A stretch of DNA of 38,266 nucleotides from Candidatus Avelusimicrobium bubulum (GTDB lineage Bacteria > Elusimicrobiota > Elusimicrobia > Elusimicrobiales > Elusimicrobiaceae), in contig CADBYN010000012.1 in the NCBI GenBank assembly GCA_902798835.1, forward strand, positions 1 through 38,266. The letters are read 5' to 3'. This document shows positions 1-38,266 of the stretch, in pieces (positions within the stretch are counted from its first letter, which is position 1; every line of letters begins with the position of its first letter). Below the pieces are notes generated by a model that worked only from the letters and a program-made list of their open reading frames with translations, had not been told where the DNA came from and did no database searches. Made by a program: the position numbers and the translations under genes.

Positions 1-231
1 CCCTTCATTGACAGGAAATGAGGCCAAATCTTTCTTCTGTGCCGTGTAGTTCTTATCCAACATACACCGCGCTTCTTGTTCCGTGCGCACCGCGCGCATG
101 ATGTCTTCCGCTTCCGTTGTCCGGCGTGCTTCCAACACCTTGGTAAACCGCGGCAATACCACCGCCGCTAATACCCCAATTATTACCACTACTACTAATA
201 ATTCGGTCAATGTAAATGCTTTCTTTTTCAT
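1..231 (-). CDS. Type IV pilin-like protein (3' end cut by window edge)
   Basis: The first 77 residues are visible and the gene runs off the left edge. It opens with a short basic leader (MKKKA) followed by FTLTELLVVVVIIG, a textbook class III (prepilin) signal. Cleavage is expected between A5 and F6, with the conserved Glu at position 5 of the mature protein. A hydrophobic helix extends to about residue 28 and is followed by a charged amphipathic stretch. The family includes type IV pilins and type II secretion pseudopilins, and the visible part cannot separate them. The start at 231 has an AGGAG ribosome-binding site 5 nt upstream, and a TTGACA-type promoter lies at 266-294. Elusimicrobia are known to carry many such genes, which fits the proposed host. 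Confidence 0.9.
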   Translation of the reverse strand, partial: MKKKAFTLTELLVVVVIIGVLAAVVLPRFTKVLEARRTTEAEDIMRAVRTEQEARCMLDKNYTAQKKDLASFPVNEG

Positions 232-265
232 AAAGACTCCTGTACTTTATCACAATACAACCACT

Positions 266-294
266 AGTTTAGAATACAAAAATGGAATTGTCAA
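266..294 (-). promoter_or_regulatory. Promoter of the pilin-like gene
   Basis: Reading leftward, a perfect -35 TTGACA (294-289) is separated by 17 nt from TAAACT (271-266), about 35 nt before the start codon at 231. It lies just after the stop codon of the TPR gene, so the pilin has its own transcription start. Seen by eye, not tested. Confidence 0.6.
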
Positions 295-301
295 TCTCAA
301 A

Positions 302-1477
302 TTACTTATAAAGCAGCGTGCGGAATTCCTCGGTCTGGTTGATTGATTTAAACATCCATCCTTTTTGATTATCATCAAATAAGGCTTCATAATTTTTGAA
401 ATTATGCTTGATGGCTTTTTGCAGGTTGGCATACATATTTTTGCGATCTTTTTTAAACGTCCAATAGGTTCCGGCTAAATTTACATACGGCGTAGGGGCA
501 GACGGATCCAAGCGAATAGCTGTCTCGAAATCGGCTTTGGCTTTTTCCCATTGCTTTAAATTCATGCGAGCAAACCCACGGTTATTGTATGCCACCGCCC
601 ATTTGGGGCTTAACTCTATTGCACGCGTATAATCGGCCACGGCTTTATCAAACCGCTTTTGTTCTTCATATACTAAACCCCGGCGATTAAACCAGTAAGC
701 CTCAGGCTCTAGTTCAATAACACGGTTATAATCTTCCAGCGCCGCTTCAAAATCTCCCATATCGCGATATGTGGCTCCGCGCCATTGATAAGCAAGCGCC
801 CAGTTTTCTTTGCGGTTAATGGCTTTACTAAAAGCCGATACCGCTTCGTCTAGTTTGCCATCACTCTGAAAGATACGTCCTTGCCAAAAATGACGAGAAG
901 CCGAATCGTTCCCCAAGGCCGCCAATGCATCCACTTGTTGTTGCGCAATATCATAACGGTACGCATCCAAACTTACAGGAATAACCTCTTCCAAAGTTAC
1001 TTGAGAAGCATGTTCCCAATCTCCTACATATTTGGTGTAATCGGCCAATGCCAAATTATATCTGCCTATCGAACGATATTCACGCGCGCGGGCCAAATAA
1101 AAATTTTTATGAGACGGATTTAAGTGGATCGCCCGTGTAAAATCGGCTAACGCCAGTTGCGGTTCTTTTTGATGGGAATACGCCAGGCCGCGCGCATAAT
1201 AACGGAAAGGATCTTTCGGGCGCAACGCTACAACCTGGTTATAATCTGCAATAGCCTGCCGGTTATCCCCCAGTTTTGCATAAGCATCGGCCCGGTAATG
1301 ATAGGCATCTACATATGTGGGCGCTTGTTCAATTACCTGGGTCAGCAATTCAATTTGCGTGCGCGGATTGAGCTCCTGTTTGGCACGCTCAAATAATTGC
1401 ACGGGCGTTTGCACACGCGTCTGCGCTGACGCAACTATCCCCGTCAATAATAACACGCTTATCCATAAGTAACGCAT
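302..1477 (-). CDS. Exported tetratricopeptide-repeat protein
   Basis: A 391-residue protein with an N-terminal signal peptide (hydrophobic run about 4-17, likely cleavage after SAQ). It is then built of TPR units: repeated W/Y-x-x-R/G-x-A-Y-x-x-x-x-x-x-x-A-x-x-D-Y/F patterns around residues 55-160 and 195-360, with a less regular stretch at about 160-195. TPRs form protein-binding superhelices, so this is probably a periplasmic or envelope-attached scaffold. The partner is unknown. It is the last gene of the leftward operon that begins with the glycosyltransferase at 3562, and 15 nt separate it from the membrane-protein gene. I see no good ribosome-binding site before the ATG at 1477, so translation may depend on coupling. 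Confidence 0.85.
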   Translation of the reverse strand: MRYLWISVLLLTGIVASAQTRVQTPVQLFERAKQELNPRTQIELLTQVIEQAPTYVDAYHYRADAYAKLGDNRQAIADYNQVVALRPKDPFRYYARGLAYSHQKEPQLALADFTRAIHLNPSHKNFYLARAREYRSIGRYNLALADYTKYVGDWEHASQVTLEEVIPVSLDAYRYDIAQQQVDALAALGNDSASRHFWQGRIFQSDGKLDEAVSAFSKAINRKENWALAYQWRGATYRDMGDFEAALEDYNRVIELEPEAYWFNRRGLVYEEQKRFDKAVADYTRAIELSPKWAVAYNNRGFARMNLKQWEKAKADFETAIRLDPSAPTPYVNLAGTYWTFKKDRKNMYANLQKAIKHNFKNYEALFDDNQKGWMFKSINQTEEFRTLLYK

Positions 1478-1492
1478 ATATGTATTAAATCA

Positions 1493-2230
1493 CTATTTGA
1501 GTAAAAATACAAAATAAATATTTACAACCAACACAGCCAAGCCTATCATGTAACATAAACCCAATAATACTGTAGCAAACAAATGCAAGTTTAAAAAGAT
1601 CGCTCCTATAAGTGTAGCTTTCCCGGCGAATACTTTGCCCAATTGTATCGTGCGGCCCGACCACTTCATAATTTTAGCCGATAATACAGCCCGTACTGCA
1701 GCCGCCAACATCCCCAAACATAAAATAACAACCCCTCTAGGCAGCCCCGTTTGCTGCTGTTTAACCGAGGAAAAAACATCCCGCACGCTTCCACGCACCA
1801 AATGCGTTGCTTCCGGTTTGGTAAGCCCTACATTCATATCGGTTAATTGGCTTGCAGCACGCTCCTGCACGAGCGACAAAATATTATCAATAAATTCGTT
1901 CCATTCTACACACGCCAGCCGTAATGCCAGCACACAAGAAGTAAAAAATGAATATCCAAATGCCAATACCCCGTATATCAGCAACGCCATCCAAATACCC
2001 AGCCATTTTAGGGGTGATGGCCACGATGAAAAAAGTGTGATACAAGTGGCATACGCCATTACTAAAAAGATCCCCACCCCCCCCAACAAATGCGGTAAAA
2101 ACCACCGCTTAAGCGCCGCTGAAAAACGGCCCATCGACTCCTTAAGCAACAGGCGAACGTTGCCTTGCTCTACCTTTGAGAGTGTCAGAGCAGTAGTAGG
2201 GTTAGAAAGAGGGACCGAATCAATGTTCAT
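1493..2230 (-). CDS. Multi-pass membrane protein of unknown function
   Basis: I do not recognise this family. From the ATG at 2230 the protein has 245 residues. It has a soluble N-terminal stretch of about 40 residues, two hydrophobic segments at about 50-105, a charged central section of about 60 residues that includes ERAASQL and VRDVFSSVKQQQ, and about three more hydrophobic segments ending at the C-terminus. A GTG at 2248 would add six residues. I prefer the ATG because neither start has a clear ribosome-binding site and the ATG gives the short 11-nt overlap with the Cys-rich microprotein typical of coupled translation. It shares an operon with a GT9-type transferase and a TPR protein, so an envelope role is possible but unproven. 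Confidence 0.7.
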   Translation of the reverse strand: MNIDSVPLSNPTTALTLSKVEQGNVRLLLKESMGRFSAALKRWFLPHLLGGVGIFLVMAYATCITLFSSWPSPLKWLGIWMALLIYGVLAFGYSFFTSCVLALRLACVEWNEFIDNILSLVQERAASQLTDMNVGLTKPEATHLVRGSVRDVFSSVKQQQTGLPRGVVILCLGMLAAAVRAVLSAKIMKWSGRTIQLGKVFAGKATLIGAIFLNLHLFATVLLGLCYMIGLAVLVVNIYFVFLLK

Positions 2231-2357
2231 GGCAGCAACAGTTTCCACAACACGTGTGAGATTTACCTTTTTGACAAGATGGAATATGATCGGAAATTTT
2301 AACCATTTTTCCTAATTTCTTATCGTACACATAAGTACCTGTATTAGAATTACTCAT
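2220..2357 (-). CDS. 45-residue Cys-rich microprotein
   Basis: A small open frame that fills the gap between two larger genes. Its ATG (2357-2355) overlaps the TGA of the upstream glycosyltransferase (2356-2354) as ATGA, the classic arrangement for translational coupling, and its end overlaps the next gene by 11 nt. The protein starts MSNSNTGTYVYDKKLGKMVK, continues through a KISDHIPS segment, and ends in a Cys/His cluster (CQKGKSHTCCGNCCCHEH) with six Cys and three His. Such a tail could bind a metal. The TYVYD start faintly recalls FmdB-type zinc ribbons, but the CxxC pairs are not arranged as in that family. No homologue is recognised. The exact ATGA overlap and the filled gap are the best evidence that it is real. 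Confidence 0.6.
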   Translation of the reverse strand: MSNSNTGTYVYDKKLGKMVKISDHIPSCQKGKSHTCCGNCCCHEH

Positions 2358-3562
2358 CGTTTATCTCCAAATGTTTCTTTAAACCAACGCAATATCCACG
2401 TGGGCTTATAATCGATAATCTTTTTATTATGTCGGGTATAACTTTCCAGCGGGGCTTGGATTTGTTTTCCGCGTGGCAGTAGCGGATAGATATAATCTGT
2501 CACCACCTGAATGTTGGGATACCACAGGTTGTGTACTTTTTTATCAATCCAATGTTGCAACCCCAGGTTGGGCAGATCCAATCCCGCTGAAGCTGCCCAG
2601 AATACACTATTTACGGCAATCACATAAAGCGCAAATTCTTTTTTAAGCGTAGCCAGCAACTGCCAAGTTTGATTAATAGACAACTTTTTAATATCAATTT
2701 CTAAATAGTTCTTATCATCAATCGGCCCCCCCTTGGTCACACTCATTACGAAATATCCTTCTTTGATGAGTCCTAAGGCCAGTTCTTTAATGAAGGGATA
2801 CACATAGTTAGACCCGCGGGAATCTAACTGCAGAAAAACAATCCCCTTTTTATTGCACGCTCCGTTGCGTGCCTGGTTCAAATAGTCAGCAACTTCTACG
2901 GATACTGTAGCAGGAAAATACATCTGCGGGGCAGGGATATTTTCGGGAATGGGCAAGTCAAACGTATCAAACAAACTACTCACTCGGTGCCGAATATGCG
3001 TACCATATTCGTAGTAAACCGGAATAACCAAGAAGTTTTCGGGAACATCTTTTAACGCTACGCTATAATCATAATTTTTCCAAACGAGCGGGTGACGCAT
3101 ACCGTCAAAATAAAACACTTTCTCAAAATGCGGATTTTCACTTAGCAATTTGCCCACTAGCGGAGAGTTGTTACGGTCGAACTGTTTGCCTACATAGCCA
3201 TAGAACGGAATCGTTGGATATTTCTTTTTAAGTGCTTCCAATACGGGCGTAGCATATAGATAATCGCCAATTCCCATAAAAAATATAAACGCAAAACCTT
3301 TAATATTGGGATTTACCGCTAGTGCGTTGTCCAAATTATAATACACATGCTCGTGCATATAGAGTGGACGGCAAATACGATACCATTGTGCATCTATAGG
3401 CAAAGATTCCTTCCTCGCATTTTGTGGTCGGCAACCAAAACCATACCATACGGGAGTGCGTAACTCTGCCCACCCAAACAATTTATGTTTGAGCCAACGA
3501 ACGCTTTCATAAGCAACGCACAACGGCCTATGTGCACGTAGATAAGTTTGAAAAGAAGTCAT
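2354..3562 (-). CDS. Glycosyltransferase family 9-like protein
   Basis: A 402-residue soluble protein. Around residues 90-115 it has FFMGIGDYLYATPVLEALKK, matching the N-terminal signature of GT9 (heptosyltransferase-like) enzymes: G-D-x-x-x-A-T-P followed by an amphipathic helix. A second Rossmann half begins near residue 235 (KGIVFLQLDSRGSN) and continues through a region like the nucleotide-sugar site. GT9 enzymes transfer sugars to lipid A core or other envelope glycans in the cytoplasm. The acceptor here cannot be read from sequence. About 85 residues before the GT9 core are unusual. It is the first gene of the leftward operon, and a TATACT box ends 6 nt before the ATG with no ribosome-binding site, so the mRNA may be leaderless. 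Confidence 0.7.
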   Translation of the reverse strand: MTSFQTYLRAHRPLCVAYESVRWLKHKLFGWAELRTPVWYGFGCRPQNARKESLPIDAQWYRICRPLYMHEHVYYNLDNALAVNPNIKGFAFIFFMGIGDYLYATPVLEALKKKYPTIPFYGYVGKQFDRNNSPLVGKLLSENPHFEKVFYFDGMRHPLVWKNYDYSVALKDVPENFLVIPVYYEYGTHIRHRVSSLFDTFDLPIPENIPAPQMYFPATVSVEVADYLNQARNGACNKKGIVFLQLDSRGSNYVYPFIKELALGLIKEGYFVMSVTKGGPIDDKNYLEIDIKKLSINQTWQLLATLKKEFALYVIAVNSVFWAASAGLDLPNLGLQHWIDKKVHNLWYPNIQVVTDYIYPLLPRGKQIQAPLESYTRHNKKIIDYKPTWILRWFKETFGDKR

Positions 3563-3568
3563 ATGTAA

Positions 3569-3574
3569 AGTATA
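3569..3574 (-). promoter_or_regulatory. -10 box of the GT9 operon, possibly leaderless
   Basis: On the minus strand TATACT ends 6 nt before the ATG at 3562. A transcript starting at the usual distance would begin at or next to the start codon, and there is no Shine-Dalgarno sequence. No convincing -35 was found. Confidence 0.45.
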
Positions 3575-3613
3575 CTAAAAACCAATCATCCATACTTGCA
3601 AGTAATACACAAA

Positions 3614-4246
3614 TTATCGCAGACTGATTAGCTGCAGCTCCAATATAATTTTCCCGTCTTTATATACTAGTGAGTGTGGAATCTGCACCTCTCCATCCGC
3701 AGATAGAGGCACATAATCTGCATACATCAAATCAGCTGAATTAAGCGTGGTAATCGTACGCGCGGTGGCAGGATAAATTTCTTTTTCCTCGTAGGTAAAT
3801 GTTTCTTTAGCTCGCGCAGCTTTATAAACAACCGTAATATCTCCGCTTTTTTCGTGCCGCATCCCCGCATACGTGCCAGGATTAGAAAATAATAAATCCA
3901 GCAATTGTGTAATGCGCCCGCGCACTAATGTATTGTCTACATCTTTAAACAAGTAACGATAGGCAACCCCCTCCGGGCTGACAATTGCATGCAACACTTT
4001 ATACAAACCTCCCGTCAAAAGCACCACTTCATAATCTTCATCCCCGATTTTTTTAACAGTTAATACCCCGTCTGTCATCATATCGTCCATCGTGCCGGTT
4101 ACTTTAAAGCCGGCTTGGGTTTTACCTTCGCTAAAAAAATTAACTTTCTTGAGATTACGCACCTCGGTGGGAACCTGTTTTACGTGCGTAGTAGCACAAG
4201 CAGCCAACAATAGCACCAGATAAAATGTTAAAATTTGTTTAAGCAT
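3614..4246 (-). CDS. Lipoprotein, possibly LolB/DUF3261-like
   Basis: A 210-residue protein with a lipoprotein signal peptide: a hydrophobic run and the lipobox LLAAC, giving lipidated Cys17. The mature part looks rich in beta strands (alternating hydrophobic residues such as VLTVKKIGDEDYEVVLLTGG, then GKIILELQLISL at the end). This recalls LolA/LolB-fold lipoproteins or the DUF3261 group. The resemblance is by shape only, and I would not assign lipoprotein sorting without a profile search. The ATG at 4246 has a strong AAGGAG site. It is divergent from the GT4 transferase with only 29 nt between start codons, so both promoters overlap the opposite gene's start region. Confidence 0.7.
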   Translation of the reverse strand: MLKQILTFYLVLLLAACATTHVKQVPTEVRNLKKVNFFSEGKTQAGFKVTGTMDDMMTDGVLTVKKIGDEDYEVVLLTGGLYKVLHAIVSPEGVAYRYLFKDVDNTLVRGRITQLLDLLFSNPGTYAGMRHEKSGDITVVYKAARAKETFTYEEKEIYPATARTITTLNSADLMYADYVPLSADGEVQIPHSLVYKDGKIILELQLISLR

Positions 4247-4259
4247 ATTGTCTCCTTTT

Positions 4260-4268
4260 TGATATTAT
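4260..4268 (+). promoter_or_regulatory. Extended -10 promoter of the GT4 transferase gene
   Basis: TGATATTAT matches the extended -10 pattern TGnTATnnT. It ends 7 nt before the ATG at 4276, with no ribosome-binding site in between, so the transcript is predicted to be leaderless. No clear -35 was found. Confidence 0.5.
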
Positions 4269-4275
4269 ACTGTTT

Positions 4276-5310
4276 ATGGAGTTACGTGTCTTTTATTTTA
4301 TTACGTTGCTATGTGCGGCTGCTATTACGGCAGGAGCTATACCTGTCTTACGTCGAACTATTGGCAAGTTTTTAACAGATACCCCCGGCGGCCTTAAAAC
4401 GCACGCCAAGACGGTTCCCATGCTAGGAGGATGCGCTATCTTCCTGGGAACTATCACCAGCCTGGTACTTATTCGTTTTACTACTGATTTCCCAACAGGG
4501 ACATTACATAGTTTACGTGGTATATTAGGAGCCGGCACCCTAATTTTTATGCTCGGTTTATTGGATGATTTGCGTAAACCCAAAGGGTTACCGATTTGGT
4601 TACGCTTGCTCGTACAAGCAATAGCGGTTTCGTTTTTAATTTATTATGGAGTATATGTACAGGTTTTCCCCTTTTCTTGTCTTAACTACGGCATTACTTT
4701 TTTGTGGCTTTTGGCCCTCACTAATGCATTTAATTTGTTGGATATTAGCGATGGATTATGCGTTAGTCAAGCGATCATCTGCGCAATAGGGCTGGTATTT
4801 ATCTCTTTACCGGGTGAATTATGGTACGTCAATTTTGCAGCACTGGCCTTGATGGGTGCCGGGCTTGCTTTTTGGCCGTTCAATCATGCCAAACAGAAAA
4901 TTTTTTTAGGACATAGCGGGGCTACTTTCCTAGGCTTTATGATAGCAGCCATCTCCATGGGCACACAATATACACAGCAAAACCCGTACGGATACGCCGC
5001 CCCTCTTTTTATTGTGGCCGTTCCTTTACTGGATACCGCCTTTGTAAGTCTTGCACGCCTATTGCAGGGTAAAAGTCCGCTGAAAGGGAGTGATGATCAT
5101 CTAGCCCTTCAATTAAAAAAACATTGGCATTTTTCTTCGGCAAGCGTCATCGGTATATTTGCGCTAGCAAGTATTGGATGTAATTTATTAGGCAATTTGA
5201 TGACGCAATTAACTCCTCAATATACACAGGCTGTGTTTGTATTATCCTTATTGGGCGGAGGTATGTGTTTATTATGGCTTCTACAAAAACTACACACGTC
5301 CGCACATTGA
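4276..5310 (+). CDS. Polyprenyl-phosphate sugar-1-phosphate transferase (WecA/MraY-like, GT4)
   Basis: A 344-residue polytopic membrane protein of the GT4 family, which moves a sugar phosphate from a UDP-sugar to undecaprenyl phosphate to start cell-surface glycan synthesis. Visible signatures are DTPGGLKTHAKTVPMLGG near residues 35-52, GLLDDLRKP near 94-102 with the catalytic Asp pair, NAFNLLDISDGL near 150-161, and SPLKGSDDHLALQLKKHW near the end. The usual GDSG motif reads FLGHSGA, with His213 replacing the Asp that binds Mg in MraY. The lack of the long MraY-specific inserts makes a WecA/TagO-type enzyme more likely than MraY. The 3' end overlaps the next gene, which suggests a two-gene unit. 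Confidence 0.85.
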   Translation: MELRVFYFITLLCAAAITAGAIPVLRRTIGKFLTDTPGGLKTHAKTVPMLGGCAIFLGTITSLVLIRFTTDFPTGTLHSLRGILGAGTLIFMLGLLDDLRKPKGLPIWLRLLVQAIAVSFLIYYGVYVQVFPFSCLNYGITFLWLLALTNAFNLLDISDGLCVSQAIICAIGLVFISLPGELWYVNFAALALMGAGLAFWPFNHAKQKIFLGHSGATFLGFMIAAISMGTQYTQQNPYGYAAPLFIVAVPLLDTAFVSLARLLQGKSPLKGSDDHLALQLKKHWHFSSASVIGIFALASIGCNLLGNLMTQLTPQYTQAVFVLSLLGGGMCLLWLLQKLHTSAH

Positions 5311-6581
5311 TTATCGGTGGGGGCATCACTGGGCTTAGCACAGCTTACGCACTTGAACAACGCAAAGATACAGATTATCTAGTGGTAGAAGCTCAGGACC
5401 ACGTAGGTGGTTTATGTGTTACTACATGCCAAAAGGGATATCAATTTGATTTCGGTGGGCACCTTTTACACTTACATACTGCACAAGGAAAAAAATTAAT
5501 AAAAAAACTTTTGGGAACTAATTTACAACGACATACCCGCCACGCTTTTATTTACACCAACGGCATGCAAGTTCCTTATCCTTTTCAGCAAAATTTATGG
5601 GCACTTTATCCTGAATTACGTGCTTTGTGCGTAGAGGAATTAAAACGACTAAATTCGTGTTCTAAAATATCTCCTAACAATTTTGAAGAATGGTGTTTAA
5701 AGCTATTTGGTTATGGAATTTATGAAGCATTTCTTCGTCCTTATAATGAAAAACTTTGGGGATGTGCACTAAGCGAGCTTTCTTGTGATTGGTGCGGTCC
5801 GTTTGTACCAGCACCACTACGCAAAGAGATACTTCAAAGTGCCCAACGAAAACCGACCAAACCTACCGGATATAATGCTTCCTTTTATTACCCAAAGAAA
5901 GGCGGCATTGGAGCACTTGTCAACGCTTTGGCTCAACACGTAACTCACGTCCGAACCAAAGCCAAAGTTACTTCCATTGATTTGACTAAAAAGGTCGCCC
6001 AAATTAATAAACAAACCTTCATTCACTTTGACCGCTTGGTCAATACTATTCCTCTCCCGGATTTTGTTAATTTGTTAAACGCAAACACCCACTTAAAAAA
6101 AGCAGTTACAGCATTAAAAGCACGTCCCGTTACAATTTACCATCTGGCAATCGCCCGGAACGTTCCACATTTCAGTTGGATTTATTTTCCCGATCAAACC
6201 CAACCGTTTTACCGAGTCGGCCTACAAAGCGGTTTTGCATCCGATTCGATGCCTTCTAAAAAAAGTTCTCTGTTTTACATTGAATTACCCGGCTTAGTGC
6301 CGCAAACTTCCGCCATGGAGGAACGCATTTGGCAGGGCTTACACCAAAAAGGTATTGTTTCCTGCGAAGATACGAAATTATTTTCTGCCTGGCAAACAAT
6401 TCCCTGCGCTTACGTGATGTTTAATACGACACGTGCGCAAACAGTTCCTTTTCTGCTCAACGAGCTGGAAAAACAACAGGTGTACTGTGCCGGACGTTAT
6501 GGTCGCTGGGAATACAGCTTTATGGAACGTTCCCTTATCCAAGCTGATCAACTGGCTCAAAAATTGGCAAAACTGGTATAA
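5274..6581 (+). CDS. FAD-dependent amine-oxidase/UDP-galactopyranose-mutase-like oxidoreductase
   Basis: A 435-residue flavoprotein. The N-terminus has the FAD Rossmann motif LIIGGGITGLSTAYALE, the acidic residue at the end of strand two (VVEAQDHVGGLC), and FDFGGHLLHLH typical of the NAD(P)-binding_8 group. PYNEKLWG near residue 155 is characteristic of the protoporphyrinogen-oxidase-like and UDP-galactopyranose-mutase-like proteins found in polysaccharide loci. The substrate is not known. I chose ATG 5274 because GGAGGT (5257-5262) lies 11 nt before it; the GTG at 5265 would leave only 2 nt. It overlaps the 3' end of the GT4 transferase by 37 nt, which points to coupled expression and a shared role in a lipid-linked glycan pathway. 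Confidence 0.8.
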   Translation: MASTKTTHVRTLIIGGGITGLSTAYALEQRKDTDYLVVEAQDHVGGLCVTTCQKGYQFDFGGHLLHLHTAQGKKLIKKLLGTNLQRHTRHAFIYTNGMQVPYPFQQNLWALYPELRALCVEELKRLNSCSKISPNNFEEWCLKLFGYGIYEAFLRPYNEKLWGCALSELSCDWCGPFVPAPLRKEILQSAQRKPTKPTGYNASFYYPKKGGIGALVNALAQHVTHVRTKAKVTSIDLTKKVAQINKQTFIHFDRLVNTIPLPDFVNLLNANTHLKKAVTALKARPVTIYHLAIARNVPHFSWIYFPDQTQPFYRVGLQSGFASDSMPSKKSSLFYIELPGLVPQTSAMEERIWQGLHQKGIVSCEDTKLFSAWQTIPCAYVMFNTTRAQTVPFLLNELEKQQVYCAGRYGRWEYSFMERSLIQADQLAQKLAKLV

Positions 6582-6582
6582 T
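6574..6582 (+). promoter_or_regulatory. Extended -10 box ahead of nadD-yqeK
   Basis: TGGTATAAT is a perfect extended -10 (TGnTATAAT). It overlaps the stop codon of the preceding gene and ends 7 nt before the ATG at 6590. AGGA also sits in that gap, so the gene could be read from a longer transcript as well as from this start. Confidence 0.5.
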
Positions 6583-6589
6583 AGGAAAT

Positions 6590-7720
6590 ATGAAAGTTCT
6601 CGTTTTCGGCGGCAGTTTCGATCCTGTTCATAAAGGGCACGTGGCCCTGTTCCGTCGTGCTATGAAGGTAGTATCACCTGATGTAGCACACATTGTGCCG
6701 GCTTACCATTCTCCTTTTAAAGCCAAATCTCCCACCCCGTTTCGTCTGCGTATGACCATGCTCAAACAAGCTTTTAAGGGAGCAGGGAAAAATATTATTT
6801 TTGACGATTATGAACTTAAACAAGGCGGCAAAACTTATACTTATCAATTGGTGCAGTACCTAAAAAAACGCTACAAAGACCCTGAAATATTTCTGTTAGT
6901 AGGGACGGATTGTCTCAATGACTTACACAATTGGAAAAATCCCTCTTACATTTTTGAAAACGCGGTAGTAGTGGCCGGAAAACGCAAAGGATACGACGAA
7001 AATCCCGCCACATTTCCGCACATCTTCTTGCCAGGCTTTTTCCCAAAACTTTCCTCCAGCCGTGTACGTGCCCATATTTTATCGTGCGGGGATATTCCCA
7101 ACACCGTTCCTTCATCTATTGCTCCAACTATTCGCAAAAATAAGCTTTATGGGTTGGCCGTACACGATTGGCTTAAGTCCCACTTAAAACCCAAACGCTA
7201 TTTACATTCCAAAAATGTAGCCGAAATGGCGGCTGCGTTTAGTGATATTTACGAAATTAATGTGGAGTCCGCAGTAAAGGCGGGCATTTTGCACGATGCA
7301 GCTAAAGGAATGGACGGACACGAACTTATCAATTTTTGTAAAGAACATAAAATTAAGGTCCCGTTTTTTGAGGACATTTGCCGCATGGAACCTCAACTAT
7401 TGCATAGCTATGCTTCACGTTGGTTAGCCAAACATTTGTTCGATGTACACGATAAAGAAATCTTGGACGCCATTGCTGAACACACGTTAGGCAGTTTGCA
7501 CATGAGTACCTTGTCCAAAATGCTATTTGTGGCAGATATTTCATCTAAAGACCGCAAATACAAAGATGCTTTTGTAATACGCACCTTGGCCTTGCAGGAC
7601 CTAGATAAGGCGCTACGTTATGCAGCGAACCGTAAGTTGCTCTTTACCATTGACTCGCAAAAATGGCTCTGCCCTTTAGGAATCGACTTATGGAATCATC
7701 TTATCAAACGCGAAAAATAA
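6590..7720 (+). CDS. nadD: NadD-YqeK fusion: NaMN adenylyltransferase plus HD-domain hydrolase
   Basis: A 376-residue protein that joins two enzymes usually encoded separately. Residues 1-185 are nicotinate-mononucleotide adenylyltransferase: GGSFDPVHKGHV (HxGH nucleotidyltransferase motif), LVGTDCLNDLHNWK, and SSSRVRAHI in place of the ISSTxIR motif. It makes deamido-NAD from NaMN and ATP. Residues about 195-376 are a YqeK-type HD domain with HSKNVAEMA, ILHDAAKG, LLHSYASRWLA, AIAEHTLG and FVADISSKDR. YqeK enzymes cleave diadenosine tetraphosphate symmetrically. AGGA lies 3 nt before the ATG. The gene heads a run with the LytR_C gene, rsfS and argS; nadD-yqeK-rsfS is a common bacterial order, which supports the call. 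Confidence 0.93.
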   Translation: MKVLVFGGSFDPVHKGHVALFRRAMKVVSPDVAHIVPAYHSPFKAKSPTPFRLRMTMLKQAFKGAGKNIIFDDYELKQGGKTYTYQLVQYLKKRYKDPEIFLLVGTDCLNDLHNWKNPSYIFENAVVVAGKRKGYDENPATFPHIFLPGFFPKLSSSRVRAHILSCGDIPNTVPSSIAPTIRKNKLYGLAVHDWLKSHLKPKRYLHSKNVAEMAAAFSDIYEINVESAVKAGILHDAAKGMDGHELINFCKEHKIKVPFFEDICRMEPQLLHSYASRWLAKHLFDVHDKEILDAIAEHTLGSLHMSTLSKMLFVADISSKDRKYKDAFVIRTLALQDLDKALRYAANRKLLFTIDSQKWLCPLGIDLWNHLIKREK

Positions 7721-8586
7721 TCGGCCGCTTGCTTTTATTGGTGGCACTCGCCCTCTTAGCGGGTAGCTTCTGGTCCGATTATACCTCTTCCATGATACAC
7801 CGATTAGTTAACCATGCGGCCGATCCTGTACGCGTCGTTGTATTTACAAAGCCGGCTATGTTATTTTCCTACATTCCCTCTACCCGCAAGGTACGCGTTA
7901 CCCCAGGAAGCAGTCAATGTTCCGTCGAAAACAAAAACAAATGTTTTAACGGTGAATATGATGCTTTTTTTATTCCCCAAGAAAAAGATCAGCACTCCTT
8001 TTGGACACAATTTGGCAATCACTTGGAACAGTGGCGTTTTACCCCTAAATCCGTATGGATCTACATACAAGCCTATGTAAATGCCCTGGTGCAAAAACGT
8101 ACCAACCTACGGCCAAGCGAATTTCTGCTCCTTTCCAAAGAATTAATAGAACTAACTCGCATTGATTTTGCTATCGAGTATCCGGTATCTACAAAGAAAA
8201 AGCAGAAATCATCTAAAATCAAGGAAGAGAAGGCACAACCTGATGAAAAGCCTGAAGTTGTTTTGCCTAATACAGCAACCGATGAAAAGCCGCTTGTAGT
8301 AGAAATACTTAACGCATCCGGGAAAAAAGGGTTGGCCCTTAGTGTTACACAATATCTGCGCGAGCAAAATGCCAAAGGCCTTTTGCGTATCGACGTTTTA
8401 CAATATGACAATTACCCCTCCGTGCAGGAAAAATCTTTCATTGTGGACTATAGCGGCAGACAAGTTCAAGTTTCCCAAACCAGCCAAGCCCTTGGAATCC
8501 GCGGAGAAATTCGTTCGGAGGCCTCTACAACTGCCATTTGCGATACGCGCATTATCCTGGGAAAAGACTTTAAAATGCCTCTTTAG
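7690..8586 (+). CDS. Membrane-anchored protein with LytR C-terminal domain
   Basis: A 298-residue protein with one N-terminal membrane segment (LLLLVALALLAGSFW) and the remainder outside the cytoplasm. The middle carries a Lys/Glu-rich linker near residues 165-195. The C-terminal 90 residues match the LytR_C domain (PLVVEILNASGKKGLALSV, then LGIRGEI), which occurs alone or after LytR-CpsA-Psr catalytic domains. No LCP catalytic domain is visible, so a cell-wall glycan ligase role should not be assumed. I chose ATG 7690, which has AGGAA 8 nt upstream; a start at 7663 lacks this. It overlaps the NadD-YqeK gene by 31 nt and lies just before rsfS. Confidence 0.8.
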   Translation: MESSYQTRKIIGRLLLLVALALLAGSFWSDYTSSMIHRLVNHAADPVRVVVFTKPAMLFSYIPSTRKVRVTPGSSQCSVENKNKCFNGEYDAFFIPQEKDQHSFWTQFGNHLEQWRFTPKSVWIYIQAYVNALVQKRTNLRPSEFLLLSKELIELTRIDFAIEYPVSTKKKQKSSKIKEEKAQPDEKPEVVLPNTATDEKPLVVEILNASGKKGLALSVTQYLREQNAKGLLRIDVLQYDNYPSVQEKSFIVDYSGRQVQVSQTSQALGIRGEIRSEASTTAICDTRIILGKDFKMPL

Positions 8587-8634
8587 GTTCCTTCCAAAAA
8601 ATGCTAGGATAATAAGTAACGAAATGAGGAATAT

Positions 8635-9120
8635 ATGAATACAAAACAACTAGTGTGTTTCGCAGCGCGCGTCGCTGATGAAAAAAAAGCAGAAAACATT
8701 AAAGTGATCGATTTAAAAGGTCTCTCTTCTCTGTGCGATTACGTTCTGATTATGACAGTTACCTCCAAACCTCACTTAGAAGCTGTCGAAGAAGAAATGA
8801 GCAAAAAGCTTAAAGAACTAGGCTATTATAAAACAAACCGAGACGGAGCCGAGAGTTTGCAATGGCGCGTAAGCGACTATGGAAGTTTTTTGGCTCACAT
8901 CATGACGCAGGAAGCGCGCGATTTTTATGCATTAGACAAAATTTTTAGTTTTGGCGAAGAGCTAGATTTTTCCAAACCGATTAAAAAAGTCTCCTCCAAA
9001 ACAACTCTTAAAAAAACTAAGAAAACTGCCGTTAAAAAGACAGCTGCAAAAACCGCCCCAAAAACCGTCAAAAAAGCGGCAACTAAAAAAACAACTACAA
9101 AGAAGACGAAGAAGAAATAA
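8635..9120 (+). CDS. rsfS: Ribosomal silencing factor RsfS with Lys-rich tail
   Basis: Residues 1-113 are RsfS (DUF143/Iojap), which binds ribosomal protein L14 and blocks subunit joining when nutrients are short. Visible family features are IKVIDLKGLSSLCDYVLIMT, the G-x-x-x-x-x-W-R-V-S-D-Y core, FLAHIMTQEARDFYALDKIF and correct spacing. Residues 114-161 are an added tail of 48 residues, 21 of them Lys, the rest mainly Thr, Ala, Pro and Val, resembling histone H1-like or AlgP-like tails. Bacterial RsfS is usually about 105-130 residues, so the tail is an extension. It may bind rRNA or DNA, which is inference. The ATG has GAGGA upstream, and argS starts 2 nt after the stop. Confidence 0.9.
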   Translation: MNTKQLVCFAARVADEKKAENIKVIDLKGLSSLCDYVLIMTVTSKPHLEAVEEEMSKKLKELGYYKTNRDGAESLQWRVSDYGSFLAHIMTQEARDFYALDKIFSFGEELDFSKPIKKVSSKTTLKKTKKTAVKKTAAKTAPKTVKKAATKKTTTKKTKKK

Positions 9121-9122
9121 CC

Positions 9123-10715
9123 ATGTTAGAAAAATTAAAAAAAGATATTACTCTAAAATTATCCAACGCAGATTACTTCAAAGGGCAGGAGTTGCCTCCT
9201 GTGGAGTTCGCTCCTGCGCCTGCACATACAGGCGCGGATGTTTCCATGGTTTGGGCCATGGCTGCCGCCAAGAAACTTCATAAAAATCCTCTGTCCATTG
9301 CACAAGAGGCTTGCAAGGTGCTTAGCGAAGTTACGGGGATCGCTTCAGCTACAGCTGTGGCACCGGGGTTTATAAACCTGCTCTTGGAAGAAAAATTTAT
9401 TATTGATATAGCCTCTGATCGACGTATTAAAGACCGTGCAAATGAGCAAAACAAGCAACGAATTTTGATTGAATTTGTGTCTGCAAATCCAACAGGGCCC
9501 CTACACGTAGCTAGTGGCCGCGGGGCCAGTTTAGGTGACAGTTTAGTAAAAATTCACCGTGCATTGGGTTATGCCTGCGATAGTGAATACTACGTCAATG
9601 ACGCGGGAAACCAGGCTGAGTTATTGGCCGTCTCTTTAAAAGCCCGTAAAGAAGGGAAAGAGCCCCCGGAAAACGGATATCATGGATCTTATTTAGTAGA
9701 TCTGGCTAAAAAAATTCCTGCTGACTTACCCGAAGACAACTATGGCCGCTGGGCCATGGAAGAATTGCTTAAAACACAGCAGCAGGATATGAAAGATTTT
9801 CACGTGGATTTTACCCGCTGGTTCCGCGAATCGGATTTACATAAGGAAGATGCCCCTAAAAAGGCCGTTGCTTTCCTAACCGAAAAAGGGTACACCTACG
9901 AAAAAGAAGGCGCTGTATGGTTTGGATCCACCCAAGATGAAGAAGCGCAGGACGACAAAGACCGCGTATTAGTACGCAAAGATGGTCGCCCAACATATTT
10001 CATGGCCGATATTGCCTACCACAAAAACAAATATGACCGCGGATATACCACGCTTATCGATATTTTAGGAGCTGATCATCATGGCTATGTGCCACGTATG
10101 AAAGCCGCCGTTCACGCGCTCGGTCACGACGAAAAAACTTTCGTGCCCATCATTCACCAACTCGTGCATTTAACCGAACATGGCGAGCAAGTGAAAATGT
10201 CCAAACGCGCTGGGCACTTTATCACACTACGCGAACTGATGGACGATGTAGGAACTGATGTGTGCCGTTTTTTCTTTGCCAGCCGCACCCCCAACGCACA
10301 CATGTTGTTTGATATGGATTTAGCCAAAAAACGTACCAATGAAAACCCCGTGTTCTATGTACAATATGTACATGCACGTATTTGCTCTATCTTTGAAGCT
10401 GCCAAACAAAAGGGCTTGAAAGAAGGTATGACTGCCAAGACTCCGCTTTTGCCGCAAGAACGGGCACTCTTGTTAAAATTGCTCTGGTTTAAGTCTGTGC
10501 TACAAAATTGTGTAGCCGATTTAAGTCCTCACCATTTAACAACGTACTTAGTGGAATTGGCCGGCTTGTTTCACACTTTCTACGATAACTGCCGCGTGCT
10601 GGACGAAAACGACCCTGAATTGACCTCAGCTCGACTTTTCATCTGCCAACGCGTTGCGGAACGAATTAGAAAGGGGCTTGAGTTTATTGGCGTAAGTGCC
10701 CCAGAAAAAATGTAA
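9123..10715 (+). CDS. argS: Arginine--tRNA ligase
   Basis: A 530-residue class Ia synthetase that charges tRNA-Arg. The N-terminal Arg-tRNA-synthetase domain covers about residues 1-85. The catalytic core starts with EFVSANPTGPLHVASGRGAS, so the HIGH motif reads H128-V-A-S instead of HVGH. KMSKR at 358-362 follows in good order, and a DALR-type all-helical anticodon domain occupies the last 120 residues. The surrounding SANPTGPLH and GRGA residues are intact, so it is probably active. It starts 2 nt after rsfS, almost certainly in one operon. No second argS is visible here. Confidence 0.95.
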   Translation: MLEKLKKDITLKLSNADYFKGQELPPVEFAPAPAHTGADVSMVWAMAAAKKLHKNPLSIAQEACKVLSEVTGIASATAVAPGFINLLLEEKFIIDIASDRRIKDRANEQNKQRILIEFVSANPTGPLHVASGRGASLGDSLVKIHRALGYACDSEYYVNDAGNQAELLAVSLKARKEGKEPPENGYHGSYLVDLAKKIPADLPEDNYGRWAMEELLKTQQQDMKDFHVDFTRWFRESDLHKEDAPKKAVAFLTEKGYTYEKEGAVWFGSTQDEEAQDDKDRVLVRKDGRPTYFMADIAYHKNKYDRGYTTLIDILGADHHGYVPRMKAAVHALGHDEKTFVPIIHQLVHLTEHGEQVKMSKRAGHFITLRELMDDVGTDVCRFFFASRTPNAHMLFDMDLAKKRTNENPVFYVQYVHARICSIFEAAKQKGLKEGMTAKTPLLPQERALLLKLLWFKSVLQNCVADLSPHHLTTYLVELAGLFHTFYDNCRVLDENDPELTSARLFICQRVAERIRKGLEFIGVSAPEKM

Positions 10716-10739
10716 TTGACCGAGGATTAAAAGTATATT

Positions 10740-11684
10740 ATGGATATTACTTACTTACTGTTCTTGCAAGAATTTCGCAATAGTATCCACGATGCGTGGA
10801 CTCCCTTTATGGAATGGATGTCCTTATTTTCCATCACCTATTTATTATTTATCCCAGTATTTATTTATTGGTGTATAAATAAGCGAAAAGGGCTATACAT
10901 TTTGGCTTCTTACTTTACCTGCACCTCTCTTAATGCCGTGCTTAAGCTGACAGCTTGCGTATATCGTCCTTGGATACGCGATTCACGCATTATCCCGGCC
11001 GGGAATGCTATTTCAACTGCAGGTGGGTACTCCTTTCCTAGCGGCCATACCACTACCGCCACTCCCATTTACGGAGGTCTCGCAGTTACATTTTGGAACT
11101 CCAAAACAACTAAATGGCTTAGCGTCTTGTGTGTAATTGCATTACTTATTACATGTTTTTCTAGGAATTATTTAGGGGTGCACACGCCACAAGATGTCCT
11201 CGTTGGATTATGTTTGGGTATTTTGACATTATGGGCAATGGCCCGATTATTTCATTACCTTTCTCAACATCCGCAAAAAGAAGATGTTATTTTGCTGGGC
11301 GCTTTCATTTTAGGAGCCTTAGCTATTGTATACATTACCTTCAAATCGTATCCGATCGATTATGTAAACGGAAAATTGTTAGTAGATCCCCAACGCATGA
11401 TGAACGATGCGTACAAAGATATTGGCACCTTAATGGCTTTCTGCCCGGCACGATACATTGAGAAACGTTGGATTAAATTCACCGAAACCGGATTACACCT
11501 AAAAGGAGTTGTATTCGGTTTGGTAGGTCTTATTCCGGCGTATCTTATTATAAATTATCTTCACAGTCCTCTTGTAGAGTGGATAGGCCCACATTGGGGA
11601 CGGTTTGCTTTCTCCACAGTACTGGTATTTTACTTAGTTACGTGTTATCCGTGGGTATTAAGCCGCGTGTTTAGGCGCAAATGA
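10740..11684 (+). CDS. PAP2-family membrane phosphatase
   Basis: A 314-residue multi-pass protein with all three motifs of the PAP2 acid phosphatase family in order: KLTACVYRP (KxxxxxxRP), PSGH at residues 100-103, and SRNYLGVH (SRxxxxxH). These residues act outside the membrane on lipid phosphates or diphosphates, such as undecaprenyl diphosphate or phosphatidylglycerol phosphate. About 150 further residues after the core include four or more membrane segments, longer than minimal PAP2 enzymes. The substrate is not known. It follows argS by 24 nt and ends before a hairpin terminator at 11706-11732, so it may be the last gene of the operon. Confidence 0.9.
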   Translation: MDITYLLFLQEFRNSIHDAWTPFMEWMSLFSITYLLFIPVFIYWCINKRKGLYILASYFTCTSLNAVLKLTACVYRPWIRDSRIIPAGNAISTAGGYSFPSGHTTTATPIYGGLAVTFWNSKTTKWLSVLCVIALLITCFSRNYLGVHTPQDVLVGLCLGILTLWAMARLFHYLSQHPQKEDVILLGAFILGALAIVYITFKSYPIDYVNGKLLVDPQRMMNDAYKDIGTLMAFCPARYIEKRWIKFTETGLHLKGVVFGLVGLIPAYLIINYLHSPLVEWIGPHWGRFAFSTVLVFYLVTCYPWVLSRVFRRK

Positions 11685-11705
11685 ACTACTCGCTAACTAT
11701 TTAGG

Positions 11706-11732
11706 ATGGTCTGTATTAAACAGGCCATTTTT
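11706..11732 (+). terminator. Intrinsic terminator after the PAP2 gene
   Basis: Stem ATGGTCTG / CAGGCCAT (8 bp with one G-U pair) with a 7-nt loop, followed by five T residues. Confidence 0.8.
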
Positions 11733-11784
11733 ATGTACTATAAAAATTTGTATTTTATATAGAGAAATTCTTTTGGGAGATCCT

Positions 11785-14700
11785 ATGAAAAAATTAATTG
11801 CTTTTGTTGTATTTTTTACACTTCCTTTCTGTTTGTTTGCAAGCAATCTGCAACAAGCCGAAAAGCTTTACCAAGATGGCGATTTTGCTACTGCTAAAAA
11901 ACAATTTGAAGAAGTCGCCAAAACAGCTACGGCCGGCATACTGTATCAAGCACAACTACGTATAGCCGCTTGCGAATACATCCAAGGCGAATATCTAACG
12001 GCCGCCAAAACAATGTTAAACTATCCGTTACCGCAAGATCCGTTATGGCGCGCCCGTTTCCTGTTATACCGAATTCAAATGGCCCAACAAGTTTCTTGGG
12101 CCTACGGCCGTATTTTGGAGGAACGCCAAATTCAAGACAATCAGGATCCCGAGTATTGGACACGCTCAGAGTGGCATAGCCAAATGCAAAAAGATTATGA
12201 GCAACTGTGGAATTTACGAGATGATTTAATTAAAGCTCCTATTGCTCAGGAAGTTCTTATTTTAAATGTGAAAGATACCGACACAAAACGTATCCCCACC
12301 TTGTTCGACTTTGTCAACCAACAATGGGCAGAATGGGTAGGAAGTACAGAACAAGCACTACCCACTCAATCCCCACGCACCTATTTGGACGGTACAGCCA
12401 CCCCCATAAAAGCACGTAAAAATCGTCCGAATAAGTTAGCCAGCATTTTACAAGAAGGGTATATATTAGAAGGGACTCACCGCCAAGATGCCCGTATTTT
12501 TTGGCACACCGATTACATCCTACTTCCGTTTGACCGAAGCGACTTTTTTGAGTTCAACAACGAGAAACGAGCGACAAGGACAGCCGTTGAACAACTAAAT
12601 ATCCTTAGCGGATTTACTCCCTCTACCAACGTATGGCAAAAAATTAAAGGAGTTCTTAATAATTCTGCCGGACAATATGGGAAATCATATGCAGCCTATA
12701 GGACAGCTCAGCTATTATGGAACAAAGAGGAACGTTCACAAGCATTAGCGGTTTGTCAATATGCCGTAAAATCGTTGGAGAAATCGTATTACACGGATCA
12801 ATGCCAAGAGCTCATCGATCGTATTACAAAACACGAAATTTCCTTTAAAGAACTTCCCGCAGCTTTGCAGCCCCAAAAACCGCAAGTACAGTTAACGCTG
12901 CGCAATATCCCTCACGTATATACACGCATTTATCCGGTTACCAAAGCAGAATTAGAGGACTTTTATTTCACCAATCATCGCAATCGTAAAAACAACGCGT
13001 GGAGTGACTTAGTCCACTTACAAAATAAAAGCATCCAATCTTTATTGTCTTCTACCAAAGCCTACAAGACATTACAGAACGATATTTCCTACGAAAAACC
13101 TTATTTTCCTACCACTCACACGCTTACGTTACCTGCACTAGAGAAAGGTTTCTACGTAGTGTTAGCTAGTGAAGATTCCTCTTTCGATCCCGCCAAGCAC
13201 ACGATCGCAGGTACCGTTATTAATATTACGGATATAGCTTTATTCGTCACTACCGGGATTAATGACAATCCCGAAAAATATGTACGCACACTAGATAGTA
13301 AAGACACCTCTTTTACGCCGGAAATCTTCCGAATCTACACCGTCGATTTGAAAACCGGCCAGCCTTTACCGAACGCCAACTTAAATATCATCACAAATTG
13401 GAATGGGGCACGAGAACAAAAACAAACCGATTCTAACGGGAAAATAGCTTTATCCCGTAGCCTCAATCTAGCCCGCCATAACGATAATTCTCACATGATA
13501 GATGTATGGGCTGAAAAAGGAAAAAGCGCCACCTTCTCCCCCAACAATACCAGTTTCTACTTCTCCCCCAACACGCCTGTTCAGCTGTTCGCTCAAACAG
13601 ATCGCGCTATTTATCGCCCGGGACAAAAGGTTTCTCTATCCGTACAAGGGTTCCAAGCCACCCCGCGCGGCATGCAAGTCCTGCCTGGCAAACAAGTAGA
13701 AATAAAAGTACACAGTATGCAGAACTATAAGCAAATTTTTAAAACTTCCGCCACGCTAAATGAATTCGGCACGATGCAAACCCAATTTACATTACCCGAA
13801 GGAAATGAGATATTGCTAGGAGATTTTTCAATAGAGGCAACCAGCAAAATCAATGGCGAAACATTCTTCACTCAACACTCATTCTCTGTAGAAGAATATA
13901 AGCGGCCGGAATATGAAATAGAACTAAACGACCCCAAGGCGCCTCTTGCCTATAACAAAACAGGCATTGTCACCGGGAAAGCCACTTATTACACGGGGGC
14001 CGCCCTACAAAAGGCCACCGTCAAATATACAATTACCCGGCGCGAATATATTCCCCCCTTCTACTGGTGGCGCATCTGGGAGCCTACTTCTTCTGAACAG
14101 ATTGCCCAGGGAGAAACGACCACCAATGACAAAGGTGAATTTTCCATTTCCTGGAAACCGGAACCCCAACGCAAGGGTGAAACTGCCACGCAATATACCG
14201 TAAAGGCAGAAGTATATGATGAAACGGGCCGTGCGATTGATACATCCCGCACTTATAAAGTAAGCACGTATCCGCGCTTGTTCAAAGTTGATTTTGCGCA
14301 GGGTTTTTACGACGTCAACAGACAAACGCCTTTAGCGGACATCACACTCACTAATGCCGACGGGAAAGCCATTACCGGCTCCATAGTTGCCCGTATAAGC
14401 CGTGTACAAGATACTCCAAACACAAAAGAAAAGACATCCGGTCAATATGATAGTGAGTACGAATTAGCTACCCCCGGTTCAGGGAGTTCGCTAGACCAAT
14501 GGTATCAAAATGCCAGAGATATCAGCCTTGTATTTACCAGAACAATTAACTTTAATACCCCCGGCGCACAAACGTTGCAACTGCCCGCGCTGCCCGAAGG
14601 CATTTATCGCCTTTCTTTGAAATCTCAACAAGCGCAAGATCAAGCTATCATATTTGTAGTATCTTCACCGAAGTCTTCGCTAAAATTGCCGGATATTACT

Positions 14701-17700
14701 CTTGCGCAGTATAAAACGTATCACGTTGGCGAAACCGCCCGTGTACTGATCGGTAGTGGTTCGCTCTCCGGATCCAAACGAGTGGAAGTGTATCGCAAAA
14801 ATCAATTCTTGGCAGCTACGGATTTACTCCCCGCTGGCGCAAGCATTTATGAGTATGTGGTAACGGAACAAGACCGCGGCGGGCTTGGCTTCTCTTGGTT
14901 TGGTGCCAGTAATTATACCTTTCATCGCGGGACTACGAACTTAACTGTCCCCTACGACAATCAACAATTGACCGTCACGACAGATATTTCTGAGGTTAAT
15001 AAACCTGGGCAAACCGTTTTGTGGAAATTACTTGCCAAAAATGCACAAAATTTCCCCATCAATGGGCAAGCCAGCGTTAGCGTGTATGATAAATCGTTAG
15101 ATTATTACGCCAAGAAAACGAATCCCTTTTCGTTAGATTCTTTGTTTAGACAATATACAAATGCGCGAGGAGCGACCTGGAGCCGTTTGGTTTCCAATTA
15201 TCTATCCCTCTTTACGGGAAAAACCTCGCGCGAGTGGAAAAACCCGCCACAGTTACCTACGCTTGATTTGGTGATGCCCTATCGCTATTACCGCAATGCT
15301 ACATATGGCGGAGGAATGAAGATGCTCAAAGCCTCCAAAGCCGCTGCTCCGCAAATGGCTATGGCTGTGATGGATGACAGCATGGACATGGAATGGGGTG
15401 CAGAGGCAGAGGAATCCTACGGAGCCGTTGAGTTTGATGCAGAAACTTCGCGCGCTACCAACACAGTGGCCAGCCTCGATCAAAAGGAAGCACAGGCTTC
15501 TACTGATACAAGTGCTATCCGTACCGATTTTGCCGAAACTGCTTACTTTAATTCCATGTTACCCGTTAAAAACGGTATAGCCAAAATTAACTTCACGTTG
15601 CCGCAAAGTGTAACGACGTGGAATATCCTGGGTTTTGCCATCACCAAAGATGCTCAATTCGGTGATTTTACCGCCAATACCATCACCCGCAAAGACTTTA
15701 TGGTACGCTTGCACTTGCCGCGTTTTTACCGCGAAAAGGACAAAGGTATTTTGCAAGCTTCGGTAATGAATTTAACCAATCGCAAGCTGACCGTACCTGT
15801 CACGATTACAATCACTCAAGATAAGCAAAACAAAGCAGCTGCCTTTGGCATTACCACGTTGACCAAAAACGTAACCGTAGCGCCAAATGCTACGGAATAT
15901 GTACAGTGGGATATTACCGTTCCAACGGCTCCGGGGCTTTATCAAGTGACCGCTTCGGGGCATAGTGCCGTAGATAGCGACGGTGAACAACGCACGCTGC
16001 CCGTGTTCCCCAGCTTATCACGCTTGTTGGCTTCGGCGCATGTGGCTCTTAAAAATGGAACTAATACACTTACCATTACTGAGCTTAATGATGTAAGCGA
16101 TGCACAAACGGAACTGGCTGCGTTGACGGTAAACCCAAGCTTGGCACTATCTGTATTAAACAGCATGCCCAACGTATTGTCGTCCCCCTACAAAGACTTG
16201 ATTTCCTCCTTAAACCGCTATGTTCCGTTAGCAGTCGTACATTCTTTCTATACGACGTATCCGCAGCTTAAAGAGGCAGTCAAGAAACTACCTAAACGCT
16301 CAGGTCTAACTGCTCCATGGAACGAAACAGATCCCTTGCGCCTAACTATGCTCGAGCAAACACCCTGGCTACAAATTGCTTCCGGCAAACTCCAATGTAA
16401 TGCCAACATCATTAGTTTATTTGATGATGCGCTTGTAACAAAACGCCTAGCGCAAGAAATTGAAAATGTGAAAAAATTCCAAAATGCAAGCGGTGCGTTT
16501 AGTTGGTTCATCGGCGGCCCGGATGATATGTATTTGACGTTGCGTGCGCTAGAATCGTTCTCGCAAGCCATTCAATTTGGCGCCGAAGTACCGCAAGCGC
16601 AAGCCAAAAAAGCGATCTCGTATGTCGTTCCTAAAATTGAGCAGCAACTCAAAGAAGATAAAAAGGGATCCGTCGGTGCGGTATCATATGCACTGTATGC
16701 CGCGTACACGCTCTCGGCGTTCCCGGCTAACTGGTCACAAGTGGCCGCCGCCAAGCCCTATATCAAAAAATGGGTGGACTACGCCGACGAGCAAGCCCGT
16801 TTTATGACGCCGCTGGGGCAAATTTACGCCGCCGCTATTTATCACCGCTTGGGTGATGACGTCAAGGCCAATGCGTATTTAGATAAAGTGCTCGCACGCA
16901 TGAAATACAACGAGCTCACAGGCGCGTACTTTGCACCGGAAGTGCAAAGCTGGGTATGGTACCAGGATACCATCACCACGCAAACTGTCACACTTAAAAC
17001 CTTGTTGGAAATTCGCCCGAACTCCGACAAGATTGATCCCATGGTACAATGGCTCTTATTCAACCGCCAAGTAACCAGCTGGAAAAATTCCGCCGCAGCA
17101 GCCAAGGCCGTGTTTGCTTTGCTCGACGTAATGAAGGCCAAAGGCGCGCTTTCTTCGACAACTACCTATCAAATTAACTGGGCGGGCACACAAGACAAAC
17201 GCACGTTCGAGCCGTTTGATTGGACGGAAGATTTGCAATGGATCAAACAAGGCACACAACTTACGCCTGCTGCTTTACAAGCGCAAGTGACCAAACAGGG
17301 AAAGATGACAGACTTTGCCTCCCTCAATGTGATTTACACGTCAGCAGAAGCCAAACAGTCTCCCAAAGGAGTGCTTAACGTATCACGCGAATACTTTGTA
17401 CGTTTCACGCAAGATGACACCCAAAAATTACGCCGCGTGCAAGAAGGCGATAACATCAAAGTAGGCGATGAAGTAGAAGTTCACCTCACGCTTACCGCAG
17501 ACAGCGCGTTTGAATACGTGCAGCTCACGGACCCCAAACCCGCCGGATTTGAAAGCGCGGAACTGCAAAGCAAATGGACGTGGAACCCGGTGTCTATGTA
17601 CCAGGAAATTCGAGACGCGGACACGAACTTCTTTATTAACCGCTTGCCGGCTGGCAAAGTAGAACTGCGCTACGTACTGCGCCCGACGGTACCCGGCAAA

Positions 17701-17790
17701 TTCCACGCCAAGCCCGCGCAAATCCAAAGCATGTATGCGCCCGAATACGGTGCGCACAGCGCGGCAGAAACCGTTACTGTGAGCAAATAA
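11785..17790 (+). CDS. Alpha-2-macroglobulin family protein without thioester
   Basis: A 2001-residue exported protein (signal peptide to about CLFA-S20). The N-terminus has a short TPR-like pair (residues 22-60). Macroglobulin domains follow, with the family hallmark TDRAIYRPGQ near 605-614, and VRTDFAETAYFN-like and TLPQSVTTWNILGFA segments near 1245-1285. After PRFYREKDKG comes the helical terpenoid-cyclase-like region and a C-terminal MG10-like domain. Bacterial A2Ms trap proteases in the periplasm, often by a CxEQ thioester. Here the PYGCxEQ position reads P1468-Y-K-D-L-I-S, so the thioester is absent, as in E. coli YfaS. A Met/Asp-rich insert near 1190-1215 sits where a bait region could be. 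Start ATG 11785 is preferred to TTG 11773 because GGGAGA lies just before it. Confidence 0.92.
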   Translation: MKKLIAFVVFFTLPFCLFASNLQQAEKLYQDGDFATAKKQFEEVAKTATAGILYQAQLRIAACEYIQGEYLTAAKTMLNYPLPQDPLWRARFLLYRIQMAQQVSWAYGRILEERQIQDNQDPEYWTRSEWHSQMQKDYEQLWNLRDDLIKAPIAQEVLILNVKDTDTKRIPTLFDFVNQQWAEWVGSTEQALPTQSPRTYLDGTATPIKARKNRPNKLASILQEGYILEGTHRQDARIFWHTDYILLPFDRSDFFEFNNEKRATRTAVEQLNILSGFTPSTNVWQKIKGVLNNSAGQYGKSYAAYRTAQLLWNKEERSQALAVCQYAVKSLEKSYYTDQCQELIDRITKHEISFKELPAALQPQKPQVQLTLRNIPHVYTRIYPVTKAELEDFYFTNHRNRKNNAWSDLVHLQNKSIQSLLSSTKAYKTLQNDISYEKPYFPTTHTLTLPALEKGFYVVLASEDSSFDPAKHTIAGTVINITDIALFVTTGINDNPEKYVRTLDSKDTSFTPEIFRIYTVDLKTGQPLPNANLNIITNWNGAREQKQTDSNGKIALSRSLNLARHNDNSHMIDVWAEKGKSATFSPNNTSFYFSPNTPVQLFAQTDRAIYRPGQKVSLSVQGFQATPRGMQVLPGKQVEIKVHSMQNYKQIFKTSATLNEFGTMQTQFTLPEGNEILLGDFSIEATSKINGETFFTQHSFSVEEYKRPEYEIELNDPKAPLAYNKTGIVTGKATYYTGAALQKATVKYTITRREYIPPFYWWRIWEPTSSEQIAQGETTTNDKGEFSISWKPEPQRKGETATQYTVKAEVYDETGRAIDTSRTYKVSTYPRLFKVDFAQGFYDVNRQTPLADITLTNADGKAITGSIVARISRVQDTPNTKEKTSGQYDSEYELATPGSGSSLDQWYQNARDISLVFTRTINFNTPGAQTLQLPALPEGIYRLSLKSQQAQDQAIIFVVSSPKSSLKLPDITLAQYKTYHVGETARVLIGSGSLSGSKRVEVYRKNQFLAATDLLPAGASIYEYVVTEQDRGGLGFSWFGASNYTFHRGTTNLTVPYDNQQLTVTTDISEVNKPGQTVLWKLLAKNAQNFPINGQASVSVYDKSLDYYAKKTNPFSLDSLFRQYTNARGATWSRLVSNYLSLFTGKTSREWKNPPQLPTLDLVMPYRYYRNATYGGGMKMLKASKAAAPQMAMAVMDDSMDMEWGAEAEESYGAVEFDAETSRATNTVASLDQKEAQASTDTSAIRTDFAETAYFNSMLPVKNGIAKINFTLPQSVTTWNILGFAITKDAQFGDFTANTITRKDFMVRLHLPRFYREKDKGILQASVMNLTNRKLTVPVTITITQDKQNKAAAFGITTLTKNVTVAPNATEYVQWDITVPTAPGLYQVTASGHSAVDSDGEQRTLPVFPSLSRLLASAHVALKNGTNTLTITELNDVSDAQTELAALTVNPSLALSVLNSMPNVLSSPYKDLISSLNRYVPLAVVHSFYTTYPQLKEAVKKLPKRSGLTAPWNETDPLRLTMLEQTPWLQIASGKLQCNANIISLFDDALVTKRLAQEIENVKKFQNASGAFSWFIGGPDDMYLTLRALESFSQAIQFGAEVPQAQAKKAISYVVPKIEQQLKEDKKGSVGAVSYALYAAYTLSAFPANWSQVAAAKPYIKKWVDYADEQARFMTPLGQIYAAAIYHRLGDDVKANAYLDKVLARMKYNELTGAYFAPEVQSWVWYQDTITTQTVTLKTLLEIRPNSDKIDPMVQWLLFNRQVTSWKNSAAAAKAVFALLDVMKAKGALSSTTTYQINWAGTQDKRTFEPFDWTEDLQWIKQGTQLTPAALQAQVTKQGKMTDFASLNVIYTSAEAKQSPKGVLNVSREYFVRFTQDDTQKLRRVQEGDNIKVGDEVEVHLTLTADSAFEYVQLTDPKPAGFESAELQSKWTWNPVSMYQEIRDADTNFFINRLPAGKVELRYVLRPTVPGKFHAKPAQIQSMYAPEYGAHSAAETVTVSK

Positions 17791-17803
17791 TCTGCAGTCC
17801 GTT

Positions 17804-17834
17804 AAAAAGCCCCGCTACCTGCGGGGCTTTTTTT
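17804..17834. terminator. Bidirectional terminator between A2M gene and smpB
   Basis: Stem AAAAAGCCCCGC / GCGGGGCTTTTT with loop TACCT, followed by more T on the plus strand and by the mirrored A-run on the other. It serves two convergent genes and overlaps the smpB stop codon. Confidence 0.9.
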
Positions 17835-18303
17835 AAAACTTAATCGTGTTTTTAAATTGCTTTTCCATCTCGCGCGAGAGGTCTTTTTTCTTTAAAGATT
17901 CGCGCTTATCGTAGGTGTGTTTCCCTTTGGCAAGGGCCAGCTTTAACTTCGCCCAACCGTTTTTAAAATACACTTCTAAAGGCACAAGCGCATAGCCTTT
18001 AATTTCGGCTTTGGATTCCAACTTGCGAAGTTCCTTTTTGGTAAGTAGCAAGCGGCGCGAACGCGTGGGGTCCAATTCGGCCGAAGAATTAAATTTATAG
18101 GGTTTTATGTGCATTTGATATACACGAGCCTGCCCGTTTTCTACACGCACAAAACTTCCCTCCAGGCTCAGTTCTTTTTGGCGGATCGATTTAACCTCGG
18201 CGCCCAAAAGTTCCAACCCGGCTTGGTACGTGTCTTCGATAAAATAGTCGTGATACGCCTTACGGTTTGTGCATACCACGAGGACAGACTCTTTCTTTGG
18301 CAT
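17833..18303 (-). CDS. smpB: SsrA-binding protein SmpB
   Basis: A 156-residue basic protein that binds tmRNA and brings it to stalled ribosomes for trans-translation. Family features: NRKAYHDYFIEDTYQAGLEL, GAEVKSIRQKELSLEGSFVR, YKFNSSAELDPTRSRRLLL, KGYALVPLEVYFKNGWAKLK, GKHTYDKRESLKKKD, and a Lys-rich C-terminal tail. The length is typical. The ATG at 18303 has no ribosome-binding site, and a perfect TATAAT box ends 6 nt before it, so the transcript may be leaderless. It is divergent from hydG. The ssrA RNA gene is not in this window. Confidence 0.97.
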   Translation of the reverse strand: MPKKESVLVVCTNRKAYHDYFIEDTYQAGLELLGAEVKSIRQKELSLEGSFVRVENGQARVYQMHIKPYKFNSSAELDPTRSRRLLLTKKELRKLESKAEIKGYALVPLEVYFKNGWAKLKLALAKGKHTYDKRESLKKKDLSREMEKQFKNTIKF

Positions 18304-18309
18304 AGGTAT

Positions 18310-18339
18310 ATTATAGCAAAATGCCCCGACTCCTCCAAA
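18310..18339 (-). promoter_or_regulatory. Promoter of smpB
   Basis: Reading leftward: TTTGGA (18339-18334), an 18-nt spacer ending TTTTGC, then TATAAT (18315-18310). TG precedes the box, giving an extended -10. The box ends 6 nt before the smpB ATG, so the RNA start should fall at the start codon. Confidence 0.7.
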
Positions 18340-18344
18340 AGTAG

Positions 18345-18350
18345 TAAAAT
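18345..18350 (+). promoter_or_regulatory. Putative -10 box of hydG
   Basis: TAAAAT ends 8 nt before the hydG ATG at 18359, with no ribosome-binding site in between. There is no recognisable -35 and no TG extension, so this is weaker than the smpB promoter. The two divergent start codons are 55 nt apart. Confidence 0.35.
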
Positions 18351-18358
18351 ATAGTTAT

Positions 18359-19741
18359 ATGATTATCCATGACCAAGAACTTCACAAATCCTTAGAAAAA
18401 GGTAAATCTTACACGGACGCGGATGTCGCCCGCATTTTGGCAAAAGCCAAAGAACTAAAAGGCATCTCTTTCGAGGAAGCCGCCATTTTGCTTAACTTAA
18501 CTGACCGCAAACTTTTAGACCAACTTTTTGAAACGGCCAAATACGTCAAAGAAGCCATTTACGGCAACCGCATTGTACTTTTTGCCCCGCTCTATATTTC
18601 TAACATTTGCACCAACGAGTGCGTGTATTGCGCTTTTCGAAAATCGAACACCGCGCTTAAACGCCATGCCAGCACCCGGGACGAAATTCACCAAGAAGTC
18701 ACCGCGCTACTTCAGCAGGGCCATAAACGCATTTTAATGGTAGCGGGTGAAGCTTACCCCGGCGGCACGTTGCAATACGTTTACGATAGCATTAAAGCCA
18801 TTTACGAAACCTCTTGGAACGGGCAAACCATCCGCCGCGTAAACGTAAATATTGCCCCGCTTACCTTAGAAGAATTTGCCGAACTTAAAAAATGCGGCAT
18901 TGGTACGTTTCAAGTATTCCAAGAAACGTATCACAAAGAAACGTACGAAAAGCTACATTTAGCCGGCACCAAGAAAGATTACCAATTCCGCCTAGATGTC
19001 ATGGACCGTGCCTTACAAGCGGGCATGAACGACGTAGGCATTGGGCCGCTGTTGGGGCTTTACGACCACAAATTTGAAATTTTAGCCACTCTCGAACACT
19101 CGTGGTATTTGGATAAAACCTACGGTGTAGGCCCGCATACCATTTCTATTCCGCGCATTGAACCCGCCGAGGGGAGCGAATTTAGTAAGCACCCTAACGA
19201 GGAACTCACCGACGACGAATTTAAACAATGCATTGCCGTACTGCGCCTGGCCGTACCTTATACGGGTATTATTTTAAGCACGCGAGAGCGCCCCGAAATG
19301 CGTAACGCCTGTTTAGAACTGGGGGTATCACAAATTTCCGCCGCTTCCCGCGTCAACCCGGGCGGATACTCGTACGATAAAGAAAACGGCAGCCAGTTCA
19401 CCTTAACCGACGAACGTACCCTAGCGCAGGTCATTGATGCCGTGGTGGATGCTAAGCATATGCCGTCTTTCTGCACGGGCTGCTACCGCTTAGGCCGCGT
19501 CGGTAAAGACTTTATGGACATGGCCAAACCGGGGCTTATTAAAACCCATTGTTTGCCTAACGCCATGTTCACATTTGCCGAATACTTGGAGGACTTTGCC
19601 CCCGCCCCGTTAAAGGCCAAGGGGTATGCGCTTATTGAGTCCACCGCCAAAGAATCCTTTGCCGAAGGCACGCCCATTAGAAAGATGATTGACGAGAATT
19701 TGGCAAAGATCAAATCCGGTAAGCGCGACCTGTATTTCTAA
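18359..19741 (+). CDS. hydG: [FeFe]-hydrogenase H-cluster maturase HydG
   Basis: A 460-residue radical SAM tyrosine lyase that makes the CO and CN ligands of the [FeFe]-hydrogenase H-cluster. The radical SAM motif is C84-TNE-C88-VY-C91 (CxxxCxxC). The C-terminal auxiliary cluster site is C372-TG-C375 followed after 22 residues by C398 (CxxCx22C). That spacing marks HydG; the related tyrosine lyase ThiH lacks it, so a thiamine role is unlikely. The length and whole-protein pattern (NVNIAPLTLEEFAELKKCGI, PRIEPAEGSEFS) fit the family. hydE, hydF and the hydrogenase are not in this window. A strong terminator follows at 19766. Confidence 0.96.
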   Translation: MIIHDQELHKSLEKGKSYTDADVARILAKAKELKGISFEEAAILLNLTDRKLLDQLFETAKYVKEAIYGNRIVLFAPLYISNICTNECVYCAFRKSNTALKRHASTRDEIHQEVTALLQQGHKRILMVAGEAYPGGTLQYVYDSIKAIYETSWNGQTIRRVNVNIAPLTLEEFAELKKCGIGTFQVFQETYHKETYEKLHLAGTKKDYQFRLDVMDRALQAGMNDVGIGPLLGLYDHKFEILATLEHSWYLDKTYGVGPHTISIPRIEPAEGSEFSKHPNEELTDDEFKQCIAVLRLAVPYTGIILSTRERPEMRNACLELGVSQISAASRVNPGGYSYDKENGSQFTLTDERTLAQVIDAVVDAKHMPSFCTGCYRLGRVGKDFMDMAKPGLIKTHCLPNAMFTFAEYLEDFAPAPLKAKGYALIESTAKESFAEGTPIRKMIDENLAKIKSGKRDLYF

Positions 19742-19765
19742 TAGCGTTTGCTTTATAAAGAATGT

Positions 19766-19797
19766 ATCCCCGATAGTCTTATCGGGGATCTTTTTTT
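19766..19797 (+). terminator. Intrinsic terminator after hydG
   Basis: Stem ATCCCCGATA / TATCGGGGAT (10 bp) with a GTCT loop, followed by C and seven T residues. Confidence 0.92.
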
Positions 19798-19813
19798 ATC
19801 CCTTTATTACGTT

Positions 19814-19917
19814 AATTTGTGCTAGTTCTAGGCGCGAACGAGGAAGGAATACTGCTGGCACGCGCGCGGAGCGCGTAGGTATCCGACCAAGTGAGCAACG
19901 ACGAAATAGCGCAAATT
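19814..19917. repeat. Nested inverted-repeat element of about 104 nt
   Basis: A non-coding, GC-rich block lying between two terminators. It is closed by AATTTGTGCTA (19814-19824) and TAGCGCAAATT (19907-19917), complementary with one G-U. Inside, GGAATAC (19846-19852) can pair with GTATCC (19879-19884) with one bulge, and ACGCGC / GCGCGT (19860-19865, 19871-19876) forms a hairpin with a GCGGA loop. The nesting suggests either a palindromic mobile repeat (REP- or MITE-like) or a structured RNA. I see no second copy in this window and no open frame in it. The name is unknown. Confidence 0.55.
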
Positions 19918-19925
19918 GGCAAGAC

Positions 19926-19955
19926 AAAAAGAAACCCCCCGCCGTAGCGGGGGGT
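19926..19955 (-). terminator. Intrinsic terminator of the porin gene
   Basis: Stem ACCCCCCGC / GCGGGGGGT with a 4-nt loop. On the minus strand it is followed by TTTC and TTTTT. It lies about 25 nt after the porin stop codon. Confidence 0.85.
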
Positions 19956-19978
19956 GTATTCATTCTAATAACGTTGAA

Positions 19979-21244
19979 TTAGAATTTAATTAACATGCCG
20001 ATTTGACCTTTGAAGTTATCAGGGTCATTGCGGTTGTCACGGCTGTATTCAGTGCCATATTTTTCGTTTTTGGTGTATTTAGCATAACCAAAACCAGCAA
20101 ATAATTGCACATATTCGTTGTGGTTATATTTGGCGGTTAAGTCAGCTTCATACGTGGTGGCATGACCGGTGCGAGATTGGAAGGTATAGCCATCCAAAGA
20201 GAACACCCATTTTTCAAACGGTTTGAAATCTACACCAACGTTGAACAAACGTACACCGTTGTTGCTGTAGTCCCAAATGCCATCACCACCAATCAAGTGG
20301 CCCACTAACAAACCGGGAGTATAGTTACCCATCGCCCAGAATTCCCCTTCTTCATTTCCTGATTTAGCATAGAGGAAGGTACCACGAGCAGTTACCTTTT
20401 CGATATCGGCAGCTACGTCAGCTTTTACCATATAACCGGTATCGTGATGTTCTTTGACCAAGCGATGACCACCAAAGTTGCGGGCATATTCTACACTAGC
20501 GCGAACGGCTTCTACGTTCATGCCGACTTTGGCACCATAGAAACCGCTGTGTTGGTCTTCGTCCGGATCCACGTCCTCACCATGAGCAACGATATCATAC
20601 CCATATACTTGAGCAGTCAAGTTGTCAGTGACGTTCATTCTGAAGTCAGCACCATAGAGATTGTATTTGATATCCATGAGAGGGAGCACGTCTTGCATAT
20701 CACGGCTCCAAGCATTCATATCATTGATGGTACCGGCAATCATCGTAAAGGTCTTTACATCATCGGAATAGACCAATTTGGCCGCATCGATGGAGTTGAC
20801 ATAGCCGTTCCATTCGGCGTTATAGTGGTTCGGACCAATGTACATTACGGCGCTATCTTCATCACCATAGAATTGGCGACCGACAGTTAAGTCAAAAGCA
20901 CAGAACAAGTTATGCAACACAACGTTTGCATTTACCAATTTAACGTTATCCCAATAATCTTGGACGCTTTTACCTTCGTTGGAAACGTTATCGCCCCAGG
21001 CATGAGCATATTGGAACATCAAGTTAGCGGTTACGTCTTCTACGAGTTCGGCAGAAAGACCGGCCAATACACGGCCACTCGCACCGCTGTTGTACGGATC
21101 CGCGACAAGGGGATCAACATTGTTGTGATGTACATCGCTGGCGATGGTTTGAATTTCGCCTTTTACTTCAACGTTATTAAGTACAGTTGCGCCGACAGGC
21201 CAGGACATTACCACGGCCAACAGCACGCCTAATAGTTTCTTCAT
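19979..21244 (-). CDS. Outer-membrane porin-like beta-barrel protein
   Basis: A 421-residue protein with a signal peptide (MKKLLGVLLAVVMSWPVGA). The mature part consists of alternating hydrophobic and polar strands rich in Tyr, Gly, Asp and Asn, such as VTANLMFQYAHAWGD and EYVQLFAGFGYAKYTK. The last residue is Phe (QIGMLIKF), the outer-membrane beta-barrel insertion signal. It resembles the alginate-export/porin-like proteins of Elusimicrobia and other didermic bacteria, but the substrate cannot be read. The start at 21244 has AGGAGGAG 6 nt upstream, the best ribosome-binding site in the window. The strong RBS, its own promoter and a strong terminator suggest an abundant protein. An in-frame extension up to 21490 lacks any signal and is not part of the gene. 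Confidence 0.85.
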   Translation of the reverse strand: MKKLLGVLLAVVMSWPVGATVLNNVEVKGEIQTIASDVHHNNVDPLVADPYNSGASGRVLAGLSAELVEDVTANLMFQYAHAWGDNVSNEGKSVQDYWDNVKLVNANVVLHNLFCAFDLTVGRQFYGDEDSAVMYIGPNHYNAEWNGYVNSIDAAKLVYSDDVKTFTMIAGTINDMNAWSRDMQDVLPLMDIKYNLYGADFRMNVTDNLTAQVYGYDIVAHGEDVDPDEDQHSGFYGAKVGMNVEAVRASVEYARNFGGHRLVKEHHDTGYMVKADVAADIEKVTARGTFLYAKSGNEEGEFWAMGNYTPGLLVGHLIGGDGIWDYSNNGVRLFNVGVDFKPFEKWVFSLDGYTFQSRTGHATTYEADLTAKYNHNEYVQLFAGFGYAKYTKNEKYGTEYSRDNRNDPDNFKGQIGMLIKF

Positions 21245-21283
21245 GAATACTCCTCCTATATAATATATACTCCCTACAAGGTT

Positions 21284-21313
21284 ATTAAACCTAATTTCAA
21301 TACCCCCGTGCAA
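21284..21313 (-). promoter_or_regulatory. Candidate promoter of the porin gene
   Basis: Reading leftward: TTGCAC (21313-21308), an 18-nt spacer, TTTAAT (21289-21284). This gives a leader of about 35 nt with the strong ribosome-binding site. The intergenic stretch 21245-21526 otherwise holds a terminator at 21474-21506; the rest is AT-rich with nothing else I recognise. Confidence 0.45.
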
Positions 21314-21473
21314 GTTTTTTTTAAAATTCCACTTGACAGATTTCTTTTTAAGTAGTATTCTATTACACTTGTTTGACGAGCAACCTCTATCACTCCGATG
21401 AGAAAACAGATTTAAAAATACAACCAAAAGCCTAGAATATTCCTCACCAAGCACAAGAAAGCCTCCTAAAAAT

Positions 21474-21506
21474 AAAAATCCCTCGGGCATTGACCGAGGG
21501 ATTTTA
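21474..21506 (-). terminator. Terminator downstream of the tandem-repeat protein gene
   Basis: Stem AAAATCCCTCGG / CCGAGGGATTTT (12 bp) with a 7-nt loop. Both ends are AT-rich, and on the minus strand the stem runs into TTTTATTTTT. It is placed 20 nt after the stop of the 21527-21997 gene. Confidence 0.88.
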
Positions 21507-21526
21507 AACTTATTTAAACTAATGAA

Positions 21527-21997
21527 TTACGGCTCTTTTAGAGTAATCGTTCCATCCGGAGCATGCTCGTATACGTCAAAACCTCCGTTCTCGTTAGGCA
21601 CGCGTATTTCGTATGTCTTTGTTTTCAAATCATGCGATTTAAGCTCATATTTTTTCATAACTTGGCGTTGCACAACCGCAGGATTAATTCTGTGGTGATA
21701 TTCACTCAAGGTTGTTTCATGCTTTCCTCGTATTAACCTATTCACACCTTGTTGGTGGTGATTTTTGGCACCTCCACGAACAGTAACTCCTACGTGAGTC
21801 GAGCGCGGGAAGGGGACAGGTTTAACTCCTCCGTATCGACTTAAAACCGAACCGGTATTCCCGTGGGCTAGACCGACTACTCCCTGGCGATGTAGATTTC
21901 TTATCCCGCCACGGAGTGAAACTTTGACAGGCGCAGCCGTAGCAACGGTCGCACATGCAGACAATACTGCCGCTAGGGTAATGACTTGTTTCTTCAT
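21527..21997 (-). CDS. Small exported protein with two 45-residue tandem repeats
   Basis: A 156-residue basic protein of unknown function. It begins MKKQVITLAAVLSACATVAT, which can be read as a lipoprotein signal (lipobox LSAC, Cys15) or as a signal peptide cleaved after ATAA. Two copies of a 45-residue unit follow: VSLRGGIRNLHRQGV at residue 26 and VTVRGGAKNHHQQGV at residue 71, with matching LSxY positions 45 residues apart. Arg, His and Gly are frequent. The C-terminal 50 residues (YELKSHDLKTKTYEIRVPNE...) look like a small beta domain. ATG 21997 is chosen because the signal peptide starts there; GAGGG sits unusually close (about 1-2 nt), so initiation may be weak. No homologue is recognised. 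Confidence 0.75.
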   Translation of the reverse strand: MKKQVITLAAVLSACATVATAAPVKVSLRGGIRNLHRQGVVGLAHGNTGSVLSRYGGVKPVPFPRSTHVGVTVRGGAKNHHQQGVNRLIRGKHETTLSEYHHRINPAVVQRQVMKKYELKSHDLKTKTYEIRVPNENGGFDVYEHAPDGTITLKEP

Positions 21998-22096
21998 ACC
22001 CTCATTGTAACACAAACTGTATTTCCCCACAAACCCTTTTGGACCTATATGCAAAAATAGGTCCCCTTAAGGAAATTAGTTGAAAAAACGTTTTAC

Positions 22097-23596
22097 TTAT
22101 TTGACAGAACTGCGAGCTTTTTTGCCTACTAAGCTGTGCAAGTTTTTGCGAGTAGTTTTGGCAATTATTTTGCGGAAGCACCACAACGCCCATATGTTAG
22201 GAACAGTCATCATGGTCATAGTAAAAATCGCCAACGCCCACATAAAGCGTGTGGACATGTTGGCCTCTGCCGTTCGGGCCAAAGAATCAAGCACGGTAAA
22301 ATGCGTAGAGAAAGTAGTCCCGATTACTCCCCCCACAAACACAAACAGCACAAATAGCAAACGTGTGGGTTTAATAAGCACGTTAGAGCCCTTGCACAAA
22401 AACTGGAGTGCTTTCTCCGTGTAATATCCCCAGCCAATAATTGTGGTAAATGAAAATATGACGAGCGAGAAAACCAAAATCGGCGTACCTATATAAGGTA
22501 CCGTTTTAAAAGCACTGTTACATAAGTTGGCGGCGTAAACGTTGGGATTGGTGTAATCCCCCGCCAAGAGAATTACAATTCCCGTCAAGCTGCAAATAAA
22601 AATAGTCCATGCTACCGACGTAGCTGACACAATAGCCATCTGCGTGGCACTGCGTGTGCGCGCCGCAGCCGCCGCCATCGAAGCGCTCCCTAACCCGGCT
22701 TCGGTTGTCAGCACCGCGCGAGTCACCCCCGCTGTTACACCGGGGAGCATCGCTTGCAGGAGGCCAATAATACCCACCCCCATCGCACCCCCCAGGGCTG
22801 CTTTGCCGGTAAAGGCTCCTTTAAATACTAATAAAATAGCGTGCGGAATATGTGTAAAATTCATCACAATCACAATAAGCGCTATTAATAAATAGAGAAC
22901 GCCCATAATAGGAACTAACCACTCTGAGTACGAAGCAACCCGCTTGACACCGCCCAACACGACCGCTGCCGTAGAAATCGCCACAAACAACGCGGTATAC
23001 CATGGGTTTACGTTGTACCCTTCCCGCAACGCGTCGGCGATGGAGTTAGATTGCAAAGCGCTTCCCGCCGTCAGGCCCATGAGCACAGCGCCCACTGCAA
23101 ATATAATTGCCAACCATTTGAATTTTAAGATATTGGAAAGATAATACATCGGGCCGCCGACATATTCCCCATCGGTAAGGCGCACGCGGTATTTAAAAGC
23201 AATCATACATTCACTATATTTAATAGTAAAGCTAAAAAAACCCGCTACTACCATCCAAAATAGTGCACCCGGCCCGCCTTCCGCCACGGCAGTAGTTACG
23301 CCGATAATACTGCCCGTACCAATCGTAGCCCCAATCATTACCGCCAAGGAACCAAAACTACTGACCATCCCTTCGCTTTCGGCTTTGGCTACGGATAGTT
23401 TTACCGCCGGCAACGTATATTTTTGGATAAAACGTAACTTAATGGTAAAATAGATTCCCAGGAAGAGCAAAAGAAAAATCATCGGAGGTCCCCAAATAAG
23501 CGCATTGAAGCCGTTCATTGCATCATATACATGTTGTAATGTCGGCTCAGCATACAACGCTTTAAAGGAGCCTATAAATTGGTAGATTATATCCAT
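22097..23596 (-). CDS. AGCS-family sodium:alanine/glycine symporter
   Basis: A 499-residue polytopic protein that imports alanine or glycine with Na+. Family features: the GATIGTGSIIGVTTAV segment near residues 88-103, GGPGALFWM near 107-115, GGPMYYLSN near 146-154, the GVTAGVTRAVLTTEAGLGSA helix near 286-305, and about 10-11 membrane segments. Length is typical (450-540). GAGGA lies 8 nt before ATG 23596. It is divergent from the secreted-protein gene at 23869; the shared 272-nt region holds a phased dyad array. No clear terminator follows; the hairpin at 22041-22064 has no T-run. Confidence 0.92.
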   Translation of the reverse strand: MDIIYQFIGSFKALYAEPTLQHVYDAMNGFNALIWGPPMIFLLLFLGIYFTIKLRFIQKYTLPAVKLSVAKAESEGMVSSFGSLAVMIGATIGTGSIIGVTTAVAEGGPGALFWMVVAGFFSFTIKYSECMIAFKYRVRLTDGEYVGGPMYYLSNILKFKWLAIIFAVGAVLMGLTAGSALQSNSIADALREGYNVNPWYTALFVAISTAAVVLGGVKRVASYSEWLVPIMGVLYLLIALIVIVMNFTHIPHAILLVFKGAFTGKAALGGAMGVGIIGLLQAMLPGVTAGVTRAVLTTEAGLGSASMAAAAARTRSATQMAIVSATSVAWTIFICSLTGIVILLAGDYTNPNVYAANLCNSAFKTVPYIGTPILVFSLVIFSFTTIIGWGYYTEKALQFLCKGSNVLIKPTRLLFVLFVFVGGVIGTTFSTHFTVLDSLARTAEANMSTRFMWALAIFTMTMMTVPNIWALWCFRKIIAKTTRKNLHSLVGKKARSSVK

Positions 23597-23721
23597 ACTT
23601 CTTTTCCTCTTCTAAACAAAGCACTTTATCATTTTACTATATTTAAATGGGGTACGCACATCGACCCGCCCTCCATTAAATTCCTTTTTCGATAAACTGA
23701 CTAAATATAGTTACATTAAAA

Positions 23722-23783
23722 TAGGTCTAATGGCCCCATCCGCCTAGGCCTAAATGCCCTCTTGGCCTAGGTCTAAAGACCCA
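23722..23783. repeat. Three 23-bp-phased dyads between divergent genes
   Basis: Three similar units start at 23722, 23745 and 23768, exactly 23 bp apart: TAGGTCTAATGGCCC, TAGGCCTAAATGCCC and TAGGTCTAAAGACCC. Each holds a short dyad, clearest in the third (GGTCT-AA-AGACC). The array lies about 85 nt before the start at 23869 and about 125 nt from the AGCS start at 23596. Evenly spaced dyads are typical of an operator for a dimeric regulator, but the factor is unknown. The rest of 23597-23868 is AT-rich; a TATATT near 23840 may be the -10 of the rightward gene. Confidence 0.5.
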
Positions 23784-23868
23784 GGAAATTTTTCCCAAAA
23801 GGCCTATGTTTAAGATATACCGTCTATGAAACAGCACAAGCGGTTATATTGGAATAGAGGAGAAAATA

Positions 23869-24357
23869 ATGAAAAAAATAGCGTGCCTACTAGCAATCCT
23901 TTATATCGGTGGAATCGGGTTTGTACAAACGGTTTACGCCTTTGACTATGACAACGTAGTCTCCGAGGCCAATGTCCCGTCTTCAAATGTATTGGCTACG
24001 ATTACAGCCAACCTTGAAGAGCAGACCGTTTCTCTACCCCAGGAAACTTATGGGCGTTTTACGTTGGCTAACCCTAAAATTGATGTTGGCGATATGACTA
24101 TAAATATCGAAGTTGTTGCCCAGGAAACTGAAAAGCCTTTAAAATTACATATCTCAAGAACAGATAAAGAAAATAGGGATGTGGACGTCCAACATTGGGC
24201 ACAAAACCCGATACAGCTTAAGACGGAAAATGGAGAAGGAGAAACTCTCGTGGAAGTTGATGGCGTTAAAGAAAGCACATCTTTCCGTGTCCTCAACTTG
24301 GCGTGGACAGACACCGAAGGAAAAGTACATAACGAATTCATCGGCAGAATATATTAA
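23869..24357 (+). CDS. Secreted protein of unknown function
   Basis: A 162-residue protein with a signal peptide (MKKIACLLAILYIGGIGFVQ, cleavage near YAF). The acidic mature part looks beta-rich with alternating strands (TANLEEQTVSLPQETYGRFT, DMTINIEVVAQE, TSFRVLNLAWTD). No Cys is left after the signal peptide, and I recognise no catalytic motif. A pilus- or adhesin-like beta fold is possible but not supported by a specific motif. GAGGAG precedes the ATG at a normal distance. It stands alone, between the dyad array and a bidirectional terminator. Confidence 0.75.
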   Translation: MKKIACLLAILYIGGIGFVQTVYAFDYDNVVSEANVPSSNVLATITANLEEQTVSLPQETYGRFTLANPKIDVGDMTINIEVVAQETEKPLKLHISRTDKENRDVDVQHWAQNPIQLKTENGEGETLVEVDGVKESTSFRVLNLAWTDTEGKVHNEFIGRIY

Positions 24358-24374
24358 AACTCTACCCCATACAT

Positions 24375-24402
24375 AAAAGCCCCGCACGCAGCGGGGCTTT
24401 TT
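24375..24402. terminator. Bidirectional terminator
   Basis: Stem AAAAGCCCCGC / GCGGGGCTTTT with loop ACGCA and a T-run on both strands. It separates two convergent genes. The hairpin core is identical, loop included, to the one at 25654-25679. Confidence 0.9.
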
Positions 24403-24417
24403 GTAATAACTACAAAT

Positions 24418-25530
24418 TTATTCAGCTATTTTCACTTCGGGGAAAAGTTGTTTCGGAGATTTTAAAGGTTGGCCTTTGTCTGTGGCAAAGGATATTCTGT
24501 ATCCATCATACAACCCCGTCATTCCTCCCAGTTCTCGCGACATATCTAAGGTAAGCGGATGCACCTTCCCCAAGGGTTCCAAATGGATGTAATATCCCTT
24601 TTCCAATGCCTTCTTTACATATAGCTGATCTATTTCTGTAAGCACAACCCCCGTAATACCATCATTGGAAAGCACTTTATTGGCTAATAGGTCTTCTCCT
24701 TCGTGCGTTAACTTATAGTGAACATCCAATTGCTCATACGCAAGACGGGCCCCTTTTTCACTAATAGGGGCTTTTTGAACGGCCTCTCTCCACCCTGCGG
24801 CTTTACTTTGGTTGAACGAAATCCATTGTTGATTTTTGAAGTCCAAAATAAACGCTTCCCGCAGCGGACCTCCCTCTTGGGTTGCCATGCCAATCACAAA
24901 AAACCCGGGCAAACTCTCAGATTTTGTACTCATCGTGCTGCGATAAGCCCGTTCCATAGCCTCCGGGAGCGTTTGATCCGCGTGCCATCCCTTTGAAAGC
25001 ACATATTCTATATTGTTTAACCCGGCGAAACATTTCCCGTAATATCTAGCCTCTTGGCCGGGGTACACCTCCGCCAGGCGGTTTTCCATATCTTTAAGGA
25101 ATTGTTCTTTACCTAAGAGCGTCTTCCACGGTTGATCCATATATCCGTTAACCGGGGTTTGCGCATATTCTGCTAAAGAATAGGAAGTATGAGCCTTCTT
25201 GGCTACATATTCGGCTGATAATAAACGCGGTTTGACTGCTACTAAACGGCGTATTTTGTTTTGCAATTTATGTAAAAGAGGTGGATGTGAATAAACTTGG
25301 CGAGCTTGATAATAATGACTGGTTATCATGGGCGAGGAAGGATTCATAATTTCGCGCGCGACAGACGGGCTGCTTACCGCAACTCTTTTGCGCAACACAC
25401 GTTTGTTTAACACTTTAGCACTGCGGCTAATCGCACGACCCGTTGGCATTTTTAGCGGCTTAATACTAATTGCAAACGGACAAGTTGCCAAAAACATTAC
25501 AGCGGTACATAAACAAATTTTTTTCTGCAT
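24418..25530 (-). CDS. Exported protein of unknown function
   Basis: A 370-residue protein with a signal peptide (MQKKICLCTAVMFLATCPFA). Residues about 20-110 are very basic (RAISRSAKVLNKRVLRKRVA, KLQNKIRRLVAVKPRLLS) and may be a linker. A folded C-terminal part begins near residue 130 and contains a segment with Cys and Gly (YYGKCFAGLNNIEYVL), then strands such as REAFILDFKNQQWISF. I considered a papain-like or transglutaminase-like domain because of this Cys, but no His/Asp partner motif could be placed with confidence. ATG 25530 is chosen because GGAG lies 9 nt upstream and the signal peptide starts there; an upstream ATG at 25545 would add five residues. Confidence 0.7.
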   Translation of the reverse strand: MQKKICLCTAVMFLATCPFAISIKPLKMPTGRAISRSAKVLNKRVLRKRVAVSSPSVAREIMNPSSPMITSHYYQARQVYSHPPLLHKLQNKIRRLVAVKPRLLSAEYVAKKAHTSYSLAEYAQTPVNGYMDQPWKTLLGKEQFLKDMENRLAEVYPGQEARYYGKCFAGLNNIEYVLSKGWHADQTLPEAMERAYRSTMSTKSESLPGFFVIGMATQEGGPLREAFILDFKNQQWISFNQSKAAGWREAVQKAPISEKGARLAYEQLDVHYKLTHEGEDLLANKVLSNDGITGVVLTEIDQLYVKKALEKGYYIHLEPLGKVHPLTLDMSRELGGMTGLYDGYRISFATDKGQPLKSPKQLFPEVKIAE

Positions 25531-25653
25531 TTCCGGTTGCTCCATCTGATAAATTAAAATTGTTCACTTTCAGTGTATACCTCATTTTAACTATTTCGCT
25601 TAAAGTAGTAAATGCCCTTTAGTCCTAGGAGCCCATCTGGACCCAATACGCAC

Positions 25654-25679
25654 AAAGCCCCGCACGCAGCGGGGCTTTT
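25654..25679 (-). terminator. Terminator after the small beta-barrel gene
   Basis: Stem AAAGCCCCGC / GCGGGGCTTT with loop ACGCA. It lies about 16 nt after the stop of the leftward gene ending at 25695. The T-run on the minus strand is short (TTTGTG), so it may be less efficient. Confidence 0.7.
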
Positions 25680-25694
25680 GAATTATCTTGTTGT

Positions 25695-26357
25695 TTAAAA
25701 GCGTTTATTCACGCGCAATTGAAAAGACATGTAACTCAAGTTGCGGTTTCCTTTGCTCTTAATGGGAGAGGGTGCCCCATCGGTCAATTTGTCATAGTCA
25801 TAAGAAAAACCGTTTAAACGGGCTTCTAACCCCCAACTCCAACCGCTATGGCCAATATCGCTTTCCAACCCGGCACCGATAAACCAACCAAACGAGTTAT
25901 CGGTAGCACTTTTATGATAATGCAAAGAGCCGGAGTCAACTTTCATCTTCTGTTTGGATGACACCAACCCCGCGCCTACGGGCACGTACAAACGGAAACG
26001 ATTTTGCGGGTTTAAGGTAAACCGTGCCGAAAGCATCGCGTTAAAAAGCCGGCTGTTCATTTCTTCATCATCGCCGGAACCAACGAAATTCACATCTCCC
26101 CCATCAAAAAACGCAGCTGACAGATCGGCCCCTAGGCCAATATGTTCTTCCACGGTGTAATAGTAGGCAAGGCCCCACTCGTCTCCTAAGGTTCCCCAGT
26201 CTAAGGTATCTCCATAATTGGAATAAGTAATTCCTGAATTTTGCAGTTGAAAACCCAAACCAACGCGCCCGCCAACCATATGCTGCCCCACTTCCAGCTG
26301 GGCAAATGCGGCGGTGCTTAAAAACAAAGTTACAAACACAAATAATAGTTTCTTCAT
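25695..26357 (-). CDS. Outer-membrane beta-barrel protein, small
   Basis: A 220-residue protein with a signal peptide (MKKLLFVFVTLFLSTAAFA). The mature chain has eight to ten predicted beta strands: GGRVGLGFQLQ, WGLAYYYTVEEHIGLGADLS, NAMLSARFTLNP, RFRLYVPVGAGLVSS, FGWFIGAGLESDIG, WSWGLEARLNGFSY. The last strand ends LSYMSFQLRVNKRF, with the C-terminal Phe of outer-membrane barrels. The general type is the OmpA/OmpW-like 8-stranded barrel. The function is unknown. It is separate from its neighbours and has its own terminator. Confidence 0.8.
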   Translation of the reverse strand: MKKLLFVFVTLFLSTAAFAQLEVGQHMVGGRVGLGFQLQNSGITYSNYGDTLDWGTLGDEWGLAYYYTVEEHIGLGADLSAAFFDGGDVNFVGSGDDEEMNSRLFNAMLSARFTLNPQNRFRLYVPVGAGLVSSKQKMKVDSGSLHYHKSATDNSFGWFIGAGLESDIGHSGWSWGLEARLNGFSYDYDKLTDGAPSPIKSKGNRNLSYMSFQLRVNKRF

Positions 26358-26401
26358 AACTCATCCCACAAGTGATCTTTTCTAGTATCTTATCAAATTT
26401 T

Positions 26402-26409
26402 GCTATATT
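26402..26409 (+). promoter_or_regulatory. Extended -10 box ahead of the tag remnant
   Basis: TTTTGCTATATT, an extended -10 of the TGnTATnnT type, ends about 17 nt before ATG 26427. AAAGGA lies between as ribosome-binding site. This suggests the gene was expressed until recently. Confidence 0.45.
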
Positions 26410-26426
26410 TGAATAAAGGATATTAT

Positions 26427-26964
26427 ATGGGATATTGTACCGATTGGTGTACAACCAAAGCCGACGAAATTTACCACAACACCGAGTGGGGCCGCCCCTT
26501 GCATGATGACCGCAAGCAATTTGAATTTTTAATGCTTGAAGTAATGCAATGCGGGCTTTCCTGGCAGTTAATGCTTAAAAAACGCGCTATTTTTCATCAA
26601 TGTTTTGACAATTTTAATTTCAACAAAATCGCCCGCTACACCGCCACAGACATTAAACGTATTTTGAACACTCCCGAAATGATCCGCTCCGAACGTAAAA
26701 TTAAAGCCGTTATTCAAAATGCACGCGCCTTCCTACGAGTACGTAAAGAGTTCGGCTCGTTCAGCACTTTTTTGTGGAATTACACAAACGGCAAAACCAT
26801 CTTTTAAAAAACGCGGGTTCACCTTCTTGGGGCCAGTTACGGTATATTCCCACTTGCAGGCCTGCGGCATTATCAATGACCACAGCGCAGACTGCCCGCT
26901 ATTCCAACTAATCAACCAAAAACATCCCACTGTAAAAAAACCGCGTGACCAAGAGTCTTTTTAA
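26427..26964 (+). pseudogene. tag: DNA-3-methyladenine glycosylase I (tag), broken by internal deletion
   Basis: The first 127 codons (26427-26807, MGYCTDWC... to NGKTIF) are a good Tag N-terminus: C4 and H17 of the zinc site, YHNTEWGRPLHDD with the catalytic Glu, and GLSWQLMLKKR. Translation then hits TAA. The rest of the protein continues one frame over: KKRGFTFLGPVTVYSHLQAC and NDHSADC, with the second zinc pair (His and Cys four residues apart). Tag proteins have about 23 residues between these two parts; here they abut. The cause is therefore a deletion of roughly 70 nt, with length of form 3n+2, not a single-base slip. Tag removes 3-methyladenine from alkylated DNA. The remaining zinc ligands are intact, so the loss looks recent. 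A sequencing or assembly error is possible but would have to remove about 70 nt. Confidence 0.85.
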
Positions 26965-27059
26965 TTTTTTGTTTATTTTTGTGGGAAAAACCCTCATAAA
27001 AAGGTAAAATAGTGTGTAGCCGCTTTTGGTAATTTTACAGGGAACTGATTTATAGATAA

Positions 27060-27596
27060 ATGTATTTTTCGCGCGTATTAAAAATCCTCTGCATCCTGGG
27101 ACTCAGCCTATTTGCCGCTCCGAATGCGCGGGGCGAAAGTACATTGGTACAATCCTGTAAAGATAGCATTGTCACCACCTGGACCGAAAGCCGCCTGGAA
27201 CTGATTATTCCCGTCAACACTTGGCATAATCGTTCCAGTTATACTCACGAACAAATTGAAGATTATAACGAACGCCCCTGGGGCGGTGGCTTGGCTAAAA
27301 CACGTATAGACGAAAAAGGCAACCGTCACCGCATTTTGGCACTTGTGTTTCAAGATTCTTTTAATAGCGCCGAGCCAACGTTCGGTTATTCCTGGCAAGC
27401 AGTTTGGTATCCCGAAAATACCGTTCGCCCCACGCTAGGGGTTGTAGCCGGAGTCACGTTCCGCCATAGTTATGACTGGATCCCCATTCCCGCTGCTATT
27501 CCCGTAGCAGGGTTGGATATAGGGCATTTTTCGTTGGAAACCACGTACTTACTTGGGTTTGATGTATTATTTACTTGGGTTACGTGGCGGTTTTAA
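27060..27596 (+). CDS. pagP: Lipid A palmitoyltransferase PagP
   Basis: A 178-residue outer-membrane enzyme that moves an acyl chain from a phospholipid to lipid A. A signal peptide covers about residues 1-25. The match to E. coli PagP is clear: IIPVNTWHNR, YNERPWGGG, R-x-DEKGN, and D99-S100 followed by F-N. The catalytic His56 and Asp99 are 43 residues apart, the same as E. coli His33 and Asp76, with Ser100 matching Ser77. The C-terminus ends FTWVTWRF, an aromatic barrel end. The position equal to E. coli Gly88 (acyl-chain ruler, GYGW) is Ser111 (GYSW). No good ribosome-binding site precedes the ATG; AGGGA is 16 nt away. PagP is mainly known from Gammaproteobacteria and a few others, so its presence here is notable. 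Confidence 0.92.
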   Translation: MYFSRVLKILCILGLSLFAAPNARGESTLVQSCKDSIVTTWTESRLELIIPVNTWHNRSSYTHEQIEDYNERPWGGGLAKTRIDEKGNRHRILALVFQDSFNSAEPTFGYSWQAVWYPENTVRPTLGVVAGVTFRHSYDWIPIPAAIPVAGLDIGHFSLETTYLLGFDVLFTWVTWRF

Positions 27597-27654
27597 TAGA
27601 ACGAGCTGGGCTCTGAAAAATTATCCATAATCTTATATCCAGCCGACACAATTT

Positions 27655-27663
27655 TGCTATACT
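27655..27663 (+). promoter_or_regulatory. Extended -10 box of the small secreted protein gene
   Basis: TGCTATACT ends 8 nt before ATG 27672. With no ribosome-binding site in between, the transcript is predicted to be leaderless or to have only 1-2 nt before the start codon. Confidence 0.5.
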
Positions 27664-27671
27664 ATAAGTGT

Positions 27672-27923
27672 ATGAGAGTAAGAAAGTTTCTGCTTTTTTT
27701 CTGTTTGTTAATTACCGCAACGTCAGCCCACGCTGCTACTGAGCCACCCACAATTGACTTTGGTACAGTATACTACTGTCCGGATGGTGAAGGGGCACAG
27801 ACGGTAGCCGTTTCGGACGCAAGCGCCGTGACCACCAAGGGGACCGGGGGTGGTATTGATAGCCAAAGTGGCGGGGCTGCCGGAGTGTATGAAGGCCATT
27901 ACAACATGACGGTAACCTACTAA
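27672..27923 (+). CDS. Small secreted protein, DUF4402-like N-terminal half
   Basis: An 83-residue protein with a signal peptide (MRVRKFLLFFCLLITATSA, cleaved near HAA). The mature chain has TIDFGTVYYCPDGEGAQTVA, TKGTGGGI and SGGAAGVYEGHY, resembling the first half of DUF4402-type secreted beta proteins (FGtv...Gtvtv...Gg...aGxf). That family is usually longer, so this is either a short form or the resemblance is superficial. The TTG at 27654 gives a longer frame but would break the signal peptide. It lies between pagP and the Mla operon and ends before its own terminator, so it is a separate unit. Confidence 0.6.
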   Translation: MRVRKFLLFFCLLITATSAHAATEPPTIDFGTVYYCPDGEGAQTVAVSDASAVTTKGTGGGIDSQSGGAAGVYEGHYNMTVTY

Positions 27924-27940
27924 TTGAAACAAAAGTTTAA

Positions 27941-27967
27941 AAACACCCCCACCCGGGGGTGTTTTTA
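27941..27967 (+). terminator. Intrinsic terminator before the Mla operon
   Basis: Stem AAACACCCCC / GGGGGTGTTT (10 bp) with a 4-nt loop, followed by T-rich sequence (TTTTTATTTTA). Confidence 0.9.
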
Positions 27968-28026
27968 TTTTATTCCGTTAGGAACTTACCCTGTCCATAT
28001 TTCCCTTTACGTTTACATCAAAAATT

Positions 28027-28032
28027 TATAAC
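28027..28032 (+). promoter_or_regulatory. Putative -10 box of the mla operon
   Basis: TATAAC ends 8 nt before the mlaE ATG at 28041, with no ribosome-binding site. A TTTACG is 15 nt upstream, a short spacer for a -35. A leaderless start is plausible but the box is weak. Confidence 0.35.
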
Positions 28033-28040
28033 TTATAAAT

Positions 28041-29126
28041 ATGATTGCGGTCAAAACCAAAGATGACTTTATAATCTATACTTTAGAAGGTGTTCTGACT
28101 GGGACAGAACACATTGATGTGCCCACTTCCGGGTTAGACAATAAAAAAATACAACTGGTAGGCCAAAATGTTGACTCCTGGAACACGGACTTCGTAATCA
28201 CTCTTTTCAATGCATTAAAGCATATCCCCCAAGAAAATATTACTTATTCCAAATTACCAAAGGGCATGGAGCAACTACTTCGTTTGGCCTTTCAAGCCCC
28301 TTATAAAGAGCAAGAAATTCCCCCAAAAAAACTCCCCTTTCTGGAACGCATTGGCGAGTTAGGCATCCTCTTTTGTCGCAGCGTCAAAAAAGGAGCTACA
28401 TTTATCTGTGAGTGTTTATCTTCTTGGGGAAGACAACTGATTGGCAATGCCGTCTATCGCAGCAAGGATTTTTGGATGATTTTAGCCGATTGTGGCCCTA
28501 AATCCATCTTAATCGTATCGCTCATCAGCTTTATGGTCGGGCTCATTTTGGCCTTTGTAGGTGCCATACAACTTAAAACCTTTGGCGCACAGATTTACGT
28601 GGCTAGCCTAGTTACCATCGGCATGACGCGTATTATGGGGGCCATCATGACAGGCGTTATCATGGCCGGCCGAACGGGTGCCTCTTATGCGGCCACTATC
28701 GGCACTATGCAAGTTAACGAGGAGTTAGATGCCTTGCAAACCATGGGGATTTCGCGAACCGACTTTTTAGTCCTACCGCGCATGAACGCGCTGCTGCTCT
28801 GCATGCCTATTTTGATTTTACTCTCAGACTTTATGGGTATCGTGGGTGGCTGCTTTGTGTGTGTGCTGTTCTGGGATATCCCGCTGTCGGAATACATTAA
28901 ATATGCCGTTAATTCTTTTTATTTGACCAATTTCCTCGTGGGCGTTTTCCACGGCATTGTTTTTGGACTTATCATTGCTTTATGCGGGTGTTATTTCGGC
29001 GTGAACTGTGGGCGTAATGCCGATAGCGTAGGAACTGCCACCACGAATGCCGTAGTATATGCCATTGTGTGGATGATTGTAATGACAGGTATTTTAACTG
29101 CCGTTTGTGAAGGGTTGGGGGTCTAA
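28041..29126 (+). CDS. mlaE: Mla-type permease MlaE with N-terminal STAS-like domain
   Basis: A 361-residue protein: about 95 residues of soluble N-terminal STAS-like domain, a linker, then the MlaE permease (about residues 115-361) with roughly five membrane helices. Recognisable permease segments are GAIQLKTFGAQIYVASLVTI, GAIMTGVIMAGRTGASYAATIGTM and NEELDALQTMGISRTDFLVLPRM. In E. coli the STAS protein MlaB is separate; here it is fused to the permease. With MlaF and MlaD it forms an ABC-type complex in the inner membrane for phospholipid transport between the membranes. Its TAA overlaps the ATG of the ATPase gene. Confidence 0.9.
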   Translation: MIAVKTKDDFIIYTLEGVLTGTEHIDVPTSGLDNKKIQLVGQNVDSWNTDFVITLFNALKHIPQENITYSKLPKGMEQLLRLAFQAPYKEQEIPPKKLPFLERIGELGILFCRSVKKGATFICECLSSWGRQLIGNAVYRSKDFWMILADCGPKSILIVSLISFMVGLILAFVGAIQLKTFGAQIYVASLVTIGMTRIMGAIMTGVIMAGRTGASYAATIGTMQVNEELDALQTMGISRTDFLVLPRMNALLLCMPILILLSDFMGIVGGCFVCVLFWDIPLSEYIKYAVNSFYLTNFLVGVFHGIVFGLIIALCGCYFGVNCGRNADSVGTATTNAVVYAIVWMIVMTGILTAVCEGLGV

Positions 29127-29896
29127 TGAAACCAGATCCTATTATTCGTGTCAAAAACGTAAGCATCGGTTATGATGGTAAAGTCATCATGAAGGATTTA
29201 TCGTTTGATATCCCCAAAGGTGATATCTTCATCATCATGGGCGGATCCGGCTGCGGGAAAAGCACGCTGCTGCGTACGCTGACCGGTCTCATCCCCGCAC
29301 AAGCCGGGCAAATCTCCATACGCGATATAGATTTCATCAATGCCAATTCAAAAGACAAATTGGAAATTATGAAAAATAGCGGTATTTTGTACCAAGGCGG
29401 TGCCCTGTTTAGTTCCATGTCCTTGGCAGAAAACGTAGCCCTTCCTTTGCAACAATATACCTCGTATTCGCAAGACAAAATCAACCAAATTGTAGCGTTT
29501 AAGTTGGCCTTGGTGGGACTATCGGGCTACGAGGAGTACTATCCCTCTGAAATCAGTGGAGGCATGCGTAAACGCGCAGGCCTGGCGCGTGCATTGGCGT
29601 TAGACCCCGAAATTGTTTATTTTGACGAACCCTCCGCTGGGTTGGACCCTGTCAGCTCCAAAAATTTAGATGATTTGATATTGGAAATTAACAAAACGTT
29701 AGGCACAACAATTATTGTGGTAACGCATGAATTATCTTCTATTTTCGCCATCGGGAAGAATAGTATTTTCTTGGATAAAACGATTCACACTATTTCGGCA
29801 AAAGGGAATCCAAACGAACTGTTGAAGAATCCCCCCAACCGACAGGTTTATGAATTTTTAACAAGAGGAGAAAGTTATGAAAAGAGAACCAAATAA
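29126..29896 (+). CDS. mlaF: Mla-type ATP-binding protein MlaF
   Basis: A 256-residue ABC ATPase. Walker A is GGSGCGKSTLL (residues about 37-47), the Q-loop region is SGILYQGGALFSSMSLAENV, the signature is SGGMRKRAGLARALALDP (SGGM as in the MlaF/MKL group), Walker B is IVYFDEPSAGLDP, and the H-loop is VVTHE. It powers the MlaE permease. The start overlaps the mlaE stop as TAATG, and its end overlaps mlaD by 20 nt, so all three are translated together. Confidence 0.95.
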   Translation: MKPDPIIRVKNVSIGYDGKVIMKDLSFDIPKGDIFIIMGGSGCGKSTLLRTLTGLIPAQAGQISIRDIDFINANSKDKLEIMKNSGILYQGGALFSSMSLAENVALPLQQYTSYSQDKINQIVAFKLALVGLSGYEEYYPSEISGGMRKRAGLARALALDPEIVYFDEPSAGLDPVSSKNLDDLILEINKTLGTTIIVVTHELSSIFAIGKNSIFLDKTIHTISAKGNPNELLKNPPNRQVYEFLTRGESYEKRTK

Positions 29897-30683
29897 AAAA
29901 GTAGTCGGACTTTTTTTAGTAATCGGTTTTGCCTTATTTTTAGGACTAATCGGGCGGACGGTTTTTTATAAAATACATGCAGATACAAAAGACCTAGCCG
30001 TAATGTATTTTACCGAATCATTACAGGGCCTCTCAGAGGGATCTCCCGTTATATTTCAAGGAGTAGAGGTCGGTAAAGTCACGCGCATAGTACTAGTGAC
30101 TAATAAAAATGATTTGAACTTTCATGTGGCGGTCTATATCCGCTTCAAAGAAACAGATATTATCAGTGAGGGGTCTCTTTGGGAAAAATTGTGGAAAAAA
30201 GAGAAAGAGGATTTGGATTTTTTGGACCTCATGATTAAAGAGGGGCTTCGAGCTCGGCTGGCCTCCCAAAGTTATTTAACAGGGCAACTGAGGATTGATT
30301 TGGTCATGTTACCGGATACAGAGGCCACCATGTTTGAGAGTCCTAAAAAGGAGGATATCCCGCAAATTCCGACCGTTTTATCCCAAAAAGAAGAACTTGT
30401 CCGTGGACTCAATAGAATTAAAATTCAAGAAACACTTGAAAAATTTAACGCGGTGACAGAAACATTGGGCAAAGAATTACCTGTTTTATTGCCGACGCTA
30501 ACAGACAGTGCCAAAAATCTAGATAAAACGTTAGTGCGGGTATCTGATAATACAGAGGAGACCCTTGCTAATTTAAATGAAACGCTACACGAAGTTTCCG
30601 ATGCAGCCAAATCGTTACAAAATCTGACAGATTATTTAGAACAACATCCAGAATCCCTCATTAAAGGAAAAAAAGGAGAATAA
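29877..30683 (+). CDS. mlaD: MCE-domain protein MlaD
   Basis: A 268-residue protein anchored by one N-terminal helix (VVGLFLVIGFALFLGLIG). It is followed by one MCE domain (about residues 38-145: YFTESLQGLSEGSPVIFQG, VEVGKVTRIVL, LRARLASQSYLTGQLRIDL). The remaining 110 residues are helical and likely coiled-coil (ETLANLNETLHEVSDAAKSL). MCE proteins form hexameric rings or tubes that carry lipids through the periplasm. The ATG at 29877 has GAGGAG 7 nt upstream. Only one MCE domain is present, unlike PqiB or LetB. Confidence 0.93.
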   Translation: MKREPNKKVVGLFLVIGFALFLGLIGRTVFYKIHADTKDLAVMYFTESLQGLSEGSPVIFQGVEVGKVTRIVLVTNKNDLNFHVAVYIRFKETDIISEGSLWEKLWKKEKEDLDFLDLMIKEGLRARLASQSYLTGQLRIDLVMLPDTEATMFESPKKEDIPQIPTVLSQKEELVRGLNRIKIQETLEKFNAVTETLGKELPVLLPTLTDSAKNLDKTLVRVSDNTEETLANLNETLHEVSDAAKSLQNLTDYLEQHPESLIKGKKGE

Positions 30684-30684
30684 T

Positions 30685-31254
30685 ATGCGATTACTAAAAA
30701 TCATTATTCCTTGTTTGCTACTCGGTGCGTGTGTGTTTGGAACTAGCAAAAATGCCAAATTCTATACACAATCCGCTACCTCAATCAATCCTATCTCTAC
30801 TACCTATACTGCCTTTGTAGGGGTTAATCGGGTCCAGCTTCCCAGATACATCGATCGGCCGCAAATACTGACGCAGCTCAAGGATTCTGCGCAAATTAAC
30901 ATTTCCGAGTACAACCGCTGGGTGGAATTACCTTCCATTTTGACAACGCGCGTGTTAACGGAAAATTTGGGCACACTCCTCCCCGCAGCGCAAATCAAAA
31001 TGAATCAACTTAAAGGGGACGGGTTCGATTGGATTGTCTCTGTGGAAGTTAGTGAAATGAATGCCGTTTTAGGTGATAAAGCAGAGCTCGTGGCATGGTA
31101 TACAATTAAAAATAAGTCTACAAAAATGCTTGCCCGCCAAAAATTTGCCAATACTGTTGAAATCGGCAAAACGTACGATGATTTAGCTCAAGGATATAGT
31201 CAATTGTTGGCGCAACTGAGCCAAGAAATTGCGGGCGTTTTGATTAAAAAGTAA
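30685..31254 (+). CDS. ABC-transport auxiliary lipoprotein (PqiC-like)
   Basis: A 189-residue lipoprotein with lipobox LLGAC (Cys16). The mature part matches the ABC_trans_aux/PqiC type: FVGVNRVQLPRYIDRPQILT, ISEYNRWVELPSILTTRVLTENL and a C-terminal helical segment. In the Pqi system PqiC is an outer-membrane lipoprotein that meets the MCE tube. It starts 2 nt after the mlaD stop, as last gene of the operon. No MlaA or MlaC homologue is visible in this window, so this lipoprotein may supply the outer-membrane end. Confidence 0.82.
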   Translation: MRLLKIIIPCLLLGACVFGTSKNAKFYTQSATSINPISTTYTAFVGVNRVQLPRYIDRPQILTQLKDSAQINISEYNRWVELPSILTTRVLTENLGTLLPAAQIKMNQLKGDGFDWIVSVEVSEMNAVLGDKAELVAWYTIKNKSTKMLARQKFANTVEIGKTYDDLAQGYSQLLAQLSQEIAGVLIKK

Positions 31255-31270
31255 ATTTGTGGACATATTG

Positions 31271-31279
31271 TGCTACAAT
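31271..31279 (+). promoter_or_regulatory. Extended -10 box of the flavoprotein gene
   Basis: TGCTACAAT matches the recurrent TGnTAnnAT pattern. It is 45 nt before ATG 31325, leaving a leader that includes GGGAGGAAAA as ribosome-binding site. Confidence 0.55.
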
Positions 31280-31324
31280 ATACACAGATAAAGATTTATA
31301 ATGATTTTTTCAAGGGAGGAAAAT

Positions 31325-31948
31325 ATGAAGGTACTACTCATTAACGGAAGTCCACACAGAGAGGGATGCACTTTTACGGCATTAAATGAAATTGCCACCA
31401 CACTTCAAAAAAACGGCGTTGAGTCCGAAATTTTCCAAATCGGCATGAAACCGATTGCTGGCTGCATTGCTTGCGGTAAATGCCGCCAAATCGGCAAATG
31501 TATTTTTGATGATGATGGCGTAAATAAAATAGCCGTACGCCTAGACGAGTTTGATGGCATTGTAATTGGTTCCCCTGTATATTATGCGGGGCCTGCGGGT
31601 CAAATTTGTGCATTCTGTGACCGGTTATTCTTCTCTAAAGCCCCTAAAATGGCAGGCAAATTGGCAGCGGCCGTAGTAGCTTGCCGCCGCGGTGGTGCTT
31701 CCGCCGCGCTGATGCGTCTGAACAAATATTTCGGCATTACCAATATGCAGGTGGTAGGATCTCAGTATTGGAACATGGTACACGGTTTTAGACCCGAAGA
31801 TGTGCTCAAAGATAAAGAAGGTATGCAAACCATGCGCACATTGGCACAAAATATGGCCTGGCTCTTAAAATGCATTGAGGCCGGCAAAAAAAGCGGTATT
31901 AACAAGCCGCAATATGAACCCATCACATTTACAAACTTCATCAAATAA
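31325..31948 (+). CDS. Flavodoxin-like NADPH-dependent FMN reductase
   Basis: A 207-residue flavodoxin-fold protein. LLINGSPHREGCTFTALNEI (residues 4-23) is the FMN-phosphate loop, GSPVYYAGPAGQICAFCDR near 84-102 is the flavin isoalloxazine site, and CIACGKCRQIGKC gives four Cys near residues 47-59. This Cys pattern is common in the family and recalls iron-sulfur flavoproteins, where a 4Fe-4S cluster may be held. The redox partner is unknown. ATG 31325 is preferred because GGGAGG lies just upstream; an earlier start at 31301 lies ahead of that site. It is a single-gene unit. Confidence 0.85.
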   Translation: MKVLLINGSPHREGCTFTALNEIATTLQKNGVESEIFQIGMKPIAGCIACGKCRQIGKCIFDDDGVNKIAVRLDEFDGIVIGSPVYYAGPAGQICAFCDRLFFSKAPKMAGKLAAAVVACRRGGASAALMRLNKYFGITNMQVVGSQYWNMVHGFRPEDVLKDKEGMQTMRTLAQNMAWLLKCIEAGKKSGINKPQYEPITFTNFIK

Positions 31949-31968
31949 AAATAAATGGACAAAATACA

Positions 31969-31996
31969 CAAGCCGCCTCTAGTTAGAGGCGGCTTG
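31969..31996. terminator. Terminator between convergent genes
   Basis: Stem CAAGCCGCCTCT / AGAGGCGGCTTG (12 bp) with an AGTT loop. T-runs are short on both strands, but the position between convergent stop codons supports a terminator. Confidence 0.7.
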
Positions 31997-32017
31997 TTAT
32001 GTTAATCATAGGTTATG

Positions 32018-32758
32018 TTATTGCCACTTGCATTTAACGGCACACAATTCTTCTTGCGTCTGCGTATGGATAAGCGCATGTAGCGTATTATGTTCGTCTA
32101 GTTTTTGAACTTTACAGGTAAGTTGCTCGCCGCATTTAATTTCTTTTTTAAATACGATGTCTACGTCCTTTAGTTTCTTGTCGTGTTTCCACGCATAAGG
32201 TAGCGGCTCTAGCGCCCAAACAATGTAATTGCCGTTGTTGGCATGCATATTTACGTCAATATCGTTGTAGCGTACTTTAAAGGTTTCTTCGTAATCGGTC
32301 TGTGTAAGCGCGGGTATTTTGCTAAATTTTAAATCCGTTTCCCCGGGAACAAATTTAATCATATTTTCGTTGTTTTTTAGCACTTCTCCCACATGGGCGA
32401 TTTCCAACGTTTCGCTATTCACCAGCGCCCACACACTAGATGCCCGCCCACACAACTTACCGTCGCTAAACATTTCAAAATTACGATACGCAAACAGGCG
32501 GTTATATCCGCGCGGTTGAGTCCTAATAGTGAGTGGCCTTCCATGGACGGGATAATCGGCAAATTCAATGCGGTATTTCAGGAGCACCCACATCAGTTTT
32601 TGCGGGTAAATAGTAGAATAACCAAACCCCAACTTTTCGGCACTTTCCGCCGCCAAATCTTGAAAAAAATTGAGCAGCGCAAACGGTTTTAACCGGTCGT
32701 TACAGTCGCTGTCCGAATAACGAATATGTATCGTCTTTTCCAGTATTAAATCCTGCAT
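32018..32758 (-). CDS. Acyl-ACP thioesterase (FatA/FatB-like)
   Basis: A 246-residue double-hotdog enzyme that releases fatty acids from acyl carrier protein. The first hotdog has RYSDSDCNDRLKPFALLNF and KYRIEFADYPVHGRPLTI; the second starts near residue 155 with VRYNDIDVNMHANNGNYIVW, holding the catalytic Asn-x-His pair of the Fat family. ATG 32758 is preferred, because GGAGGGGGAAG is just upstream and the family N-terminus begins there; a longer frame to 32857 would run into the permease gene. It lies 19 nt after the permease stop, so both are probably cotranscribed. It may set the chain length of released fatty acids. Confidence 0.85.
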   Translation of the reverse strand: MQDLILEKTIHIRYSDSDCNDRLKPFALLNFFQDLAAESAEKLGFGYSTIYPQKLMWVLLKYRIEFADYPVHGRPLTIRTQPRGYNRLFAYRNFEMFSDGKLCGRASSVWALVNSETLEIAHVGEVLKNNENMIKFVPGETDLKFSKIPALTQTDYEETFKVRYNDIDVNMHANNGNYIVWALEPLPYAWKHDKKLKDVDIVFKKEIKCGEQLTCKVQKLDEHNTLHALIHTQTQEELCAVKCKWQ

Positions 32759-32777
32759 AATCTTCCCCCTCCGCCTG

Positions 32778-34031
32778 TTAAATTCTTCCTTTAAACTCAA
32801 AACCAATTTTCTCCACAGCTTCTTTGATTTCTTCATCGGTGGGATTACCTTGTACATAGGCCTTTCCCTCGCTCACATTTACCGTTACTTTTTTGACAGA
32901 TTTTAATTTGCCGATGGCGTTTGTTACGTTGACTTTGCAATGATTACAATTCATGCCGTCAATTCTAAACACGGTGGCCTTTACCAAGTCAGTATCGTTG
33001 GCCACTTTCGCTTGTTCTCTATGTTTTTTAAGCAACATAGCATTTATAAAAAGGGCCAGCAGTATGACCGAACAAATCACCTTAAAACAATAGAAATGCC
33101 CATGTTGGTGCGCTGTCATCGTAAAATTAGAAACATCAAACCAACCGGCGGGCAGGAAGTTATCTATAATAAGGCCCGAAGCAATAGCCCCTATCACTAG
33201 CGTCGTCAAATAAAGGGCAAATGTTTTTTTCCCCAACACCTTACCGATTACCAACATAGACGCAATATTGGCTGCCGGCCCCGCCATCAAAAGAACAAGC
33301 GCCGTTCCCGGGCTCATCCCCTTTAGCATAAGCGCGATGGCTATGGGGATGGATCCCGTCGCGCAGACGTACATAGGAACGGCCACCAATAGCACAAGCA
33401 ACATCGTCAAAATAGTATTATGACCAAACATCATAAAAAAGTTATCCGGCACAAAATAGGCAATCAACCCGGCAACGATTAAGCCGAATAAAAGCATCTT
33501 CCCGATATCTTCCATCATCTCCACGTAGCCGTATTGAAATATTCTCTTTAATTTTTGGATAAAAGATAACTGGGTTTCTTGTTTCTGTTCTGCAACTTGA
33601 ACAGGAGTTACGTTTTGCTGCGAAGTAAAAATGTTGGTAGTGAGCCCCGCAAACATAGCGGTAAACAGGGCCACTATCGGGCGGATAATGGCAAAGGGAA
33701 GCCCAAGCAAAGAATAGGTAGCAATAATGGAGTCCACCCCTGTCTGTGGTGTGGCGATTAAAAAAGCAATCACGGATCCTTTAGAAGCACCTTCTCGGTA
33801 CAAGGCCATAGCCGTGGGAATAACGCCGCAAGAACACAACGGCAAAGGAATCCCAAATAATGTTGCGTACAAAACCGATACCCAATTGTTTTGGGATAGA
33901 TATTTGGAAAATAATTGTTGCGGCACGAGGACATGTAAAATTCCGGCAAATAAAAACCCTAGCAACAGGTAAAACGACATCGTGTTAAATATTGAAAATA
34001 TAGTTACGGCTATTTCTTTTATAAATTGCAT
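32778..34031 (-). CDS. Metal efflux permease with HMA domain (SO_0444/ArsP_1-type)
   Basis: A 417-residue protein. Residues 1-310 form the DUF318/ArsP_1 permease with about eight to ten membrane segments and the family motif PLPLCSCGVIPTAMALYREG near residues 59-78. A second conserved part is MYVCATGSIPIAIALMLKG near 220-240. Residues about 350-417 are a heavy-metal-associated domain with GMNCNHC (CxxC). A His-rich TAHQHGH stretch lies before the last helix. The SO_0444-type proteins export Cu or Zn. GGGGAGA is 8 nt before ATG 34031. It is divergent from the CDF transporter gene. Confidence 0.87.
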   Translation of the reverse strand: MQFIKEIAVTIFSIFNTMSFYLLLGFLFAGILHVLVPQQLFSKYLSQNNWVSVLYATLFGIPLPLCSCGVIPTAMALYREGASKGSVIAFLIATPQTGVDSIIATYSLLGLPFAIIRPIVALFTAMFAGLTTNIFTSQQNVTPVQVAEQKQETQLSFIQKLKRIFQYGYVEMMEDIGKMLLFGLIVAGLIAYFVPDNFFMMFGHNTILTMLLVLLVAVPMYVCATGSIPIAIALMLKGMSPGTALVLLMAGPAANIASMLVIGKVLGKKTFALYLTTLVIGAIASGLIIDNFLPAGWFDVSNFTMTAHQHGHFYCFKVICSVILLALFINAMLLKKHREQAKVANDTDLVKATVFRIDGMNCNHCKVNVTNAIGKLKSVKKVTVNVSEGKAYVQGNPTDEEIKEAVEKIGFEFKGRI

Positions 34032-34058
34032 GTGGAAATCTCCCCTTTGGCTCTTTAT

Positions 34059-34067
34059 AGTATAGCA
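34059..34067 (-). promoter_or_regulatory. Extended -10 box of the permease-thioesterase operon
   Basis: On the minus strand TGCTATACT (34067-34059) lies 27 nt before ATG 34031, leaving room for the ribosome-binding site. Confidence 0.6.
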
Positions 34068-34149
34068 AAATACGGCGGACTGCTTTTCACTTCATTTAGA
34101 ATTTTCCCCCCTTCTATTTAACTCTAAAAAGTAGAACTAACACAATAAA

Positions 34150-34158
34150 TGATAAAAT
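34150..34158 (+). promoter_or_regulatory. Extended -10 box of the CDF transporter gene
   Basis: TGATAAAAT, of the TGnTAnnnT form, lies 34 nt before ATG 34193, with TGAGGAAA as ribosome-binding site in the leader. No -35 is clear. Confidence 0.4.
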
Positions 34159-34192
34159 AAAAAAGAAATAAAAATTATTGAGGAAAACCGAT

Positions 34193-35329
34193 ATGGAAAC
34201 CACATCGGACATGCACTCTTTGGCGGCCGCGCGTGAAACAGTTATTGTCAAAACCAGTATCATTGGCATCGTAACCAATGTGTTACTTGCCTCATTTAAA
34301 GCCGTTGTGGGATTGCTGGCCAATTCAATTGCCATTATTTTGGATGGGGTAAATAACCTCTCGGATGCCTTATCTTCACTTATCACAATTATCGGGGCTA
34401 AACTGGCCGGTAAACAACCGGACAAAGAACATCCCTTGGGGCATGGGCGAATAGAGTATTTAAGTGCTATGCTCGTGTCTGCCATCGTACTCTACGCCGG
34501 GATTATCGCGCTAATACAATCATTCAAAAAAATACTTCATCCGCAAGAAGTTAACTATTCTGCCTTGACGCTGACCGTGCTGGTGGTGGCCATTGTAGTC
34601 AAAATTATACTTGGGCGGTATGTAAAAAAACAAGGCAAACAGGTTCATTCGGGGGCACTTGTGGCATCGGGTTCGGATGCATCGTTTGATGCTATTTTGT
34701 CGGCCTCGGTGCTGGCATGTGCGGTGTTATATTTGTGTTGCGGCATCTTATTAGAGGCCTATGTAGGCGCGATTATTTCGCTCTTTATTATTAAAGCCGG
34801 GCATGACATGTTGCAAGAAACATTAGATGATATTTTAGGGCACCGTCCAGACGCCTCCTTAGTCAAACAGGTAACACAAATTATCCAAGCCGAACCCGGC
34901 GTACACGGCGTATATGATCTACTCATTAACAACTACGGACCAAATAAAAATTACGCTTCTTTACACTTAGAATTAGACGATACATTGACTGTAGCAGAAG
35001 TAGACAAACTAACCCGAAAAATAGAAAATGATGTATTTCGTCAAACGGGGATTATTTTAACCGGGGTGGGAGTGTATGCTTTTAACACCAGCGATGCGGA
35101 AGCAGCGCAAATGCGCAACCAGGTGCAAAAAATAGTACTCTCGCACGATTGGGCCTTGCAAATGCATGGGTTTTATTTAGATACTGCACAAAAGAAACTG
35201 CAATTTGATGTAGTGCTGAGTTTTGACGTAGAGCACAAAGAGGCCATCAAAACCTTAACCCAAGAAGTACAAGCTGCCTTTCCCGACTACGCCATACACA
35301 TCACGCCGGATATAGATATTGCAGACTAA
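34193..35329 (+). CDS. Cation diffusion facilitator (Zn/Cd/Fe efflux)
   Basis: A 378-residue CDF protein. The membrane part (about residues 15-215) has six helices. The first metal-site helix reads LDGVNNLSDALSSLI (Asp-x5-Asp), then HPLGHGRIEYL, and the fifth helix carries SDASFDAILSASVLA. Residues 215-290 are the cytoplasmic dimerisation domain. An additional 85-residue C-terminal domain of alternating strands follows. Metal is exported with proton exchange. ATG 34193 is chosen because TGAGGAAA lies 6 nt upstream and the TTG at 34178 would leave no site. It shares a divergent promoter region with the permease, which suggests a joint response to a metal. Confidence 0.9.
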   Translation: METTSDMHSLAAARETVIVKTSIIGIVTNVLLASFKAVVGLLANSIAIILDGVNNLSDALSSLITIIGAKLAGKQPDKEHPLGHGRIEYLSAMLVSAIVLYAGIIALIQSFKKILHPQEVNYSALTLTVLVVAIVVKIILGRYVKKQGKQVHSGALVASGSDASFDAILSASVLACAVLYLCCGILLEAYVGAIISLFIIKAGHDMLQETLDDILGHRPDASLVKQVTQIIQAEPGVHGVYDLLINNYGPNKNYASLHLELDDTLTVAEVDKLTRKIENDVFRQTGIILTGVGVYAFNTSDAEAAQMRNQVQKIVLSHDWALQMHGFYLDTAQKKLQFDVVLSFDVEHKEAIKTLTQEVQAAFPDYAIHITPDIDIAD

Positions 35330-35412
35330 CTTTGGCTCTTTTCCTCCGCCTACGCTTAACTGCAAGGGAAGCCTTTAATGTCCCAAATATGCAAAAAAGG
35401 GCATAGCAAAAT

Positions 35413-35421
35413 TGCTACAAT
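35413..35421 (+). promoter_or_regulatory. Extended -10 box of the VanX-like gene
   Basis: TGCTACAAT, identical to the box at 31271-31279, lies 19 nt before ATG 35440, with AAAGAGG in between as ribosome-binding site. Confidence 0.55.
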
Positions 35422-35439
35422 AGCCAAAGAGGTAAAAAT

Positions 35440-36114
35440 ATGAAAAAGATAATTATAGGGTTGGTTTTGTTAATAGGAGTATTTCCTGCTTTTGCGGATA
35501 CCATTTCCACCGACAAAAGCGGTTTTGACAAGATTTATAACGTCATTGATGACGCTGTATTTGATTTGCGTTATTATTCGCCGTATAATTTTACCGGCCA
35601 CAAAATTAGAGGTTATAAAGCCCCTGTGGCGTACCTGACCAAAGAGGCTCTGCAAGCATTGGCGGTAGCTGCGGCCGATTTACGTGCACAGGGTTACCGC
35701 ATTTTAGTATGGGATTCGTACCGCCCGCAAAAAGCTGTAGACCATTTTGTAGAGTGGATCAATGACCCCAGTGACCCGGGGAATAAAAGTTTTTATCCCG
35801 AGTTGGAGAAATCGGACTTAATTGCCGGTGTCTATATTATGCCCAAATCCGGCCATACACGCGGGAGCACCATTGATTTAACCATCATCAAGCAAGACGG
35901 CTCTTTTGTAGATATGGGAGGAACTTTTGATTTATTTAGTCCTATCTCTCACCCGGATTACAAAAAACTAACCAAAAAGCAAAAACACAATCGCCAAACC
36001 TTGCGCGACGCTATGGTAAAGGCGGGCTTTAATCCTCTTGATTCGGAGTGGTGGCACTTTACGCTCAAAAACGAGCCGTACCCGGATACTTACTTTAACT
36101 TTGACGTGGAGTAA
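35440..36114 (+). CDS. vanX: D-alanyl-D-alanine dipeptidase (VanX-like)
   Basis: A 224-residue zinc peptidase with a signal peptide (MKKIIIGLVLLIGVFPAFA), so it probably acts in the periplasm. SGH139TRGSTID146 and EWWH (Glu203, His206) give the zinc ligands and catalytic Glu in the VanX spacing (His-x6-Asp, Glu-x2-His). WDSYRPQKAV carries the conserved Arg. VanX of resistance operons is cytoplasmic, and there are no vanH, vanA, vanR or vanS genes here, so a role in recycling D-Ala-D-Ala or murein peptides is more likely than vancomycin resistance. It is 2 nt from the HAD-type lipoprotein gene. Confidence 0.88.
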   Translation: MKKIIIGLVLLIGVFPAFADTISTDKSGFDKIYNVIDDAVFDLRYYSPYNFTGHKIRGYKAPVAYLTKEALQALAVAAADLRAQGYRILVWDSYRPQKAVDHFVEWINDPSDPGNKSFYPELEKSDLIAGVYIMPKSGHTRGSTIDLTIIKQDGSFVDMGGTFDLFSPISHPDYKKLTKKQKHNRQTLRDAMVKAGFNPLDSEWWHFTLKNEPYPDTYFNFDVE

Positions 36115-36116
36115 GC

Positions 36117-37130
36117 ATGAAAAAACTTCTCTTATTTCTGTTTGCGATAGTTTTACTCACGGGTTGTACGCACCAACTAAAGAAAGATAATCTTTCGCTT
36201 TGGAACGATACTGCCCCCGCTAAACAAGCACTTGTAGATTATGTGCAAACGGTCACAGACAAAAAATCGCCCGATTTTATTCCGGTAGAAAACCGCGTGG
36301 CCGTGTTTGACTTGGACGGAACACTTATATTGGAAACAGACCCGACCTATTTTGATTGGGCACTGTTTGAACACCGCGTATTGGATGACGCTAGTTACAA
36401 ACCTACCCAAGAACAATTAACAGCGGCCAAAAACTCGCGCGAGAAAGGCATTTTTCCGTCGTTAAATAATAACCGCGAAAAAATGGTTTCCGAAGCATAC
36501 CAAGGGCTTACGGTGCAAGAATTTTATGATTTTGTCCGTGCGTTTATGCAGGAAGACCAACCCGGTTTTGAGGGTATGAAACGCGGAGATATCTTCTATA
36601 AACCTATGCTGGAAGTGGTGGAATATCTGGTCAAAAATAAATTTACGGTTTACATTTGCAGCGGCACGGACCGCTTGACCGTCCGCCCTCTTATTGAAGC
36701 CAATATGCCTTATATTCCCAATACCCAAATCCTCGGTTCCGACAGCACGATTGTGGCGAGCGGACAAGGGAGAAAAGATGGGCTTGAGTATATATTTGAA
36801 AAAGGCGACAAACTCGTTTTGGGCGGTAAAAACCTCGTTAAAAACCTGCAAATGAACAAAGTATCACTCATTGAGCGGGAAATCGGCGTACAGCCCGTAC
36901 TGGCCTTTGGAAATACGTTTAGTGATGCCAGCATGGTAAACTACACCATTTACAACAATAAATACAAAGCCCTCGGCTTTATGCTTGAATGTGATGATTT
37001 GGAACGCGAATACGGCAACCTGAAAAAAGCTCAAAAAATGCGCGAGGGGTGTGAAAAATACGGTTGGATTTGCGTGTCCATGCGCGACGATTGGAAAACC
37101 ATTTACGGTGACGGTATCAAACGTCGTTAG
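36117..37130 (+). CDS. HAD-superfamily phosphatase, lipoprotein
   Basis: A 337-residue protein with lipobox LLTGC (Cys17), so it is probably anchored in the envelope. HAD motif I is VFDLDGTLI near residues 62-70. Motif II is YICSGTDR near residue 181, and motif IV is FGNTFSDASM near 261-270. The pattern is like phosphoserine-phosphatase-type HAD enzymes. The substrate is unknown. Exported HAD phosphatases are unusual but known. It lies 2 nt after the VanX-like gene and 28 nt before the PreA-like gene, so one operon is likely. Confidence 0.82.
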   Translation: MKKLLLFLFAIVLLTGCTHQLKKDNLSLWNDTAPAKQALVDYVQTVTDKKSPDFIPVENRVAVFDLDGTLILETDPTYFDWALFEHRVLDDASYKPTQEQLTAAKNSREKGIFPSLNNNREKMVSEAYQGLTVQEFYDFVRAFMQEDQPGFEGMKRGDIFYKPMLEVVEYLVKNKFTVYICSGTDRLTVRPLIEANMPYIPNTQILGSDSTIVASGQGRKDGLEYIFEKGDKLVLGGKNLVKNLQMNKVSLIEREIGVQPVLAFGNTFSDASMVNYTIYNNKYKALGFMLECDDLEREYGNLKKAQKMREGCEKYGWICVSMRDDWKTIYGDGIKRR

Positions 37131-37158
37131 TTGTAAGATTACCCCCTACGGAAAAATT

Positions 37159-38163
37159 ATGACTTCTACACTGCATACAAACATTTTGGGAATTGATTTT
37201 GAAAATCCGTTTTTGCTGGCTTCCGCCCCGCCGACAGCACTGGTGGAAAGCATTGATAAAGCATTTGGAATGGGATGGGGCGGAGCCGTACTTAAAACGA
37301 TCACGCCCGACGACTTGGAAATGAATGAGGCCTCCCCGCGCTATGCAGTGCTGACGGATAAAAAGCGCATTATCGGGTTTCAAAACATTGAACTTTTAAG
37401 CCATCAAACCATAAAATACTGGTGTGAAGGTATTAAATATCTCAAACACAAACACCCGTCCAAAATAATTATTGCGAGCATTATGTCCCCGGTAGATAAA
37501 ACCGCATGGCAAACGCTCGTTAAAACCTTAAACGATACACCGGCCGACGCATTTGAACTCAATTTTTCGTGCCCGCACGGAATGCCTGAAAAAGGTATTG
37601 GTATGGCCATCGGAACGGATGCGGAAGTATCGGCACAGATTACGGGTTGGGTGAAAGAAGTGGCACAGAAACCTGTGTTTGTGAAACTTTCGCCCAATGT
37701 AACCAACATAGCCGCTATTGGACAAGCCGTAGAAAAAGCGGGGGCAGACGGTCTTGCTGCTATCAATACGGTGCAGGGTTTTATGGGAATAGATTTGAAC
37801 ACATTGCGCCCTGTGTTGAATGTAAACCGCAAAACCACTTTCGGCGGATGTTCCGGCCCCATAGTACGCCCAATCGGGTTACGTTGTGTGGCACAGTTGC
37901 GCCAAACAAGTAAGTTACCCATTTTAGGACAGGGCGGTATTTCTACGTGGGAAGATGCCGCGCAATATATTGCTGCTGGAGCTGATGCAGTGCAAATTTG
38001 TACGGAAGTCATGCTTAATGGATACAAAATTATCGGTCCACTTCTCAAAGGATTGCACGATTATTTAGATGCCAAAGGATTTGCAGATATTAACGCGCTA
38101 AAAAACAAAGCAGTTGAGTTGCTTACCACGCACAAAGCATTGCAAAAAACGCCGCCCTCTTGA
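37159..38163 (+). CDS. PreA-like dihydropyrimidine/dihydroorotate dehydrogenase, possibly truncated
   Basis: A 334-residue flavoprotein of the DHOD fold, closest by motif to PreA. Features: NPFLLASAPPTA near residue 17, ELNFSCPHGMPEKGIGMAIG near 134-153, VFVKLSPNVTNI, GGCSGPIVRPIGLRCVAQLR, and the phosphate-binding ILGQGGIST and ADAVQICTEVM. PreA pairs with PreT to reduce uracil and thymine. Full PreA has a C-terminal ferredoxin domain of about 80 residues after YLDEKGF; here the frame stops soon after YLDAKGFADINALK. The stop at 38161-38163 lies at the suspected junction, so the real gene may go on. ATG 37159 is preferred because GGA lies 8 nt upstream; an earlier ATG at 37051 lies inside the previous gene. 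Confidence 0.8.
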   Translation: MTSTLHTNILGIDFENPFLLASAPPTALVESIDKAFGMGWGGAVLKTITPDDLEMNEASPRYAVLTDKKRIIGFQNIELLSHQTIKYWCEGIKYLKHKHPSKIIIASIMSPVDKTAWQTLVKTLNDTPADAFELNFSCPHGMPEKGIGMAIGTDAEVSAQITGWVKEVAQKPVFVKLSPNVTNIAAIGQAVEKAGADGLAAINTVQGFMGIDLNTLRPVLNVNRKTTFGGCSGPIVRPIGLRCVAQLRQTSKLPILGQGGISTWEDAAQYIAAGADAVQICTEVMLNGYKIIGPLLKGLHDYLDAKGFADINALKNKAVELLTTHKALQKTPPS

Positions 38164-38266
38164 TCGACGAGATGGCCACAGACAGCTTCCTTCTGAATCT
38201 TGGCGTCGGGATCCCCGGCGCGGTCGCGGACCATATCACCAATCCCAATATCTATATCCACGCCGA
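38160..38266 (+). CDS. CoA-transferase subunit fragment (both ends incomplete)
   Basis: From 38160 an open frame reads LIDEMATDSFLLNLGVGIPG and then AVADHITNPNIYIHAE to the window edge. This is the N-terminal nucleotide-like motif of class I CoA-transferases (ketoacid or acetate CoA-transferase beta-type subunit: NLGxGxP...VA...). The start of that family is missing: no start codon or ribosome-binding site fits, and about 20 residues before this point would be expected. GC is about 57% by hand count, higher than the genes before it, and codons end in C or G much more often. This looks like foreign DNA joined here. Confidence 0.6.
   Translation, partial: MIDEMATDSFLLNLGVGIPGAVADHITNPNIYIHA

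What the first reader, a model, noticed from the sequence alone, without database searches (positions are those of the whole stretch)
19814..19917. Nested palindromic element between two terminators
Three nested complementary pairs, an outer one of 11 bp and an inner ACGCGC hairpin, make a structured block of 104 nt with no gene and different base composition. It sits where transcription from both sides should have ended. It could be a new mobile palindromic repeat or a small RNA.
Basis: seen in the sequence. Interest (0 to 1): 0.55.

Follow-up and report, generated by a model that had tools for sequence, protein, structure and literature searches.

The report
Mobile hairpin element behind tRNA genes
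The block is one copy of an apparently undescribed family of about 130-base folded repeats, found in many genomes of the bacterial phylum Elusimicrobiota, that often sits right at the 3' end of a tRNA or other gene and looks like a small mobile element with no genes of its own.

Summary
The block (model boundaries 19801-19930) belongs to a dispersed repeat family. A structure model finds it in 35 of 66 genomes of the host genus (up to 20 copies) and in 64 of 294 of the phylum; all 29 named hits are Elusimicrobium-type genomes. In 55 copies from genomes not used for the model, 96% of pair cells form standard pairs and 27 of 36 pairs change on both sides. The fold alternates Watson-Crick steps with tandem G-A steps on one strand.

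That strand's 3' end lies within 6 nt of an antisense tRNA 3' end in 44 of 100 copies; its 5' end in none. In a distant class it is 9 of 12 (within 10 nt). Other copies abut RNase P RNA, stop codons (smpB, HIT, tyrosine recombinase), promoters or, as here, a terminator T-run. Direct repeats of the target flank 27 of 98 copies (chance 1.35).

I read it as a non-autonomous mobile element that chooses gene 3' ends. How it copies is inferred: target-primed copying from a T-run (SINE-like) is my first choice, but no partner enzyme was found and some results go against it.

The parts
19801..19930 (+). The element: full match to the family model; + is the G-A (structured) strand
   Evidence: Model R1 positions 1-131, 126 bits. 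The window copy was one of the 24 used to build R1, so this match is by construction; the independent evidence is the homologues.
19814..19824 (+). 5' outer arm
   Evidence: Pairs with 19907-19917. Homologous pairs covary across copies.
19907..19917 (+). 3' outer arm
19831..19848 (+). 5' side of the ladder of short pairs separated by 2x2 steps
   Evidence: Fold. Family-wide G-A/G-A steps.
19884..19899 (+). 3' side of the ladder, including the conserved GTGAGCAAC
19860..19876 (+). Apical GC hairpin (ACGCGC, 5-nt loop, GCGCGT)
   Evidence: Helix 6 is 99.2% paired in the 55 copies of A3.
19766..19789 (+). Terminator-like site behind the radical SAM/BATS gene (18359-19741)
19923..19955 (-). Target side: terminator-like site of the gene on the - strand from 19979 (no Pfam match; porin-like by eye), its T-run abutting the element's 3' end
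   Evidence: An orthologous site in G060 has the same terminator without a full element (by eye).

Best explanation
Shown here: this is a copy of a dispersed, strand-specific folded element of about 130 nt, with no gene found in it. About ten copies carry a further 57-nt 5' module. The element's 3' end is set against the 3' end of a tRNA gene, another gene end or a T-run, and part of the target is often repeated on the other side. Inferred: it is a non-autonomous mobile element copied as a single strand (RNA or ssDNA) folded by alternating Watson-Crick and tandem G-A steps. A nicked T-run just behind a tRNA or terminator pairs with the element's A-rich 3' end (typically GAAAAA) and primes the copy. 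The other strand is cut some 10-19 nt away, in tRNA genes in the T arm, which gives the repeat. In behaviour this is SINE-like, with the enzyme supplied in trans. The confidence below is for the whole statement; I put the mobile element with this target preference at about 0.85 and the priming step at about 0.35.
For: Dispersed copies. Covariation. One strand folds better: the G-A strand is the more stable in 84 of 94 copies (RNA parameters) and 89 of 94 (DNA parameters) (94 of the 100 copies, those of 120 nt or more without N). Fixed 3' junction: 44 of 100 copies lie within 6 nt of an antisense tRNA 3' end, 0 of 100 on the 5' side; in other genera and a distant class, 15 of 33 and 0 of 33 within 10 nt. 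RNase P RNA (Rfam match) ends at the element in L230. Stop codons of smpB, HIT and tyrosine-recombinase genes lie in the identical register at the element's end in the six loci read (families). Direct repeats of the target: 27 of 98 reach score 10, 1.35 expected; 23 of the 27 begin exactly at the junction and 26 within 2 nt. Variable 5' part: 1-142 nt between that repeat and the palindrome; 57-nt module in 10 copies at E<=1e-3. tRNA-Phe: of 30 loci read from the 66 genomes, 6 hold a full element and 4 look like 3'-end remnants; others are empty or cut by contig ends (by eye).
Against: No candidate enzyme tracks the element. RVT_1 reverse transcriptases occur in 6 of 35 genomes with elements (including G075 and G057, rich ones) and 4 of 31 without, and not in G047, G017, G059, G050, G006, G011 or G060. 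Partial copies are not only 5'-truncated: of 37 partial rows (E up to 0.5), 20 keep the 3' end (one of them only cut by a contig end), 14 keep the 5' end, 3 neither. In several loci the repeated stretch includes part of the element's own 3' arm, which would need an older remnant at the target. At least four of the 27 repeats belong to tandem or longer duplications (L095, L131, L234, L250), and L109 and L217 share one spacer and may be one old insertion. The closest non-tandem pair within a genome is 89.3% identical, so no recent burst is seen in the genus set. 71 of 98 copies have no repeat at score 10.
Confidence: 0.5

Rival explanations
1. DNA route: an integrase or hairpin-recognising recombinase inserts the folded G-A strand or a small circle at tRNA T arms, as integron or island integrases do, and the flanking tRNA pieces are att-like repeats.
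For: In copies with the 5' module the repeat ends in or near the T loop (by eye); T-arm attachment sites are common for tyrosine integrases (recalled). All 66 genomes have tyrosine recombinases.
Against: Many unrelated targets are used (ten tRNA types, RNase P RNA, stop codons, promoters), which does not suit one att core. Integron R-box pairs near both ends in 1 of 94 copies. Variable spacer between the left repeat and the palindrome.
Confidence: 0.25
2. Not mobile now: a functional RNA or DNA element of gene 3' ends (tRNA 3' trailer, terminator helper or barrier) kept by selection and spread by recombination.
For: 94-96% pairing over great distances. Same-target copies stay near-identical across genomes (tyrosine-recombinase site 98.5%, RNase P site 96.2%). 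The identical register at stop codons.
Against: Patchy occupancy of one tRNA, direct repeats of the target, and no match in 31 of 66 genomes of the genus.
Confidence: 0.15
3. Replication slippage and template switching at palindromes and T-runs, with no dedicated enzyme.
For: Tandem and partial copies are common. Arms differ between copies yet pair in 94-96% of cells.
Against: The G-A steps and the AAA/GGAA-type internal loop persist in many copies instead of being corrected. Dispersal to unlinked loci with target repeats is not explained.
Confidence: 0.1

Closest known systems
REP/BIME elements with RAYT (Y1) transposases
   Same: Intergenic, palindromic, non-coding, many copies, strand-specific folding (recalled).
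   Different: About 130 nt instead of 20-40 (recalled). Often at tRNA 3' ends with target repeats. No Y1 transposase in G000, G006, G011, G017 or G019.
MITEs such as Correia/NEMIS or RUP elements
   Same: Short non-autonomous repeats with target duplications (recalled).
   Different: The left repeat is 1-142 nt away from the palindrome, only one end is fixed, and repeat lengths vary.
Eukaryotic SINEs / target-primed retroposons
   Same: Fixed 3' end, A-rich 3' end against a T-run, target repeats of variable length, variable 5' end.
   Different: Bacterial; reverse transcriptases do not track it; 5'-intact fragments also occur.
Integron attC sites
   Same: A folded strand with conserved structure and variable sequence (recalled).
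   Different: R-box pair near both ends in only 1 of 94 copies; target repeats present.
Group IIC introns
   Same: Settle behind hairpins and T-runs (recalled).
   Different: About 130 nt; no intron match at gathering score in the window or in L110, L122, L230, nor at relaxed threshold in ten other loci.

Membership tests
REP/RAYT or IS200/IS605-derived element | Y1 transposase in the same genomes | tested here: not met
   PF01797 in 3 of the 25 genus genomes searched (G001, G002, G020); none in G000, G006, G011, G017 or G019. The other 41 genus genomes were not tested.
MITE of a DDE transposon | Terminal inverted repeats directly flanked by fixed-length target duplications | tested here: not met
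   Repeats start at the right end but lie 1-142 nt from the left arm and vary in length.
SINE-like target-primed retroposon | Target repeats of variable length and a constant 3' end at a T-run | tested here: met
   (27 of 98 copies with a repeat).
SINE-like target-primed retroposon | Mainly 5'-truncated partial copies | tested here: inconclusive
   20 keep the 3' end, 14 the 5' end, 3 neither.
SINE-like target-primed retroposon | Reverse transcriptase in the same genomes | tested here: not met
   6 of 35 genomes with elements, 4 of 31 without. A transient or foreign source is not excluded, and many genomes are incomplete.
Integron attC | RYYYAAC/GTTRRRY boxes near both ends | tested here: not met
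   1 of 94.
Casposon-type element | Cas1 in the host | tested here: not met
   13 of 66 genomes; none of the genomes with more than 3 copies.
Known structured RNA family | Rfam match on the element | tested here: not met
   None in the window; in 13 other loci only tRNA, RNase P RNA and rows below gathering score.
Small RNA gene | A transcript of the element | not testable with these tools
   No expression data.

The most novel reading that the evidence does not exclude
A bacterial SINE-like element: a folded RNA held together partly by tandem G-A steps, copied into T-runs behind tRNA and other genes by target-primed synthesis with an enzyme supplied in trans, and spread through more than one class of Elusimicrobiota.
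Probability: 0.25. Interest if true: 0.88.

Novelty: new variant of a known kind. Interest (0 to 1): 0.64.

Why it matters
Small palindromic repeats are common in bacteria (recalled). One that recurs in more than one class of a phylum, often sits at the 3' ends of tRNA genes, keeps one fixed end and preserves a strand-specific G-A ladder while its arms change in a compensating way is unusual. If it is copied by target-primed synthesis it would be a bacterial counterpart of SINEs. If by an integrase, it would be a very small integrating element that accepts many tRNA genes. Either way it makes the movement of non-coding DNA in a little-cultured phylum testable.

Tried and rejected
Partner enzymes: the Y1 transposase is absent from five element-bearing genomes checked by name; reverse transcriptase and Cas1 do not track copy number; tyrosine recombinases are in all 66 genomes. 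Small stand-alone GIY-YIG genes (E below 1e-13) occur in 16 of 66 genomes, 15 of them with elements (Fisher p 1.4e-4). I read all 25 such loci: 1 (L307) has a partial copy directly behind the gene, 3 (L303, L304, L305) have an element on the far side of the neighbouring tRNA-Phe, and 21 have none within the stretch; many carry repeats of their own such as GATCCTGA...TCAGGATGAC (by eye). I treat the genome-level link as shared load of mobile DNA, but it is a real association that I did not explain.

Cassette idea: pilin-like motifs lie within 1.5 kb on the 5' side of 22 of 100 copies and on the 3' side of 12 of 100; seven are co-oriented and end within 180 nt upstream. The motif is dense here (41 in 543 kb, in loci chosen for the element) and no general cassette boundary was found. 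Snap-back synthesis as the sole origin of the arms was dropped because internal loops stay mismatched. One exact pattern that fits 27 of 94 copies gave 0 viral contigs, so a diverged viral copy is not excluded.

Literature: searches showed no description of this family in their listings (titles and starts of abstracts seen; two searches returned nothing). PMC11257099 was seen in passages only; its 'palindromic repeat' passages concern CRISPR. Statements marked recalled come from memory.

Limits: alignments A2-A4 were fitted to the model, so pair counts lean towards it. One of the 55 copies of A3 (L235) is identical to a copy used in the model (L121). The pair counts count sequences, not events. 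The 100 copies came from the regions I chose to fetch. Many genomes are incomplete and copies often sit near contig ends. The search used strict filters, and some of its weaker matches may be chance. Remnants, promoter targets and the G060 and G015 sites were judged by eye.

Full report
The block. Window 19814-19917 is as described: 11 pairs at the base (one G-T), an ACGCGC hairpin at the tip, and a ladder of short pairs between them. The + strand folds clearly better than shuffled sequence (z -3.24), the - strand less so (z -1.65). It lies between terminator-like sites behind a radical SAM/BATS gene on the + strand and behind a gene on the - strand without a Pfam match, porin-like by eye.

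It is a repeat family. A nucleotide search found 4 copies at E<=0.01 in the window's own genome and copies in 9 of 41 genomes, its own included, all of one genus. A covariance model from 24 copies matched 35 of 66 genomes of the genus at E<=0.001, with up to 20 copies, and 64 of 294 genomes of the phylum. Strong matches included other genera of the family and a family of another class (label f15); some weaker matches may be chance. An exact pattern that fits 27 of 94 copies was scanned against 84,980 species genomes and gave 29 stretches, all with Elusimicrobium, Elusimicrobiaceae or Elusimicrobia titles, several of them naming yak rumen or rectum. The same pattern gave none in viral contigs.

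Structure. On 55 copies from genomes not used for the model (one identical to a model copy), 96.2% of cells pair. 27 of 36 pairs have changes on both sides, and the covariation score is 0.524 against 0.142 for shuffles and at most 0.116 for slid partners. On 33 copies from other genera and the distant class (31 distinct) the figures are 94.5%, 29 of 36, and 0.557 against 0.146 for shuffles and at most 0.132 slid. Both alignments were fitted to the model. Between the Watson-Crick steps sit 2x2 steps. In one, GA/GA occurs in 34 of 55 and 25 of 45 copies. In the next it is GA/GA in 20 of 55 and 17 of 45, or Watson-Crick such as TT/AA in 12 of 55 and 10 of 45. That exchange suggests that the G-A steps act as paired steps. 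In 84 of 94 copies (RNA parameters) and 89 of 94 (DNA parameters) the G-A strand folds more stably than its complement. So one strand, as RNA or single-stranded DNA, is probably the working form (inferred).

Where it sits. In 44 of 100 collected copies the 3' end of the G-A strand is within 6 nt of the 3' end of an antisense tRNA gene; the 5' end is in none. Ten tRNA types by amino acid are used. Of 33 copies from other genera and the distant class, 15 abut a tRNA within 10 nt on the 3' side and none on the 5' side; in the distant class it is 9 of 12. RNase P RNA ends at the element in L230; L122 and L110 look alike by eye, without an Rfam match in the short stretches held. In six loci the stop codon of smpB (2), a HIT gene (2) or a tyrosine-recombinase gene (2) lies at the identical position relative to the element's end; one gene of each pair was named by Pfam. 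Others abut terminators or, by eye, the -35 region of promoters. At the window site the neighbour is a terminator T-run.

Movement. For 98 copies with enough flank I compared 30 nt of target with up to 160 nt of 5' flank. 27 reach score 10 (20 reach 12), against 1.35 (0.45) expected from mismatched flanks. Of the 27, 23 begin exactly at the element/target junction and 26 within 2 nt. In tRNA genes they tend to end in the T arm (by eye). At least four belong to tandem or longer duplications. Between the repeat and the palindrome lie 1-142 nt of varied sequence. Ten copies carry there a 57-nt module with a hairpin whose loop is usually TGAC. At tRNA-Phe, of 30 loci read from 66 genomes, 6 have a full element, 4 look like 3'-end remnants, and the rest are empty or cut by contig ends. 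The G060 genome has the window's terminator, a GIY-YIG gene and, by eye, a short element-like 3' remnant in place of the element. G015 shows none at that site.

Evidence that complicates this. Of 37 partial rows, 20 keep the 3' end, 14 the 5' end and 3 neither. In several loci the repeated stretch includes part of the element's own 3' arm. Within a genome the closest non-tandem pair is 89.3% identical. Of the 8 closest pairs across genomes (90% or more), 5 share the same target, one (L121/L235, identical elements) shares its left flank only, and two (L113/L241, L223/L219) do not share a target as read. So many copies are old. Three same-score copies in G094 are tandem units of what may be one broken array.

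Mechanism. A fixed A-rich 3' end against a T-run, target repeats of variable length and a variable 5' end are what target-primed copying would leave. No enzyme was found to match: Y1 transposase, reverse transcriptase and Cas1 do not track copy number. GIY-YIG genes co-occur by genome but mostly not by locus. I therefore put the mobile, gene-end-choosing element at about 0.85 and the priming step at about 0.35, with an integrase-type DNA route as the main rival.

Known or new. Rfam gave no match on the element in the window or in 13 other loci. Literature searches listed no description. It resembles bacterial palindromic repeats and MITEs in kind but fails defining tests for REP/RAYT, DDE MITEs, attC sites and casposons. 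Hence 'new variant of a known kind', with a SINE-like reading kept open.

Noticed in passing
L291, L293, L283, L289 and other GIY-YIG loci: Small stand-alone GIY-YIG genes in this genus often have their own palindromic repeats beside them (GATCCTGA...TCAGGATGAC). In G004 and G060 such a gene lies behind the gene orthologous to the window's radical SAM gene, where the window has the element.
   Followed up: partly
L108 (bases 701-1700 of its reverse strand); also L113, L106, L118, L245, L112, L233: Pilin-like genes (FTLIELLVV-type motif) end just upstream of the element at tRNA loci. In L108 one lies between two copies of the tRNA-Cys 3' end, like a cassette.
   Followed up: partly
L111:4604-4731, L224:2136-2266, L097:5717-5846, L232:2057-2186, L127:3021-3151, L099:4875-5005: Stop codons of three different genes fall at the same position inside the element's end, so the element may supply the stop codon.
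   Followed up: partly
L309, L310 (G094), L220 (G060), L250 (G068), L095 (G011), L096 (G020): Tandem arrays of the element with short spacers, some running into contig ends.
   Followed up: partly
L233:4486-4542: A copy of the 57-nt 5' module about 130 nt from a tRNA-Gln gene without a palindrome match behind it, possibly a diverged variant of the element.
   Followed up: no
window 17805-17836, 24375-24406, 25653-25684: Similar GC terminators (AAAGCCCCGC...GCGGGGCTTT) recur in the window.
   Followed up: no
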